Part shown: one piece after another, positions 1 to 64,000 of the stretch
Numbering within the stretch: the first letter of the stretch is position 1
How the letters are laid out: every line of letters starts with the position of its first letter
NCBI GenBank assembly: GCA_016192075.1
Contig: JACPUU010000013.1
Span: 1 to 64,000, forward strand
Length of the DNA: 64,000 nucleotides
DNA from: Bacteroidota bacterium
GTDB lineage: Bacteria > Bacteroidota > Bacteroidia > Flavobacteriales_D > Crocinitomicaceae
Reading direction: 5' to 3'
The notes under the pieces: generated by a model
Told to the model about the DNA's origin: nothing
The model's input: only the letters and a program-made list of their open reading frames with translations
Database searches by the model: none
Program-made: the position numbers and the translations under genes

Positions 1-146
1 GAATTTATTATTGTTAGATCCATTCGTGATCCTACCAATACTCAGACTTTGCTGTTTCTATCTTGCTTCAATCTTTCAAAGAACTTATCTTGTAAAAAAA
101 CCTGCGTTCAGGTCCCTCTTTTTTTTTAACCCCTTTTTGCTAATTG
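1..146 (-). other. Probable rRNA operon leader (16S gene just beyond left edge)
   Basis: Read on the minus strand, this stretch follows a textbook Bacteroidota promoter at 153-183. It carries AAGTTCTTTGAAA at 86-74, which resembles the boxA-type antitermination element found in Bacteroidota 16S rRNA leaders. It ends in an AT-rich stretch (AACAATAATAAATTC) like those that precede 16S genes. No open reading frame fits. I infer that an rRNA operon starts just off the left edge. The 16S gene itself is not in the window, so the call rests on leader features only. A different stable-RNA transcript is possible. Confidence 0.5.
94..113 (-). terminator. Intrinsic-terminator-like hairpin inside the presumed rRNA leader
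   Basis: On the minus strand ACCTG, loop AACG, CAGGT is followed directly by a run of T (99-94). It sits between the promoter at 153-183 and the boxA-like element at 86-74. It could end read-through from pfkA or attenuate the leader transcript. The stem is only 5 bp, so it may be weak. Confidence 0.45.
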
Positions 147-152
147 GGAGCG

Positions 153-183
153 CAAAGGTAACTACTTTTTTATTCTCACCAAA
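153..183 (-). promoter_or_regulatory. Strong Bacteroidota sigma-A type promoter reading left
   Basis: On the minus strand TTTG (183-180), a 19-base spacer and TACCTTTG (160-153) match the Bacteroidota -33/-7 consensus exactly. Transcription would start near 146 and run off the left edge. A second -7-like element, TAGCTTTG (299-292), lies upstream but has no clear -33 partner. The rest of 184-458 is pyrimidine-rich spacer between this promoter and the end of pfkA, with no gene I can support. Confidence 0.75.
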
Positions 184-458
184 TTTTTTTACTTTTTTTT
201 CAAAAGTTTTTTCCTCCAACCCTTTTCACCCCCCTCAATCGTTCTTCTCCTACCCTCTCACTCCTCACAGATCGTTTTCCGTTAGCGGGTGCAAAGCTAC
301 ATACTCTTTTCCCTTTATTCCTAATCTTTACCCAACTTTTTTTAAACTATTTTTTTGAACAGTGATGCAGAAGAAGTTAGCGTCAAAAAAAAATGAAATT
401 AACTTGACTGTATCTCAAAAAAACAGGCAACCGTTTTACTCAAAACAAAGAACAGGCT

Positions 459-1439
459 CTAGTAAACGCTCAACTTGCGAATAAGTTTCAGATAATGCAT
501 ATTTTTTATCTGGTAGGGTTGCTGCGACACCGAAAGATTACACAATATCACACCACCACCCTGAACGGCCGTCATCAGGTTTGAACGGCCCTGGAGAAGT
601 GCAGAAACAGCTTCTTCACCAAACAGCGTCGCATACAAACGATCAAGGTAAGTTGGTGAACCACCACGCTGAATATGTCCCAGAATAGAAACGCGCAGTT
701 TATCTGAAAGCCCGAATTGCTGCAGGTAATTAAATACTTCTTTAGCGCCCCCTACCTGGTCACCCTCACTCACTATAATAATAGAAGACTTGTTGGCATG
801 TACTGCACGGTCAATTTTTTCACGAATCTCTTCCAGGTCTTCTTTTTTCTCAGGCATAAACACTTCTTCAGCGCCACTTGAAACAGCTGTATTCAAAGCC
901 AGCACACCCGAATTATTCCCCATTACCTCTACCAAAAAAACCCGGTGGTGTGAACTTGCAGTATCCCGTATATTATCTACAGCCCTTATAATGGTATTCA
1001 TGGCTGTATCAAATCCAATCGCATAATCGGTACCGTTAATATCATTATCAATGGTGCCGGGAATACCAATTACAGCCACATCATACTCCTGCGAAAAAAC
1101 AGTAGCTCCTTTAAACGAACCGTCACCGCCTATTATAACCAGGCCATCAATGTTTCGTTTCTTCAGATTTTCAGCGGCAATTTTACGGTAAGCCGGATCA
1201 TGAAATTCTTTACACCGGGCCGTACCCAAAATGGTGCCTCCCCGCTGCAGAATATTTGAAACATCATCATACCCCATTGGAATAAGTTCATCTCTGATTA
1301 AACCATTAAAGCCATCTATAATACCGAATGCATTTATCTTGTGATATACACAAGACCGCACCACTGCACGAATACAGGCATTCATTCCGGGAGAATCTCC
1401 GCCCGACGTAAGAACCGCAATATTTTGTACTTTTACCAT
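459..1439 (-). CDS. pfkA: ATP-dependent 6-phosphofructokinase
   Basis: Phosphorylates fructose 6-phosphate to fructose 1,6-bisphosphate, the committed step of glycolysis, in the cytosol. The 326-residue product has the nucleotide loop TSGGDSPGMNA (residues 11-21), GGDGS at 104-108 (the Gly of ATP-users, where PPi enzymes carry Asp), the catalytic PGTIDND at 127-133, and the late GHIQRGGSP signature. Length matches bacterial PfkA. I start at 1439 because this gives the canonical N-terminus; in-frame upstream codons to 1493 would add 18 residues with no family support. The start codon is divergent from, and one base away from, the start of the next gene at 1441, so the 5' signals of each gene lie inside the other's coding sequence. 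No clear terminator follows the stop. Confidence 0.95.
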   Translation of the reverse strand: MVKVQNIAVLTSGGDSPGMNACIRAVVRSCVYHKINAFGIIDGFNGLIRDELIPMGYDDVSNILQRGGTILGTARCKEFHDPAYRKIAAENLKKRNIDGLVIIGGDGSFKGATVFSQEYDVAVIGIPGTIDNDINGTDYAIGFDTAMNTIIRAVDNIRDTASSHHRVFLVEVMGNNSGVLALNTAVSSGAEEVFMPEKKEDLEEIREKIDRAVHANKSSIIIVSEGDQVGGAKEVFNYLQQFGLSDKLRVSILGHIQRGGSPTYLDRLYATLFGEEAVSALLQGRSNLMTAVQGGGVILCNLSVSQQPYQIKNMHYLKLIRKLSVY

Positions 1440-1440
1440 A

Positions 1441-2244
1441 ATGAAGAAACGATTGACACTACTTGCTTTGTTGACCATTCTGATCTGTTCCACAGTGACT
1501 GCTCAGAAAGATAAAGCCCTTTTCTTTGGGGTTAATGTCGGAACAAAATTAGCAAATAAAAACTACGCCATACGCTATTCCGGACTCTACCAGAATGAGT
1601 TGGAGAATACGCTTCTGACAACCTACAACTACAACCAGATTTATATGGCACTGGGTGACAAAAATTTTTACCTGCCCTATGATGCCTTTCCCACCAACAT
1701 TAAATACTCACCCGGTTTATTAACGGGCATTACACTGGGTTACCAGGTAAATCCAAACTTTCAGATGAGTATGGATGCAAATTTTAATAAGCTGAAAGTT
1801 CGTGATGCTTTTACCATTTATGTAGATGATCCCAGCAACTGGACCTCAGAACCGGTAATTAAAGTGGGGCAGCTTTATGCTGAAGAAAGTCGTTTTGACG
1901 GGCGCTTTAACCTGGATTATGTTTTTGACGGAGGCAAGGCCAGATTTATGGCTGGCGTTTCCGGCCTGTTCACCGCCTGGCGAATTGACGAACAGTTTGC
2001 TACCATTCAGGGATATACCATGCAGCTATTTACGGTACACAGCCCAACCAATAACATTACCAACACAGTGAGCGGCATGGGCTGGGGCGGCGGTATTAAT
2101 ATTGGCTGTGAATACCGTGTCAACGACAAAATTGTCAGCCAGATTTTGTACCAACCCTATCAAACAAAGGTTGACTACGGGTTTACCATCAATAAAAAAC
2201 TGCTGATTCAGCACGATCTTACGGTCAGATTTCTCTGGAAATAA
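1441..2244 (+). CDS. Outer-membrane beta-barrel protein, unknown function
   Basis: A 267-residue protein with an N-terminal signal peptide (charged start, hydrophobic core, cleavage after TVTAQ near residue 22). The rest is rich in alternating aromatic and polar strands with glycine turns and ends in FLWK, as expected for a small porin-like barrel of Bacteroidota. No catalytic motif is visible. Its start codon lies one base from the divergent pfkA start, so its promoter must overlap the pfkA 5' coding region; TATTTTG at about 1423-1429 is a possible -7 element. The sigma/anti-sigma pair downstream reads the same way but is separated by 137 bases. The function is not recognised. Confidence 0.7.
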   Translation: MKKRLTLLALLTILICSTVTAQKDKALFFGVNVGTKLANKNYAIRYSGLYQNELENTLLTTYNYNQIYMALGDKNFYLPYDAFPTNIKYSPGLLTGITLGYQVNPNFQMSMDANFNKLKVRDAFTIYVDDPSNWTSEPVIKVGQLYAEESRFDGRFNLDYVFDGGKARFMAGVSGLFTAWRIDEQFATIQGYTMQLFTVHSPTNNITNTVSGMGWGGGINIGCEYRVNDKIVSQILYQPYQTKVDYGFTINKKLLIQHDLTVRFLWK

Positions 2245-2381
2245 GACGTTGAACCATCTCTAACACCTGTTTTTTCAGGAGTTAAAAAAAACAAAGCGCC
2301 TGTTTTATGGAATTGTTCCGGCAGGTGCATCTATCTGTTGAACCAATTTTTACATACTATGAGTTTAGCTATCTTTGAAAA

Positions 2382-2969
2382 ATGCTTCTGGGACTATTCT
2401 TCAGAAAAAATATCGGGCAACTAGACGACCAGGCTTTGCTGGAATTGGTGCGTGCACGCAATGAGCAGGCTATGGGTGAATTATTTGTACGTTACTCATA
2501 CCTGGTAATGGGACAATGCCTGAAGTATCTGAAAGATAAAATGCTGGCTGAAGATGAGATGATGAATATCTTTGACAAATTGCCCGAAAAAATCAGCCGG
2601 AGCGAAATTTCAAACTTCAAAAGCTGGCTTTACAGCGTTTCTAAAAATGAATGCCTGATGAAACTGCGCAAAAAAGGCATTAAAGAGGCTGATGCAGAAA
2701 CCGCGTTACTTTATGCAGCGGATGAAGCTGATGAAACACTGAAACTGGCTGAACTGAACGAAGCAAAAATGAAACTGCTGGAAACAGCCATGGATGATTT
2801 AAATGAAGAACAAAAAAAATGCATCCGGTTATTTTACCTGGAACATAAAAGCTACGATGAAATTGTAAAACTGACACCTTATGATCTTAATAAGGTAAAA
2901 AGTCACATTCAAAACGGAAAACGAAACTTAAAACTAATGCTGGAAAAACAACGTGAATTCAAAGATTAG
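2382..2969 (+). CDS. ECF-type RNA polymerase sigma factor (sigma-70 family)
   Basis: A 195-residue protein with the two-domain layout of ECF sigma factors. Region 2 spans about residues 15-90 (DQALLELVRARNEQAMGELF, then DEMMNIFDKLPE and FKSWLYSVSKNECL), and region 4 spans about 125-190 (LNEEQKKCIRLFYLEHKSYDEI, then a recognition helix and IQNGKRNLK). It would direct RNA polymerase to a small regulon when released by an anti-sigma factor. The following gene overlaps its 3' end by 17 bases and encodes a membrane protein, a typical sigma/anti-sigma pair. TATCTTTG at 2370-2377 ends only four bases before the ATG, suggesting a leaderless or very short-leader transcript. Confidence 0.88.
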   Translation: MLLGLFFRKNIGQLDDQALLELVRARNEQAMGELFVRYSYLVMGQCLKYLKDKMLAEDEMMNIFDKLPEKISRSEISNFKSWLYSVSKNECLMKLRKKGIKEADAETALLYAADEADETLKLAELNEAKMKLLETAMDDLNEEQKKCIRLFYLEHKSYDEIVKLTPYDLNKVKSHIQNGKRNLKLMLEKQREFKD

Positions 2970-4044
2970 CCATACCGATATAAATGCCGGATTGCTGAAA
3001 AAGTATTACGACGGAACTCTTTCTGAGGCAGAAAAAAATGCACTGGAAAAACGGGCGCTGGATGATCCTTTTCTGAAAGATGCCATGGAAGGGTATGAAT
3101 CAGTACCCGGAAGTTTTGAGGCATTCTATACAAAACACATTCCGGCAAAAACACGTTTCAGCTCAATCTACCTGCTTATTGGTTCACTGATTACTGTTGC
3201 TCTGGTTTCTGTTCTGGTACTATTACACCACAACCCTGCACCAACCGGTATTGCAGTTACAGATACAGATTCTACGTTGACAGACAGTGTCATTACCCGT
3301 GAAGTGGAAGTTTTACCTGCCGCCATTGATACGCTGGCAGTTGCCGCCGATACAGAACAAATAAAACTGAAAGAGGTGGTAGAAGCCCGCACTGAAATTC
3401 AAAAAACCATTACCTATCCTGAAGCTCACAGTGATGTTCCGATTCTGATCAAAGAAAATGATGAGCGTTCTGACGACTATGTGCTGGAACCTGAAGAGCA
3501 TAACCTGAAAGTGCAGGAACTGGTGCCTGCCACCTACCTTTTTGAATTGTTTGTGGTCGATTACCGCCGCATTACCCGCGTCAACACCCGGATAATTTAT
3601 ACAAAATATGAGTTTACCGGAACCAGCGCCGAATATGAAAGTGAAGCACTGGAGCAGCATGCTGAGCTTTTGGAAACAGAGGTAGATGTATCTTATTGGG
3701 AATACCTCAGCAAAGCCATGGAATCTTTTTCAAACGGAAATTACAAAAGTGCCCTGAATCGGTACGAAACCATACTGACACAATATAATGATGACTTTAA
3801 TGCACTTTTTTATGGCGGATTGTGTTATTATAACCTGGGTAACTTTAATAAAGCACTTGTTGCTTTTGATAAAATTCTGCAGACAGACCTGAATGCGTTT
3901 AAAGAAGAAGCGGCCTGGTATAAATCCAAATGTCTGATTAAACTGGGGCGAAAAAGTGAAGCCCGTAATTTGCTGGATGAAATCATAGCCGGTGGCGGTT
4001 TTTATGTTCAGGATGCCATTACACAGCGCATGAAATTTAAGTAG
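2953..4044 (+). CDS. Anti-sigma-like membrane protein with C-terminal TPR region
   Basis: A 363-residue protein starting at GTG inside the end of the sigma gene, which implies translational coupling. Residues 1-70 form a charged cytoplasmic segment (YYDGTLSEAEKNALEKRA) like the N-terminal helices of Bacteroidota anti-sigma proteins. One transmembrane helix follows at about 72-91 (IYLLIGSLITVALVSVLVLL). The periplasmic part is acidic, and residues about 235-345 resemble two to three TPR units (YLSKAMESFSNGNYKSALNRY; ALFYGGLCYYNLGNFNKAL). I infer that it holds the sigma factor at the membrane and senses an envelope partner through the TPRs. The direct binding region is not proven from sequence. 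Confidence 0.65.
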   Translation: MNSKISHTDINAGLLKKYYDGTLSEAEKNALEKRALDDPFLKDAMEGYESVPGSFEAFYTKHIPAKTRFSSIYLLIGSLITVALVSVLVLLHHNPAPTGIAVTDTDSTLTDSVITREVEVLPAAIDTLAVAADTEQIKLKEVVEARTEIQKTITYPEAHSDVPILIKENDERSDDYVLEPEEHNLKVQELVPATYLFELFVVDYRRITRVNTRIIYTKYEFTGTSAEYESEALEQHAELLETEVDVSYWEYLSKAMESFSNGNYKSALNRYETILTQYNDDFNALFYGGLCYYNLGNFNKALVAFDKILQTDLNAFKEEAAWYKSKCLIKLGRKSEARNLLDEIIAGGGFYVQDAITQRMKFK

Positions 4045-4117
4045 TACCTGTTTCAGTCTCAAAAAAATTAACCCCGGCCGTTGTTACTTTTCACAACTTT
4101 CGTATTTCAAGATTACG

Positions 4118-4125
4118 TAAGTTTG
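4118..4125 (+). promoter_or_regulatory. -7 element (TAAGTTTG) for the 4142 gene
   Basis: TAAGTTTG matches TAnnTTTG exactly and ends 16 bases before the ATG at 4142. The -33 TTTG is not evident at the expected distance, so this is a partial promoter match. Confidence 0.45.
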
Positions 4126-4141
4126 TACAAACCTTTGTTTT

Positions 4142-4720
4142 ATGACCCGATCAGAAATTGTATTTCAACTCATTTGCTACATGCTGCCTTCCATTGCATT
4201 TTTTGGAGCAGCCTATTTTTTTACGCTGAAATGGAATGAGATTCAACGCGACAAATTAAAAACACAAAGTGCACTTGCTGCCAAACAGCAAACCACCGTT
4301 AGTCAGCCGCTGATCAATGAAAACAAAAAACTCTTTTTTCCCATGCAGGTAGATGCCTACCAGCGCATTGTTTTATTTCTGGAACGCATTGCGCCTAATA
4401 ACCTCATTATGCGTTTGAATAATCCGGCGTTGCCGGCACGCGTGTTTCAGCAAGTGCTGCTGGACAATATCCGCAGTGAATATGAACATAACCTGGCACA
4501 GCAGATTTTTGTTTCACAGGATGCCTGGCACCTGGCAAAAAGCAGCAAAGATGACACGGTAAAAATCATCAACATGGCCGCTACCAATTTACCTGCCACT
4601 GCCACCTGCATTGACCTGAGCAGAGCCATCTTTGAAATTACCGCCCAACTGAATAATCAACCCACTGACCGGGCAATTCTTTACCTGAAAGGTGAATTGA
4701 GTAAACTGGTTAACGGATAA
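4142..4720 (+). CDS. Conserved hypothetical membrane protein
   Basis: A 192-residue protein with one N-terminal transmembrane helix (about residues 9-28, ICYMLPSIAFFGAAYFF) followed by a basic cytoplasmic segment and a soluble helical domain. A block near residues 74-95 (MQVDAYQRIVLFLERIAPNN) looks strongly conserved in character and recalls an uncharacterised Bacteroidota family (possibly DUF7935; not checked). No catalytic motif is seen. It stands alone between the anti-sigma-like gene and the large secreted protein, with its own -7 element. Function unknown. Confidence 0.65.
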   Translation: MTRSEIVFQLICYMLPSIAFFGAAYFFTLKWNEIQRDKLKTQSALAAKQQTTVSQPLINENKKLFFPMQVDAYQRIVLFLERIAPNNLIMRLNNPALPARVFQQVLLDNIRSEYEHNLAQQIFVSQDAWHLAKSSKDDTVKIINMAATNLPATATCIDLSRAIFEITAQLNNQPTDRAILYLKGELSKLVNG

Positions 4721-4855
4721 TTTACCCAATCTCTTTTTTAAACCCCAGGTTTAAACCGACTTAGGCAACCTGACAGCCAAACAATCTGCTTTCCGGAAAG
4801 GCTTTGTCTTTATTTTTCGTTACTTTGTGCTACCGAATCTCAAATTCATCGAAAA

Positions 4856-7800
4856 ATGAAAAACCTACTTACGTTACTTTTAATTACTGCTGTATCATCA
4901 ATTTTTGCACAAACCTGGCAATCAATTGGTACCTTTTCAGGCACCGGTGTTATTCATCAGGATTTGGCAATTGACCCATCCAACGGAGACCTTTACATTG
5001 CCTATGTTGAAAATGCTACACAACGCGCCAATGTGCGCAAGTGGGATGGTTCTGCCTGGACACTGATCGGAAACGCCAGTTTTGGAAGCGGAGCCAGCAT
5101 GACTGATATAAAAATTGCGGCTTTTAACGGCCAGATTTATGTTGCTCCAAAATTCCTGGTAGGTCCAAACTATTATATACGCCCTTATTACCTGAATGGC
5201 TCAACCTGGTCTACCATGGGATCAACCAATTATCAAACTCCGCAAACCTATGATTACAGTTTAAAAGTTTCACCGGTGGGAAATCCACACCTGTGTTTTT
5301 TCAACCAAACGCCGTCCGCTGGTAGTACCGATCTTATTACGCTGATGCTAACCAGTACAAGCCAGGGACAAATTGGTGGCTTGGTTACAGACAGTTATGT
5401 CGATAATCATGATTTTGTACTTGATGGTAATGAAGATCCATGGGTAGCTACTGAATACGGTGATATGTCTAATTATGTAAACGTATGCTCCGTAAATAGT
5501 CCTTATTACGATGTTCAAAATACGGCGCTGAATGATTGGTCCGGTAAAATTGTGACGAACCTGGTTGGCACTACCGACATGCGGTTTGCATCACATGTTG
5601 ATGATACCTACCTGGGCTATACCCGCTATAACCTGGGTACCGGCACTGTCAGTTCACTCTACACCATTTATGCTACCGCCGTGAGTGATTATGACATGAC
5701 CTCTACGGCAACACTCGATTATTTCTTTTACTCCATTGGCGGAACTCACTTTGTTGAAAGTGTAAACGCTTCAGGAACACAAACAGCAATGGGAACAGCC
5801 TTCATGACCGGTAGCGGAACAATTACCGATCCGCGGATTGAAAACTGGAACGGACGCATTGTTGTATCATGCGTGCGCGGCGGTGTGGTAAGGGTTATGG
5901 AAATTGATAACACGTGTACCGTAACATTGGGGAATACATTTGGTGGTTGTGAACAGACATTGATTACAGCTCCTACTCCATCACTGATTGTAAACGATAA
6001 CAATTACAGCCACGCCGGACTTTCTGTTACGGTAAATTCTACCGATGTTGTTACCGTTCCAAATCCAAATGCGGCAATTGTGGGAACATACCCGAATTAT
6101 TACCTGCAGTTTACATCAACCGATATTGCCGTAACAACAAATGTTGAGTTTGAATTTGAAACCGTTGAAAATGGAAACTACGCCAACTATGTTTTATTTT
6201 ATGCAGATGCTGTTGCAATTCCAACCATAAATCTTTCAGTACCGTTTGATGAAGTTTGTGAAAATAACGGCATCGTTAACCTGACACCTTACGGTTCACC
6301 GGCAGGTGGTTTCTGGAGCGGTACCGGCGTTAACACGTCAAATGGAAAATTTAATCCGGATGTTGCCAACCCGGGTGTGTATGTTTTGAATTATACCTAC
6401 AATGACAGTTACGGTTGCAGTAATGATGACAACGTAACCATGACTGTTAATCCTGTTCCGCAGGTTACCGTTACAACAACCAATGCTACCTGTGGTGCTG
6501 AAGACGGTACGGCAAATGCTACCATAACAGGTGGTACTCCGGCTTATACCATTTACTGGTCAAACGGATCAGCTTTGGAAGATCAGGCAGACCTTGCACC
6601 GGGTATGTATTTTATCAATGTAACGGATAGCAAAGGATGTCAGGCAACAAAACCGGCAAACGTAACTTCAAACGGTCTTACCTTATCTGCCGTTGCAACA
6701 GATGTAACATGCCCCGGAGCAGCTACCGGATCAATTGATCTGACCGCTTCATCCACTTCGGGAATACAAAGTATTGAATGGTCCAACGGTGCAATTACCG
6801 AAGATGTTTCAGGTTTACCGGCTGGTTCGTATGAGGTCACTGTAACAGCCAATGACGGTTGTGTTTCAACAGCATCTTTCGAAGTAACATCTCCTGATCC
6901 GTTAACCTTTGCTGCCTCTACCTCCAGTGCCACCTGCGGTTCAACAGACGGGTCTGCTACCTGCAACGTCAGCGGTGGTACATCGCCTTATGATTTTCAG
7001 TGGTTTGAAACTGTGAGCGGCACTCCGGTTGGTACTAACAACCCAACCATTTCTGGTTTTGGAGCCGGTGCCTATTTTGCTATTATTACAGATGCAAATG
7101 GTTGTTCCGCCATTCACAACACCATGATCTCAGAAGTGGGCGGACCAGAAGTTTTAATTGCTGAAGTAACCCCGGCAGGATGTGCTGATGATGGTGCCAT
7201 TAATATCTCTATCAATACCGATCAGCCCATTACGTTGATTGAATGGAGTAACGGGGAAACAACTGAAGATATCACTGCGCTTGCACCGGGATTCTATACC
7301 GTTGAAGTAACAGACCAGGCCGGCTGCATGGGCATGGGTGGTGTTGAAGTCCCCGCAGCGTCACCTGATATCAATCCTATTTGCCTGGTAACGGTTGATA
7401 CATCAACCAATACAAATCTCCTGGTTTGGGAAAAACCAATTACAACAGATATTGATTATTTCAACATTTACCGTGAAACTTCTGTTGCCGGCGAATTCCT
7501 TTTTGTTGCCAGTGTTCCTTATTCAGATGAATCGGTTTATAATGATTTGGTTGCCTCACCACAAGTCCGCTCGTGGAGATATAAAATAGGTGCTGTCAAT
7601 TTTTGTGGTGAAGAATCAGATCTGAGTGAATTTCACAAAACCATTCACCTTACAATAAGTATTGGGCTTGGCAGTACCATAAATTTAAACTGGGATGAAT
7701 ATGAAGGTTTCACATTTCCTACCTATGACCTGTATCGCCATACCAATTCAGGTGGATGGACATTGCTGCAGTCAATGCCTTCTAACTTGTTCTCATACGT

Positions 7801-8200
7801 AGATACACCGCCTACTTTTTCAGGCCTTGATTATATCATCAGCGTTTCTCCACCCGCCACGTGTACATCTACCAACAAAGTACAGGATCATAATTCATCA
7901 CGTTCAAATAAATCATCATCCATCACAGGCGACCTGGTTGGTATAGATGAAACAGATGCAACCGGTTTGACAAGCATTTATCCAAATCCATCAACCGGTG
8001 AATTTATAATTTATATCAATGCAGAAAATGCAGCCGGTTTTCAGGCAGTTGTTACAGATGCACAGGGAAGAATAGTGATGCAGTTTAATTCATCTCAGGA
8101 AATGACAATTATTGACCTTTCAGATTTCAGTGATGGAATTTACAACCTTCAGATTGTAGCAAATGATCAGCTGGTCAACCGCAAACTGGTAAAACAATAG
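4856..8200 (+). CDS. Large secreted T9SS cargo protein with SprB-type repeats
   Basis: A 1114-residue surface or extracellular protein. Residues 1-19 are a signal peptide ending in FAQ. About 20-420 form a beta-rich region of unknown type. From about 520 to 840 there are four SprB-type repeats, each with a Cys, an acidic-Gly turn, a GGT/Y segment and WSNG (for example ATCGAEDGTANATITGG). Residues about 845-1020 look like fibronectin-III-type strands, and the last 75 residues are a type A T9SS sorting domain (SIYPNPSTGEF, then GIYNLQIV and a basic KLVKQ end). SprB repeats are known from gliding adhesins of flavobacteria, so adhesion is a reasonable inference. A terminator follows at 8231. A weak TTTG/TTACTTTG promoter-like pair lies at 4803-4827. 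Confidence 0.85.
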   Translation: MKNLLTLLLITAVSSIFAQTWQSIGTFSGTGVIHQDLAIDPSNGDLYIAYVENATQRANVRKWDGSAWTLIGNASFGSGASMTDIKIAAFNGQIYVAPKFLVGPNYYIRPYYLNGSTWSTMGSTNYQTPQTYDYSLKVSPVGNPHLCFFNQTPSAGSTDLITLMLTSTSQGQIGGLVTDSYVDNHDFVLDGNEDPWVATEYGDMSNYVNVCSVNSPYYDVQNTALNDWSGKIVTNLVGTTDMRFASHVDDTYLGYTRYNLGTGTVSSLYTIYATAVSDYDMTSTATLDYFFYSIGGTHFVESVNASGTQTAMGTAFMTGSGTITDPRIENWNGRIVVSCVRGGVVRVMEIDNTCTVTLGNTFGGCEQTLITAPTPSLIVNDNNYSHAGLSVTVNSTDVVTVPNPNAAIVGTYPNYYLQFTSTDIAVTTNVEFEFETVENGNYANYVLFYADAVAIPTINLSVPFDEVCENNGIVNLTPYGSPAGGFWSGTGVNTSNGKFNPDVANPGVYVLNYTYNDSYGCSNDDNVTMTVNPVPQVTVTTTNATCGAEDGTANATITGGTPAYTIYWSNGSALEDQADLAPGMYFINVTDSKGCQATKPANVTSNGLTLSAVATDVTCPGAATGSIDLTASSTSGIQSIEWSNGAITEDVSGLPAGSYEVTVTANDGCVSTASFEVTSPDPLTFAASTSSATCGSTDGSATCNVSGGTSPYDFQWFETVSGTPVGTNNPTISGFGAGAYFAIITDANGCSAIHNTMISEVGGPEVLIAEVTPAGCADDGAINISINTDQPITLIEWSNGETTEDITALAPGFYTVEVTDQAGCMGMGGVEVPAASPDINPICLVTVDTSTNTNLLVWEKPITTDIDYFNIYRETSVAGEFLFVASVPYSDESVYNDLVASPQVRSWRYKIGAVNFCGEESDLSEFHKTIHLTISIGLGSTINLNWDEYEGFTFPTYDLYRHTNSGGWTLLQSMPSNLFSYVDTPPTFSGLDYIISVSPPATCTSTNKVQDHNSSRSNKSSSITGDLVGIDETDATGLTSIYPNPSTGEFIIYINAENAAGFQAVVTDAQGRIVMQFNSSQEMTIIDLSDFSDGIYNLQIVANDQLVNRKLVKQ

Positions 8201-8230
8201 TCCTTTTTTCAGGAAACAATTATTAAAAAG

Positions 8231-8255
8231 AACCGGCCGTTGTGCCGGTTTTTTT
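8231..8255 (+). terminator. Intrinsic terminator after the 4856-8200 gene
   Basis: AACCGGC (8231-8237), a six-base loop, GCCGGTT (8244-8250) and a T run to 8255. A 7-bp GC-rich stem with a U-tract gives a clear rho-independent terminator 30 bases after the stop. Confidence 0.85.
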
Positions 8256-8565
8256 GTTTATCCCAAATTGCCAACTGAAATAGTGTGTGCCTAAAACTTT
8301 TCCCGCACCTAAACTGTTTTACCTTAAAAAAAGCACGCATAGGACAGCCCGGATGCGAACAAATTAAAGCCTTTCTCTTTTCCCAACGATGGGAAATAAA
8401 CGACCTGATTCCGAAAAAAAACAGCACCTCTACTAAAGCGGAAGCATCCATATTCACTGCCTGTGAGCTACCTCTACTGATTTATATCATTAAATCGCCT
8501 TATCCGAATCATCTTACCGGAAAGTAGACTGTTGTATCATTACAACCCAACATGCAAATTGAATT
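8256..8565. other. Spacer without a convincing gene
   Basis: About 310 bases between a terminator and the receiver-CRP gene. A plus-strand frame of 80 codons (8285-8527) is open but shows no recognisable domain, signal or good start context, and an overlapping minus frame is equally open, so I do not call either. A small inverted repeat, GTTGT-atcatt-ACAAC, lies near 8531-8546, upstream of the next start. Confidence 0.5.
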
Positions 8566-9624
8566 ATGAAAAAGATACTTCTCATAGAAGACAATGAAGG
8601 TATTCGGGAATCAACTGCCGAACTACTTGAACTGGCCGACTATGTGGTTATCACCGCCGCAGATGGTAAAACAGGCGTAGAACTTGCCAAAACAAGTAAG
8701 CCGGATATTATACTCTGCGATATTATGATGCCCAAACTGGACGGTTACGGTGTACTTAGTATTCTCAGTAAAAATCCGGAAACCTATTCCATCCCGTTTA
8801 TTTTTATGTCAGCTAAATCAGATAAAATGGATATCCGCAAAGGCATGAACCTTGGCGCTGACGATTATCTGACCAAACCATTTGAAGAAAGTGAATTGAT
8901 GGATGCCATCGAATCACGGTTAAACCGAAGCGAAAAAATAAAAACCAACATGCTTGACGGGTTGGATTCGCTCAACGAATTTTACAACGAAGCCCGCGGA
9001 CACCAGGAACTGAAAAACCTGTCTGAAGACCGGAAAATAAAAACGTACGAGGCAAAAGAAGAAATATACCGGCAGGATGATTACGCCAATTATTTGTACT
9101 TCATAGTTAAAGGAACTGTCAAATGCTCACGCACCGACTCGTACGGAAAAACAATTGTGACCGATATTTACGGACCATCTGATTTTATTGGTTATACAAC
9201 TTTACTGGACGACGGAGAATTTCATGATACGGCAATTGCCCTTGAACAAACACAGGTTGCCGTAATTCCAAAATCTGATTTTCTGGACCTGATACGCAAA
9301 AACAGAAACGTTGCACTGAAATTTATTAAACTGATGGCCGGTGATATTCACGAGCGCGGAAAAAAAATTCTGCAGCTTGCCTATGCCTCGGTTCAGGAAC
9401 GGGTAGCTTCATCACTGCTGATGCTGTATGAACGTGAAAAAGTAAACGGCCAGAACGGGGATATCCGGATTTCAAGAGATGACCTTGCCAGTGTTGTTGG
9501 CACAGCAAAAGAATCACTCATCCGGATGCTTTCAGAATTCAAAAAAGAAGGGCTGATTGAATCAGAAGGACTCACGTTGAAAATTATAAATGAACCCCGG
9601 CTCAGACAAATTGCCTGCGATTAA
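8566..9624 (+). CDS. Response regulator with CRP/FNR output (receiver + cNMP-binding + HTH)
   Basis: A 352-residue cytosolic regulator. Residues 1-122 are a receiver domain: acidic pair ED at 8-9, phospho-acceptor Asp in ILCDIMMPKLDGY (about 52), conserved Lys in YLTKPFEE (about 105). Residues about 150-265 are a cyclic-nucleotide-type beta-roll (YLYFIVKGTVKCSR; DFIGYTTLLDDGEFHDTAIA). Residues about 285-350 are a CRP/FNR winged helix (RISRDDLASVVGTAKESLIR). So phosphorylation by an unknown histidine kinase may control a CRP-type DNA-binding dimer. No Cys cluster for Fe-S sensing is present. No kinase gene is adjacent. An FNR-like palindrome at 9993-10006, ahead of the next gene, is a candidate target. 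Confidence 0.9.
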   Translation: MKKILLIEDNEGIRESTAELLELADYVVITAADGKTGVELAKTSKPDIILCDIMMPKLDGYGVLSILSKNPETYSIPFIFMSAKSDKMDIRKGMNLGADDYLTKPFEESELMDAIESRLNRSEKIKTNMLDGLDSLNEFYNEARGHQELKNLSEDRKIKTYEAKEEIYRQDDYANYLYFIVKGTVKCSRTDSYGKTIVTDIYGPSDFIGYTTLLDDGEFHDTAIALEQTQVAVIPKSDFLDLIRKNRNVALKFIKLMAGDIHERGKKILQLAYASVQERVASSLLMLYEREKVNGQNGDIRISRDDLASVVGTAKESLIRMLSEFKKEGLIESEGLTLKIINEPRLRQIACD

Positions 9625-9770
9625 TTGGCTTTATCAGCCGGCTATTTTTCCAAAAAACCGATTCACTTTTTAAGCCTGCAACTAAATTGCGGGGCATAGT
9701 TTCGCTCATGTTCTATTGTGGCAGAACAATCCAACCAATCTTCTTGTAAACCACTTACGCAATCTAACAA

Positions 9771-9796
9771 ACGAACAGGTTACACCACCTGTTCGT
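9771..9796. terminator. Perfect 10-bp inverted repeat, possible terminator
   Basis: ACGAACAGGT (9771-9780), loop TACACC, ACCTGTTCGT (9787-9796), then CTTTAG. The stem is perfect but the T tract is poor, so it may be a weak terminator for the regulator gene or an operator. It lies about 150 bases after the stop at 9624, with nothing coding between. Confidence 0.45.
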
Positions 9797-9992
9797 CTTT
9801 AGTATATGTCCCATTCTTTTACGTCATGCTTTTATCAGTTACCTCATTTTAAAAAGGAAAAAAACTGAACGATTGTATCAACGAAATCAGAAAATGATAG
9901 AAGCTAAAAATTCAAAAAACTGATTTTACAAAAAATTTTTGCTGCCGAAAACACCAGGCAAATCAGGTCAAATTTGCATATCAACGCAGCCG

Positions 9993-10006
9993 TTGATTTT
10001 TATCAG
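9993..10006. promoter_or_regulatory. FNR/CRP-type palindrome upstream of the SprB-repeat gene
   Basis: TTGAT-TTTT-ATCAG differs from the FNR consensus TTGATnnnnATCAA at one base. It overlaps a second inverted repeat, ATCAAC-gcagcc-GTTGAT (9980-9997). A TTTG/GCATTTTG promoter-like pair follows at 10033-10062, so the site would sit upstream of the promoter, an activator position. The neighbouring receiver-CRP protein is the natural candidate to bind it; this is inference. Confidence 0.45.
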
Positions 10007-10095
10007 CACAGACCATTATGCAATGAAGCAATTTTGTGTCAGCAGAATGCAAGTGCATTTTGTTTAATGAATCAGTACTAATTAAAAATTTATTT

Positions 10096-13000
10096 ATGCG
10101 AAAAACAAACTTCATATTCAGCACGGTCCTATCATCGTGTCTGATATCGATGACTGCTTACGGGCAGAGTTCGTGTACAGACTGGGAGAACGAGTATGTA
10201 CAGAACAAAGACAATAACCTTGGCGCCAACACGTATGATTTTCTGGGACCGGGAGATCAGGTTGCGCAAACGTATCATTACTCTGGCCAGGGTTCAATCA
10301 ATGCAATCCGTTTGCATGGATATGTTCCCGGAATGTTTTCTACCTGGGTGCCGCTGCGAATCAGAATTTACAATGTAGATGCCAATAACCGGCCCACTAC
10401 ACCAATAAGTTCCTATATCTACGCTACGTATTACGACAGTCCGTCAAATTCAAATGTGATTGACATTCCTACCACGTATGTTGATGGAAATTTTGCCGTA
10501 TCAGTTCAGGTGTATGATTTTTTCAGAACATTCAATTGTCTGACCAATGAGCCAGGCGATGGTAATGGTGAAGATCTTGCATCGTACCGCAACGATTTCA
10601 GTTCTGGTTCATGGGGAAGTACCCTGGACGACCTGGATGATGTGGATTACTACATTGAACCGCTGATGAGCCATACCAACAACGCTTCCTTTGACATCGT
10701 TGACGGCAATTGTCATGACGCGGGTCCGGTAAGTTTTGAAAATGCATCTGTAGTTTCTGAAGACGCCATGTTCAATCAATCAGCTACCATTTATACCTGG
10801 AATTTTGGTGATGCAACATCCTCAAACCTCGAGAACCCGACACATACATACAGTGCCGGTGCGTATACCGTAACACTGACTACTACACATGAATATTTTG
10901 ACGGTTCAACCTGTACAGATGTTTACTCACAACAGATAAGTGTGGGTATGAGTGTTGCTGCCAATGTCACCGACGCAAGTTGCTTTGGTGATGAAGACGG
11001 TTCTGTTTCCCCTACTGTTACAAACGGAACAGCTCCATTTTCATTCTGGACTTCTGCCGGAGATGGTCTTTCAGGATTAGCCGCCGGAAATTATGTGCTT
11101 TATGCTGAAGATGATCTTGGATGTATTGCATCAAGCGCTTTTACAGTTGACGAAAATCCTGAAATGATTTTTGGATCACCTGCTGTAACTTCTGCTACCT
11201 GCGGCAATGCAGACGGTGCTATCCTGGTTGTTGCCAGCGGTGGAACAGGAACTATTGAATACAGCATGGATGGTGGTTTAAGCTACCAGTCAACCGGTTA
11301 TTTCAATGCACTTGAAGGCGGTATTGTAACAATCACCGTACAAGATCAAAGCAGCGATGGATGTACTGCTTCTATGAATTTCATTATTCCAGAAACATCA
11401 TCACCGAATATCTCTTTGTTCTCAACTACAAATGTTACCTGCAACAATGATCTTGACGGAGAAATTGTAGTGGTTGCAAATGGAGGAACAGGCGCTCTCG
11501 GGTTCAGTATTGATGGCGGAGACAATTTCCAGTCTTCAGGAACTTTTTCAGGCCTTTCAGCCGGTGAGTACAGCATTATAGTACAGGATGGCGTTGGATG
11601 CACCAACGGTATTGGTGAAATCACCATTACAGAGCCGGATGCAATTGCGTTTGATGTTGAATCAGAACCGGTATTGTGTTTTGGAGGTTCTAACGGATCA
11701 ATCCAGGTTTCAAATGTAATTGGCGGAACCGGAACATTCCAATACAGCATCAACGGATCAACCTACCAGTCTGGCTCTACCTTTACAGGTCTTTCCGCAG
11801 GTAGTTATACCGTTTATGCAAGAGACGTAAAAGGATGTGAAGAAACACAAAATGTTACGGTTGTTCAACCAACCATTCTTACTGCATCTGCAACACATGT
11901 TAACCCAACATGCTATGGTGAAGCCAGCGGTTCAATTACCGTTACAGCAGCAGGTGGTGTTGGTAACTACTCCTATGATATTACCAGCGACGGAAACGAA
12001 GCTCAGCACTTCAATACATTCTACGGTATTGGTGACGGAACATACAACATTATTGTTTCTGACGGAAACGGATGCCTGGTGAATACATCGGCAACCGTAA
12101 CTGAACCAACTGAAGTTTCTGCAACATTGGTTGTAGGATCATCCACCTGTGGTGGATCTGACGGAAGTATTGGAATTACTGCTGCTGCCGGCGGAACAGG
12201 TTCAGGTTATCAGTTCAGTGCCAACGACGGTGCTACCTGGAATACGATACCAGGAAATGTAACCGGACTTGCTGCTGGAGCCTATGACATTCTGATCCGT
12301 GACGGAGCAGGTTGTACCATTGGTTATCAAAGCACCGTTACAAATATTGGTTCTACACCGGTATTAACGGTACTTAACCACACCGATGTAACCTGCAACG
12401 GCGGAAACAACGGTTCTATTACCGTTGGTACAGGTGTTGCGACAGACCAGTACAGCATTGGTTCAGGGTTCCAGAGCTCTGGTGTTTTCACCGGATTGCC
12501 TGCCGGCACGTATGACGTGATTGTAAAAGACGTTGCCAACTGCCAGCTTGAAGCTACAACTGTAACAATTATTGAACCAGCTGCGTTTGTAATTATTACA
12601 ACAGAAAATGATGTAACCTGTTTTGAAGGCACTGACGGTTCTGTTGATATTTTAGCCAGCGGTGGTGCAGGTACTATCTCATACAGTCTTGATGGTATTA
12701 CCTTTCAGTCATCCAACAGTATTTCTGGTCTGACAGCAGGTGAATACGACCTGACTATTCTGGATGCAGTAGGTTGCTATGGTTATTCTTCATTTGTTAT
12801 TGAACAGCCAACTGAAATCAAAGCCTACGTATCACACCTCGATGTTACCTGCAATGGTGCTGACAACGGTGTTATTTATGCTTCTGCTTCAGGCGGAACA
12901 CCTACCTATATGTACAGCCTCAACAACATCACATTTGGTGCATCCGGCACATTTACCAGCCTGGGTGGTGGTTTACATACTGTTTATGTACAGGATGCAC

Positions 13001-13764
13001 AAGGCTGCCAGGTTGAAAAAAATGTATACCTGGCCGAACCAACTGCAATTGTACTGAACGCAACTGTATCTGACGTTTCATGCGCCGGTGGCGACAACGG
13101 TGTTATTGACTTATCAGTAACCGGTGGTATTGCGCCATACAGTTATCAGTGGATCACTGCTGAAGTTATCCATTACACCGAAGATGTTTTCAACCTGGGT
13201 GAAGGAACTTATTCTGTAACAGTAATGGATGCAAACGGATGTACTGAAAACGCATCTTATACAGTTAATGCGCCATCAAACCCGGTTGTGGTTAACGGTG
13301 CCGTAACAGATGCTTCAGGCGCAAGTGCCAATGACGGTTCAATTGATGTGACTGTAACAGGTGGTACGCCTCCATACTTCTATGACTGGTCAAACGGATC
13401 TACCAGTGGTGATATCAGCGGACTGGCTCCGGGTGCCTATACTGTTGAAGTAACAGACGGTGCAGGCTGCTCAGTATCCAGCACATTTACCGTGACCTAT
13501 GAATTAGGTTTAAATGAAGGTGACAATGCATACACCATCTCGGTTTATCCAAACCCTGCACGTGATGTATTGAATATTACCGTTGCCGATGCAAACGTTA
13601 CACTTATCAGCCTGATGAACATTCAGGGCAAAGTTGTATACACGGATGCATCCGGAGAGAAAAATGTTCAGCTTGGTCTTGAAGATTTTGCCGGAGGAAT
13701 TTACTTCGTCAACATTCAAACTGACAAAGGCATCTCAACAGAAAAAATTGTCATAACCAAGTAA
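10096..13764 (+). CDS. Giant secreted adhesin-like protein with about eleven SprB repeats
   Basis: A 1222-residue T9SS cargo protein. I start at ATG 10096, because this gives a proper signal peptide (RKTNFIFSTVLSSCLISMTAYGQ region); an upstream GTG at 10036 would put 20 non-signal residues in front. Residues about 20-200 form an N-terminal beta domain, then a PKD-like domain (IYTWNFGDATSSNLENPTHTY) at about 225-285. Eleven SprB-type repeats of about 80-90 residues follow, each with a Cys, DGS or NGS turn, SGGTG and GLSAGSY motifs. The C-terminus (VYPNPARDVLNI to KIVITK) is a type A sorting domain. The last repeat lacks the conserved Cys. Likely a cell-surface filament or gliding adhesin. It may be controlled by the FNR-like site upstream. 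Confidence 0.87.
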   Translation: MRKTNFIFSTVLSSCLISMTAYGQSSCTDWENEYVQNKDNNLGANTYDFLGPGDQVAQTYHYSGQGSINAIRLHGYVPGMFSTWVPLRIRIYNVDANNRPTTPISSYIYATYYDSPSNSNVIDIPTTYVDGNFAVSVQVYDFFRTFNCLTNEPGDGNGEDLASYRNDFSSGSWGSTLDDLDDVDYYIEPLMSHTNNASFDIVDGNCHDAGPVSFENASVVSEDAMFNQSATIYTWNFGDATSSNLENPTHTYSAGAYTVTLTTTHEYFDGSTCTDVYSQQISVGMSVAANVTDASCFGDEDGSVSPTVTNGTAPFSFWTSAGDGLSGLAAGNYVLYAEDDLGCIASSAFTVDENPEMIFGSPAVTSATCGNADGAILVVASGGTGTIEYSMDGGLSYQSTGYFNALEGGIVTITVQDQSSDGCTASMNFIIPETSSPNISLFSTTNVTCNNDLDGEIVVVANGGTGALGFSIDGGDNFQSSGTFSGLSAGEYSIIVQDGVGCTNGIGEITITEPDAIAFDVESEPVLCFGGSNGSIQVSNVIGGTGTFQYSINGSTYQSGSTFTGLSAGSYTVYARDVKGCEETQNVTVVQPTILTASATHVNPTCYGEASGSITVTAAGGVGNYSYDITSDGNEAQHFNTFYGIGDGTYNIIVSDGNGCLVNTSATVTEPTEVSATLVVGSSTCGGSDGSIGITAAAGGTGSGYQFSANDGATWNTIPGNVTGLAAGAYDILIRDGAGCTIGYQSTVTNIGSTPVLTVLNHTDVTCNGGNNGSITVGTGVATDQYSIGSGFQSSGVFTGLPAGTYDVIVKDVANCQLEATTVTIIEPAAFVIITTENDVTCFEGTDGSVDILASGGAGTISYSLDGITFQSSNSISGLTAGEYDLTILDAVGCYGYSSFVIEQPTEIKAYVSHLDVTCNGADNGVIYASASGGTPTYMYSLNNITFGASGTFTSLGGGLHTVYVQDAQGCQVEKNVYLAEPTAIVLNATVSDVSCAGGDNGVIDLSVTGGIAPYSYQWITAEVIHYTEDVFNLGEGTYSVTVMDANGCTENASYTVNAPSNPVVVNGAVTDASGASANDGSIDVTVTGGTPPYFYDWSNGSTSGDISGLAPGAYTVEVTDGAGCSVSSTFTVTYELGLNEGDNAYTISVYPNPARDVLNITVADANVTLISLMNIQGKVVYTDASGEKNVQLGLEDFAGGIYFVNIQTDKGISTEKIVITK

Positions 13765-13788
13765 GAGATTTTCTCAAGCTTGTTTAAG

Positions 13789-13818
13789 AAAGGGAGGGTT
13801 TAACGACTCTCCCTTTTT
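13789..13818 (+). terminator. Intrinsic terminator after the 10096-13764 gene
   Basis: AAAGGGAG (13789-13796), a 12-base loop, CTCCCTTT (13809-13816), then more T. An 8-bp stem about 25 bases after the stop. Confidence 0.8.
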
Positions 13819-13993
13819 CTTTTATCATACTGAACCAATGCGGGTAAAAACGGCAGAAATTTTAACTCAGAAACGGTTTAACTAAATTTGATTTTTTCAT
13901 CAAAGAGATTCCTGTAGATTGTCGTGGAAAAGGGCTGCAGATTACGCAGAATTGGGATAACAATTCAAAAACAACACCTGAAACCTATTGAAA

Positions 13994-14031
13994 CAAAAAA
14001 TCCCTTCAAATCAATGATTCAAAGGGATTTT
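13994..14031 (-). terminator. Terminator for the YebC-family gene (works on both strands)
   Basis: AAATCCCTT (13998-14006) pairs with AAGGGATTT (14022-14030), with partial pairing of the inner bases. On the minus strand the stem is followed by a T run, 20 bases past the stop at 14051. A T-rich stretch on the other side lets it also serve plus-strand transcripts. Confidence 0.8.
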
Positions 14032-14050
14032 AATAACCTGTATCCGTAAA

Positions 14051-14764
14051 CTACGCCATGGTATGAAACACGTTGTTCACATCATCGTCTTCCTCCAGCC
14101 GGTCAATCAGTTTATAAACAGAAGCTTCCTGTTCTTCGGTCAATTTTTTAGTATCGGTAGGGATACGTTCCAGTCCGGCACTTTTAATTTCAATTTTCTT
14201 TTCATCCAGAAATTTCTGAATAGAGCCAAAACTTTCAAAAGGGCCGTAAATGATTATTTCATTTTCTTCGTCGTCTTTGTCAACCTCTTCTCCGCCGTAA
14301 TCAATAATTTCCAGTTCAAATTCATCTTTATCAATGCCTTCAGCACTGATACGGAACATGCACTTGTGCTCAAACGCAAAATCAAGGCTGCCGCTGGTAC
14401 CCAGCGTTCCGTTAAATTTGGTAAATGCGGCGCGCACATTGGCGACGGTGCGGGTTGGATTATCGGTAAGTGTTTCAATGAGAATTGCAATTCCATGCGG
14501 GCCGTAGCCCTCGTACACCATTTCTTTATACGACGAGGTATCTTTTGAGGTGGCTTTGGCTATAGCGCGTTCAATGTTATCTTTTGGCATGTTGGCCGCC
14601 TTGGCATTCTGAATAATTACACGCAGCCGTGAGTTAGACTCCGGGTTGGGGCCTCCCTCTTTTACAGCTTGTGACAACTCTTTACCAATTTTGGTAAATG
14701 CTTTAGACATGGCGCCCCAACGCTTCAGTTTGCGGCCTTTTCTGAATTCAAACGCTCTTCCCAT
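14051..14764 (-). CDS. YebC/PmpR family protein
   Basis: A 237-residue cytosolic protein of the YebC family, described as transcription regulators and, more recently for some members, as factors easing ribosome stalling. The Bacteroidota-type N-terminus GRAFEFRKGRKLKRWGAMSK is followed by the family core (AVKEGGPNPESNSRLR, IIQNAKAANMPKDNIERAI, YEGYGPHGIAILIE) and an acidic C-terminal domain ending DDVNNVFHTMA. Full length. A -7 element TATCTTTG lies at 14799-14792, giving a leader of about 20 bases. Which YebC role applies here cannot be told from sequence. Confidence 0.92.
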   Translation of the reverse strand: MGRAFEFRKGRKLKRWGAMSKAFTKIGKELSQAVKEGGPNPESNSRLRVIIQNAKAANMPKDNIERAIAKATSKDTSSYKEMVYEGYGPHGIAILIETLTDNPTRTVANVRAAFTKFNGTLGTSGSLDFAFEHKCMFRISAEGIDKDEFELEIIDYGGEEVDKDDEENEIIIYGPFESFGSIQKFLDEKKIEIKSAGLERIPTDTKKLTEEQEASVYKLIDRLEEDDDVNNVFHTMA

Positions 14765-14814
14765 AGTGGTTATGAAATGATATTATAAAGGCAAAGATAA
14801 TTATTGAAAGGATA

Positions 14815-15527
14815 TTTAGGATTTAGCTCTCAGGATTTAGGAGTTAGTGACCCATGGGGATGGTTTAAACCTAGGGAAATTGAAGGCGAAAAGGCAGTAT
14901 AAGTATTTGTACTTCAACAGCATACTTTAAGTCTGTACAAATGGGCGTTCAATCTGATTGTCCTCATTATTTATTCCTGCGTTTTTCATATTCGTGATAA
15001 TCTGTATAGAGAATGGAACATGAATTTTAACCGCAGAGATAGGGAGAAGTCGCAAAGATCCGCGGAGCAGAACCGCAGAAAACAACCCACCGGGCTGATC
15101 TTAACCGTAGGCCACCAAATCGGATACAAAGAATAGGCTAAGAGCTGCTGCGTAAATTGAGAATGGAACATGAATTTTAACCGCAGAGATAGGGAGAAGC
15201 CGCAAAGAGCCGCGGAGTAGGACTGTAGAAAATTATAGTACTAATCTTAACCTTAGGCCACCAAATCGGACACAAAGAATAGGCTAAGAGCTGCTGCGTA
15301 AATTGAGAATGGAAAATGTATTTTAACCGTAGAGATAGAGAGAAGTCGCAAAGGGCCGCGGAGTAGAACTGAAAAAAGAATGGATCATCGTACCGCCAAC
15401 TCCGTAAGTTACTCAGTCATTCAACGACTTCAACTATCCTGAAGTTTTTTAATCGCTGAAATCAACAAAAAGCCACCTCTTAATAATCAGCAATCGCTAA
15501 ATCCTAAATCCCAACTCCTAAATCCTC
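14815..15527. repeat. Spacer with inverted flanks and about 2.5 tandem 145-151-bp repeats
   Basis: About 710 non-coding bases between yebC and hemH. The ends are inverted copies of AGGATTTAGGAGTTAG (14831-14846 versus 15511-15527, one mismatch region). Inside, a unit beginning GAGAATGGAACATGAATTTT recurs at 15009, 15160 and 15305 (spacings 151 and 145, the last partial). Each unit holds TTAACCGCAGAGATAGGGAG and CGCGGAG, a word family that reappears at about 18930-18960. ACTTCA-n-TGAAGTTTTTT near 15430-15450 is terminator-like on the plus strand. No gene is visible. Confidence 0.75.
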
Positions 15528-16570
15528 TCTTTAATCATATCACACACCGCATTCACCCAAATCGGAGAATCATTGAGGCTTTCTACCAATTGCACTTTTT
15601 CACCGCCGTTCGCAGTAAAAATGCCCTGGTATTCGTGACCAATTTCAACGGATGTTTCCAGGCAATCTGCCACAAAAGCAGCAGAAAAGGCCAGTATTTT
15701 TTTTGCACCCGCTTTCGCCAGGTCTTCCACCACTTTATCGGAATACGGTGTCAGCCAGGGAGTTTTGCCTAAACGTGACTGAAATGAAACAGTGTATTTG
15801 TCTTTTGGAATATTCAGTTTTGCGGCAATCAGGCGCGTGGTTTCATAACACTCATTGCGGTAACAATGTGATTGTTCGTTGTTAAATTTATCCGGACACG
15901 TGCATTGCGCGCAACTCAGTTCCGGATGCACTTTTTCAATCTGCCGCTCAGGCAAACCGTGATACGAAAACAAGACGTGGTCATAACCACCAAGCGGACC
16001 ATTTTTTGCAACGGCTTCAGTTGTCAGGTACTGTTTTGCCCTGTTTACAAATGCATCAATATAACCCGGGTGATCAAAGAAATGAGAAATAATTTTTAGT
16101 TCCGGAACGGTCCACCATTTTTGGATAATCTTCATCGCCTTTTCAACGGCTGACCCGGTTGAAGAGCTGGCATAATGCGGGAATAATGGCAGCAGAATAA
16201 GCTGGTCGTACCGCGCCTTTTCTATTTTGGCCAGTACTGAATCCAGGGAAGGATTCTGATACCGCATGGCAAATTCTACAGTAATATTCTGCCCTTCAAA
16301 TTTTTGCTGAACCAGGTCTTTGAGCTTAGTACCATAAGTTAGCAAAGGGGAATTTCCACCCCACATATTCCACAACTCGTTGTAAATTTTTGCCGATTTA
16401 GGCGCACGAAAAGGTACAATGATGCCGTTCACCAAAAAAAACCGGCCGGTGGCATTGATATCAATCACACGCGGATCATTCAAAAATTCAGTCAGATACC
16501 GCCTGACATCGGATGTTTTAGGACTATCCGGTGTACCAAGGTTTATGAGAAGGACGCAGGTTTTTTTCAT
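15518..16570 (-). CDS. hemH: Ferrochelatase
   Basis: Inserts Fe2+ into the porphyrin ring in heme synthesis. The 350-residue protein has the N-terminal LLINLGTPDSP, the catalytic His in FSYHGLPER (His204), QSRLGKTPWLTP at about 264-275, and the metal-handling Glu in CLETSVEI (Glu305). A cluster of five cysteines at 220, 223, 225, 236 and 241 could bind a [2Fe-2S] centre or other metal, as some bacterial ferrochelatases do. Full length for the family. The last codons (AGG ATT TAG) lie within one end of the inverted flank of the neighbouring repeat block. Whether the substrate is protoporphyrin or coproporphyrin is not shown by the sequence; protoporphyrin is usual in this phylum. Confidence 0.94.
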   Translation of the reverse strand: MKKTCVLLINLGTPDSPKTSDVRRYLTEFLNDPRVIDINATGRFFLVNGIIVPFRAPKSAKIYNELWNMWGGNSPLLTYGTKLKDLVQQKFEGQNITVEFAMRYQNPSLDSVLAKIEKARYDQLILLPLFPHYASSSTGSAVEKAMKIIQKWWTVPELKIISHFFDHPGYIDAFVNRAKQYLTTEAVAKNGPLGGYDHVLFSYHGLPERQIEKVHPELSCAQCTCPDKFNNEQSHCYRNECYETTRLIAAKLNIPKDKYTVSFQSRLGKTPWLTPYSDKVVEDLAKAGAKKILAFSAAFVADCLETSVEIGHEYQGIFTANGGEKVQLVESLNDSPIWVNAVCDMIKERI

Positions 16571-16641
16571 GATTTAAACAACAGATTTTCTTTGTTTATT
16601 TTTTCAATCATAATTTGTAGAAATAGAAGGCGGTATTGTTT

Positions 16642-16786
16642 CTCCCCTTGAGGGGAGATAAAGAGGGGTGACCGTAAAGTTCCTTTTCAAAAAATTCGTC
16701 TGAAAACTTATACCTCACGGTCACCCTCCTTTAATCCTCCCTGCGCCTGCGCTAAAGCTATAGCGACACGCGGTCAAGGGAGGAAA
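16642..16786. repeat. Nested inverted repeats between lpdA and hemH
   Basis: Several palindromes are packed together: CTCCCC-ttga-GGGGAG (16642-16657), GGGTGACCGT (16666-16675) with ACGGTCACCC (16717-16726), and TCCTCCCT (about 16735-16742) with AGGGAGGA ending just before lpdA, enclosing CGCTA/TAGCG. Words such as CTATAGC and GCGCTAA also occur in the patch at 62.05-62.25 kb. It looks like a dispersed, strongly folding element, and it may also end lpdA transcription. Confidence 0.6.
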
Positions 16787-16787
16787 A

Positions 16788-18194
16788 TTATATATGCATT
16801 GCCCGTTTACCCGTTGCATCCATGGCGGCTTCTTTAATTGCCTCTGTAAATGTCGGGTGCGGGTGAACAATACGCGCCATATCTTCAGCCGATGCACGGA
16901 ATTCCATAGCCGTTACAGCTTCCATAATCATATCTGCAGCGCGTGCGGCAATCATGTGAACACCCAGTACTTCATCTGTTTCAGCGTGAGCAATAATTTT
17001 TACAAGTCCCATCAGATCCATGCTGGCGCGTGCACGGCCCAATGCTTTCATCGGGAACGAACCTACTTTGAAAGGGACACCGGCAGCTGTCAATTCTTCT
17101 TCCGTTTTTCCAACAGCAGCAACTTCAGGCCAGGTATATACCACGCCCGGAATCAGGTTGTAATCCAGGTGCGGTTTTTGTCCGGCCAATACTTCCGCAA
17201 CAAAAACACCTTCATCTTCCGCTTTGTGTGCCAGCATAGGTCCGCGAACCACATCGCCAATCGCATAAATTCCGGCAACCGAAGTCTGCAAATGAGCATC
17301 TACTTCAATCATGCCCCGTTTATCCAGTGTAATGCCGATTTTATCCAATCCAAGCCCGTCGGTATACGGTTTTCTTCCAACCGCAACCAGGCAATAGTCT
17401 CCTTTGAAAACAACCGCTTCACCTTTTGCGTTCAGCGCCGTTACTTCAACACCTTTTCCGGTATTTTTAACGCCTTGTACGCGATGCTGCAAATGGAAAT
17501 TAAATCCTTCTTTCTTTAATACTTTGGTAAGTTCTTTTCCAAGCGTACGATCCATGGTTGGAATAATGGAATCAGCAAATTCAACCACATCAACCTTTGC
17601 ACCCAAACGCGCATGAACACTACCCAACTCTAGGCCAATTACACCGCCGCCAATCACAATCAGGTTTTTGCAGACCTCATCGAGGTTGAGCATTTCTGTA
17701 GAGGTAATAATGCGTTTTCCATCCGGCTCCATGCCCGGGAAAAAATTTGGTTTTGAACCAGTGGCAATGATGGTGTTTTTAGTTTCAAGAACGGTTTCTT
17801 TTTTGTCTGCTCCAATGACTTTAATGTGCGTTTTGTCAACGAATGATCCGACACCGGTATACACGTCAATTTTGTTTTTGTCCATCAAAAACTTAACCCC
17901 GTCACAGGTTTGCGAAACAACTGAGTTTTTGCGCTCAATCATTTTTTTCATGTCTACTTTTAATGAAGACAGATTAATACCGTGTTTCTCAAAATTATGC
18001 GCTGCATTGTGATAATGTTCTGAACTGTCCAGCAAAGCTTTTGATGGAATACAGCCCACATTCAGACACGTTCCGCCAAGGGTAGTGTATTTTTCAATAA
18101 TAGCTGTTTTGAATCCCAGTTGAGCGCAGCGGATTGCACATACATAACCACCAGGACCAGAACCGATAATGACAACGTCATATTTTGTTTGCAT
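16788..18194 (-). CDS. lpdA: Dihydrolipoyl dehydrogenase (E3)
   Basis: FAD enzyme that reoxidises dihydrolipoamide in 2-oxoacid dehydrogenase complexes and the glycine cleavage system, passing electrons to NAD+. The 468-residue protein has the FAD loop IIGSGPGGYVCA (10-20), the redox disulfide in GGTCLNVGCIPSK (Cys43, Cys48), the NAD-binding GGGVIGLELGSVHARLG, the second FAD motif IYAIGDV, and the C-terminal HPHPTFTEA with catalytic His446 and Glu451. Complete length. It stands alone, with no E1/E2 genes nearby, so it is probably a shared E3. Confidence 0.96.
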   Translation of the reverse strand: MQTKYDVVIIGSGPGGYVCAIRCAQLGFKTAIIEKYTTLGGTCLNVGCIPSKALLDSSEHYHNAAHNFEKHGINLSSLKVDMKKMIERKNSVVSQTCDGVKFLMDKNKIDVYTGVGSFVDKTHIKVIGADKKETVLETKNTIIATGSKPNFFPGMEPDGKRIITSTEMLNLDEVCKNLIVIGGGVIGLELGSVHARLGAKVDVVEFADSIIPTMDRTLGKELTKVLKKEGFNFHLQHRVQGVKNTGKGVEVTALNAKGEAVVFKGDYCLVAVGRKPYTDGLGLDKIGITLDKRGMIEVDAHLQTSVAGIYAIGDVVRGPMLAHKAEDEGVFVAEVLAGQKPHLDYNLIPGVVYTWPEVAAVGKTEEELTAAGVPFKVGSFPMKALGRARASMDLMGLVKIIAHAETDEVLGVHMIAARAADMIMEAVTAMEFRASAEDMARIVHPHPTFTEAIKEAAMDATGKRAMHI

Positions 18195-18367
18195 AATCTT
18201 ACTTTTTAGAGCAGTAAAGCTAGTAATTTCTTTGGGAATTATAAGTTACCCCAACCCAACCGCTCTTCACCTTTGCGCAGCCGCGGGTGGCAAAGCAGAG
18301 TCCCTGAATTCCCACTCCGGTGGAAAGAGAACGCTAAAAAGTGGAAAACAATACGCTGCCCAAAAGG

Positions 18368-18916
18368 CTAATCTGCTTTAATATCAAGGGAATTCATGAT
18401 TTCTTCGCCTATCGGAATCCAGGTTTTATAGCCTTTTTTAGGGCTGATCAGTTCTCCGGAAAGGACAAGCCCTTTGTACACGGTCAAAAAGTAAAAACGG
18501 TAGAATTTTTCAGGTGATTTATGAAGAATGCCCAAATACCCCATTTCCCGGTTATCGACCACTGTTATTCCGTTTGAAAGTTCTTTCAGTTTTAAATCAT
18601 CACGCAGAAAATCAGAAAGTACAGAGGCTTTTAACGCTCCTATTCCGGCTTCAGCAACTTCATTTTTTTTTGAATAAAAAGCCAGGCGCACTTCACGCAA
18701 TGAATCACCGTAAACTATTTTTGGCAATTTTTCAGCCGCGTAGTCTTGCATCATCTCATGATCGAGCAATGCTGAAAAATGGGTTGGAATTTTGATTTCA
18801 ATCAACTCATTCATCAACCTGATTTTGCCTAAGGTGATTTCAGATTTTTTAGAAAATACAGCCAGGGATAAAAAAAGTAAAACGCCCGTAATTAAGAATT
18901 TATTTATCATTTTCAT
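18368..18916 (-). CDS. Secreted or envelope protein, unknown function
   Basis: A 182-residue protein with a signal-peptide-like N-terminus (about residues 4-22, ending in AVFSKK). The mature part is mixed alpha/beta, with no Cys and no motif I recognise. It lies 51 bases downstream of valS on the same strand; a short copy of the CCGCTGAGAACACGGAGAAGG repeat family lies in between. Co-transcription with valS is possible, but the repeat and lack of overlap argue only weakly either way. Confidence 0.65.
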   Translation of the reverse strand: MKMINKFLITGVLLFLSLAVFSKKSEITLGKIRLMNELIEIKIPTHFSALLDHEMMQDYAAEKLPKIVYGDSLREVRLAFYSKKNEVAEAGIGALKASVLSDFLRDDLKLKELSNGITVVDNREMGYLGILHKSPEKFYRFYFLTVYKGLVLSGELISPKKGYKTWIPIGEEIMNSLDIKAD

Positions 18917-18967
18917 CTGATATCCGTTTTTTTAACCGCTGAGAACACGGAGAAGGCGCAAAGGGAC

Positions 18968-21616
18968 TTACCCCAACTCCGCTATTTTCTCTTCCAGTAT
19001 TTTTATTTTTCCTAAAACGTCGGCTTCTTTTTTGCGTTCACTCAAAACCACTGCTTCAGGTGCGCCGGCCATGAATTTTTCGTTGTGAAGTTTTTTATAA
19101 ATAATGGCTAATGACCCTTTGGCATATTCCAGCTCACCTTTGAGTTTTTCTTTTTCAGCGCCCACATCAACCTGCTCTCCGAACGGAATGAAATATTCGT
19201 TGTTTTTTGAAATAAACGAAAAGGAATTACCCACTTTATCTGCAACATATTCCAGTTTAGACAAATTTCCCATTTTGCGGATTACGGCATCATTTGTCTT
19301 ATTCAGATCAGCATTTGCTTTTACAAATAATTCCAGCTCCACTTTGGTGGCAATGTTATTCTGTTTGCGGATGTTGCGGATGTTGGTAATCACTTCATCC
19401 GTCATTTCAAATTCTTTGATCAGTTTATGATCTACTTTGCCTGCTGTTGGCCATTCACTGATCATCACATCTTCTCCCTCAGCGCGTTCACGCAGCCAAT
19501 GCCAGATTTCTTCTGAAACAAATGGCATAAACGGGTGAAGTAATTTCAATAATTTTTCAAAAAACACAATGGTTGATTCCAGCGTTTTACTGTCAATCGG
19601 CTGCTGATAACCAGGTTTGATAACCTCCAGGTACATGGCACAAAAATCATCCCAAACCAGTTTGTAAGTGGCCATTAATGCATCTGAAATTCGGAATTTA
19701 TCAAAGTGATCATTGATTGTCAGAATGGCATCATTCAGTTTATTTTCAAACCAGCTAATGGCAATTACAGATGCTTCAGGTTGTTCGATATTTTTCCACT
19801 CCCATTGATTAACCAGGCGGAACGCATTCCAGATTTTATTGGCAAAATTCCGGCCCTGCTCACACTGCGAAGAATCAAACGGCAAATCATTGCCGGCAGG
19901 TGATGAAATCAGAATGCCTACACGTACACCATCCGCTCCAAACTGCTCAATCAGCTCAATCGGGTCAGGTGAATTGCCTAATGATTTGGACATTTTGCGC
20001 CCGAGTTTATCACGCACAATACCGGTATAGTACACATTTTTAAACGGAAGTTTTCCGGTGTATTCATAGCCAGAAATAATCATACGTGCTACCCAGAAAA
20101 ACATAATTTCAGGAGCAGTTACCAGGTCATTGGTCGGGTAATAATATTTCAGATCTTTGTTTGCGTTTGCAAAACCATTTTTGACAATCGACGGATCAAA
20201 AACAGAAGTCGGCCACAACCATGATGAGAACCAGGTGTCCAGTACATCTTCGTCTTGTCGCAACTCGCGCGACTCAACACCTGCATGCACTTTTTGAGAT
20301 GCAAGCTCAATGGCTTCTTCCAGGGTTTTTGCTACAACAAAATCATCCGGTCCGGTTCCGTAATACCACGCCGGAATCTGGTGTCCCCACCAAAGCTGAC
20401 GGGAGATGCACCAGTCCTTGATATTTTCCATCCAGTGACGGTAGGTGTTCTTCAGATTGTCCGGGTAAAATTTAATCTCGCCATTCATCACCGCATCCAA
20501 CGCCGGTTTGGAAAGATCTTTCATATCCACAAACCACTGCAGCGACAATTTGGGCTCAATAACAGCACTGGTTCTTTCAGAATAGCCCACTTTGTTGATG
20601 TGATCTTCTACTTTAACCAGGTATCCCAGGTCATCCAGTTCGGCTGCAATTAATTTACGCACTTCAAAACGATCTTTGCCGTTGTAATGTAAACCGTGTG
20701 CATTCAGCGTTCCGTCGTCATTGAGAATATCGAGTGTTTCTAATTTGTGTTTTTTTCCTAATTCGTAATCGTTCAGATCATGTGCCGGTGTTACTTTCAG
20801 GCAACCGGTTCCGAATTCCATGTCTACGTATTCATCCTGGATAATGGGTATCGTTCTGTTTGCAATTGGAACAACGGCCTGTTTGCCATGCAGGTTTTTA
20901 AAGCGCTCATCTTTTGGATTCACGCAAATTGCAGTATCACCCAGAATGGTTTCAGGACGTGTTGTAGAAATGGTAAGCCATTCATCCTGCGTACCGGCAA
21001 TTTTATACCGGACAAAATAGAGTTTTGAATTGACTTCCTTGTACTCCACTTCCTCGTCTGAAAGGGCTGTTTTAGCAGCCGGGTCCCAGTTGATCATACG
21101 TGCACCGCGGTAGATTTTTCCCTTTTTATACAGGTCAATAAATGCATCAATGACACTTTCTGAATAAGCGGGATCCATGGTAAACGCAGTCCGTTCCCAG
21201 TCACACGACGCACCCAGTTTTTTCAGCTGTTCCAGGATTACTCCGCCGTATTTGTCTTTCCATTCGTAGGCATGTTTCAAAAATTCGGTCCGTGTCAGGT
21301 CTGATTTTTTAATTCCCTCGGCACGCAGTTTCTGAACCACCTTGGCTTCTGTAGCAATGGAAGCGTGATCAGTACCCGGTACCCAGCAGGCATTTTTGCC
21401 CTGCATACGGGCGCGGCGCACCAGTACATCCTGAATGGTGTTATTCAGCATGTGTCCCATGTGTAAAACCCCGGTTACGTTAGGCGGCGGAATGACGACT
21501 GTATAGGGCTCACGGTGATCGGGCTCTGAATGAAAATAGTTTTGTTTCATCCAGTAACTATACCATTTGTTCTCTGCTTTCGCCGGTTCGTATTGTTTAG
21601 GGATTTCGGTGGACAT
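18968..21616 (-). CDS. valS: Valine--tRNA ligase
   Basis: Class I aminoacyl-tRNA synthetase charging tRNA-Val. At 882 residues it is of normal length. [13 protein letters not shown] at 43-55 holds the HIGH-type signature, [13 protein letters not shown] follows, the editing (CP1) domain contains [13 protein letters not shown], and [13 protein letters not shown] near residue 540 holds KMSKS. The C-terminal coiled-coil arm ([20 protein letters not shown]) is present. A -7 element TAAATTTG (21649-21642) with TTG about 22 bases upstream gives a short leader. No T-box or leader peptide is evident. Confidence 0.96.
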
Positions 21617-21954
21617 GCTGTTAGTTGTATTTATTTGGGTGCAAATTTAGGGAAATATTGGTAATTCGGGTCAATCCTGTTGCTGATCTGCCAGTCTCTT
21701 CTTCTGTTCTTTTGTCTTGAAACAAAAGAACCAAAAGTTCAAGGCCCGCGAACGCTCCGGCAATAATTCTCACACAAATCAGGTGCGGCCGGGCGATCTC
21801 CTGCTACATTCCGTAAAAACTCATCAATTCCCTCAGGAGCTTCCCGGTCTTACCAGATTTCTGCATCGAATCATCTTGTCACGTTCGATGGCCGGGATTA
21901 ACTTTTGCATATAAATACTTGCTATATTTATACACTCAGCCTGTCTCTAAAATA
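21617..21954. other. Spacer between valS and the GyrB-like gene, with one hairpin
   Basis: Holds the valS promoter (21642-21674) and a perfect 10-bp inverted repeat, GTTCTTTTGT-cttgaa-ACAAAAGAAC (21706-21731), followed by CCAAAAGTTCAAGGCC. This phrase has the look of a dispersed Bacteroidota repeat. At the right end TTTG (21904-21907), 15 bases and TATATTTA (21923-21930) form a possible promoter for the next gene. No further gene is seen. Confidence 0.55.
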
Positions 21955-23307
21955 ATGACACTTTCAAACGCCATCCTTCAATTATTGAAAAGAGAAAAAA
22001 CTCCACTTTCCATCCATGAAATTACTTCAATTCTAAATGAAAAGAAAGAACACCAGAAAAAGGACAGGTCTCCAATTTCAGACAAAGAGGTTCGATTCGT
22101 TACAGGCAGATTAGGTCTCTTGTTTAATATATCAGGTAACCTGGTGGATCTTCACCCAAATGAGAAAATCAGCGGTACTTATACTATGGAGTGGATAGAT
22201 CATGCACGAATTCGCCCCTCCATGTATCTCGGCTCAGAAAAAAATGATGCAATTGCTTTAATATTTTGCAGTATTGCCCAAATAGCAATTGAATTCACCG
22301 GATCAACAGATTTGTTTGTAAAAATTGTCGTTAAAAAAAATAATCTTTTTAATCTGTCACTTGAGTCAAATACAACACTTCATGAATTTGTCCCTCGCAT
22401 TTTCTCAGGAAAATTTGAGAAAAAATTTTACGCCGCATCCATGTTAACTCCCGTCGCCGACAAACTGACAATTCACCTGGGCAAAAAGTCGTTCAGATAC
22501 AGTTTTGGCGACAAGCCTTTAACTATCACATCAAGAGATGCAAAGCACTGCAAGCGACTCACTATGGAAATATCATTTGATAAGGCGGTTATTGAGGATG
22601 TAGATATTGATTATTGGGTATTATCTGGCAAAATGTCTGATGTAGCAATTTTAAACTGGGGAGTTAAAATACTATTGCAAGATGAACGCCCGGAATACGC
22701 ACAACAGAATTTTTTTCATTTTCCGGAAGGTATTTTTTATTTATTCGAACAACAAAAGGCCACACTGTTCCGAAGTCTTGATTATGAGTTCTATTTTGAT
22801 GGTAAAATCAAAAATAACAGCTATCAGATTGCCCTGGGTTACAGGAGTGATTGGTCTCCTGAACCGACCACTGCCGGCTATGCCAACAACCGGACCATGA
22901 ATCACCAAAGTAATTTGATAAAAGGGATCATGGAAGGTTTACTGACAGCAGTAAAAAAATACGCGGCGAAAGTCTTTCCGGAACATTTGGAAGAATATAA
23001 ACAGAACCAAACCATTTCTGTACTACAACAAATTTTGTTGGCAGACATGCCTAAAAAAGATGTGCCTCAGTTTATATTCAGTAAGAAAAAAATTATGAAC
23101 GGATTAATCCTGATAGCAGCCGTCCGGGGATCAGACGAAATTGTTGTACCCAAGGAAAGCGGGTGGCAAGAGATTGATCAGATACGAACGGATGTAAAAA
23201 AGGAAATTGCAGATCAATTCCTGAATTTTCTTATCAACAACAAAAAAGAGGCATTGAAATTTATGTGGCGATTTGATAAAACACAATTGGGCAGTGCGAT
23301 GTTTTAA
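21955..23307 (+). CDS. HARE-HTH-like domain fused to a degenerate GyrB/ParE-type ATPase and transducer
   Basis: A 450-residue protein; ATG 21955 is chosen over an upstream TTG because it begins the helix-turn-helix. Residues 1-68 resemble a HARE-HTH winged helix (AILQLLKREKTPLSIHEIT, then FNISGNLVDLHP). Residues about 82-240 follow GyrB: RIRPSMYLGS (85-94, compare RPGMYIG), FSGKFEKKFYAASMLTPVAD (150-169, compare GGKFDDNSYKVSGGLHGVG). Then WGVKILLQDERP (235-246) and FHFPEGIFYLFEQ (254-266), GYANNRTMNHQSNLIKG (308-324, compare FVNN...GGTH..GF) and KKKIMNGLILIAAV (377-390) match the transducer. The catalytic block aligned with FEVVDNAIDE reads FCSIAQIAIE, so the Glu and Asn needed for ATP hydrolysis are gone, as is DDGRGIP. 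There is no Toprim domain. It cannot be a normal gyrase subunit. Confidence 0.72.
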   Translation: MTLSNAILQLLKREKTPLSIHEITSILNEKKEHQKKDRSPISDKEVRFVTGRLGLLFNISGNLVDLHPNEKISGTYTMEWIDHARIRPSMYLGSEKNDAIALIFCSIAQIAIEFTGSTDLFVKIVVKKNNLFNLSLESNTTLHEFVPRIFSGKFEKKFYAASMLTPVADKLTIHLGKKSFRYSFGDKPLTITSRDAKHCKRLTMEISFDKAVIEDVDIDYWVLSGKMSDVAILNWGVKILLQDERPEYAQQNFFHFPEGIFYLFEQQKATLFRSLDYEFYFDGKIKNNSYQIALGYRSDWSPEPTTAGYANNRTMNHQSNLIKGIMEGLLTAVKKYAAKVFPEHLEEYKQNQTISVLQQILLADMPKKDVPQFIFSKKKIMNGLILIAAVRGSDEIVVPKESGWQEIDQIRTDVKKEIADQFLNFLINNKKEALKFMWRFDKTQLGSAMF

Positions 23308-23326
23308 TCATATTTTTTTTAGTTCC

Positions 23327-24103
23327 ATGTCAACCGATCAGAAAACCTTTTCCTTGTTAGTGCTGATAGTACTGATCATTTACATTTTATTCCGTGTAGA
23401 TTCACAAAAATCTGAAAATATGGACAAAATACTGAATCAGATTGATTCTGATTTTCCGGTTCCGGTTATTGAAACCGGGCTTAAAGATTCTGTCTTTCCG
23501 CAACTATTTGAGGCTGCCTATTTTAATGGAACCGAGGTATCACAAGGTTCTGAAAAATATCGTTTTTCCAGATTCAGTGTGGGTAATCTAAACGTAACTA
23601 GCGGAAAAATCATAGCAGGTGATCCAATAACCCTGTCACAGGCAATACCATTTACGACAGAATTTCCAATTGGCGAATTTCCGGTTGAATTGGCTTTATC
23701 TGAAAACAATGGATTCAGAACAGTTGCATTCAGCCGGATTTCATTTTCAGACGCCCCGGTCAGCAAATGGGAATATGCACTACAGCCTGGTCAGGAACCC
23801 ATTTCTTTGTCTGATTCAGACTTTTACTGTTTTGGTGTAGATGGCGGAATGGCTGTATTTATTGATGCTGAAGCCAACAAGGCATTGAATTCACGAGGGC
23901 AGTCCCTTTTGGATTTTATGTTCGCGGATATTTCGTCAACACAAGAATTTCAAGCTGATATTTATTCTTTTGAGTCTTATAACCTCGCCCGGTTTTCATC
24001 AGGTTATGGTGACGGTTGCTATGCAACCTACATCGGCTACGATTCTACCAACCAGGCCTGCCGGTTATTAATTGATTTTGGATTGATCGGCTGGTGGAAC
24101 TAA
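23327..24103 (+). CDS. DUF4241-like membrane-anchored protein
   Basis: A 258-residue protein starting at ATG 23327, 19 bases after the GyrB-like gene; an upstream in-frame start at 23273 would overlap that gene and spoil the N-terminal anchor. Residues about 8-23 are one hydrophobic helix (SLLVLIVLIIYILFRV), either a signal anchor or an uncleaved signal. The C-terminal half carries features I associate with DUF4241: FCFGVDGG-type FGVDGGMAVFID, then FSSGYGDGCYATYIGYD and CRLLIDFGLIGW. DUF4241 has no firmly known function. The tight spacing suggests one transcript with the GyrB-like gene. Confidence 0.6.
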   Translation: MSTDQKTFSLLVLIVLIIYILFRVDSQKSENMDKILNQIDSDFPVPVIETGLKDSVFPQLFEAAYFNGTEVSQGSEKYRFSRFSVGNLNVTSGKIIAGDPITLSQAIPFTTEFPIGEFPVELALSENNGFRTVAFSRISFSDAPVSKWEYALQPGQEPISLSDSDFYCFGVDGGMAVFIDAEANKALNSRGQSLLDFMFADISSTQEFQADIYSFESYNLARFSSGYGDGCYATYIGYDSTNQACRLLIDFGLIGWWN

Positions 24104-24221
24104 ATTCATGCGGCAATTACTGCTCATATTCACTGCATATTTTGCGGTAATTAATTCAAAATACTTCACAAAGAACCCGGTGGCGGAAGAAGCACAACCT
24201 ATAACCTGGTAAAAAATTTCC

Positions 24222-24242
24222 GGTAAAATGTGTAATTTTACC
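24222..24242. promoter_or_regulatory. Inverted repeat directly upstream of the pentapeptide gene start
   Basis: GGTAAAAT (24222-24229), GTGTA, ATTTTACC (24235-24242), two bases before the ATG at 24245. It may be an operator or an RNA hairpin covering the translation start. GGTAAAA also occurs at about 24208-24214, as a direct repeat. Confidence 0.4.
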
Positions 24243-24244
24243 AC

Positions 24245-24811
24245 ATGCCCTTATCTGAAGACCAGCAATACGATTCTGTTGACTATTCTGAAAAAGACCT
24301 TTCAGACCGCGAGTTTGTGAATTGTGAATTCACAAACTGCAATTTCTCAAAAGCCAACCTCACTGGTTCTGATTTTATGGACTGCACATTCAGCGAATGC
24401 AACTTGGCGTTGGCTAACCTGAAAAATACCGGGTTCAAAAACTGCACATTTTCTGACAGTAAAATAATGGGAATTGATTTTAATGTCTGCAATGATTTTT
24501 TATTCGCTGTGAACTTTGAAAATTGTCAGCTGGATTATTCCACCTTTTTTCAGAAAAAAATGAAAAAAACAAAATTTGTTCACTGCTCCTTAAAAGAAGT
24601 TGATTTTGCAGAAACAGATTTGACTGAAGCCGTTTTCAGCCAGTCCGATTTATCGGGAGCGACCTTTGTGCAGACAAACCTGGAAAAAGCAGACTTCAGG
24701 CTGGCTGCCAATTATACCATAGACCCGGAAGTGAACAGAATGAAAAAAGCAAAATTTTCACTTACCGGAATACCCGGTTTACTTGAAAAATACAAGATTG
24801 TGATTGACTAA
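24245..24811 (+). CDS. Qnr-like pentapeptide repeat protein
   Basis: A 188-residue protein made almost entirely of A(D/N)LXX-type pentapeptides from about residue 18 to 155 (for example DREFVNCEFTNCNFSKANLT), which fold as a right-handed quadrilateral beta-helix. A break near NVCNDFLFAVN and the C-terminal tail IDPEVNRMKKAKFS, LLEKYKIVID parallel the Qnr/McbG layout (GLDPRRVNL, LLEPLGVIVLPD). Qnr proteins mimic DNA and protect gyrase and topoisomerase IV from inhibitors. It is shorter than plasmid Qnr (about 218). Whether it protects gyrase is unproven. A degenerate GyrB-like gene lies two genes upstream. It converges on hisIE with only 16 bases between and no terminator seen. Confidence 0.75.
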   Translation: MPLSEDQQYDSVDYSEKDLSDREFVNCEFTNCNFSKANLTGSDFMDCTFSECNLALANLKNTGFKNCTFSDSKIMGIDFNVCNDFLFAVNFENCQLDYSTFFQKKMKKTKFVHCSLKEVDFAETDLTEAVFSQSDLSGATFVQTNLEKADFRLAANYTIDPEVNRMKKAKFSLTGIPGLLEKYKIVID

Positions 24812-24827
24812 TTAATTCCAATCTTTC

Positions 24828-25415
24828 CTATTTTGACCGGCCCGCTAAAACCTGTTCCACGTCACTCAACTTTTTTCCTTTTGCTTTAAGCAACAGTAAA
24901 AAATGATACATCAGGTCTGCTGCTTCATTCAGGAATAATTCATCGTTCTGGTCTTTCGCTTCTATAACCAATTCAACTGCTTCTTCACCCACTTTTTGAG
25001 CTACTTTATTGATCCCTCTTTTGAATAATTTATTGGTATATGAATCCGGATCATCAGAATCTATACGGTCTGAAATGGTTTGCTCCAGCCTGTACAAAAA
25101 TCCTTTGCTGGTTTCTTCGTTAAAACAGGAAACGGTGCCGGTGTGACAAACAGGACCTTGTGGATCAACCCGGATCAAAACAGCATCCTGATCACAATCC
25201 AGCTTTATTTCAACCACCTTTAAAAAATTGCCCGAGCTTTCTCCTTTGGTCCACAAGCGGTTTTTAGAACGGCTGAAAAAAGTAACCCTGCCCTCCCCGC
25301 ATGTTTTTTCAAAAGCCGCTTCATTCATATAGCCAAGCATAAGTACCTGCGCGGTTATGTTATCCTGTATAATTGCCGGAACAAGGCCGTTTTCTTTTCT
25401 AAAATCTGGTTTCAT
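24828..25415 (-). CDS. hisI: Bifunctional phosphoribosyl-AMP cyclohydrolase / phosphoribosyl-ATP pyrophosphatase
   Basis: Fused HisI-HisE enzyme (steps 2 and 3 of histidine synthesis), 195 residues. The HisI part (about 1-105) has MLGYMNEAAF, RSKNRLWTKGESSGN and the metal-binding CDQDAVL...VCHTG cysteines. The HisE part (about 110-195) has KVGEEAVELVIEA and DLMYHFLLLL. This fusion is common in Bacteroidota. It is the last gene of the operon, 40 bases after hisF. Confidence 0.95.
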   Translation of the reverse strand: MKPDFRKENGLVPAIIQDNITAQVLMLGYMNEAAFEKTCGEGRVTFFSRSKNRLWTKGESSGNFLKVVEIKLDCDQDAVLIRVDPQGPVCHTGTVSCFNEETSKGFLYRLEQTISDRIDSDDPDSYTNKLFKRGINKVAQKVGEEAVELVIEAKDQNDELFLNEAADLMYHFLLLLKAKGKKLSDVEQVLAGRSK

Positions 25416-25455
25416 CTGTATAACTTAAGTTTTAAGGTTCATGAAAATTTTTAGT

Positions 25456-26211
25456 TCACCTGACCAAAATGTTTTGTGTTTTTAAATAGTTCTTTACGTC
25501 CTGAATGGATATTTCGCCGTAGTGAAAAATGCCTGCTGCCAGTCCACCGCTTGCTTTTGTCTGCTGAAAAACATCACGAAAGTGTTCTTTACTACCAGCC
25601 CCGCCTGACGCAATCACCGGGACACCAACTGCTTCACTTATTTGCCGGGTAATATCCAGGGCAAATCCACTCCGGGTTCCGTCATTGTTCATCGATGTCA
25701 GCAAAATTTCTCCGGCGCCCAGTTCAACCACTTTTTTTGCCCAATCAAGCGCCATTAAACCGGTTGGAATTTTACCGCCGCCTACAAAAACGCACCATTC
25801 ATTGTTTACATATTTTGTATCAATGGCCACCACTACACACTGATTTCCATACTGACCGGCAATCTCTGAAATCAGATACGGATTGCGAACTGCTGAAGAA
25901 TTTAAACTGACCTTATCAGCCCCTGATTGAATCACCGCACTGACATCTGCCAGCGAATTGATACCACCGCCAACAGTAAACGGAATGTTGATTTCTGCCG
26001 CTATTTTTCGAACCAGTGAAGCCCGTGTTTTTCGTTTTTCTTCAGTGGCAGCTATATCCAGAAAAACCAATTCATCGGCTCCCTCCTCTATGTATTTTTT
26101 AGCCAGTTCAACCGGATCACCGGCATCACGAAGATCACAGAAATTGACACCTTTGACGGTTCTTCCGTCTTTAATATCCAGGCAGGGAATGATTCTCTTT
26201 TTTATAGCCAT
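25456..26211 (-). CDS. hisF: Imidazole glycerol phosphate synthase, cyclase subunit
   Basis: TIM-barrel cyclase that uses ammonia from HisH to turn PRFAR into imidazole glycerol phosphate and AICAR. 251 residues. [19 protein letters not shown] holds the catalytic Asp12 (Asp11 in the usual numbering); VVAIDTKY holds the second Asp; phosphate loops VGGGI and ASGGAGS are present. Its start overlaps the end of hisA by 10 bases, showing coupled translation. Confidence 0.96.
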
Positions 26212-26915
26212 GGTGCAAGTTGTTTTAATGTAATGGCGCCTTCATAAATGGCTTTGCCAATAATGACGCCTTCGCATCCAAGTGCTTTTAGTTCAACCAG
26301 ATTCTGCAGGCAGGAAACGCCGCCGCTGGCAATGAGTTTAACCTTTACAGCATCCAGGACTTCACGGTACAACTTATCGGAGGTACCAGCCATCATGCCA
26401 TCTTTTGAAATATCGGTACAGATCACATACGAAATACCTTTTTGATTGTAATACCTGATAAAATCCACTACATCTGATTCCGATTTTTCAAGCCATCCCT
26501 GGGTCGCAATTTTCCGGTCCAGGCAATCAGCACCCAATATAATCCGGTCAGTTCCATACGTATCAATCCAGGACAAAAAGATGTCCGGCTTTTTCACGGC
26601 AATGCTCCCGCCGGTTACCTGGAAAGCACCGGATTCAAAGGCAACACGAATGTCTTCATCACTCTTTATTCCACCGCCAAAATCAATTTTAAGGTTGGTT
26701 GAAGAGGCTATTTTTTCTAACACGTTCTGGTTAATGATTTGGTTTGATCTGGCACCATCCAGGTCTACCAGGTGCAAATACTGAATGCCATTTGCTTCAA
26801 ATTCTTTTGCCAGTTCAAGCGGATCGTGATTGTAGATTTTTTGTGTTGCATAGTCTCCCTTTGTCAACCGGACACATTTACCACCGATTATATCTATTGC
26901 CGGAATGATTCTCAT
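26202..26915 (-). CDS. hisA: ProFAR isomerase (phosphoribosylformimino-AICAR-P isomerase)
   Basis: TIM-barrel isomerase, 237 residues. [17 protein letters not shown] carries the catalytic Asp8; [10 protein letters not shown] and ASGGVS are the phosphate-binding loops; [13 protein letters not shown] is the typical late block. It overlaps hisH by 4 bases (ATGA-type) upstream and hisF by 10 bases downstream. Confidence 0.96.
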
Positions 26916-27499
26916 TTTTGTAGTTTTAAAAAGTTCAGTAGTACCTGCTCTCCGGTGCTGCCTGATTTTTCAGGGTGGAACTGGGTAGCGTAAAAATTGT
27001 CCTTTTGCAGCGCTGCGCTGAAAGGCAAAATGTAATCACAGGTTGCAACGGTGTTTTCACAAATTTCAGCGTAGTAACTGTGAACAAAATAAAAATCATC
27101 CCGTTCTGTCACGTTCAGAAACAATTCACCGCGTGGATTCAGCAAATTATTCCAGCCCATTTGCGGAACAGTATCAACCGGGGGAAATTTTTTCACCAAC
27201 GTTTTAAAAATGCCCAGACAATTTACAGCTCCCTCTTCTGAAAAAGCACACATCAACTGCTGCCCCAGGCATATTCCAAAAACCGGTTGTTTCAGGGATA
27301 TAAGTACTTTATCCAGTCCTTTCTCACGCAGATATTTCATAGCTGAACCAGCCTCCCCCACTCCTGGAAAAATTACTTTTTCAGCATTCCGGATTTCAGT
27401 TTCATTATCTGTAATAACCGAATCGACACCTAATCTGTTCAATGCATTTTGTACTGAGATCACGTTTCCGGCATTGTATTTTAGTATTGCTATGCTCAT
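26912..27499 (-). CDS. hisH: Imidazole glycerol phosphate synthase, glutamine amidotransferase subunit
   Basis: Class I glutamine amidotransferase feeding ammonia to HisF, 195 residues. The nucleophile is Cys77 in [10 protein letters not shown]; the His-Glu pair lies in [10 protein letters not shown] near the C-terminus; PGVGEAGSA and the oxyanion region are normal. It is separated from hisB by the S23-type cassette, so its translation and mRNA level may depend on read-through of that insert. Confidence 0.95.
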
Positions 27500-27518
27500 G
27501 GTTTAGGGGGTATATGAG

Positions 27519-28140
27519 AGGTAAGGAGTAAGGGGGGTATGGGAGGATATAAAGTACAAGGACGTATTTTTAGTATACCCAGATTTTTTTGTTTGCTTCA
27601 TTCACCTGATTTTTTGCCTTGAAACAAATTTCTCATACCCATTCAATAATTTCCCAACCTCTTCTGCAGTGGCAATAAGTTCATTAAATACTGCTTCTTC
27701 AATATACATCAGATATTTCGACAGAATCAAATGATATTTTGTTTCCTCCAGCGATCCCTCAGATATTCCGATATACTTTAGTTTATTCGGAACCGTTTTC
27801 GTTTTATATCCCTCTGCCAAATTAGCCGCAACAGAACTGGATGATCTCCTCACCTGATTTGTCAAACCATAAACTTCCTCCTTTGGGAATTTCTTTGTAA
27901 CAGTATATACACTGAGCACCAATTGATGTGCTTTTTGCCATACAATCAAGTCTCTAAATGAATTTGTCTTTGTCATAATTTTTATCCTTTACTATCAAAA
28001 CTAAAATAATCTCAACAACTTATGTTTATTTTTTCCCCTCTTTCCTTATCCCTTCAATCTTACTCCTTATGTCTTACATCTTATCCCTTACTCCTTCAAT
28101 CTTACCCCTTATATCTTACTCCTTACTCCTCATCCCCTAT
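27519..28140. mobile_element. S23-type cassette with inverted purine/pyrimidine flanks inside the his operon
   Basis: The four-helix gene at 27602-27976 lies between AGGTAAGGAGTAAGGGGGG (27519-27537) and a pyrimidine-rich stretch (28031-28140) that contains inverted matches such as CTTACTCCTTACTCCT (28115-28130). The right side also holds a 42-base degenerate tandem repeat (TTCAATCTTAC at 28053 and 28095). In the transcript the two flanks can pair and place the gene in a loop. The arrangement resembles 23S rRNA intervening sequences that encode S23 proteins and are cut out by RNase III. Mobility is inferred only. Confidence 0.5.
27602..27976 (-). CDS. Four-helix bundle protein (S23 / rRNA intervening-sequence family)
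   Basis: A 124-residue helical protein with the family marks FRDLIVWQKAHQLVLSVY, FPKEEVYGLTNQVRRSSSSV, AANLAEGY and ISEGSLEETKYHLILS. Such proteins are encoded in 23S rRNA intervening sequences of spirochaetes and are widespread as stand-alone genes in Bacteroidota; their biochemical role is unknown. It interrupts hisB-hisH, reads the same way as the operon, and has its own -7 element TAGTTTTG (28003-27996) with a poorly placed TTG upstream. Flanking inverted repeats suggest it arrived as a unit. Confidence 0.88.
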   Translation of the reverse strand: MTKTNSFRDLIVWQKAHQLVLSVYTVTKKFPKEEVYGLTNQVRRSSSSVAANLAEGYKTKTVPNKLKYIGISEGSLEETKYHLILSKYLMYIEEAVFNELIATAEEVGKLLNGYEKFVSRQKIR

Positions 28141-28152
28141 CCCTATAAAATC

Positions 28153-29250
28153 TCACTCCCCCAAACTCCCCTTTGTACTTGGAATTGAAAAATTTTCAGT
28201 TTTACTCACCGCCATCTTCAGTGCTTTTGCAAATGCCTTAAAAACGGATTCAATTTTATGGTGTTCATTCTCTCCTTCAGCTTTTATGTTCAGATTACAT
28301 TTAGCGTTATCGGTGAATGACTTAAAAAAATGTTTGAACATTTCGGTTGGCATTTCTCCAATTTTTTCACGAGTAAATTTTGCGTCCCAAACGAACCAGG
28401 GTCTACCGCCAAAATCAACGGATACCTGAGCCAGGCACTCATCCATGGGCAGCAAAAAACCATACCGTTCAATGCCTTTTTTTGAACCCAATGCTTCTGA
28501 AAAAGCAGTACCCAATGCCAACGCTACATCCTCAATGGTGTGGTGTTCATCAACATGTAAATCTCCGCTGACTGAAATTTCCAAATCAACATTTCCGTGC
28601 CTGGCAATTTGTTCCAGCATGTGATCAAAAAAACCAAGTCCGGTTTGAATTACAGATTTTCCGGACCCGTCCAGGTTAAGGATTACCTCAATGTTTGTTT
28701 CCGACGTTTTTCTTTTCACCATCGACTTCCGTGGAACCGCTTTGAAGAACTGATAAATTTCATTCCAGCTGTCAGTCACCAAATCAGCCTGCACAGCTTT
28801 ATCTGATCCCATGTAAACTGATTTGCAGCCAAGATTTTCTGCCAGCAGGATGTCGGTAGAACGGTCACCTATTACGTACGAATTTGCCAGGTCATACGTT
28901 CCATACAGGTACTTGCCAAGCATACCGGTTCCGGGTTTTCGGGTCGGCAGGTTTTCTTCCGGAAAACTTTTGTCAATCAGAATTTCTGAAAAACAAATGC
29001 CTTCTTTTTCAAACGCCTTCACCATTTTATTGTGTGCCGGCCAGAATGACTCTTCGGGAAAAGAGGCTGTGCCTAAACCGTCCTGGTTGGTTACCATCAC
29101 CAATTCATATTCCAGTTCCATAGCAATTTTTGAAAGCCCTGAAAAAACGCCTGGATAAAACTCCAGTTTTTCAAGACTGTCTACCTGCATATCAACAGGT
29201 GGTTCAATAATCAGGGTTCCGTCACGGTCAATAAACAATACTTTTTTCAT
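28153..29250 (-). CDS. hisB: Bifunctional histidinol-phosphatase / imidazoleglycerol-phosphate dehydratase
   Basis: A 365-residue fusion. The N-terminal HAD phosphatase (about 1-165) begins [12 protein letters not shown] with nucleophile Asp8 and Asp10, and carries VTNQDGLG and VIGDRSTD. The C-terminal IGP dehydratase (about 175-365) has [30 protein letters not shown], and a second His cluster [16 protein letters not shown] that binds the paired Mn ions. It overlaps hisC by 4 bases. The pyrimidine flank of the S23 cassette abuts its stop codon. Confidence 0.96.
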
Positions 29251-30272
29251 GATTGATACATTTTAAGCGCATTTACTAATTGTACATTTTCTTCAGGCGA
29301 TCCAACGGTTATCCGGAGACAGTTTTTTACCACAGAATTGCGGTTACGTGCAACAATTTTCTGGCAAACCAGGTAATCATAAACGGCGTTGGCATCTGTT
29401 ACTTCTACCAAAATAAAATTGGCATCTGACGGATAAATCCGGATCACTGGTTTTATCAAACGCAACCCGGCTACAAGTTTCTGCTTCTCAGTTTTCAGCA
29501 GCTGAATTTGTGCCTTTGTCTGATCCGCATTTTCCAGTGCTTCTAATGCGGCCCGTTGATTCAGCCCACTCACATTATAGGGCGGCTTAACCCGGTTAAA
29601 CCAGCCAATCAGTTCAGGATCTGCGTACGCAACGCCAATTCGGGCAGCGGCCAATCCCCAGGCTTTACTAAATGTCTGCACTACTACCAGGTTCGGATAT
29701 TCCTTCAACCGGTTTATCCAGGAAGAATTTTCACTGAAATCAATGTATGCCTCATCGACCATTACAATTCCGTCAAAAGCTTTCAGAATTTGCTCTATTT
29801 CAAGCAATGAATTACCGGTTGGATTGTTGGGCGAACAACTAAAAATCAATTTAACAGATGCATCTTTGAGGTGTTTTTTTGTGGCTTCAACGTCAATCTG
29901 AAAATCAGAATTCAATGGAACGTGGATCAATTCAACCCCATTAATGGCTGCACTAACTTCGTACATGCCATAGGTAGGTGAAAAAGTCAGTGCCTTGTCT
30001 CTGCCCGGCTCACAAAAGATGCGGAAAGCCAGATCTATGATTTCATCACTCCCGTTGCCGATAAAAACAGAGTCAACTGAAACTGATTTTAATGCGGCCA
30101 GTTTTGCCTTTAATTTTTTCTGACCAGGATCAGGATACCTGTTTAATTCACCAAAGGGATTTTCATTGGCGTCCAGAAAAATGCCATCGGTACCACTGTA
30201 TTCATCACGCGCGCTGGAATACGATTTCAAATTCAAAACACCTGGTCGGACCAATTCTTTCAGTAATCTCAT
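29247..30272 (-). CDS. hisC: Histidinol-phosphate aminotransferase
   Basis: PLP enzyme converting imidazole acetol phosphate to histidinol phosphate. 341 residues with LDANENPFG near the start, [21 protein letters not shown], the [10 protein letters not shown] Asp/Tyr pair and the Schiff-base Lys203 in [15 protein letters not shown]. It overlaps both neighbours by 4 bases, so translation is coupled with hisD and hisB. Confidence 0.96.
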
Positions 30273-31555
30273 TTTTTTAATTTTTTAAGTCGGACTGTTA
30301 CTGCATTTTTGTGCGCAAAAAGTTGTTCGGCCTCAGCCATTTCTTCAATAGCGGGACCAATTTCCCGGATTCCCTTTTTTGAAATTTTCTGAAACGTGAT
30401 TTTACGCACATAGCTATCGAGTGAAACGCCGCTGTAATTTCGTGCATACCCATTGGTAGGCAATGTGTGGTTGGTTCCGCTGGCATAATCACCGGCACTT
30501 TCACAGGCGTATCGTCCAATAAAAACAGATCCTGCATTGATCACTTTTTTTGCAAGTTCAGTCGCATTTTCGGTTGCCAATATCAAATGTTCGGGCGCAT
30601 ACAAATTGCTAAACCCGATACATGCCGCATCTGTCTCCAGCAAAATTGCCAGGCTGTTTTTCAATGCCTGCGATGCAATGTTTTTCCGGGGCAATTTTTT
30701 CAATTGTTTTTTTAATTCAACCTGAACATCTGCTATTATTTTTTCAGAAGTGCTGACCAGGATAACCTGGCTGTCGGCACCGTGTTCAGCTTGTGACAAA
30801 AGATCTGCCGCTACAAATTCAGCATCGGCCTTTTTATCTGCAATAATGAGTACTTCACTTGGTCCGGCAGGCATGTCAATAGCCACTCCCCAATTTTGTG
30901 CGCGCTGTTTTGCAGCTGTCACGTACTGGTTACCCGGGCCAACAATTTTTGATACTGCCGGAACGGATTCTGTACCAAATGTGAGAGCACCAATAGCCTG
31001 AATGCCTCCAATTGAAAAAACAGCTGTTACGCCAACCAGGTTTGCTGCGTACAGAATTGCCGGGTTAATTTTTCCGTTTTTATCAGGCGGGGTGCAGAGC
31101 ATAATTTCACGGCAGCCAGCCAGTTTAGCAGGTATTGCCAGCATCAGAACGGTCGAAAAGAGCGGAGCCGTACCACCCGGAATATAAATTCCGACCCGCT
31201 CAATGGCGCGCGACTCACGCCAGCAAATCACCCCGGGCATCGTTTCAATTTTCTGAATTTTTTCTTTTTGCGAAAGGTGAAACCGGGTGATGTTTTGAAC
31301 CGCTACAGCCATTGCTTTTTTCAGTTTTGCTGGAACCAACCGTGATGCATCTTTCAATACACTGCTATCAATTTTCAGTAATTTTAATGCTACTCCGTCA
31401 AATTCTGAGGTATAATCAAACAGCGCCTTATCACCCTTTTTACGGATGTTTTCAAAAACCGCATCAACCATTTTATCAAGTTCAGCAGCAGATTTTGAAG
31501 GACGACGGGTCAGCAATTCCCACTCCTTTAACCCGGGATTTTTTACAATTTTCAT
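30269..31555 (-). CDS. hisD: Histidinol dehydrogenase
   Basis: Zn enzyme making the last two oxidations to histidine with NAD+. 428 residues. Hallmarks: PGGTAPLFSTVLMLAIPA, VPAVSKIVGPGNQYVTAAK, DMPAGPSEVLIIADK, DLLSQAEHGADSQVILVS (Zn/His region) and the C-terminal GTNHTLPTNGYARNYSGVS. It follows hisG by 17 bases. Confidence 0.96.
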   Translation of the reverse strand: MKIVKNPGLKEWELLTRRPSKSAAELDKMVDAVFENIRKKGDKALFDYTSEFDGVALKLLKIDSSVLKDASRLVPAKLKKAMAVAVQNITRFHLSQKEKIQKIETMPGVICWRESRAIERVGIYIPGGTAPLFSTVLMLAIPAKLAGCREIMLCTPPDKNGKINPAILYAANLVGVTAVFSIGGIQAIGALTFGTESVPAVSKIVGPGNQYVTAAKQRAQNWGVAIDMPAGPSEVLIIADKKADAEFVAADLLSQAEHGADSQVILVSTSEKIIADVQVELKKQLKKLPRKNIASQALKNSLAILLETDAACIGFSNLYAPEHLILATENATELAKKVINAGSVFIGRYACESAGDYASGTNHTLPTNGYARNYSGVSLDSYVRKITFQKISKKGIREIGPAIEEMAEAEQLFAHKNAVTVRLKKLKK

Positions 31556-31572
31556 CGCTTATCGTTTATGAA

Positions 31573-32430
31573 TTAAAGAATCATTTTTTCAATTGGAACC
31601 ACCAGAATACCCTGGGCCCCTTTACTTTTTAACTGATCAATAATATCCCAGAACTGATCTTCTTTTACAACGGAGTGAATGCTGCTCCATCCTGGTTGAG
31701 CCAGCGGTAATATGGTTGGACTTTTCATTCCCGGCAGTATGGCAGAAATGGCAGCAACTGATTCATTGGGTGCATTGAGCAGAATGTATTTATTTTCAGC
31801 TGCGTTTCTTACAGCCCTTATTCTGAAAAGTAATTTTTCGAGAACTGCATTTTTTTCTGCTGCTAAAATCGGATTGGAAATTAAAACCGCTTCACTTTCT
31901 GTCACTACCTCAACTTCTTTCAAGCCATTCATCAACAACGTACTACCGGTGCTGACAATGTCAAAAATACCGTCTGCCAGGCCAATTCCGGGAGCTATTT
32001 CAACACTGCCACCAATCGTTTCAATCTCTACATTCAGGTTCTGCGATTTAAAAAACCGATCCAGAATTTTAGGATACGAGGTGGCTACTTTTTTTTGATT
32101 GAAATACGTTAATCCGTTATAGTATTCATCTTTGGGAATGGCCAGTGAAAGTTTGCAGCCGGCAAACCCAAGCTTTTCGATAACCTTTACCTGCTTGTCT
32201 TTTTCCAGCACTTCATTTTCACCCAAAATTCCAATATCGGCAACGCCCTGTTCAACGTATTGCGGAATGTCATCATCACGCAAAAACAACACCTCCAGTG
32301 GAAAGTTGAAAGCGGTTGTTTTTAATTTGCGGTCACCGTTTGACAGTTTGATGCCACATTCTTTTAAAAGTTCAAGCGATTTTTCGCTGAGACGTCCGCT
32401 TTTTTGAATGGCAATTTTTAGTTTACTCAC
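31573..32430 (-). CDS. hisG: ATP phosphoribosyltransferase, long form
   Basis: First committed enzyme of histidine synthesis, condensing ATP and PRPP; inhibited by histidine. At 285 residues it is the long form with a C-terminal ACT-like regulatory domain (VVKEDQFWDIIDQLKSKGA to VVPIEKMIL), so no HisZ partner is needed. LKIAIQKSGRLSEKS at the start and ADGIFDIVSTGSTLLMNGL (PRPP loop) are typical. I start at GTG 32430-32428. An ATG two bases upstream (32432-32430) is in another frame and is followed at once by TGA, forming a start-stop overlapping the real start. The 5' region is the attenuator described separately. Confidence 0.95.
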   Translation of the reverse strand: MSKLKIAIQKSGRLSEKSLELLKECGIKLSNGDRKLKTTAFNFPLEVLFLRDDDIPQYVEQGVADIGILGENEVLEKDKQVKVIEKLGFAGCKLSLAIPKDEYYNGLTYFNQKKVATSYPKILDRFFKSQNLNVEIETIGGSVEIAPGIGLADGIFDIVSTGSTLLMNGLKEVEVVTESEAVLISNPILAAEKNAVLEKLLFRIRAVRNAAENKYILLNAPNESVAAISAILPGMKSPTILPLAQPGWSSIHSVVKEDQFWDIIDQLKSKGAQGILVVPIEKMIL

Positions 32431-32472
32431 ATGTTTTAATTTGTGCCTGAGTAAACCAATAGGGATAGAAAC

Positions 32473-32505
32473 AAAAAACCCGTCTGATTTACTCAGACGG
32501 GTTTT
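32473..32505 (-). terminator. his attenuator: intrinsic terminator
   Basis: On the minus strand AAAACCCGTCTGA (32505-32493), loop GTAAA, TCAGACGGGTTTT (32487-32475) and a run of T to 32473: a 13-bp perfect stem about 45 bases upstream of hisG. Its 5' arm CGTCTGAGT (32499-32491) can instead pair with ACTCAGGCG (32549-32541) inside the leader peptide gene, nine pairs with one G-U, which would block the terminator. A third partner, TTTACTCAG near 32446-32454, lies downstream. Confidence 0.9.
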
Positions 32506-32528
32506 GAAATATTTTAATTATACATATA

Positions 32529-32588
32529 TCATTTCCGGCTCGCCTGAGTGCAAGGATGAAAATGATGATGTAATTGATTCAGATACAT
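32529..32588 (-). CDS. hisL: his operon leader peptide (His-rich)
   Basis: A 19-codon frame, M-Y-L-N-Q-L-H-H-H-F-H-P-C-T-Q-A-S-R-K then TGA, starting about 14 bases after the expected transcription start. Four of five successive codons (32570-32556) are His. It stands before the attenuator terminator and overlaps the strand (32549-32541) that pairs with the terminator's 5' arm. In the known enterobacterial mechanism, shortage of charged tRNA-His stalls the ribosome on these codons, the antiterminator forms and hisG is transcribed. The peptide itself is unlikely to have another role. Identification rests on composition and position, which together are persuasive. Confidence 0.88.
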   Translation of the reverse strand: MYLNQLHHHFHPCTQASRK

Positions 32589-32607
32589 TTTTGTTTCAAA
32601 GATGGCG

Positions 32608-32638
32608 CAAAGTTAAACTGAATTTTTGTTTTCGCAAA
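32608..32638 (-). promoter_or_regulatory. Promoter of the histidine operon
   Basis: Minus-strand TTTG (32638-32635), 19 bases, TAACTTTG (32615-32608): an exact fit to the Bacteroidota consensus. Transcription should start near 32602, giving a leader of about 170 bases that contains the leader peptide and the terminator. Confidence 0.85.
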
Positions 32639-32763
32639 TTCTTATTCATAAAAAATAACAATCAATTGCATAGAACGTTTCAATTTCTTTTTAAAATCTG
32701 CAACTGCGAACGGAGCCCGGGAGCTTTTCGGATAATTGCGAAGTTCAGTTAATAACAGTCAAT

Positions 32764-32797
32764 AAAAAAATTCCTGGCCCGTTTAACGAAGCCAGGA
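32764..32797 (-). terminator. Terminator of the Spy-like gene
   Basis: TCCTGGC (minus 32797-32791), a 12-base loop, GCCAGGA (32778-32772), then a T run to 32764. It lies 24 bases after the stop at 32821 and insulates the his promoter. Confidence 0.8.
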
Positions 32798-32820
32798 TTT
32801 CATTTTTCAGACGATGGTTT

Positions 32821-33213
32821 TTAATGCTCCTGGTGTTTGTGACACGCTTCCTGCTTTTTCTTATGCTCTTCTGCTTTCTGATCAAAAATCACATTTTGTT
32901 CAGGTGTCAGAACCGCTTTAATTTTGGTTCTGGTTGCCTCTTTTTCTGCCTTTACCTTTTCTCTCAAAGCTTTTTGTTCTTCACGGTATTTGTCCATTTG
33001 AATCAGGTGGGCCAGGTTTATCTCATAGACTTGTTTTTCCTGGTCAGCGTTAAGACTTAATTCCGTTTTCATTTTTTCAGTTCTTTTGGTTGCCCGTTCC
33101 TCAGCAGTCATATTTTCATCGGGTCCGTGACCTTCTCCCGGTCCCTGGGCTACTAATTGGTTTCCAAAATTCAGCGTAATGGCCATAACCATAAGTTTTA
33201 TCAGCATTCTCAT
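32821..33213 (-). CDS. Spy/CpxP-like periplasmic protein
   Basis: A 130-residue exported protein: signal peptide of about 22 residues ending LVAQ, then a Gly/Pro-rich link and a helical domain with the LTPEQ-type motif (KAVLTPEQNVIFDQKAEEHKK) and an earlier relative (ELSLNADQEKQVYEIN). Such proteins act as periplasmic chaperones or metal-stress sensors in other bacteria. A His/Glu/Lys-rich tail (EACHKHQEH) could bind metal. It is monocistronic, with its own terminator. Confidence 0.75.
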   Translation of the reverse strand: MRMLIKLMVMAITLNFGNQLVAQGPGEGHGPDENMTAEERATKRTEKMKTELSLNADQEKQVYEINLAHLIQMDKYREEQKALREKVKAEKEATRTKIKAVLTPEQNVIFDQKAEEHKKKQEACHKHQEH

Positions 33214-33492
33214 ATTTTCGTTTTTTTTGTTTGTATGGTTATGACTTTCGTTAAAAAAAAAGGTTTAACGGGTCCAAAGAATAGCCGCTCCAAAAATTTG
33301 TTAAAGGTTTAAATTAATGCGTTGCTTTTGTGTGGTTTTTGGCGGATTTTCAGAATAGCGTTAGAATAATAATTTTTCAACCCTGAAACGCCCTGTTTTA
33401 AAGGTTTCGGGTAAAAAAAAAGTATCTTCACAAAAACAGAAGCAACGAAAAGTTTCAAATTCAAGTCTTACTTAAAATCAGGTTATTTCCAC

Positions 33493-36400
33493 ATGCAGTT
33501 AATTTATTGCACATTCATTCTGATTCTTTTATCAGGCGCATTTGCACCGGCCCTGCATGCAACACATGTTGTTGGTGGTAATATTGCCTATGAATGTACC
33601 GGTACTCCCAATGAGTTTCTGATAACATTAACAACTTACCGGGACTGTGGCGGATCAACGATGTCAACACCCAGTATTGACTTTACCAATTCGTGCGGAT
33701 TTGCACCATTTTCAGTAATCATGAACCTGGAAAGTTTTTCAGAGGTGTCACAGTTGTGCACGCCTGAGGTACCCAACAGTGAATGCTCAGGCGGTACGCT
33801 ACCCGGTGTGCAGGAATATATTTATACAGCAACGGTGATTCTGGATCCGGTGTGTGATGCCTGGACAATGAGCTATGAGGTTTGTAATAGAAACGCTTCA
33901 ACCAATCTGACCGGTGGAATCGGTAACTGTTTTTTTATTCAATCAACGCTGAATTCAGCCACCGCAGCCTGCAACAATTCCCCTATTATTACCAGTCAGC
34001 CTATTCCGTATGTATGCGCCAACGTGCCGGTTTCGTATGATTTTGGAACACTTGAGCCGGATGGAAACACACTGAATTTTACACTGGTGAGTGCACTTGG
34101 TTCAGGCGGAGTGCCCATTACCTACGTAGGTGGTTTTACACCTTCAGAACCAATTCCGGGTATTACCATTAACCCCACAACCGGACAATTGAATTTTACA
34201 CCTACCGTGCCCGGCAACTATGTAGTTACGGTTATGATTGAAGAATACGATGGATCCGGCAACCTGGTCGGAACCATGATGCATGATATTCAGTTTTTTG
34301 TTCAGACATGTCCGAACACACCACCCAATGCCCCGGTTACCATTACCAATTTTAACAATTTTGGTACAAATGCGGTGTTGAATGGAAATACTATTACCCT
34401 GTGCAGTGATGACCAGTTTTGTTTTGATGTCGTATTTAATGATCCCGATCTGGGAGACAGCCTTGTGCTGAGTTCAAATGTGGATTTATTTTTGCCCGGC
34501 GCAACCTTTGTTCAAACGGGAGCAGCCGGAAATCCGGCTACTGCAACCATCTGCTGGACCTTTCAGCCGGGCTATACCGGTTCTATCATTTCAGTAGTTG
34601 CCAACGATGAAGTTTGTCCGATACCGGGTATTGCTTCTTTCCCTATTGAGCTGGATGTTCCGCCGCCACTTAACCCGGGTACCAATGGTGTATTAACCAT
34701 TTGTGATGACGCGGGCGTGGTTAACTTATTTAATTCGCTGGGCGGATCACCTCAGAGCGGGGGCTCATGGTTTGATGAATCAAGCAACCCGGTTAACCCC
34801 ATTGCGGCAGCTGATACACTTCAGTCCGGCGTATATGATTATGTGCTGGGAGACATAACTTCCGGCTGTTTTGCTTCCGCTGAAGTAGCTGTTACCGTTA
34901 CCGGAGTTACGGCAAACTGGGTAGCTGACAGCTTGTCAAACGGAACCTGCGGTGGTGCCGCAGACGGAACCGCTTTTATCAACAACATTACCGGAACCGG
35001 CGGCCCGTTTGATATCGAATGGCTTTTGGGCGCACTGGTTATTGAATCAGAAAGTGTCACTTCCGGAGGCTCGTCTTACCACAATGATCTGGCAATAGGA
35101 AATTATACTGTTACTGTGACCAACCAGCAAGGGTGTAGCTGGACACAATCATTCTCAATCAGCGAACCACCGCCGTTAGCTCTTTCATTTATTTCAAATG
35201 AACCTACCTGCTATGCCTTTGCTGACGGTTCTGTTACCGCAAACCTGGTTAACGGTGTTTCACCGTATACGTTTGTTATGACAGATTCTGCAGGCAATGT
35301 TCTCAATGGTGGCGGAACCAATACCATTAATCAGCTCACAACCGGCTGGTATTACACCAATGTTGCAGATGCCAATGGCTGCTCTGTTACCGATTCGGTT
35401 TTTCTGGATGAACCGGGACTGCTGGCAATTGACCTGATTCTGAATCAGCCCGCCTGTTACGGCATCAATTCCGGAATTGCGTTTGTTGATACCGTATACA
35501 ATCACGGCGGTCCTTATAGCGCAGTGAGTTTTTTCTGGAACCCAAATCCCGCCGGAACGAATGGCGTAGGCCAGGATTCATGTACCCAATTGGGACCAGG
35601 TGATTATGCGCTGACCGTTAATGATCAGAATGGCTGTTCCAATGTATTTGATTTCAGTGTCTCTTATCCTGACTCATTGTATTTTATTCAACTTGGATAT
35701 GAGCCCGCCTATTGCAGATTATACAGTTATCAATCCGGCAACGGTGTTGTTTATGCCGCCGCCGCGGGAGGAACTCCTGATTATACGTATGAGTGGACTT
35801 ATCTACTAACCGGTGCAAACGTACCCAGCACCACCTGGGGAGGCAGAAATCCAGGTGATTACCAGATTGTAGCGACCGATGACAACGGCTGTACCATTAC
35901 TGAAATTATTACCGTTGATTCACTCAGCCCGATAGCTGATTTTGAAATGACAAGTCCGCAGTTTACGGCCAATTATTACGGAACAGCGCCGGTGGATGTT
36001 CACTTTGTCAATCAGTCACTCTATTTTGCAAATCCAAACGACCCAAATGCCGATACAACATTTTTCTGGAATTTCAATTCACCGTATTCGGGCTGGCTGC
36101 TTAGCACTGATGTCAATGAAACATTTGATTCCACCTATCTTTCAGGCGGTAACTATGAAATTTGCCTGGTGGCAATCAATAAAAACGGGTGCACGGATAC
36201 CTTGTGCAAACCCCTGGTGATATATGACCCGCTGGCCTTCATACCCATCAATGTTTTTACACCAGACGGTGACGGTATCAATGATGAATTTACCTTTATA
36301 CACTATGCCGATGCTGTTTCTGAATTTTCCTGCTTAATTGTTAACCGCTGGGGAATTCAGGTCTTTGAAATGACCAGCATAACGGACAAGTGGGACGGGA

Positions 36401-36519
36401 CAGACCGTAATGGTGATTTAGTAACCGACGGTGTTTATTTTTATGCATATTCCGGTATCGCCAATAATGGTGTTACCTTTGAAGGACAGGGTACAACACA
36501 AGTGATTAATACAAAATAA
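33493..36519 (+). CDS. Giant surface protein with gliding-motility-type C-terminal domain (copy 1)
   Basis: A 1008-residue secreted protein. The signal peptide ends near AFAPALHA (about 23). The N-terminal domain (ATHVVGGNIAYECTG, LTTYRDCGG) resembles a beta-rich module common at the start of CHU_C proteins. SprB-type repeats occupy about 465-800, a PKD-like block (FEMTSPQFTANYYGTAPVDVHF, DTTFFWNF) about 815-910, and the last 95 residues are the CHU_C/T9SS type B domain (VFTPDGDGINDEF, NRWGIQVFE, GTDRNGD, GVYFY). It is followed after 6 bases by copy 2, so both are likely co-transcribed. Confidence 0.86.
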   Translation: MQLIYCTFILILLSGAFAPALHATHVVGGNIAYECTGTPNEFLITLTTYRDCGGSTMSTPSIDFTNSCGFAPFSVIMNLESFSEVSQLCTPEVPNSECSGGTLPGVQEYIYTATVILDPVCDAWTMSYEVCNRNASTNLTGGIGNCFFIQSTLNSATAACNNSPIITSQPIPYVCANVPVSYDFGTLEPDGNTLNFTLVSALGSGGVPITYVGGFTPSEPIPGITINPTTGQLNFTPTVPGNYVVTVMIEEYDGSGNLVGTMMHDIQFFVQTCPNTPPNAPVTITNFNNFGTNAVLNGNTITLCSDDQFCFDVVFNDPDLGDSLVLSSNVDLFLPGATFVQTGAAGNPATATICWTFQPGYTGSIISVVANDEVCPIPGIASFPIELDVPPPLNPGTNGVLTICDDAGVVNLFNSLGGSPQSGGSWFDESSNPVNPIAAADTLQSGVYDYVLGDITSGCFASAEVAVTVTGVTANWVADSLSNGTCGGAADGTAFINNITGTGGPFDIEWLLGALVIESESVTSGGSSYHNDLAIGNYTVTVTNQQGCSWTQSFSISEPPPLALSFISNEPTCYAFADGSVTANLVNGVSPYTFVMTDSAGNVLNGGGTNTINQLTTGWYYTNVADANGCSVTDSVFLDEPGLLAIDLILNQPACYGINSGIAFVDTVYNHGGPYSAVSFFWNPNPAGTNGVGQDSCTQLGPGDYALTVNDQNGCSNVFDFSVSYPDSLYFIQLGYEPAYCRLYSYQSGNGVVYAAAAGGTPDYTYEWTYLLTGANVPSTTWGGRNPGDYQIVATDDNGCTITEIITVDSLSPIADFEMTSPQFTANYYGTAPVDVHFVNQSLYFANPNDPNADTTFFWNFNSPYSGWLLSTDVNETFDSTYLSGGNYEICLVAINKNGCTDTLCKPLVIYDPLAFIPINVFTPDGDGINDEFTFIHYADAVSEFSCLIVNRWGIQVFEMTSITDKWDGTDRNGDLVTDGVYFYAYSGIANNGVTFEGQGTTQVINTK

Positions 36520-36525
36520 GACGTT

Positions 36526-39500
36526 ATGTTCAGATCAAATTCAATGTCAATGATAGTGGTTTTGATGGCCGGATTTTTACCGGTCAGTTCATTGGCACAA
36601 TTAAACGCGAACGGCGGTTACCTGATGGGTAACCAGGTTGAAGTGGGAATTCACAATCACGGGCATGAAGGTGCCCCTGATATACCCGGTTCACACAGCC
36701 GCACAAATTCATCTACCGATGTGTATTTTGGATTTGTTGCCAACCCGCAAAACGATGGTTGGGTTGATTATGACGGTGACTTTTTTACACCCGGATCACC
36801 TGAAAATGGTTTTGGACTTGAAATTAACGGGGTCAACTACAGCAACAATGGCGTTGATGCCATCTTTTTTTCCGGTACGCAATATGAAATTCCGGGTGCA
36901 CTCAGCAACTATTCTCAGATTGGTGACTGTATAAGTGTACAATGGGACGGATCAATTAATAACGTTGCCCTCAAAATTGTCTATTCACTCAATATTACCC
37001 AATTGTATTACACCACGGAGGTAACCATTACCAACAATACCGGTGCTGCCTTAAATGATGTGTACTATTACCGTAACCTGGATCCGGACAACAACGAGGA
37101 AATTAATTTTGACTACACTACCAATAATACCATTGTCTCTCAACCTACCCCGGGCTGTGAAAAGGCATTGGTTTCAGCAACACAAAGCACCCCCTGGAAT
37201 TCTTACATCGGGTTAGCCGCTATAGGACCAAATTTCAGAGTTAGTTACGGTGGTTTTTCAAACCGTGATGCATCGGATATCTGGAACGGGCTGGCTGGAC
37301 TTACCGGAACCGTAGGCGCATCTATGTTTGACGACATTGCCATTTCACTGGCTTACAAAATCAATACCCTGGCAGCAGGTGACAGCGAAACATTTCAATT
37401 CAGTGTTATTCTTGATCAGAATCAGATAGACGCCGCTTTGGCAAGTCTTTACTATTTTGATTTTACAGGAGGTTCAGGTTCACCGGCAACATTCTGTGAA
37501 CCAGTAGTAGATACTGTTTTCACCTGCGCAGGAGTACCGGCAACTATTTCAGTAGAGGGTCCCAATACCGGAGATTATACCTGGGCCTGGACACCACCTG
37601 CTGACTTAAGTACAACGGTAGGAACGACCACGCAGGCGTCTCCAAATGGTACAACCACATACACCGTAACAGGTAGCCCAATCGGTACGTGTATCACCGG
37701 TCAGATTATTAAAAACATTGTGGTGGATCTGACTGCCGGACCAGAAATTGAAATCATTGATCCGGGGCCACAGTGCGGTTCTTTTGACCTGACAACATTA
37801 GTTGTAAATGACATTAACAATACACCTGGAACCGTTACTGATTTCTTTGCGGTTATACCAGACAGTGCTGATCAGACAGCGGGAACCTGGCCTTCTACAA
37901 CCATTTCGCCGGGTGATGTGGTTTATGTGGTTATTGCAGATCCGGTTGGAGGTTGTTTTGCCTACCAACAAGTGATTATTGACTTTGGCGGATCAGGTGC
38001 TGCCGGACAGGATTCTACGGTAAGTATGTGCAACATAGACGGCACCATACTCGATCTGGATGACTATTTATCCGGAGTGGCTGCAGTTGGTACGTGGTCA
38101 GAAACAACCATCCCTGCATCCGGACAATTTAATACATCAACCGCTGTGCTGAACGGAAACGGACTGGCCGGCACCTATACGTTTGAATACCTGGTAGCCG
38201 GAGTTGCCGGTTGTCCGGATGACATTTCAAACTTTACCGTTAATCTTTTTGCGCAGCCGGTTGCAGACTTTGAATACATTGTGAACGGCCAGTCTTCAGC
38301 TGACGGACTAACAAGTGCATGTATCTCTAACCCAATTACGTTTGACAATAATTCCATTGCTGGCGGCGGCGGTGCTACCATTACAGATAATACCTGGGAT
38401 TACGGAAATACGTTTGGATCTACAACCACCAATCCAACGTATCAGTATCCGGCCACCGGCACTTATGTAATTGAACTGACGGTTGAAACCAACCAGGGTT
38501 GTACAGATACCTATTCAATGCCAATTACCATCACAACCAGTCCTACCATGGCACTCAACATTGGTGAACCATCGTGTTACGGATTTACAGACGGATCACT
38601 TACCGTAAATACAGCCGGCGGTGGACCATACACCTATATTATCACCAACGCAGCCGGAACACAGATCAATATGGCTAATACCAATACCGTCAATAACATT
38701 GGAAGCGGCTGGTATTACCTGAATGTCGATGACGGAAGCGGATGCGCAGGCATTGACTCTGTTTTCATTCCACAGCCGGATGCACTTGATGTTGATTTGA
38801 ATGTCACGCAGCCACTTTGTTACGGATTCAATACCGGACTGGCTGTTGCTGATACCGTTTTCAATTACACCGGCAATTACAACCAAATAAGTTATTTCTG
38901 GAATCCAAACCCTAATGGAATTAACGGACTTGGTGAAGACTCGTGTGTTCAACTTTCACCTGGGTCGTATGCGCTGACAATCAACGACGCAAACGGTTGC
39001 TCAAAAGTATTTGACTTTACCATTGCTTACCCTGATTCGCTTTATTTTGTGGAACTGGGTGCTGATCCGGCAAGCTGCCGTTTATTTGATTATCAGACAG
39101 GGCATGGTGTTGTTTTTGCAGCAGCATCGGGTGACAATCCAAATTATTCATACACCTGGACAAACCTTACTACCGGGGCCACAACCAACAATACTACCTG
39201 GGGTGGTCTGAATCCTGGTGATTACCAGATTCTGGTTGTAGATACAAAAGGCTGTACCCTCACTGCGGTTGTAACGGTAGAAGAATTTTCACCAATTGCA
39301 GACTTTGAAATGACCTCACCGCAGTTTACATCTGATTATTTTGGTACTGCGGTTGTAGATGTTCATTTTGTAAACCAGTCATCTTATTTTGCAAACCCGA
39401 ATGACCCCAATGCTGATACCACTTTCTTCTGGTATTTTGGATTTGAAGGTGACCCTTGGCTGATCAGTCATGATTTGTATGAAACCTTTGACCGCACCTA

Positions 39501-39882
39501 TATCGAAGGCGGAACCTACGATGTTTGCCTGGTGGCCATCAATAACAATGGTTGTTCAGACACCTTATGTAAACCGCTGGTAATTTATAACCCGCTTGCA
39601 TTTACACCGGTAAACGTGTTTACGCCAGATGGTGATGGTGCCAATGACTTGTTCAGTTTTGTAGAATATGCTGAGGGAGTTAAAGAATTCAGCTGCGTCA
39701 TTGTAAATCGCTGGGGCATAAAAATACATGAAATGACTGCAGTAACAGATACGTGGGACGGAACAGATATGAATGGCGATAAGTGCCACGACGGTGTTTA
39801 TTTTTATACCTATGAGGGCACTGCTGAAAACGGAGCCCTGTTTAAAGGACAAGGCAGCCTTGAAATTTTGCACAGTAAATAG
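36526..39882 (+). CDS. Giant surface protein with gliding-motility-type C-terminal domain (copy 2)
   Basis: A 1118-residue T9SS type B cargo protein with a signal peptide (about 25 residues, ending SSLAQ). The N-terminal 300 residues differ from copy 1 and look like a beta-sandwich (NGGYLMGNQVEVGIHNHGHEG). Central Ig-like segments, a PKD domain (TWDYGNTFGSTTTNPTYQYP) and SprB-like repeats lead into a final half nearly shared with copy 3: FEMTSPQFTSDYFGTAVVDV, VFTPDGDGANDLF, NRWGIKIHEM. A terminator follows at 39883. Confidence 0.87.
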   Translation: MFRSNSMSMIVVLMAGFLPVSSLAQLNANGGYLMGNQVEVGIHNHGHEGAPDIPGSHSRTNSSTDVYFGFVANPQNDGWVDYDGDFFTPGSPENGFGLEINGVNYSNNGVDAIFFSGTQYEIPGALSNYSQIGDCISVQWDGSINNVALKIVYSLNITQLYYTTEVTITNNTGAALNDVYYYRNLDPDNNEEINFDYTTNNTIVSQPTPGCEKALVSATQSTPWNSYIGLAAIGPNFRVSYGGFSNRDASDIWNGLAGLTGTVGASMFDDIAISLAYKINTLAAGDSETFQFSVILDQNQIDAALASLYYFDFTGGSGSPATFCEPVVDTVFTCAGVPATISVEGPNTGDYTWAWTPPADLSTTVGTTTQASPNGTTTYTVTGSPIGTCITGQIIKNIVVDLTAGPEIEIIDPGPQCGSFDLTTLVVNDINNTPGTVTDFFAVIPDSADQTAGTWPSTTISPGDVVYVVIADPVGGCFAYQQVIIDFGGSGAAGQDSTVSMCNIDGTILDLDDYLSGVAAVGTWSETTIPASGQFNTSTAVLNGNGLAGTYTFEYLVAGVAGCPDDISNFTVNLFAQPVADFEYIVNGQSSADGLTSACISNPITFDNNSIAGGGGATITDNTWDYGNTFGSTTTNPTYQYPATGTYVIELTVETNQGCTDTYSMPITITTSPTMALNIGEPSCYGFTDGSLTVNTAGGGPYTYIITNAAGTQINMANTNTVNNIGSGWYYLNVDDGSGCAGIDSVFIPQPDALDVDLNVTQPLCYGFNTGLAVADTVFNYTGNYNQISYFWNPNPNGINGLGEDSCVQLSPGSYALTINDANGCSKVFDFTIAYPDSLYFVELGADPASCRLFDYQTGHGVVFAAASGDNPNYSYTWTNLTTGATTNNTTWGGLNPGDYQILVVDTKGCTLTAVVTVEEFSPIADFEMTSPQFTSDYFGTAVVDVHFVNQSSYFANPNDPNADTTFFWYFGFEGDPWLISHDLYETFDRTYIEGGTYDVCLVAINNNGCSDTLCKPLVIYNPLAFTPVNVFTPDGDGANDLFSFVEYAEGVKEFSCVIVNRWGIKIHEMTAVTDTWDGTDMNGDKCHDGVYFYTYEGTAENGALFKGQGSLEILHSK

Positions 39883-39907
39883 ACCTGTCTGCAAAACAGG
39901 TTTGTTT
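39883..39907 (+). terminator. Terminator after copy 2
   Basis: ACCTGT (39883-39888), loop CTGCAAA, ACAGGT (39896-39901), then TTGTTT, directly after the stop codon. A 6-bp stem, moderately strong. Confidence 0.65.
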
Positions 39908-40100
39908 ACCGTGTTTGTCAATAACCGCTTCATTGGCAAACCTATTCTGACGGAGGTGGAATTTCAGGCGGATACTAATTTTACGGGTAATGCTGTGGTT
40001 CAAACGAATACATACTGACCTTTGGTTATTGGTGAAATTTGTTTTTAATTCATACCCCTTCACAACCAATATTTTTTTAAATTAACTCCAACTAAATTCT

Positions 40101-42710
40101 ATGAAAGCAACATTTCACAGTATATTCCTTTTAGCGGGATTGATGTTCATTGCTCCTATAGCAAATTCACAACTTACATGCCCACAGTTTACAGCAACAG
40201 GGCCCAGTGCATCCGGATATAATACCACTTCTGATCCGGCCTGTTCAGTTTGCGGAAGTGTAGGTACAACGCCCTGGACCGGTTTCAGCTGCGGGGGAAC
40301 CATTGTTGTAACAGCCACCCCGGCTACTACCAGTCTCACCATGGGTTTTACTTCTGTTAATACCGATGATTTCGCAACCCTGTCAATTGACGGCGGCGGG
40401 GTAATGACCCTTACGGCTGTTAATATGGGTGTTTCCGGAAACGTAGTAGGCCCCTATAACTGCAGCGGTCCGTATGGTGATGTTTTTGTAACGGTCAACT
40501 CCACACTTCCGTTTACGACGGTTAACATTGTTAATACCGGATGTTCTTCAGGCTGGGTAATTGCCTGTCCGGGAAGTACCCCCAATGCCGGTGCAGATGA
40601 TTTGACCAACCCTATTTGCTCTGGTACACTTGATTTAAATACCTTACTTGTTGGGGGTGATGCCGGCGGTGTATGGGATGAAACCACCACCAGCGGACAA
40701 TTCAATGCAGGCACCGGCGTGTTTACGGTTGGCGGTTTAACACCCGGCACCTATGATTTTACTTACACCGTTACCAGCTGCGGTGCTACCGATGTTTCTA
40801 ATTTTTCAGTACAGGTTGGCGGCGGCGGCAATGCCGGACCCGACAATACAACAGCAATCTGCGGCGGTGCTGTACCTTCTCTCAATCTGAACACTTTACT
40901 GTCCGGCGCTGATCCCGGTGGTACCTGGGCTGAGACTACTTCTTCCGGCCAATTTAATACCGGCACCGGTGTATTAAATACAGTTGGATTACCAGGCGGT
41001 TCTTATACATTTACCTATACACTTACCGGGGTTGCACCCTGCCCTACAGATGTAGCTACTATTACGGTAAATATTGATCCGGGACCAATTGCAGATTTTG
41101 ACTACACGGTCAATGGAATTTCTTCAGCCGGCGGACCCGTGACAGCCTGCATCACCAACCCCATTACATTTGATAATAACTCAACTATTCCAAGTCCTGG
41201 TACAATTGCTACCACTACCTGGGACTATGGAAACGGAGATGGTTTTACCGGTACCAACCCACCGGCCTATACCTATCCCGGTGTTGGAACGTTTATTATT
41301 GAATTAACCGTTGAGTCAAGCCTGGGTTGTACTGATGTTATGAGCATTCCAATTGAAATCACCAACGGTCCTACATTAACTGTTTCGGCAAATGATCCAA
41401 CCTGTTATCAGTTCAACGATGGTTCTGTAACAATCAACACAGCCGGTGCCGGAACCTATACCTTCCAGATTTTAAATTCACTTGGAACGCAGCTCAACAT
41501 TGCCAATTCAAACACGGCCAACAACCTGGTTTCAGGCTGGTATTATTTAAATGTGGATGACGGGCTTGGCTGCGCCGGAGTTGATTCTGTTTTCCTGGAT
41601 CAGCCAGGTGAACTAAATGCCGACCTGATCATCAATCAACCACTTTGTTATGGCGTACCAAACGGACTTGTAATTGCTGATACGGTTTACAACTACACAG
41701 GCTCATACGCCAATGTGGGCTATTACTGGAACCCAAATCCGTCAGGCACAAATGGTATAGGAAAAGATTCCTGCATACAACTGGGACCCGGGACCTATTC
41801 ACTGACCCTGAACGATGAAAACGGTTGTTCAAATACCGTTGATTTTACCATTGTTTACCCTGATTCATTGTATTTCATTGAGCTGGGTTCTGAACCGGCT
41901 TATTGCCGGCTATTCAGTTACCAATCCGGTAACGGCGTTGTTTTTGCGGCAGCCTCGGGCGGAACACCGGATTACAGTTACGGCTGGACCAACATTGTAA
42001 CAGGCGCCGCAACAGCAAATACCACCTGGGGTGGTTTGAACCCGGGTACATACCAGGTTTCAGTAACCGATGACAACGGATGTACCCTGAGTGAAACCAT
42101 TACACTGGATTCACTGAATCCCGTAGCTGATTTTGAAATGACATCACCACAGTTTACATCCAACTATTTTGGAACCGCACCGGTTGATGTGCACTTCATA
42201 AACCAGTCACTCTATTTTGCCAATCCAAACGACCCGAATGCAGATACAACCTTCTTCTGGAATTTTAATGAAGGAACATCCGGCTGGACCATCAGTCACG
42301 ATGTCAATGAAACATTTGATTCAACTTACCTGATTGGTGGTGAATACCAGGTATGCCTGGTTGCCATTAACAAAAACGGTTGTGCTGATACGCTGTGCAA
42401 ACCACTGATTATTTATAACCCGCTTGCATTTACACCGGTGAATGTTTTTACACCGGACGGAGATGGCTCAAATGACACGTTCAGTTTTGTAGAATATGCT
42501 GAAGGCGTGAAAGAATTCAGTTGCGTCATTGTAAATCGCTGGGGCCTGAAAATTCATGAAATGAGCGCTATTACTGATACGTGGGATGGCACAGACATGA
42601 ATGGCGACAAGTGTACCGACGGGGTTTATTTTTACACCTATGAGGGCACTGCTGAAAACGGAGCCCTGTTTAACGGGCAAGGTACCTTGGAAATACTGCA
42701 CAGCAAATAG
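40101..42710 (+). CDS. Giant surface protein with gliding-motility-type C-terminal domain (copy 3)
   Basis: An 869-residue T9SS type B cargo protein. The signal peptide ends IANSQ (about 24). A short Cys-rich N-terminal domain is followed by two related Ig-like segments with repeated GQFN.GTGV motifs (about 185-330), a PKD domain (TTWDYGNGDGFTGTNPPAY), SprB-like repeats, and the same last 550 or so residues as copy 2, ending VFTPDGDGSNDTF ... GQGTLEILHSK. It is separated from copy 2 by a terminator and a 218-base spacer, so it has its own promoter, not clearly seen. Confidence 0.87.
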   Translation: MKATFHSIFLLAGLMFIAPIANSQLTCPQFTATGPSASGYNTTSDPACSVCGSVGTTPWTGFSCGGTIVVTATPATTSLTMGFTSVNTDDFATLSIDGGGVMTLTAVNMGVSGNVVGPYNCSGPYGDVFVTVNSTLPFTTVNIVNTGCSSGWVIACPGSTPNAGADDLTNPICSGTLDLNTLLVGGDAGGVWDETTTSGQFNAGTGVFTVGGLTPGTYDFTYTVTSCGATDVSNFSVQVGGGGNAGPDNTTAICGGAVPSLNLNTLLSGADPGGTWAETTSSGQFNTGTGVLNTVGLPGGSYTFTYTLTGVAPCPTDVATITVNIDPGPIADFDYTVNGISSAGGPVTACITNPITFDNNSTIPSPGTIATTTWDYGNGDGFTGTNPPAYTYPGVGTFIIELTVESSLGCTDVMSIPIEITNGPTLTVSANDPTCYQFNDGSVTINTAGAGTYTFQILNSLGTQLNIANSNTANNLVSGWYYLNVDDGLGCAGVDSVFLDQPGELNADLIINQPLCYGVPNGLVIADTVYNYTGSYANVGYYWNPNPSGTNGIGKDSCIQLGPGTYSLTLNDENGCSNTVDFTIVYPDSLYFIELGSEPAYCRLFSYQSGNGVVFAAASGGTPDYSYGWTNIVTGAATANTTWGGLNPGTYQVSVTDDNGCTLSETITLDSLNPVADFEMTSPQFTSNYFGTAPVDVHFINQSLYFANPNDPNADTTFFWNFNEGTSGWTISHDVNETFDSTYLIGGEYQVCLVAINKNGCADTLCKPLIIYNPLAFTPVNVFTPDGDGSNDTFSFVEYAEGVKEFSCVIVNRWGLKIHEMSAITDTWDGTDMNGDKCTDGVYFYTYEGTAENGALFNGQGTLEILHSK

Positions 42711-42737
42711 ATCAGCCTGCCATTCTGAAAAAATCTT

Positions 42738-42765
42738 AAAAGCCGCTATGAATGCGGCTTTTTTG
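42738..42765 (+). terminator. Terminator after copy 3
   Basis: AAAAGCCGC (42738-42746), loop TATGAAT, GCGGCTTTT (42754-42762) and further T. A strong 9-bp stem. A -7-like TATCTTTG (42773-42780) follows and probably serves trhO. Confidence 0.88.
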
Positions 42766-42837
42766 TTTTCACTATCTTTGCACTGTCCTGTCTGACAAAT
42801 GACACACAGGTAACCTTTTGACTTAATTATTTATAGC

Positions 42838-43872
42838 ATGCAACTGTACAATAAACTAAGTGCGAAAGAAAGAGCAGACCTTATTGACCAGGCCGGAGTA
42901 AACCGGATCACTGTTTCTTTCTATCAGTACCATCAAATTCCAAACCCTGAAATTTTCAGGAATTTTCTTTTTGTTGAATGGGAAAAACTGGACGTTTTGG
43001 GACGAACATACGTAGCCAAAGAAGGCATTAATGCGCAGATTTCTGTGCCGGCCCCAAATTTTGAAAAATTCAGAGAACAGCTCTACAACATTCCGTTCCT
43101 GGATGGAATCAGGCTCAACATTGCTATTGAGCACGACAACAAATCTTTTCTGAAACTAAAAGTAAAAGTGCGTGACAAGATTGTGGCAGACGGACTGAAC
43201 GATGCAACCTTTGACGTAACCGACAAGGGTGTTCACCTCAAAGCAAATGAATTTAACGCTATCATTTCAAAACCAGATACCATTCTGATTGACATGCGCA
43301 ATCACTACGAAAGTGAAATAGGTCATTTTGAAAACGCCATTACGCCCGATGTGGATACGTTCAGAGATTCGCTGGATCTGATTGCCGAACAAATCAAAGG
43401 TCATGAAGAAGACCGCAATATTGTGATGTATTGCACCGGCGGTATCCGCTGTGAAAAGGCCAGTGCCTATTACAAACACAAAGGTTTTAAACGCGTTTAC
43501 CAGTTAGAGGGCGGCATTATTGAATACGTGCGGCAGATCAAGGAAGAAAACCTGCAGAATAAATTCCTGGGTAAAAATTTTGTGTTTGATGAGCGCCGTG
43601 CCGAACGTGTCAGTGACGATGTTATTTCTAAATGCCACCAGTGCGGCAAACCTGCAGACGATCACGTAAACTGTGCCAACGAGGGCTGTCACCTGCTATT
43701 TATTCAATGTGCTGAATGTGCTGAAAAAATGCAGAAATGCTGTTCTGATGAATGCATTGACGTTATTCACATGTCAGCAGGCGATCAAAAAAAATGGCGG
43801 CAGGAACATACCATCAGCAATAAAATCTTCAAAAAAGGGAGATCAGAGAAACTGAAGTTCAGTAAAAAATGA
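42838..43872 (+). CDS. trhO: tRNA uridine(34) hydroxylase, rhodanese-related
   Basis: TrhO (YceA) hydroxylates U34 of certain tRNAs to ho5U using oxygen. The 344-residue protein has the N-terminal acylphosphatase-like domain (VAKEGINAQISVP at about 59-71) and a rhodanese domain (IDMRNHYESEIGHFENA) with the active-site loop CTGGIRCEKAS (Cys199). The C-terminal part has a cysteine-rich stretch (CHQCGKPADDHVNCANEGC, then CAECAEKMQKCC) likely to bind Zn, as in longer family members. It stands alone between a terminator and a repeat-filled spacer. Confidence 0.92.
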   Translation: MQLYNKLSAKERADLIDQAGVNRITVSFYQYHQIPNPEIFRNFLFVEWEKLDVLGRTYVAKEGINAQISVPAPNFEKFREQLYNIPFLDGIRLNIAIEHDNKSFLKLKVKVRDKIVADGLNDATFDVTDKGVHLKANEFNAIISKPDTILIDMRNHYESEIGHFENAITPDVDTFRDSLDLIAEQIKGHEEDRNIVMYCTGGIRCEKASAYYKHKGFKRVYQLEGGIIEYVRQIKEENLQNKFLGKNFVFDERRAERVSDDVISKCHQCGKPADDHVNCANEGCHLLFIQCAECAEKMQKCCSDECIDVIHMSAGDQKKWRQEHTISNKIFKKGRSEKLKFSKK

Positions 43873-43881
43873 TTCTGTTTC

Positions 43882-44560
43882 TTTCCCGCTGATTGGCGCG
43901 GATTTCTTTCGCTGATTGGCGCAGATTTTTTTGCGTAATAGCGATCTGCGTGAATCCGTGGTTTTTATCTGCGTCAGCGGAATTTGCGAGAAAACTACCT
44001 TATAGCACGCGTAAAACTGATACTTTTTTGTTGCCCCGAATTCACGAATAGATTTGAAAAAAATTCGTGCATTCGTGGCTTTTTTTTTATTTCATTCAGG
44101 CTATAGCGTAAACAATCTTCTGTGCCGCGCGAAAGGTCTCGATAGAAATCGGGACGCTCGGGAGCCAAGGAATTTTGTTTTTATCTCCCGCTGATTGGCG
44201 CAGATTTTTTTTGCGTAATAGCGATCTGCGTGAATCCGCGGTTTTTTTCTGCGTCAGCGTCAGCGGAATTTGCGGGAAAACTTCCTGATCTCCCTTGTAA
44301 AACTGACACTTTTTTGTTGCCACGAATACAAGAATAGATTCTAGGGTGACCGGGAATTTTGTTTTTCTCTCCCGCCGATTGGCGCTGATTTTTTTACTCT
44401 AATCGAGATCTGCGTGAATCCGCGTTTTTTTTCTGCGTCAGCGTCAGCGGAATTTGCGGGAAAACTTCCTGATCTCCCTTGTAAAACTGACACTTTTTTG
44501 TTGCTACGAATTCACGAATAGATTCAAAAAAAATTCGTGCATTCGTGGCGATTTTTTTAC
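43882..44560. repeat. Three diverged copies of a hairpin-forming repeat
   Basis: Between trhO and the DUF2130 gene lie about 740 non-coding bases. A unit containing CCCGCTGATTGGCGCAGATT starts at 43885, 44187 and 44371 (spacings 302 and 184). Each unit holds CGCAGAT...ATCTGCG as a hairpin, then GTGAATCCGCG, TCTGCGTCAGCG, and AAAACTGACACTTTTTTGTT; copies one and three also carry ACGAATAGATT and ATTCGTGCATTCGTGGC. Copies two and three are nearly identical. Open frames here are products of the repeat, not genes. Confidence 0.85.
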
Positions 44561-44614
44561 TCAACCTCAATTAGTACGGATTGATAAACCAACTTTTTTC
44601 ATCGATTCTGATTG

Positions 44615-45922
44615 TTACTCCACCTGTGAGTCTCCATCTCCCCCATCCTCCAGCAAACCACCTTCAGACCCCAGTTCCAGAGACCGGATATCCTGCACTG
44701 AAGCCCCTGCAATGCCTTTGACGGAACCGTGCATGGCCAACGTATTGTGAATGACTTTTTCAATTTGTTTTTCGCGGCGTTTCCAAATGAGCTGCATCGC
44801 TTTTTTCTCTTTTTCCAGTTCTGTCTGCAGCGACGTAAATCCTTCTACTATGGCCTCAACCTGTTGCCGGAACTCGTTACCGGTAAGATATGAATAAAGC
44901 ATTTCCATTTTCTCACCTTTGTTTTCATTGGACTCAGAGGCCGATTTGATGCGGATCAAACTGTCTCTCAAAACAGCTGCCAGCGCCTTAAACTCAGTAT
45001 AGGAACAAACCCACACCCCATTGATGTGTGCAAAATGCTTCTGGTCTTTGGGCGGTGTTTCGGTAATTAAAACAGCCAATTCAGCACCGCTTGCACGCAT
45101 GTCGTCTTTGAGTTTATTGATCCACTCCTGCGAAAAGGCCTTGGTGCGTTTAGATTCGTAAATAATTTTGCCGCATTCCTGCATCAGGTTGTTGCGCACG
45201 GTTTGAATACAATCTGCACCGCGGGCACCCTTGGCCACTTCTTCAATTACATCAAACGGAAAAGCAGCTTTTAAAACTTCTTCAATCACCAGTTCCTGAA
45301 CCTCACCCTGCAGCTGCATTGAACCCTGTTCCATTTTGCGCTGCATTTCTTCGGTCAGTTTTTTCTGGTCATCAATTTGCTTTTTATATTCTTTCTCACG
45401 CAGTTCAAATTGTTCTGAAAAACGGCGCGACAGTTCTTCTTCACTTTGTTTTTTAACCTCCAGCATTTTTCGCTGAATCTCCAGCTCCATCTTATCCTTG
45501 ATCTCTTTCAGCTCCTGCTCTTTTTTCAGAAATTCAATTTCTTTTTTCTGAAGTTCCAGGTTTTCTTTTTGTTTTTTTTGCAGTGTTTCTTCGAGGTCTT
45601 TTAATTTCAAACCAATACTCTCTCCTGCTTCTTTTTCAGCTTTTGCTTTCGATTCTGCCAGTATTTTTTCGCGGTCTTCTTTTAATTTCTGCGCATATTC
45701 TTCACGCGCTTTTTCCTGCCGTGACTCAAACTCTTTTCGCAAATTCTCAAGGTCTGTTTGTTTGCGCAAAAATTCCTGGTTCTTTAGTTCAAGCTGTTCG
45801 GCTGCTTTTTTGTTTTTTTCCTGGAACTCACGGGTGAGTTTTTCTTCAAGTCCTTTTGCAATTGCTTCTTCAGCATTAAACGTGGTTCCGCAATTAGGGC
45901 AGGTTATCTTTGATTCACTCAT
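44615..45922 (-). CDS. DUF2130 family coiled-coil protein, nuclease-like
   Basis: A 435-residue protein. The N-terminus has a Zn-finger-like CPNCGTTFNAEEA, then a long coiled coil (about residues 25-215, Lys/Glu heptads such as EKYKKQ, KEQELKEIKDKM). The DUF2130 core follows (LVIEEVLKAAFPFDVIEEV, GADCIQTVRN, CGKIIYESKRTKAFSQEWINKL). The Asp in GADCIQ and the ESK triad resemble a PD-(D/E)XK nuclease core, which I infer from the pattern. A second helical region ends the protein. It lies 32 bases downstream of the 45955 gene, as the last gene of a four-gene unit. Confidence 0.8.
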   Translation of the reverse strand: MSESKITCPNCGTTFNAEEAIAKGLEEKLTREFQEKNKKAAEQLELKNQEFLRKQTDLENLRKEFESRQEKAREEYAQKLKEDREKILAESKAKAEKEAGESIGLKLKDLEETLQKKQKENLELQKKEIEFLKKEQELKEIKDKMELEIQRKMLEVKKQSEEELSRRFSEQFELREKEYKKQIDDQKKLTEEMQRKMEQGSMQLQGEVQELVIEEVLKAAFPFDVIEEVAKGARGADCIQTVRNNLMQECGKIIYESKRTKAFSQEWINKLKDDMRASGAELAVLITETPPKDQKHFAHINGVWVCSYTEFKALAAVLRDSLIRIKSASESNENKGEKMEMLYSYLTGNEFRQQVEAIVEGFTSLQTELEKEKKAMQLIWKRREKQIEKVIHNTLAMHGSVKGIAGASVQDIRSLELGSEGGLLEDGGDGDSQVE

Positions 45923-45954
45923 AAAATCAATTTAGAATTAAAAAAACGAAGAAA

Positions 45955-46374
45955 TTACTTTCGCTTTTTGGAAACTACAATTTTGTTTCCTTCAATGGTG
46001 ATAAGCCATGACTTATCAAAGATTTGCGGCAGGTAGCGCAGGTATAATTTGGTTCGCTGAGACATTTCATTGTCTTCACCCTCTTTCAAAACACCTGTAA
46101 ATTCATACACCTGCGTGTTGGGGTGTTTTTCACCGTACATGTCAATAATGGTAATAATGGTACGCATGACTTTCCAGACATCGCCTTTATTGGTGAGTGC
46201 ATATTCCTCCCCCTCATACTCTTCATTCAATACACCAAAGGCAATAACGGCGTGCAGTATGTTTTCTTTTTTACGGGCAAACCTCACTTCATATTCTACC
46301 CCGGAATCAGTGCTAAAATGATAGACCTGACCGGTTGGAATGTTGGGTTTTATGATCTCGTAAATTGAATCCAT
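45955..46374 (-). CDS. Small conserved hypothetical protein
   Basis: A 139-residue soluble alpha/beta protein without a signal peptide. YEVRFARKKENILHAVIAFGVLNEEYE, ALTNKGDVWKVMRTIITII and YEFTGV ... SQRTKLYLRYL recall a small Bacteroidota/phage-associated family (possibly DUF6934-like; not checked). Its ATG shares one base with the caspase gene's stop (TAATG), so translation is coupled. Function unknown. Confidence 0.65.
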   Translation of the reverse strand: MDSIYEIIKPNIPTGQVYHFSTDSGVEYEVRFARKKENILHAVIAFGVLNEEYEGEEYALTNKGDVWKVMRTIITIIDMYGEKHPNTQVYEFTGVLKEGEDNEMSQRTKLYLRYLPQIFDKSWLITIEGNKIVVSKKRK

Positions 46375-49300
46375 TATTTTCCAAATATAATGTAATCCAA
46401 GCTAATATTCTCTTCACGGGATGAAGGAATTTGTTTTCCCTTAGAGAGTTCCTTCACACTGACATTTACAAAAGACCTGATCTCTGTCACTGAAATACTT
46501 CCGTCTTTGTTCAGATCAGCAGCCATATTTGTCAGGCCTGATAAAAAAGCATAGGTAAAAAGTCCGTTCTTCCACTGGTCACTTTCCATGGCATATTCTG
46601 CCCCGCCGGCACTTGAAATCACAGTAGCGCCGGAGCCTTTCTGCGTATTTGAAAACATATCCTGCACCAGTTCAATGCTGTTTTCAAACCCAAAACCTTC
46701 TTTTGATCTGACGGCAACACCCGCTGAACGGAATTCAACTCCCCCCACCTCTGCTTCAGGTTCAGGCCCCCGCTCAATCTCTTCTTTATCAAGCTCTCCG
46801 CTGTGGCAGGTATCCATAATCAGCAGTTTGCGGTATGAACGTACCTGGTTCAGCAATGCATGAATTGCGTCGTAAGACAGCCCAGCCAGTTCAGGGTTAT
46901 CAAAATCAATGTCATACGTAGCAAAAAAATAGTCAAAATCAATGTTCAGCACACCGTGTCCGGCAATAAAAATAACGGCAACATCTTCGTAGGTACAGGT
47001 TTCAAAAAAGGCTGAAAGTTCTTCAAACCCGGCTTTTGTGACCTGATCGTCCAGCAGAAAGCGGGTGTGAACCTGGTTGTACAACGGTGCCGACTCACTC
47101 AGTTTAGCCACCACATCTTTTGCATCTTTGGCCGGATAGGTAAGGTTGAACCGGGTGTCTTTGTAATTGCTGACGCCAATTGCCGCAATGTATAAATCAT
47201 GTTTCTGACTGTCTGACTCGCGGATAATTTCAAACGACTCATACATAGACTCAGCCCCGTTTGAATTAATGCAGGATAACTGAATTTTGTTAACCCCTGT
47301 AATCAGTGGAATGATCAGTTCTTTACGTATGGATTTAACCTTCATCTCAGGCTTGTAACCCAATTCACCAAAAACCGGCACATCATTCACGTATACATTT
47401 ATTTGCTGAATATCATAGGTATCATCCCATGCCTTAACCCATACTGTCAGGCTGCTTTCTGAAGTAACCAGGGCGGTCTCCGTCTCTTTCACCAGGTGTG
47501 GAACCCGGTAATCAAGCTTCAGACTTCCTTCTTCCATCTGCAATTTACGAAGCCGTTTTTTGTACAGGTATTCATACGCCCTGATCAGCTGCCCGGGTGA
47601 TTTGCCAATACGCGTGGCAACAACATCAGGCCGGTTCAGGTAAATATCAAACTGCTCAAAGGGCACCAGTTCACCATCAATTCTGAATGCAATGCCTTTT
47701 AATGAATTACGTGAAGCCATGTAAAAATTGTCCGGCGTATAAATCATAAATTCTTTGCCGCCAATGGCAATATAAGTTGCAACTGTGCCACATGCTTTAT
47801 AGTCTGAAATTTTTAGTGTGCCATCATCCGATGCTGAAAAAACACGGTCGGCTTCTTTGTCAAAAACAACTTTGGTAATTGCCCCGTAATGATCTCTCAG
47901 CCTGCAGATTTGCTCACCGGTAGAGGTGTTCCAGAAAATGAGCGAATTATCTGCCTCCCACACCGAATTGTTGCCTGCGCCAGAAACCAGCACCGAACCG
48001 TCTTTGTTGTAATCAATGGAACTGATCATGTTCACGTGACCGGTCAGAATTTTTTCAGTATTCCAGCTGGTTGTGTTTCTCAGATGAATGGTTTTATCCC
48101 AGGCAGATGTGGCCAGTGTTTGACCATCAGGACTGAATTTTACAGAATTAATGACAATGGTCTGATCGGTAAACTGCCTGATTTCTTTTTTGTTTTCATA
48201 ATTCCATACCCGTATGGTCTGGTCATGTCCGCCGGAAGCCAGAAGCGGTTCGGTTGGGTGAAAATCAAGCGTTAAAATACCGGCTGTGTGCCCTTTAAGA
48301 TCTGCAATTCGTTTACCGGTTTCGAGATCCCAGATTTTGATCACATTCATAAAACCGGCACCGGCCACGTATTTTCCATCTTTTGAAACGGCCAGGCATT
48401 GAATCAGTTCTGAATCTGTGGGCAGTTCACGAATGAGTTCACCGGTTGCAACATCCCATACACCCAGGTTCAGGGTGTAGTTCATGCCAATCAGGTAATT
48501 GCCATCGTTTGAAAATTCACAGGGAAAAAAGCCCTGAATATCCTGCGAAATTTTATTCAGTTTCAGATCCCACACCTGTATCTTCAACTGGTCGGTTGCC
48601 ACAGCAACGTAATCACCACTGTGACTGTAAGCCATGTTGATGATTTTGCTCACTTTGCCTCCCAGTTCTTTAAAAATTTTCTGCGTTTCCTTGTTGTAGA
48701 AACGAATCAGGTTAAAATTCCCCAGCATCAGTATATGGCCCCTGGGGTGGCTGGTCAGGCATTGTGACGCCAGGTATGGCTCTGAAAATTCTGTGACAAC
48801 TTCTTGATCCTTGTAATCAATAATCTGAACCACACCGCCATGTGTTGCCACGTATACGTGCGGATCAGAACGGTCAAATTCCAGGTCAATCAGTTTTGAT
48901 TTATAAGTGGGTGATGTGTATACAAACTTTGCCTGATCCACATCAAAAAAGCGCAGTTTATCATCATTAAATCCCCAGGCAATGAGCTTACCTTCTTTTG
49001 AAATGCCCCCGCGTGAAAACGGAAAATTAAATTCATTGAACAGTTTCACCGTTTTTGTGACTGCCAGGGTTTTAAGATCGGTGTAAATGAGGTTTCCAAG
49101 GTGATCTAATGAATAGGCAACCTGCTTGTCAACATCCGTTACAAAAGACATGCAGTATACATCTGCTATTGATTTTGTTTCACGGGTGTCTAGCGTGGTT
49201 ATGGCCAGATTGCTGTTTTCATCAACGTGAACAATTTTTTTTCCATCGTCAATAAATGCCAGTCCTTTAGACGTATAACTTGCCCTTAAACTGTGTGTCA

Positions 49301-49619
49301 GTTCACCGGTAATAACATTCCAGACAAGCAGTTCCCCGTCAGACGATGTACCCGCCAGGTGAATGTTATCAGGCGCAAAACAAAGCTGATCAACACGGCC
49401 ATTGGTACCTGAAAGTGTCCTGAATTCCATGGTGGTGGAAACCTCCCAGATTTTAATGATTTTGTTATTTCCGGCACTTGCCAGAAAACGGCCATCACTG
49501 CTCACCGTCATTGCATTGATCTGATCATTGTGCCCGGTAGTCATAACCACCTCCGGACTTGTTCCGCCATAGGCGACAATACCAGCAATAAGGCAAACCA
49601 GGTGAAGCAGTATTTTCAT
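46374..49619 (-). CDS. Secreted WD40-repeat caspase-like (C14) protease with EF-hand-type loop
   Basis: A 1081-residue protein. The signal peptide is about residues 1-18 (KILLHLVCLIAGIVAYGG). About 25-640 form WD40 beta-propellers (HNDQINAMTVSSDGRFLASA, IIKIWEV; at least ten blades, such as GHTAGILTLDFHP, LASGGHDQTIRVW), enough for two propellers. About 640-830 form an Ig-like linker. From about 840 a caspase p20-type domain holds IAGHG (His near 887) and LLIMDTCHSGE (Cys near 936). Near 1033, DLNKDGSISVTE matches a Ca2+-binding loop. Bacterial caspase homologues cleave after basic residues and some take part in cell death or defence. The target is unknown. It follows the M42 gene by 12 bases. 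Confidence 0.87.
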   Translation of the reverse strand: MKILLHLVCLIAGIVAYGGTSPEVVMTTGHNDQINAMTVSSDGRFLASAGNNKIIKIWEVSTTMEFRTLSGTNGRVDQLCFAPDNIHLAGTSSDGELLVWNVITGELTHSLRASYTSKGLAFIDDGKKIVHVDENSNLAITTLDTRETKSIADVYCMSFVTDVDKQVAYSLDHLGNLIYTDLKTLAVTKTVKLFNEFNFPFSRGGISKEGKLIAWGFNDDKLRFFDVDQAKFVYTSPTYKSKLIDLEFDRSDPHVYVATHGGVVQIIDYKDQEVVTEFSEPYLASQCLTSHPRGHILMLGNFNLIRFYNKETQKIFKELGGKVSKIINMAYSHSGDYVAVATDQLKIQVWDLKLNKISQDIQGFFPCEFSNDGNYLIGMNYTLNLGVWDVATGELIRELPTDSELIQCLAVSKDGKYVAGAGFMNVIKIWDLETGKRIADLKGHTAGILTLDFHPTEPLLASGGHDQTIRVWNYENKKEIRQFTDQTIVINSVKFSPDGQTLATSAWDKTIHLRNTTSWNTEKILTGHVNMISSIDYNKDGSVLVSGAGNNSVWEADNSLIFWNTSTGEQICRLRDHYGAITKVVFDKEADRVFSASDDGTLKISDYKACGTVATYIAIGGKEFMIYTPDNFYMASRNSLKGIAFRIDGELVPFEQFDIYLNRPDVVATRIGKSPGQLIRAYEYLYKKRLRKLQMEEGSLKLDYRVPHLVKETETALVTSESSLTVWVKAWDDTYDIQQINVYVNDVPVFGELGYKPEMKVKSIRKELIIPLITGVNKIQLSCINSNGAESMYESFEIIRESDSQKHDLYIAAIGVSNYKDTRFNLTYPAKDAKDVVAKLSESAPLYNQVHTRFLLDDQVTKAGFEELSAFFETCTYEDVAVIFIAGHGVLNIDFDYFFATYDIDFDNPELAGLSYDAIHALLNQVRSYRKLLIMDTCHSGELDKEEIERGPEPEAEVGGVEFRSAGVAVRSKEGFGFENSIELVQDMFSNTQKGSGATVISSAGGAEYAMESDQWKNGLFTYAFLSGLTNMAADLNKDGSISVTEIRSFVNVSVKELSKGKQIPSSREENISLDYIIFGK

Positions 49620-49631
49620 GACCTTTTGTTT

Positions 49632-50720
49632 TTATTTAAAGTAGCGGAAATCCTGTCCGTTTTTTATTTTTCGAAGTGATTCGTAAATCAGCCTGATACC
49701 GTTTTCAACATCATCTCTGTAGGCCATTTCTACCGTTGTGTGCATGTAGCGCAACGGAGTAGAAATCAAGACCGAAGGTACGCCGCTGTTTGAGTAGGCA
49801 AAAGCATCGGTATCCGTTCCGGTAGCACGTGAAACGGCTGCACGCTGAAAGGGTGTTTTGCTTTTTTCAGCGGCATCAATTACCAGGCGCAGCAGGTTGT
49901 TTTGCACCGCCGGACCGTACGTAACAACGGGGCCTTTTCCACATTGCAGATCACCCTGCTGAATTTTGCTGATCATGGGTGTGGAGGTATCGTGACAAAC
50001 ATCGGTGACAATGGCAACATCAGGCTGAATGCGTTCAGCAATCATTTCTGCACCCCTGAGCCCTACCTCTTCCTGCACCGCATTGGTAATATACAAACCA
50101 AACGGAAGTTTTACCTTGTTTTCATGAAGCAGCCTGGCAACCTCAGCAATCATAAATCCGCCAATACGGTTGTCAAGCGCCCGGCCTACAAATTTGTCTT
50201 TGTTCAGAATTATGAATTCATCTTCAAAAGTTACCACGCAGCCGACATGAACGCCTAATTTTTCTACTTCATCTTTAGAAGTGCAGCCGCAATCCAGAAA
50301 AATATTTTTCATAGAAGGGGTGTCTTCTTTTTCAGCCCGGGTGTGAATGGCCGGCCAGCCGAAAACACCTTTTACAATACCTTTGTCTGTATGAATATTA
50401 ACCCGCATGGACGGAGCAATAAGGTGATCTGATCCGCCGTTTCTTTTCAAATAAATAAAACCCTCTGGTGTAATGTAATTCACAAACCATGAAATTTCAT
50501 CGGCATGCGCCTCAATCACCACTTTGTATTTTGCGCCGGGATTAACAATGCCAACAACATTGCCGTAAGCATCTACCCAATAATCATCAATAAAGGGCTG
50601 AATGTATTTCAACCACATTTTTTGACCTTCTTTTTCAAACCCTGTCGGTGATGCGTTATTGATATAAGACTCAAGAAATTCCAATGATTTTTTTGTAAGA
50701 ATGTGCTTTGCTTTTGACAT
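49632..50720 (-). CDS. M42 family metallo-aminopeptidase
   Basis: A 362-residue cytosolic aminopeptidase of the M42 (glutamyl aminopeptidase/TET/FrvX) family. Metal ligands and catalysis: IEAHADEI (His72), GRALDNRIGG (Asp183), AVQEEVGLRGA (Glu217/Glu218), IVTDVCHDT (Asp240), and RYMHTTVE (His327). Complete length. It heads a minus-strand unit with the caspase, the small protein and the DUF2130 gene; whether its peptidase role relates to the caspase is unknown. The divergent spacer to 50788 is 67 bases and AT-rich. Confidence 0.92.
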   Translation of the reverse strand: MSKAKHILTKKSLEFLESYINNASPTGFEKEGQKMWLKYIQPFIDDYWVDAYGNVVGIVNPGAKYKVVIEAHADEISWFVNYITPEGFIYLKRNGGSDHLIAPSMRVNIHTDKGIVKGVFGWPAIHTRAEKEDTPSMKNIFLDCGCTSKDEVEKLGVHVGCVVTFEDEFIILNKDKFVGRALDNRIGGFMIAEVARLLHENKVKLPFGLYITNAVQEEVGLRGAEMIAERIQPDVAIVTDVCHDTSTPMISKIQQGDLQCGKGPVVTYGPAVQNNLLRLVIDAAEKSKTPFQRAAVSRATGTDTDAFAYSNSGVPSVLISTPLRYMHTTVEMAYRDDVENGIRLIYESLRKIKNGQDFRYFK

Positions 50721-50787
50721 GAGATAAATGCTTTTAGATTGTAATATACCGTATAAAATTATAAATTAGCAGTAATTAACTCTACTT

Positions 50788-51891
50788 ATGACCTTAAAAA
50801 ATCCGGTCCTGCTTGCATTCCTGGGATTCAGCCTGAGCCTTACTGCGCAAACCGATACATCCAAAACGCTTCAGGGCGGTGGTGTTGATCAGCACATTCT
50901 TGATTCCCTGGGTCTGGTGAACCCTGAATTGCAAAAAAAATACAACGAAGGTGTACGTGCACTTACCGCAGCCAACTATATGGAAGCAGTTCAGCGTTTT
51001 ACGGAAGTGACACTGATGGAACCTTCTTATACCAACGCGTATTATAACCGCGGCATGGCATTCAGGGGGCTGAATAAATCAGCAGAGGCAATTGCTGACT
51101 TTGACAGGGTAATTGAACTTGACCCGGCAAACCATATGGCAGCCTTTATGAAAGCAGAAACCTACAGCAGTGACGGACAATTTGAAGAGGCGGCAAATGC
51201 GTATAAACAAGCCGCAGGCATGGATGGTGCCAATGAAAAATACTGCTACTACCAGGGCGTTGCATTGTTTCAGATTGAAAAATACGACGAGGCTGTAACG
51301 GCATTTGACGAAGCCATTCGCCGCAAACCCGATTATGCCTATGCTTACAATGACCGCGGCAGTTCAAAAATGATGCTGGAAAATTACGACGGTGCCGTTC
51401 AGGATTACATGGCTGCCATAAAGTACGATGCCAATCTGCATTTTGCTTACAACAACCTGGGGTCAGTCTACCGCAAAAAAGAAGATTATACAAACGCTGA
51501 AAAATACTATACTGAAGCCATTAAACGAAAACCGGATTATTACATTGCCTATAACAACCGCGGAACGGCACGGTTTGAACAGGGTAAATATTCCGATGCC
51601 CTTGCTGATTTCTCCAAAGCCATCCAGCTGAACCCTGATTATGCGTATGCATACAACAACCAGGCTTCGGTTTACATTAAAATGGAAAATTATGCTGAGG
51701 CTGTAAAATCATGTGATAAAGCAATTGCCCTCAACGGTGAATACACCGAGGCTTTTTTTAACCGGGGTATTGCCAAAGAAATGCTGAAAGATCTGGAGGG
51801 GGCTTGTGCTGACTGGCAGGATGCCTTTATCCTGGGTAGTGAAAATGCTGAACAATACATTAACAGCCCTGCCTGCGCAGGACAAAACTAA
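50788..51891 (+). CDS. Exported TPR protein (pair 1)
   Basis: A 367-residue protein: a signal peptide ending in LTAQ (21), then about eight tandem 34-residue TPR units from about 50 to 345 (for example AYNNRGTARFEQGKYSDALADF, AYYNRGMAFRGLNKSAEAIADF). The end (DLEGACADWQDAFILGSENA) is repeated in the 54089 gene. TPR arrays bind partner proteins; the tight 12-base link to the PorE-like gene suggests the two act together in the periplasm or outer membrane. Confidence 0.85.
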   Translation: MTLKNPVLLAFLGFSLSLTAQTDTSKTLQGGGVDQHILDSLGLVNPELQKKYNEGVRALTAANYMEAVQRFTEVTLMEPSYTNAYYNRGMAFRGLNKSAEAIADFDRVIELDPANHMAAFMKAETYSSDGQFEEAANAYKQAAGMDGANEKYCYYQGVALFQIEKYDEAVTAFDEAIRRKPDYAYAYNDRGSSKMMLENYDGAVQDYMAAIKYDANLHFAYNNLGSVYRKKEDYTNAEKYYTEAIKRKPDYYIAYNNRGTARFEQGKYSDALADFSKAIQLNPDYAYAYNNQASVYIKMENYAEAVKSCDKAIALNGEYTEAFFNRGIAKEMLKDLEGACADWQDAFILGSENAEQYINSPACAGQN

Positions 51892-51903
51892 TCAGACAGA
51901 ATC

Positions 51904-53976
51904 ATGAAAAAAATACTCTTACTCCACCTGTTTGGTATTATTGGCTTAAATGCATGGCTGCAGGATGTGCCGTTTGACAAAGCCCTTTTTAAAGAGCGAA
52001 AAGAAGAGTTCAAAGTGGCTGAAGAAGAACTCAAAACAGGTGATGCGCTTTACCTGGGATTTCCGGCAGATCACCAGGCTGCTGTTGGCCATTATCTGAA
52101 AGCAAACGCGTTTAACCCGAACAGTGCTGACCTGAATTATAAAATTGGAATCTGTTATCTGAATTTTGATAAATACCAGATGAAAACCTATTTTGAAAAG
52201 GCCTATAATCTTAAACCAACCGTTAGCCCTGATATTTTATATTACCTGGGCTGGTGTTATCACCTGGATGGCAACTGGACAAAAGCCATTGAATACTATA
52301 ACATGTTTGCCGGAAAAGCAACCGCACCGGAACTGGGTGAATTAAAAACGGCAGCCTTCAAAAAAATACAGGAGTGTAAAAACGGACAGCTGCTGGAAAG
52401 TAAAAAAGCAAGGGTGTGGATTGACAATGTAGGCAACCAGATCAACTCAGAGTATCCTGACTACGCACCGGTTATTTCAACCGATGAGGCCATTATGATT
52501 TTTACAACACGCCGCCCGGAAACAGAAGACATGGCTTTTGGCGGTTACTTTGAAGATCTTTACGTTTCAAAACGTACAGACGGGGTATGGTCTAAAGCAA
52601 CACCCATTGGAAAACCGGTTAACGTAAGAGGGCAGCACGATGCTACCATTGGCCTTTCACCGGATGGGCACACCTTGTATGTTTACAACGATGACCGCGG
52701 AAACGGTGATATTTATGAGTCGGTTGATGAAGACGGAGCATGGACACAACCCAAACTGATGGAAAAAACCATTAACACAGACGGTCATGAGCCGGATGCC
52801 TCCCTGACATTTGATGGAAAAAGACTTTATTTTACCAGCGATAAACCCGGTGGAATTGGCGGACACGATATTTATTATTCAGACTGGGACGATGAAAAAC
52901 AACGCTGGGGAGATGCCGTGAATGTGGGTAACGTGCTCAATACACCGTATGAAGAACGCAGCGTATTCATTCACCCCGATGGCGAAACCATGTATTTTGC
53001 GTCAAAAGGACACAACACCATGGGCGGATACGATTTGTTTTACTCCAAGCTGGTAAACGGCGCGTGGACCACCCCGGTAAACCTTGGACCACCTTTAAAT
53101 ACACCGGATGATGACGTACAGCTGGTTGTTGCCGGAAACGGGCGTTTTGGTTATTGCTCGTCCTACCGGTCAGGCGGATACGGTGAAAAGGATATTTACG
53201 TTATCACGTTCCTGGGACCTGAAAAACCACCCGTTCTCTCCAATGAAGACAACCTGATTGCCTCTATTGCAAAACCAATCAAAGAAAAAATAGAAGAACC
53301 TCAGCTGGTCAGTGAAGGAAGCAACATGGCTATTCTGACTGGTATTATCCGTGATGAAAAAACAAAACAGCCGCTCAAAGCACAGATTGTGCTGGTTGAC
53401 AATGAGGCAAACAAAGTAATTGCTGAATTCAGTTCAGACGGGGTTACCGGAAAGTACCTGGTTTCACTGCCGGGTGGTAAAAACTACGGAATTGCGGTGC
53501 GCAAAGACGGATACCTCTTTCACTCTGAAAACTTTGTAATACCTAATGAAAGCGGTTTCAGACAATACAACAAAGATGCTGACCTGAAAAAGGTAGAAGT
53601 GGGCCAGACGATTGTTCTGCGAAACATCTTCTTTGACCTGGACAAATACTCCCTGCGGCCTGAATCGGTCAATGAGCTGGAAAGGCTTCTGAAACTGCTG
53701 CAGGAAAATCCAACCATGAAAATTGAAATTTCAGGGCACACTGATACCCGCGGAAGCAGTGAACACAACCAGGAACTGTCTCAAAACCGGGCAAAAGCGG
53801 TTGTGGATTACCTGATTGAGCACGGCATTGATAAATCACGCCTGACGTATGCAGGCTACGGTGAGGCCAAACCGCTGATAACCGATGAAGCCATAGCCAA
53901 AATGACTTCTTCTATGGATCGTGAAGAGGCTCACCAGCAAAATCGCCGGACAGAGTTTAAAATCCTGAGCATGTAA
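51904..53976 (+). CDS. PorE-like OmpA-family protein (TPR, PD40, CRD, OmpA) (pair 1)
   Basis: A 690-residue envelope protein. The N-terminal signal-like segment (KKILLLHLFGIIGLNAW) precedes DVPFDKALFKERKEEF. A TPR block spans about 40-160, then PD40 beta-propeller repeats spread over about 175-440 (LSPDGHTLYVYNDDRGNGD, FTSDKPGGIGGHDIYYSDW, YFASKGHNTMGGYDLFYS). A carboxypeptidase-regulatory-like domain lies at about 475-555 and an OmpA peptidoglycan-binding domain at about 560-690 (IFFDLDKYSLRPES, SGHTDTRGSSEHN, LSQNRAKAV). The same order is known in PorE, which anchors the T9SS PorLM/PorKN machinery to the wall in Porphyromonas. Several paralogues usually exist, so a T9SS role is only possible. 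Confidence 0.85.
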   Translation: MKKILLLHLFGIIGLNAWLQDVPFDKALFKERKEEFKVAEEELKTGDALYLGFPADHQAAVGHYLKANAFNPNSADLNYKIGICYLNFDKYQMKTYFEKAYNLKPTVSPDILYYLGWCYHLDGNWTKAIEYYNMFAGKATAPELGELKTAAFKKIQECKNGQLLESKKARVWIDNVGNQINSEYPDYAPVISTDEAIMIFTTRRPETEDMAFGGYFEDLYVSKRTDGVWSKATPIGKPVNVRGQHDATIGLSPDGHTLYVYNDDRGNGDIYESVDEDGAWTQPKLMEKTINTDGHEPDASLTFDGKRLYFTSDKPGGIGGHDIYYSDWDDEKQRWGDAVNVGNVLNTPYEERSVFIHPDGETMYFASKGHNTMGGYDLFYSKLVNGAWTTPVNLGPPLNTPDDDVQLVVAGNGRFGYCSSYRSGGYGEKDIYVITFLGPEKPPVLSNEDNLIASIAKPIKEKIEEPQLVSEGSNMAILTGIIRDEKTKQPLKAQIVLVDNEANKVIAEFSSDGVTGKYLVSLPGGKNYGIAVRKDGYLFHSENFVIPNESGFRQYNKDADLKKVEVGQTIVLRNIFFDLDKYSLRPESVNELERLLKLLQENPTMKIEISGHTDTRGSSEHNQELSQNRAKAVVDYLIEHGIDKSRLTYAGYGEAKPLITDEAIAKMTSSMDREEAHQQNRRTEFKILSM

Positions 53977-54088
53977 TTCAACGACGAATAGTTTTTCACA
54001 CCCGACAGAACATAAGTTTTTTTCGATTGGAATCGTTTATAGTGCGTAAGAAACGTATAAAGTGTTAAATTCGCATAAATTTGCGTGG

Positions 54089-55123
54089 ATGAAATTCAGA
54101 CTACTACTCTTATTTCTGATCCCTCTTCTGTCTTTTGCGCAGGCAAAGCGTTCGCTTGCTACGCGCAAACTATTTGACCAGGCCCTGGAGCAATATGCGG
54201 CCGGAAATGCAGAGGGAGCATTACAACTCTTTGAACAGTGTGTTATAGAAGACCCTGCCTTTTCAGAGGCTTACCTGAACATTTCATACATCACCCTTGA
54301 GCAGCAGAATTATTCAAAAGCGCTGGACAATGCAAGGCTGGCCATTAAATACAACCAATTTCAGTCCGCCGTTTTTGTGCAGGCCGGTAAGTGCTTTTAC
54401 TCCCTGGAACAGTATGACAGTTCGGCCATTTACCTGAAAAAAGGAATTGCCTTTGGGGCAAAAAGTGAAACAGACTACCTCTATACCGCCCGCAGCCTTT
54501 CAAATATGGAAGAACATCGTGAAGCAACATTCTATTACAGCAAGGCCCTTGAAGTGAATTCAGCCAATGCCGTTTGTTATAACGAGCGCGGTAAAAGCTA
54601 TTTCCAACTGGGCGAATATGAACTTGCCAAAGCTGATTTTGAAAAGGCATTAGCCTTAAACCCGCAATCAACCGCTGCCCTTTCCAACATGGCAAATGTA
54701 TTGCTTGCCCTGGGTGACAATGAAGGCGCACTGGAGTATATTGACAAAGGAATTGCCGCCGCTGACGATGAACAAAAAGTACAATTACTCATTCTGAAAG
54801 GAAACTACTACAAAAATACCGGTGACCTGGAAAATGCCTCTGCCAGCTATAACCAGGCTTATGAACTGGACCAGGAGAATGCCATTGTACTGAACAACCA
54901 GGCTTCTATACTGATTGAACTGGAAGATTACCAGGGTGCATTTGAAAAATGCAATCAGGCACTTGAATTACAGCCTGAAATGATGGAAGCCTACTTCAAC
55001 CGCGGCATTGCCAATGAAATGCTCCGGAATGTGCAGGATGCCTGCCTTGACTGGGAACAGGCATTTATCCTGGGTTCTGAAATAGCTGAAGAATACTTAA
55101 ATAGTCCGATCTGCACTGAATAG
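54089..55123 (+). CDS. Exported TPR protein (pair 2)
   Basis: A 344-residue paralogue of the 50788 gene. I start at ATG 54089, which begins a signal peptide (KFRLLLLFLIPLLSFAQ); a GTG at 54062 would prefix nine polar residues. About eight TPRs follow (AYLNISYITLEQQNYSKALDNA, CYNERGKSYFQLGEYELAKADF) and the ending DACLDWEQAFILGSEIAEEYL matches pair 1. TAAATTTG (54076-54083) lies five bases before the ATG, so a leaderless transcript is possible. The stop is one base from the next start. Confidence 0.85.
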   Translation: MKFRLLLLFLIPLLSFAQAKRSLATRKLFDQALEQYAAGNAEGALQLFEQCVIEDPAFSEAYLNISYITLEQQNYSKALDNARLAIKYNQFQSAVFVQAGKCFYSLEQYDSSAIYLKKGIAFGAKSETDYLYTARSLSNMEEHREATFYYSKALEVNSANAVCYNERGKSYFQLGEYELAKADFEKALALNPQSTAALSNMANVLLALGDNEGALEYIDKGIAAADDEQKVQLLILKGNYYKNTGDLENASASYNQAYELDQENAIVLNNQASILIELEDYQGAFEKCNQALELQPEMMEAYFNRGIANEMLRNVQDACLDWEQAFILGSEIAEEYLNSPICTE

Positions 55124-55124
55124 C

Positions 55125-57221
55125 ATGAAAAAATTAATCAGCATTACGGCCATTTTTGTTTCCCTGTTTTCAATAGGACAGGATAAAGATGTTCCTTTTG
55201 ACAGACGCCTTTTTGAAGATCGCAAAGAAGGATTTGACGAAGCCATTAAGGAAATAAAAGAAGGCGACTTTTTCTTTTACGACGGAGCATCCAGTGATTT
55301 GTCCCTGGCATTGGACCATTACCTGAAAGCACAGGCATTTAATCCCTACTCGTCTATCCTCAACTACAAAATTGGTGTCTGTTATCTATACAGTAATCAA
55401 AAATTCAGAAGCCTTGAATTTCTTCAGTTTGCCTACAAGGTAAACCCTGAGGTAGATCCAAATATCCGGTTTTACCTGGCCCAGGCTTATCAGCTTGCCG
55501 GAAAATTTGAAGAAGCCATTGAACTTTACCGTGAGCACAAAGACCTCGTTCGTGAAAGTGATGCTGCACAACGCAATTACATCAACAAAAAAATCTCTGA
55601 ATGCAGAACCGGGCAGGAACTGAAAGCTACCCCGGTAAGGGTTTGGATTGACAACCTGGGTGATAGTATCAACACTGAATATCCTGAATTTTCACCCGTT
55701 ATTTCAGCAGATAACCGTGTCCTTTTTTATACCGCGCGCCGGCCTGATTCATACGGGAACGCAAAAGATGAAACAGGTACTTTTTTTGAAGATATCTACT
55801 ATACCTCACGTGAATACGGCGGAGAATGGAGCGGGTCTCAAAACATTGAACAACCCATCAACACCGTTTCGCATGATGCCACTGTAGGCCTTGCGCCCGA
55901 TGGAAAATCACTGCTGACCTACCGCGGTTTGAACAGCAAAAACGGAGACATTTTTATTACACGGCAAAACCCTGACGGTACCTGGCAGGAACCCGTTTCA
56001 ATTGGTGCCAACATCAATACAAAATACCACGAGTCCAGCGCTACCCTTTCGTTTGATGAAAAAACACTTTTCTTTGAATCAGACCAGCCCGGCGGTTTTG
56101 GACAACATGACATTTATGTTTCTTACTGGGATGAAGAGAAACAGGAATGGGGAAAACCACTTAACCTGGGACCTACCATTAATACTGAATTTGAAGAAAA
56201 AGGCGTTTTCTTTCACCCGGACAACCGGACACTTTACTTTTCATCCAACGGTCACAACAACATTGGCGGGCTGGATATTTTTAGAACTGTGCTGGACCCT
56301 GAGACAGGTCAATGGTCAAAACCAGAGAATATTGGTTACCCGATCAATACACCCGATGATGATATTTACTTTGTGGTTACCGGTGATACCCGTTACGCTT
56401 ACTACTCATCTTACCGTGAAGATGGTTTTGGAGAAAAAGACATTTATAAAATCACCTTCCTGGGTGACAAAAAACCACCCTTGCTGGCAGAAGCCGACAT
56501 TCTTGGATCAGGCGATGAATTATTTGCCGGTGCTACAAAACCAGAACTTGTAAAACAATTTGACGATACCAAACTTTTTATACTCAGGGGTACCGTTGTT
56601 GACGGAAAAACAAAAGTGGGTATTTCAACCAACCTGTCTATTATCAATGCCAAAACCAACGAAAAGGTTTCAGACATTATTACCAATTCAGACGGTACCT
56701 ATTCAATCATTCTTGTTCCTGGTGAAACGTATGCCGTTACCGTTTCCGGATCATCGTATACCATTGCATCCAAAACACTCAACAGCACCAAAGAAGACAA
56801 CAACAAAGAAATTACACTGAATTTTGAATTGTTTGCCCCTTCTGCCGGTACAACCTTTACACTGCACAACATTTATTTTGATTTTGATAAGAGTGAGCTG
56901 CGGCATGCATCGGTTGATGAATTGGATAAGCTGGTGAAAATTCTGAATGAAAATCCAACACTGGTTATTGAACTTGCCGGACACACAGACAGACGCGGTT
57001 CAGCTGAGTACAACCAGCTGCTTTCAAAAGAACGTGCTGAGGTGGCCAAAGCATACCTTGTTTCAAAAGGTATTGACCCGTCGCGCATTCAAACGGTTGG
57101 TTACGGAGAGTCCAAACCAGAAGTAAGCGGTGAAACGATCAGCAACATGCAAAGCAACCAGGAAAAAGAAGCAGCGCACCAGCAGAACCGTCGTACCGTT
57201 GTGCGGATTATCAGTCAGTAA
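55125..57221 (+). CDS. PorE-like OmpA-family protein (pair 2)
   Basis: A 698-residue paralogue of the 51904 gene with the same order: a signal peptide (SITAIFVSLFSIGQ), DVPFDRRLFEDRKEGFDEA, a TPR block, PD40 repeats (LAPDGKSLLTYRGLNSKNGD, FESDQPGGFGQHDIYVSYW, YFSSNGHNNIGGLDIF), a regulatory beta-domain (LRGTVVDGKTKVGISTN), and OmpA (IYFDFDKSELRHAS, AGHTDRRGSAEYN, LSKERAEVAKAYL). It overlaps nothing but starts one base after the TPR gene's stop, a coupled pair. Likely anchored to peptidoglycan. Confidence 0.85.
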   Translation: MKKLISITAIFVSLFSIGQDKDVPFDRRLFEDRKEGFDEAIKEIKEGDFFFYDGASSDLSLALDHYLKAQAFNPYSSILNYKIGVCYLYSNQKFRSLEFLQFAYKVNPEVDPNIRFYLAQAYQLAGKFEEAIELYREHKDLVRESDAAQRNYINKKISECRTGQELKATPVRVWIDNLGDSINTEYPEFSPVISADNRVLFYTARRPDSYGNAKDETGTFFEDIYYTSREYGGEWSGSQNIEQPINTVSHDATVGLAPDGKSLLTYRGLNSKNGDIFITRQNPDGTWQEPVSIGANINTKYHESSATLSFDEKTLFFESDQPGGFGQHDIYVSYWDEEKQEWGKPLNLGPTINTEFEEKGVFFHPDNRTLYFSSNGHNNIGGLDIFRTVLDPETGQWSKPENIGYPINTPDDDIYFVVTGDTRYAYYSSYREDGFGEKDIYKITFLGDKKPPLLAEADILGSGDELFAGATKPELVKQFDDTKLFILRGTVVDGKTKVGISTNLSIINAKTNEKVSDIITNSDGTYSIILVPGETYAVTVSGSSYTIASKTLNSTKEDNNKEITLNFELFAPSAGTTFTLHNIYFDFDKSELRHASVDELDKLVKILNENPTLVIELAGHTDRRGSAEYNQLLSKERAEVAKAYLVSKGIDPSRIQTVGYGESKPEVSGETISNMQSNQEKEAAHQQNRRTVVRIISQ

Positions 57222-57291
57222 TCACCGGTTTTTCACCTTCATCCTGTTTGAATCTAACGCGTCGTTCCATCAGGTCCGTACGAATTAACGA

Positions 57292-57299
57292 TACCTTTG
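57292..57299 (+). promoter_or_regulatory. -7 element (TACCTTTG) for the GH3 gene
   Basis: Exact TAnnTTTG match about 20 bases upstream of the ATG at 57319; the -33 box is poor. It suggests that the glycosidase is transcribed separately from the OmpA pair. Confidence 0.5.
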
Positions 57300-57318
57300 T
57301 ACCTGTAAAAAAAGATGT

Positions 57319-58407
57319 ATGAAATCCTTTCTTTTCATTGGCCTGTTTTTGTTAACCACCCTGCAGGTATATGCACAGCGTTTTTCGCTCGATGATTTTT
57401 TTGTTTACGATGCAGGCCTTGAACAACTCACTGACAGCATTTTTGATCAGTTAAACGATACGGCACGTGTTGGCCAAATGATCATTCCTGCTGCCGGCGG
57501 ACACGGCAAACCCACCGAGCACATCAACCTGCTGATTCAAAAAAACTACGTGGGCGGCATATTGCTGCTGAATGGTACCAAGGCCGGTTTTACTGAAATG
57601 GTGAAGCAGTTCAACACACTCAATGCTTCCAGCAACGGACTACCACTCTTCTATTCTGCCGATGCTGAACCCAGCCTGATCGGCTATAAAATCAAAGACT
57701 GTAAGCCGGTAAAAAAAGCAAACCTGATGGTAAGCCGTGAAGAGGTGAGGTATTATGCAGAATCTATCTGCAGTGATCTGAAAGATATTGGAATCAATTA
57801 CAATTACGCCCCGGTGGTTGATATGTCACCCAACGAAGCCATTACCTACCGCAGTTTTGGAAATAATGCCGATACGGCTCAAATCTGGTCACGCATTTTT
57901 ATTGAAGAAACCCAGAAAAGAGGCATTGTTGCAACGGCCAAACATTTTCCGGGACACGGTTATGTGGTTGGAGACACACACAAACAATTGGTTTACATTG
58001 ATGGCGAAATGAGAGAAGTAGGTAATTACATTCCACTCATTAAAGCGGGCGTTTTATCCATTATGGTTGCACACATTGCGGTAAAAAATAATGAGAAGTA
58101 CAACACCCATGACATGCCTTCAACCGTATCCAGAAACATAGTGACCGGCCTGCTGAAAGAAGAGCTGAATTTTAAAGGATTGATTGTTACAGATGCGCTT
58201 AACATGGGCGGTGTGGCCTCTATTCCAAATTGTGAACTCAAAGCTGCGCAGGCTGGTTGTGATTTATTACTGATGCCTGTTGATGAAGAAAAAGCAGTAA
58301 CCGATATTCTGGCTGAAATACAAAAAAACGAAACCTTCAAACAGCAGGTTTATGCCTCTGCCCGCAAAATCATTCGCCTGAAAATTTGTCTGGGGATTAT
58401 CCGGTAG
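57319..58407 (+). CDS. Exported GH3 family glycosidase (NagZ-like beta-N-acetylhexosaminidase domain)
   Basis: A 362-residue protein with a signal peptide (SFLFIGLFLLTTLQVYAQ). The GH3 N-terminal barrel shows GQMIIPAAGGHG, FYSADAEPSL, DIGINYNYAPVVDM, the KHFPGHGYVVGDTH loop with the His-Asp dyad region typical of NagZ-type enzymes, and GLIVTDALNMGG with the nucleophile Asp. It probably removes GlcNAc residues from peptidoglycan fragments or other glycans in the periplasm. There is no GH3 C-terminal domain and no beta-lactamase domain, which are often fused in this phylum. Confidence 0.86.
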   Translation: MKSFLFIGLFLLTTLQVYAQRFSLDDFFVYDAGLEQLTDSIFDQLNDTARVGQMIIPAAGGHGKPTEHINLLIQKNYVGGILLLNGTKAGFTEMVKQFNTLNASSNGLPLFYSADAEPSLIGYKIKDCKPVKKANLMVSREEVRYYAESICSDLKDIGINYNYAPVVDMSPNEAITYRSFGNNADTAQIWSRIFIEETQKRGIVATAKHFPGHGYVVGDTHKQLVYIDGEMREVGNYIPLIKAGVLSIMVAHIAVKNNEKYNTHDMPSTVSRNIVTGLLKEELNFKGLIVTDALNMGGVASIPNCELKAAQAGCDLLLMPVDEEKAVTDILAEIQKNETFKQQVYASARKIIRLKICLGIIR

Positions 58408-58538
58408 AAAGCGCTGTATTGCATGTTGCGCGGGGTACTCGTATCTTTCCTTGTTTAATGCTTCAATCATTTCTTGAAAATTTGAAATTCAACTATTTGC
58501 GCGTAAAAAATGCGTGATTTTTCGACTGATTTATTTTG

Positions 58539-58546
58539 TAGATTTG
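58539..58546 (+). promoter_or_regulatory. -7 element (TAGATTTG) in the AlbA_2 gene upstream region
   Basis: Exact TAnnTTTG match, 160 bases upstream of 58708, without a good -33 box. The region 58408-58707 holds no gene. It contains AGGCT-agttatacgca-AGCCT (58582-58602), a small palindrome with a GTTATA core. Confidence 0.4.
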
Positions 58547-58707
58547 GTTAACTGTGAGGGGGGCGCAATTTTGTGGGGAGTAGGCTAGTTATACGCAAGC
58601 CTAAAGAACGACCATACTATAATAAAACAGACTCATAAATCAGCCTTTGATATTCTTTTGGAAGAAAAAACGAAACTATTGGCTAACTAAATTTGAGATA
58701 AGTAAAG

Positions 58708-60024
58708 ATGCCCGAACAGCAAAACATAGAATACAAACAGAGTTGGCACGATGACTACCTGAAATGGATATGTGGTTTTGCCAATGCACAAGGTGGTGTA
58801 ATCTTTATCGGTAAAGATGATAACGGAAAAGTAGTTGATTTAGCTGATTATAAAAAGTTGATGGATGATATCCCCAACAAAATCCGCAACACAATGGGCA
58901 TTACCGTTGAAGTAAATTTGCACGAAGAAAAAGGAAATCATTTTATTGAGATTATTACACCTCCCTATTCTGTTCCCATTTCGCTTAGAGGAAGATATTA
59001 TTACCGAAGCGGAAGCACAAAACAAGAATTGACGGGAGCATCATTAAACGAATTTTTGTTGAAAAAATCAGGTAAGACCTGGGACGATGTAATAGAACCA
59101 AGAGCCAGTTTTGATGACATTGATGAAAAGACGGTTGCTATTTTCCTTAAGGCTTCTGAAAAAGCCGGTCGCCTTCCTGAGAACAATGGACTGAGTTTAC
59201 CGGAATTATTTGAAAAACTCCGACTTACCGAAAATGGACAGCTAAAACGGGCTGCGATTATCTTATTCGGAAAAGAACCTGCTAAATTTTATCCAAATAC
59301 TTTCGTAAAAATCGGACGCTTTGGAAAAGACGATGCCGACATCAAATTTCAGGAAACCGAAGAAGGAAATTTAATTGTATTGCTTCAGGCGGTTTTACAC
59401 CAGCTTAACCATAAGTTCCTGACAAGACCCATTGAATTTGAAGGAATGCACCGTATTGAAAAAGGAGAATATCCAGTTGCAGCCATACGAGAAATGTTAT
59501 TGAACGCATTGGTGCATAGAAATAATATGGGCGCACCTATTCAAATTCGTGTGTATGACGGCAAAATCAGCATTTGGAATGAAGGTACTTTACCAGACGG
59601 CTTAACTTTAGAAGCTTTAAAGCGTTCACATTCATCAAGACCAAGAAACCCGATTATTGCAGACGTATGTTTCAAAGGCGGATATATTGACGCATGGGGC
59701 AGAGGAACGATAAAAATCATCGACACCTGCAAACAGGCAGACCTTCCCGAACCTGAAATGATTGAATTAGACGGAGGTTTTAGTATAACACTTTTCAAAG
59801 ACAATATTTCGCCTGAAAAACTAAGCAAACTTGGTCTAAATGACAGACAAGTAAAAGCAGTTTTGGTTTTAAAGGAGAAAGGAAAAATCACCAATAAAGA
59901 TTATCAGGAGTTATTTGAAGTTGCAAGAATGACAGCTACAAGAGATTTGAAAGAATTGGTTGAAAAGGGTATTTTGAAATCATCTGAATCAAAAGGGGCA
60001 GGCTCGTTTTATGAACTTTTATGA
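58708..60024 (+). CDS. AlbA_2 / RecG-like ATP-binding putative transcriptional regulator
   Basis: A 438-residue protein. The N-terminal AlbA_2 (Schlafen-type) domain (QQNIEYKQSWHDDYLKWICGFANAQGGVIFIGKDDNG) spans about 1-120. A RecG/HATPase_c_4-like region follows at about 225-345 (YPVAAIREMLLNALVHRNN with the Asn-box, WNEGTLPDGLT, GRGTIKIIDTC), and a C-terminal winged helix at about 375-438 (LNDRQVKAVLVLKEKGKITN, ARMTATRDLKELVEKGIL). Such proteins are widespread, often on mobile or defence islands, with an unclear role. It looks A+T-richer than its neighbours and is bordered by small palindromes, which suggests acquisition. Confidence 0.8.
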   Translation: MPEQQNIEYKQSWHDDYLKWICGFANAQGGVIFIGKDDNGKVVDLADYKKLMDDIPNKIRNTMGITVEVNLHEEKGNHFIEIITPPYSVPISLRGRYYYRSGSTKQELTGASLNEFLLKKSGKTWDDVIEPRASFDDIDEKTVAIFLKASEKAGRLPENNGLSLPELFEKLRLTENGQLKRAAIILFGKEPAKFYPNTFVKIGRFGKDDADIKFQETEEGNLIVLLQAVLHQLNHKFLTRPIEFEGMHRIEKGEYPVAAIREMLLNALVHRNNMGAPIQIRVYDGKISIWNEGTLPDGLTLEALKRSHSSRPRNPIIADVCFKGGYIDAWGRGTIKIIDTCKQADLPEPEMIELDGGFSITLFKDNISPEKLSKLGLNDRQVKAVLVLKEKGKITNKDYQELFEVARMTATRDLKELVEKGILKSSESKGAGSFYELL

Positions 60025-60078
60025 ATTGCACCATAATTGCACCAATTGCACCATAATTGCACACTGATTGCATCATAA
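60024..60078. repeat. Short tandem repeat (20-base AATTGCACC unit) after the AlbA_2 gene
   Basis: AATTGCACCATAATTGCACC occurs twice in tandem (60024-60043, 60044-60063, the second diverging at its end), followed by a degenerate GATTGCATCATAA. It begins at the last base of the stop codon. It could be a protein-binding array or a decayed C-terminal repeat. Confidence 0.6.
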
Positions 60079-60480
60079 TAACGCCAAAATTCAGGCAGAA
60101 TAAAGGCAATTAAAAAATCGAAAAGGGCTCAAACGGCTCAAAAATGAAAATAGAAATAAGACAAATAAAAGCCTAAGTTTATGATTATTTTGAAGACCGA
60201 TTTAAATAAAATTACTTACACTTTGTGGGATAGTGTCTTATGCACCAACCAACACAACAATACGGGTAAATTATCCTGAACAAACCGTATCGTAACTTCC
60301 TGCACTTGTGCGCTGAAGAAACAGCCTGGCCGCCTATAACAGTCGTTAGCGCTCATTGTAAACGGCACCCTGCAATTGAGAAAAAACAAAACCAATGTCG
60401 CAAAACACCCTTAGAATGGCATGATTACACCTCTTAAAATTTTATCCGGCAATTGATCTTTGTTAAAATTAAAAATGACC
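60079..60480. other. Spacer after the AlbA_2 gene
   Basis: About 400 bases without a gene. It holds a direct repeat GGCTCAAA (near 60126 and 60137) and CGCCTATAACAGTCGTTAGCG (60331-60351), which pairs in part with the GTTATACGC at 58588 upstream of the AlbA_2 gene and looks like a recombination-core remnant. Confidence 0.45.
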
Positions 60481-61047
60481 ATGAGAAAGATAAAATTACA
60501 AATGCAAATGACCATTAACGGATATGTTGCACAGCCAAATGGAAAAAACGATTGGATGACCTGGAATCCGGATGACGAGCTTACGGCGTTTATAGCTTCT
60601 ATGCTTGACACATCTGACACGCTTTTACTTGGCAGAAAAACGGCAGAAGGTATTATAAAATTCTGGGAGACTACAGCCATCGAAAATCCAACTCATCCAT
60701 TTGCGAAAAAAATAGCCGCTATTCCAAAAGTAGTTTTCACCAAAACACTAGACAAATCAAGCTGGAACAACACCCGTTTGGCAAAAGGGAATCTTGCGGA
60801 TGAAATTGCCCGCTTAAAAGAACAAAACGGTAAAGACATTCTTGTTTATGGCGGTGCAGGTTTTGTTTCAGCGCTGATAAAAGAAGGACTCATTGACGAG
60901 TATCACCTTATTGTAAATCCAACAGCTATCAGTGACGGTATGACCATTTTTAATTCATTTGAAAGCGTGTTGAAATTTACTCCCACACAGGCAAAGTTAT
61001 ATCCGGGCGGGAAAATTGTGTTGAGTTACAAACCAAAGAATGACTGA
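60481..61047 (+). CDS. Dihydrofolate reductase / RibD-C family protein
   Basis: A 188-residue NADPH-type reductase fold. I use ATG 60481, which fits family starts (RKIKLQMQMTINGYVAQPNG); TTG 60460 and ATG 60475 are alternatives. SDTLLLGRKTAEG (GRKT loop) and ILVYGGAGFVSALIKEGLIDEYHLIVNP (cofactor loop and helix) define the family. Homologues are often called riboflavin-type or DHFR-like, but the real substrate is usually unknown. It ends against a shared terminator with the convergent aldolase gene. Confidence 0.85.
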   Translation: MRKIKLQMQMTINGYVAQPNGKNDWMTWNPDDELTAFIASMLDTSDTLLLGRKTAEGIIKFWETTAIENPTHPFAKKIAAIPKVVFTKTLDKSSWNNTRLAKGNLADEIARLKEQNGKDILVYGGAGFVSALIKEGLIDEYHLIVNPTAISDGMTIFNSFESVLKFTPTQAKLYPGGKIVLSYKPKND

Positions 61048-61092
61048 CCAGGCATCGTACGCCTTTACCATTCCTGAAAGCCCTCCAACAAA

Positions 61093-61116
61093 AAAAGACG
61101 ACCAAAGTCGTCTTTT
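61093..61116. terminator. Bidirectional terminator between convergent genes
   Basis: AAAAGACGAC (61093-61102), loop CAAA, GTCGTCTTTT (61107-61116): a perfect 10-bp stem with T on one side and A on the other, serving both 60481-61047 (+) and 61139-61795 (-). Confidence 0.9.
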
Positions 61117-61138
61117 CTGATTAATAAGGTTTCTATTT

Positions 61139-61795
61139 TTACTTATTTCCTTTGGCGTAATCAGCCAGAAATTTCTGCAGGCCAATATCAGTCAGCGGGT
61201 GATTCAAAAGGCCTTTGATTGAACTCAATGGCCCGGTCATTACATCAGCCCCTACCTCAGCGCACTGAATAATGTGCATGGTGTGGCGTACCGATGCAGC
61301 CAGAATCTGGGTATCAAACATGTAGTTGTCATAGATCAAACGGATTTGGGCAATCAGATCAATTCCATTGGTTGAAACATCATCAAGCCGGCCTACAAAC
61401 GGAGACAAATACGTTGCACCGGCCTTAGCCGCAAGAATGGCCTGACCTGCTGAAAAAACCAGTGTGCAATTGGTTTTAATTCCTTTATCGGTAAAATAAC
61501 GGATTGCTTTGATACCGTCTTTAATCATGGGTATTTTCACAACAATATTCGGGTGCAGTGATGCCAGGTTTTCACCTTCTTTGATCATACCGGCATAGTC
61601 GGTAGCAATCACTTCTGCACTTACATCTCCATCTACAATGTTGCAGATATCCACATAATGTTTCAGAATGCGGTCAGCACCGGTAATTCCCTCTTTGGCC
61701 ATCAAAGACGGATTGGTGGTAACTCCGTCCAGAATTCCCATGTCATTGGCTTCTCTGATTTCGTCCAGATTAGCGGTGTCAATAAAAAATTTCAT
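61139..61795 (-). CDS. Transaldolase-like protein (fructose-6-phosphate aldolase / TalC type)
   Basis: A 218-residue TIM-barrel aldolase of the small transaldolase subfamily. KFFIDTANLDEIREA opens the protein, VTTNPSLMAKEG follows, the Schiff-base Lys87 lies in NIVVKIPM, and SPFVGRLDD and AASVRHTMHI complete the family pattern. It may act as transaldolase in the pentose phosphate pathway or as a fructose-6-phosphate aldolase; sequence length alone does not decide. A -7 element TATCTTTG (61899-61892) gives a leader of about 90 bases. Confidence 0.9.
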   Translation of the reverse strand: MKFFIDTANLDEIREANDMGILDGVTTNPSLMAKEGITGADRILKHYVDICNIVDGDVSAEVIATDYAGMIKEGENLASLHPNIVVKIPMIKDGIKAIRYFTDKGIKTNCTLVFSAGQAILAAKAGATYLSPFVGRLDDVSTNGIDLIAQIRLIYDNYMFDTQILAASVRHTMHIIQCAEVGADVMTGPLSSIKGLLNHPLTDIGLQKFLADYAKGNK

Positions 61796-62029
61796 GTGTT
61801 TTGGTTTTTAGGTGTTCTGTAAAACATTCATTATTCGGCCTCATCTAAAGAGACGCTGAACATTTCACCATTTCAGCCCGGAAATGTGATGCAAAGATAA
61901 GCCGGCATTGCCGTTGTGTGCTAAAATATTATTAACAGATTATCCAATAAAGAAGCATATCTGTGGTGCAATGGATTGAAAAGATCTGTGAAAAAACAGG
62001 TTTGTCAATCATGCTTTGACGATTGGGTC

Positions 62030-62255
62030 CTCCTTCGCTGCGCTTCGGAGGACGAGATTGAGAGATCCTCCTGCGCTAACCGCGTGCCGCCTATAGCTTC
62101 AGCTGTGGCGCAAGCTTCGGGTGGAGAGTTGAACTGAGATTGGGAGATCCTCCTTCGCTGCGCTTCGGGTGGAGAGTTGAAGTGAGATTGGGAGATCCTC
62201 CTTCGCCAAGGCTTACGCTTGCGCCGAAGCTACAGCGTAGGCGCACGGAGGATAA
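62030..62255. repeat. Repeat patch next to the SRP RNA gene
   Basis: Two nearly identical copies of a 46-base unit (from CTTCGGGTGGAGAGTTGAA to GATCCTCCTTCGC) start at 62115 and 62163, with a degenerate copy at about 62043. Between them are palindromic words (CTTCGCTGCGCTTCGG, GCGCTAACCGCG, CGCCGAAGCTACAGCG) of the same flavour as the 16.64-16.79 kb patch. There is no gene. Together with 61796-62029 this makes about 460 non-coding bases upstream of the aldolase gene. Confidence 0.7.
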
Positions 62256-62263
62256 GAAAAAAA

Positions 62264-62362
62264 GTGGGTAAGCCCCCTGTATCGCACCGCTACAACCGTT
62301 TACCCTTGCTGTGTTCCCACCCTGGGGGATTCAACAGGAGCTGGTCGTACAGGACTTACCCG
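62264..62362 (-). ncRNA. ffs: Small signal recognition particle RNA (4.5S type)
   Basis: The minus strand gives a hairpin RNA of about 98 bases. The ends pair (GGGTAAG...CCTGT with ACAGG...CTTACCC). The apex has the SRP signature: CCCCAGG, stem GTG, tetraloop GGAA (62317-62314), CAC, then AGCAAGG. This is the Ffh-binding CAGG/AGCA internal-loop pattern of bacterial 4.5S RNA. A T run (from 62263) right after the 3' strand serves as terminator. It would form the SRP with Ffh for co-translational membrane targeting. The ends are estimated to within a few bases. Confidence 0.93.
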
Positions 62363-62365
62363 GTG

Positions 62366-62392
62366 CAAAAATAGGAAAAGGATTATTACCAA
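62366..62392 (-). promoter_or_regulatory. Promoter of the SRP RNA gene
   Basis: Minus-strand TTG (62392-62390), 16 bases, TATTTTTG (62373-62366). The -7 box is an exact match; the spacer is short. Expected start near 62360 agrees with the RNA's 5' end. Confidence 0.7.
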
Positions 62393-62420
62393 CATCTATT
62401 TTTAGCGAATTTGTCGACAT

Positions 62421-62453
62421 AAAAAAAGCTGCCCTGATAACAAGGCAGCTTTT
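62421..62453 (-). terminator. Terminator of the serine protease gene
   Basis: AAAAGCTGCC (minus 62453-62444), a 10-base loop, GGCAGCTTTT (62433-62424) and T to 62421: a 10-bp stem 20 bases after the stop, just upstream of the SRP RNA promoter. Confidence 0.88.
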
Positions 62454-62472
62454 CAAATCATTTCGAACCAGC

Positions 62473-64000
62473 TTATAGTTTAACCACTTTGCGTGTTACA
62501 CTGGCACTGGCCGTATTAATTTTTACAAAATAAATACCTGCTGTTTCAGCAGTCATGTCAAAAACCACCTTGCCGTTTACAGAATTTACTGCATCAATTA
62601 CACGGCCGGTTACGTCTCTCAGTTCTACTGATTCAACACCTGCGCCTACATTGGTAAGATCAATAGTCAGCATACTGTTTACCGGGTTTGGATAAATGCT
62701 TACCGCACTCAGCCCGTTTTCAACAATCTGGGCAGAACTTGCAGCGGAAATATTGACTACATAATCTTCTGTTTCACCCCACTGTTCTGTTCCGCATGCT
62801 GTAATAGCACCGTCATCAGGCTGGTAAGACATTTTAACGCGCATGGTTACAGCACCGGTAACAGCAGTTAGCGGAACGGCAACGTTGAACACATTGCTCC
62901 ATCCGCTGGCAACCAGCACATAAGCTACTTGTTCTCCTGCGTCATCAAAATCATTGTCATCATTCCAGTCAATCCATGCTGCAATTTCATCATCGGTATA
63001 AGCCGTTCCGTCTGTTGTACCAACAGCAGGTGTCACGGTCAGCTGATAAGTCTGTCCTTTTGTTACCGAAGTGCTTACAGCAGGATAGTTTGTATAAGTA
63101 CTGCAGCCTGTATTGTTGTTGATGGTATTAAATTCTACCTGTGAAATAAACTCATCTGAACTGGTACAGGTTTGTGTTGAAGTTGAAGTACAAGGGCTTG
63201 AAGTAGCAGCTGTCACCTCAATGTAATTGGTTTTTACTTCAGCATCTGATCCCTGCAGGTTAGTAGCTGTCAGTGTTATTGAATAAAATCCAAGGGTGGT
63301 AAATGTCACTTGTGGGTTCTGAGACGATGCGGTTGTTCCGCCAGCATACGCCCATCCTGAAGCAGGTGCAATGACCCAGGCCCATTGTGTAGGTGAACCG
63401 GTTGACTGATCAGTGAACGTTACGGTTGTACCTGTTGGAACAGAAGTGGCGCTTGCAACAAATTGAGCCGTTGGGGCAACCGGTGTACACGGTGAAAACG
63501 TACCATCCAGCGTGGTTGCACCTGTTGAACCCGGATCAAGCCATGGCTCAAGCTGTGAGCTTGAAGTGGTTCCGTCAGAGTTCCAGGCCTTATTGAATTT
63601 ACCATAAAGGTCGTGTGCAGTTGGTGTGGCACAATAAGACGAACCGCCGGACAAATGCCCTACGATGCGGTTATTCTGATCATAAATAGGCGAACCGGAT
63701 GAACCACCTTCGGTTACACCGTGTCCGTTTGTTGTAGCTCCCCACTCCACTTCCCAGTGTGCTGAAGCCCAGCCACCGTTATAGGTAGAAGATACGAGGT
63801 CAATGGTATAGGTTGATATTTTTTTCTCATCGCCGGCAGGGTGGTGATAACAGAAACCTGAAGTTGCTGCTGTGGTAGAACGGTTCCAGCCCGAATAATA
63901 GGCATTGTAACCGGCCGGAATGGCAGAGTTTAATTGCACCAGCACAAAATCAGCCCCGTCTACCTGGCTGCTGTTTGCAGCAAGGTGTGTTCCAAGAGAT
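62473..64000 (-). CDS. Lysyl-endopeptidase-like serine protease, T9SS-exported (5' end missing)
   Basis: The frame is open to the right edge (509 codons visible), so the N-terminus, signal peptide and catalytic His are outside. The S1-type protease part shows the Asp region VDGADFVLVQLN close to the edge, and GVTEGGSSGSPIYDQNNRIVGHLSGG with the nucleophile Ser. Then come a PKD domain (FVASATSVPTGTTVTFTDQS), a GEVED-type domain (AAWIDWNDDNDFDDAGE ... WGETEDYVV) and a type A T9SS sorting domain (VSIYPNPVNSMLTID ... RKVVKL). Probably an extracellular protease for nutrient breakdown. An internal GTG at 63945 is not the real start. Confidence 0.9.
   Translation of the reverse strand, partial: SLGTHLAANSSQVDGADFVLVQLNSAIPAGYNAYYSGWNRSTTAATSGFCYHHPAGDEKKISTYTIDLVSSTYNGGWASAHWEVEWGATTNGHGVTEGGSSGSPIYDQNNRIVGHLSGGSSYCATPTAHDLYGKFNKAWNSDGTTSSSQLEPWLDPGSTGATTLDGTFSPCTPVAPTAQFVASATSVPTGTTVTFTDQSTGSPTQWAWVIAPASGWAYAGGTTASSQNPQVTFTTLGFYSITLTATNLQGSDAEVKTNYIEVTAATSSPCTSTSTQTCTSSDEFISQVEFNTINNNTGCSTYTNYPAVSTSVTKGQTYQLTVTPAVGTTDGTAYTDDEIAAWIDWNDDNDFDDAGEQVAYVLVASGWSNVFNVAVPLTAVTGAVTMRVKMSYQPDDGAITACGTEQWGETEDYVVNISAASSAQIVENGLSAVSIYPNPVNSMLTIDLTNVGAGVESVELRDVTGRVIDAVNSVNGKVVFDMTAETAGIYFVKINTASASVTRKVVKL

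Follow-up and report, generated by a model that had tools for sequence, protein, structure and literature searches.

The question raised by this locus is whether the histidine operon of a Crocinitomicaceae genome is preceded by a complete translation-dependent attenuator of the enterobacterial hisL kind, as the original prediction had it, and whether such an attenuator is all that the region upstream of hisG contains. The analyzed stretch (hereafter, the window) comprises 64,000 nucleotides. On its minus strand, a promoter, a 19-codon His leader, a strand A, a terminator arm B and the terminator itself all lie upstream of an intact his operon. Feature coordinates are presented in Table 1, in which the names hisC, hisH, hisA and hisF are based on Pfam family and gene order.

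Table 1. Features of the window discussed in the text.
Feature	Position	Strand	Basis
Bacteroidota-type promoter: TTTG (32638-32635), 19 nt, TAACTTTG (32615-32608)	32608..32638	-	sequence
Leader peptide ORF, MYLNQLHHHFHPCTQASRK-stop; His codons at 32570-32562 and 32558-32556	32529..32588	-	sequence
Protector hairpin: His-codon strand with GGAAATGAT 3' of A; encloses A without a ribosome	32521..32572	-	predicted fold
Strand A, antiterminator 5' strand ACTCAGGCG, within leader ORF	32541..32549	-	9 pairs with 32499-32491
Intrinsic terminator B:C, 13 pairs (32505-32475), T tract to 32473	32473..32505	-	sequence prediction
Strand B, distal part of terminator 5' arm plus loop GTCTGAGTAAATC, common to A, C and D	32486..32498	-	sequence, loci comparison
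Strand D GGTTTACTCAGGC (pairs reach 32459), complementary to B and to the hisG start	32445..32457	-	folds, loci comparison
Strand E, start region of hisG GTGAGTAAACTAA, resembling B	32418..32430	-	12 pairs with D, predicted fold
hisG, GTG start, first gene of the operon	31573..32430	-	Pfam HisG and HisG_C
hisD, hisC, hisB (two domains), IVP-family ORF, hisH, hisA, hisF, hisIE (remainder of the operon)	24828..31555	-	gene order and Pfam
Bacteroidales small SRP RNA	62262-62368	-	Rfam, 113.5 bits

Sampled loci

HisG-bearing genomes were sampled from the window's family (80 of 200 with a match), its order (74 of 245) and its class (110 of 247), to which 80 named loci were added. Ten full-length HisG matches of the family (eight from one genus) and some contig-end fragments were excluded. 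From 272 loci, one with too short an upstream region and 17 duplicates were removed, which left 254 non-redundant hisG upstream regions. A leader ORF (at least three His per six residues) is present in 234 of these, a terminator in 201, and both in 194. The terminator arm is comparable in 123 of the 194; the other 71 have an arm of another type and were not scored ungapped. The swap test for A:B was applied to 193 loci, one of the 194 being excluded by the test's rules, and that for B:D to 151 loci with a gap of at least 30 nt, regardless of arm type.

The attenuator core

The consensus promoter proposed for 32638-32608 was recovered there as TTTG-N19-TAACTTTG, which we take to be the Bacteroidota consensus form. 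It was missed by a scan for E. coli-type promoters, as would be expected, since the Bacteroidota consensus is a different one. In 158 of 193 loci, where shuffles would give 13.1, the 60 nt ahead of the leader start contain the motif TAnnTTTG, at a median distance of 17 nt.

The 19-codon His leader peptide (32588-32529) and the 13-bp terminator with its T tract (32505-32473) were likewise found as predicted, as was the alternative pairing of ACTCAGGCG (32549-32541) with CGTCTGAGT (32499-32491), which consists of nine pairs including one G.U. By a strict rule, a His-rich leader ORF occurs in 226 of the 254 hisG upstream regions and in none of 254 dinucleotide shuffles. At 175 of 193 loci (110 of 124 when only loci with a unique B are considered), strand A fits the B of its own locus better than, on average, the B of other loci. 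Both the His codons and the alternative pairing are kept in relatives; their loss there had been named in the original prediction as grounds for refutation. Support for the protector hairpin across loci is moderate (median z of -1.85; z < -2 in 42%).

Nascent RNA folded with and without a ribosome mask behaves as expected of an attenuator. When a ribosome occupies the His codons, the fold of lowest energy for 3' ends 32492-32480 is A:B; a ribosome that covers A lets the terminator form instead; and without a ribosome, the protector hairpin encloses A after C has been made. From the completion of C onwards, the terminator has the lowest energy in the stalled case as well, and hence antitermination must be kinetic.

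The features of a hisL-type attenuator are thus present, i.e., a leader ORF with a run of His codons, a predicted terminator before hisG and a predicted antiterminator A:B that excludes it, and the window element almost certainly contains a ribosome-mediated attenuator core of this type. By analogy with the known enterobacterial mechanism, from which a response to charged tRNA-His is carried over, the attenuator would respond to tRNA-His. Given ample charged tRNA-His, ribosomes would reach the stop codon and cover A, so that B:C would form and transcription would end; a ribosome stalled at the His codons would let A:B form, and RNA polymerase would continue. The hisL-type reading is therefore supported by conservation and by the nascent folds, yet it is incomplete, since it omitted the strand D described below.

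Two groups of loci present other arrangements. Nine loci with GTG or TTG hisG starts (L256-L263, L265) have His-rich leader ORFs upstream, while the finder returned no intrinsic terminator for them, hinting at purely translational control or another type of termination. At six loci (L213, L214, L223, L232, L242, L255), long candidate leaders upstream of hisG end in HHFHHSS or similar; an intrinsic terminator was not found in five of the six.

A second partner for strand B

Between the terminator and hisG lies a further strand, D, which is complementary to B and ends 14 nt upstream of the window's start codon. At the stricter threshold, D is found at 94 of the 123 comparable-arm loci, against 1.5 expected from shuffles, and such counts are too low because the terminator finder failed on five loci that bear D by eye (L003, L027, L046, L057, L060). 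A loose threshold of 14 gives 103 loci with D, against 10.3 expected by chance, and three of these calls look false (L087, L099, L100). The 3' end of D falls at a median of 15 nt before the start codon (14-20 nt for the central 80% of the 103). Since a bacterial ribosome placed on the start codon extends upstream by roughly this distance, a B:D helix would just leave it room.

In the 79 unique pairs, the pairing of B with D is 0.92 in register, compared with 0.23-0.41 when slid by one to three bases, a control that favors D because D was chosen for its pairing. The swap test is free of this selection bias, and in it D matches the B of its own locus better than, on average, the B of other loci at 131 of 151 loci (81 of 100 where the B core is unique). 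Over 88 unique B/D pairs, all four Watson-Crick types occur in columns 7, 9 and 10 and three types in columns 6 and 8. B and D change together, mostly over several bases, in L029, L168, L179, L086, L211 and L225. On the HisG tree, columns 2-10 summed give about 10.9 independent pairs that change the same way, 0.2 that change the other way and 5.9 without difference, the columns being non-independent; no single B:D column reaches significance in these underpowered tests, and columns 11 and 12 are mixed (1.2 and 1.6 same-way, 0.4 and 0.6 other-way). Taken as comparative evidence, these results make it very likely that B:D is an RNA pairing under selection.

The inverted repeats formed by B and D, about 30 nt apart, could also be pictured as a DNA operator for a repressor protein. 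Such an operator is scarcely conceivable here, as the repeat sequence varies widely while its complementarity is kept, and it was rejected on the co-change of B and D. A kissing or pseudoknot contact between D and an intact terminator was rejected as well: in the loci with terminator loops of 3 nt (L029, L179-L182), B:D is kept, with about 11-13 complementary bases retained. Given that B:D excludes the terminator hairpin and is kept with these loops, it is probably made in RNA that never passed through the hairpin, i.e., after A:B.

Distribution of strand D

The occurrence of B:D depends on the room between terminator and start codon. A B:D z below -3 is obtained in 74% of 105 loci with a gap of 40-60 nt, in 54% of 24 with 60-100 nt and in 31% of 16 with 30-40 nt, but in none of 43 loci with shorter gaps (below 30 nt) and none of six with longer ones (above 100 nt). 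Considering the named loci with leader and terminator, at the loose threshold and with imperfect D-minus labels (as also in the tree comparisons), D was called in 14 of 15 Flavobacteriales, 10 of 23 Bacteroidales and both Chitinophagales, and in neither the single Cytophagales nor the single Calditrichales locus. Many Bacteroidia are without D.

A sample of 35 trpE loci was used for comparison, 14 of which have a Trp leader and a terminator by a set rule; 13 of these were scored, since one gap (8 nt) was too short, and some gaps are rough because the trpE start was taken as the first ATG of the open frame. No B:D z below -3 was obtained in the 13, and D was therefore rejected as a general trait of leader-peptide attenuators. 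Order-level searches for trpE and ilvD returned few true genes near this genome. In eight trpE loci (L341, L342, L344, L356, L357, L361-L363), leaders with WWW and a terminator are present upstream of trpE and strand D is absent; ribosome-sensing trp attenuators are probably also present in this class.

This patchy occurrence, both in Bacteroidia and in the scored trp attenuators, is what would be expected if the locus were a plain hisL-type attenuator, whose core alone explains regulation, with D a functionless relic of an A/B duplication beside a conserved hisG start. That reading is improbable, however, in view of the co-change of B and D in many lineages with three to four Watson-Crick types in columns 6-10, the outcome of the register and swap controls, and the narrow range of distances from D to the start codon.

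Predicted pairing of D with the hisG start

In the window, a D:E hairpin of 12 pairs that includes the GTG start is predicted. Across loci, a contiguous D:E run of at least seven pairs is found in 48 of the 79 unique D pairs, as opposed to 1, 12 and 7 of 79 in three controls. A hisG start of the form ATGAGY (or GTGAGY), which resembles B, occurs at 79 of the 103 D loci and at 6 of the 91 others, a difference that is confounded with descent. The synonymous choice of the Leu4 codon tracks D (odds ratio of 13.5, p = 8.5e-6, 69 loci, with 8 loci with other D bases excluded), compared with an odds ratio of 2.4 (p = 0.12) for the control codon Leu14. On the tree, covariation of Leu4 with D is not significant (1.4 same-way and 0.1 other-way of five pairs). 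Several lineages keep B:D and lose D:E (L029, L168, L179), which indicates that B:D is the basic pairing, to which D:E is frequently, yet not universally, added. From these comparisons, D:E appears supported, but less strongly than the leader, A:B and B:D.

Positions 32432-32427 (minus strand) read ATG followed immediately by TGA, overlapping the GTG with which hisG begins, where most D-bearing relatives read ATGAGT. Compared with these, the present genome apparently has two additional bases and, at its hisG start, a minimal start-stop ORF.

Retention of B:D in the three lineages without D:E would also fit a role in the stability or processing of read-through mRNA, in which a 13-pair helix about 15 nt before the start would replace the terminator hairpin that many loci without D have close to the start. 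The 71 other-arm loci are in line with this, having their terminator at a median of 29 nt from the start (10th-90th percentile 16-83). Such a role is nevertheless rather unlikely to be the explanation, since the excess of B-like hisG starts at D loci would be left unaccounted for.

A released, terminated leader might instead act in trans, its B pairing with D on the his mRNA and repressing it (compare attenuator-derived small RNAs such as rnTrpL). B:D complementarity would serve equally well in trans, and D is near the start codon. However, the B of a released leader is locked in the terminator, with loops down to 3 nt, and where D:E exists, binding D would activate, which is the wrong sign; action in trans is hence very improbable. 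In the present genome, an 11-base D pattern has six exact matches, two of them at this locus, compared with eight for a control pattern. Other D-like sites were rejected as trans targets, the four remaining matches lying within long ORFs (459-793 aa).

A proposed two-level switch

D is transcribed after the terminator. It can thus have no effect on termination there and matters only in read-through RNA. When the window RNA was grown just past D (3' end 32443) with A covered, the best fold contains B:D, with 15 pairs; when E is included, again with A covered, the best fold is B:C plus D:E. The cost of opening the hisG start, in medians of 94 loci, is 7.2 kcal/mol with B:C fixed and 1.4 kcal/mol with B:D fixed. 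In 83 of the 94, B:C raises it above the B:D value by over 1 kcal; the reverse, by such a margin, is seen at no locus. For the 46 loci of the other arm type with a terminator at most 40 nt from the start, the opening cost is 1.3. Taken together, the costs under the two helices and the open starts of the other-arm loci lead to the proposed switch, in which terminator plus D:E is the off state and B:D the on state. The 17 D loci with another hisG start show a small difference (2.8 versus 1.4, exceeding 1 kcal in 10 of 17), which implies D:E cannot be the whole reason for D.

Direct-path barriers, again in medians of 94 loci, are 5.2 kcal/mol from A:B to B:D, 10.6 from A:B to B:C and 18.4 from B:D to B:C, those that involve C being overstated because the estimate forbids crossing pairs. 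The barrier from A:B to B:D is below that from A:B to B:C in 88 of the 94. The ensemble is more stable with B:C fixed than with B:D fixed (medians of -31.7 versus -26.1 kcal/mol), and the most stable state of the full-length window RNA combines the terminator with D:E; the on state must therefore be kinetic.

In the proposed switch, D would pair with B after read-through, including the loop bases that A leaves free, thereby displacing A and leaving the hisG start open. In RNA that leaks through with B already in B:C, D would pair with the hisG start and block it. A single switch would in this way set both transcription and translation, and B:D would keep the on decision after the ribosome resumes. 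Overall, we lean towards a translation-dependent his attenuator with a second, downstream switch strand D. A translational role of D, as judged from modelled opening costs, seems to us evenly poised. The complete latch, in which a brief A:B would be followed by D taking B, keeping the start open and closing the start of leak-through RNA, and which would be ancient in Bacteroidia, is put forward tentatively, its effect on translation being what we infer from the folds.

Comparison with known systems

The element resembles the enterobacterial hisL (Rfam RF00514, His_leader) in its leader peptide with His codons, its antiterminator, its terminator and its place upstream of hisG. It differs in having a Bacteroidota promoter and the added strand D, which pairs with B and the hisG start. 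In a lax Rfam scan, RF00514 was the top match, with 32.9 bits and an E-value of 0.00073, which is weak support given that an unrelated small-RNA family follows with 32.7 bits. The match lies below the gathering score of RF00514, 49 bits. A T-box or other riboswitch was not found, no Rfam family matching the leader at its gathering score; the one match listed for the window is the SRP RNA elsewhere.

The Bacteroid-trp motif (RF01692), which is reportedly linked to trp and a leader peptide, is likewise a candidate for RNA-based regulation of an amino-acid operon in Bacteroidetes; the operon is another one, and the window contains no match to it at the gathering score. The accessible part of PMC2864571 names it in a table.

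Two systems of Bacillus subtilis are alike in coupling termination to access to the start, as far as the accessible texts describe them. In tlrB, a stalled leader ribosome relieves termination and also a structure that hides the ribosome-binding site in read-through RNA (PMC6851288), so that both levels are relieved by a stall, as is proposed here. It differs in that the signal is tylosin, the ribosome is what blocks the two structures, and an overlapping antiterminator was not found in it (PMC6851288), whereas in the present locus one strand would pass between partners. In trpE, a single signal governs termination and, in a separate step, whether the start region is hidden, the sensor being the protein TRAP in place of the ribosome and the structures being different ones (PMC12288461).

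Within Bacteroidota, the accessible text on Flavobacterium psychrophilum reports clues to leader peptides ahead of amino-acid operons and, as another finding, a conserved structured element that precedes hisG and has no Rfam hit (PMC9723704). This Flavobacteriaceae element is most likely the same as the one studied here, and the accessible text describes it without strands, without D and without a mechanism for hisG. Small ORFs reminiscent of leader peptides are mentioned for Bacteroides thetaiotaomicron in the part of PMC7366714 that is accessible. The available portion of a Bacteroidota-wide study of his genes uses "attenuation" once, for enterobacteria (PMC8305728), and that of a survey of histidine regulation in Gram-positives has candidates in Firmicutes, the word Bacteroid being absent from it (PMC9413887). 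Hence, the remark in the original prediction that such leaders are little studied outside Proteobacteria is broadly fair, judging by these accessible texts, with the Flavobacterium psychrophilum clues (PMC9723704) and the Firmicutes candidates (PMC9413887) as exceptions. A search of open-licence papers returned no description of strand D. The core thus belongs to a known type, of which the literature on Flavobacteriaceae already contains hints, and strand D is an addition to it.

These results suggest ribosome-sensing his attenuation is common across Bacteroidia, a group in which we found hardly any description of it, and a conserved extra strand may couple the same decision to translation. 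If the latch is true, one RNA strand would carry the decision past the ribosome stall into later translation. A two-level RNA switch could be modelled on this natural system, and the exact bases for compensatory mutants are defined.

Other features of the window

Within the his operon, hisB and hisH are separated by an ORF (27602-27976, minus strand) that belongs to the 23S rRNA intervening-sequence protein family (Pfam PF05635). On the plus strand, 33493-39882 holds a tandem pair of large ORFs (1008 and 1118 aa) that are similar by eye, and whose end presumably resembles gliding-motility or type IX sorting domains.
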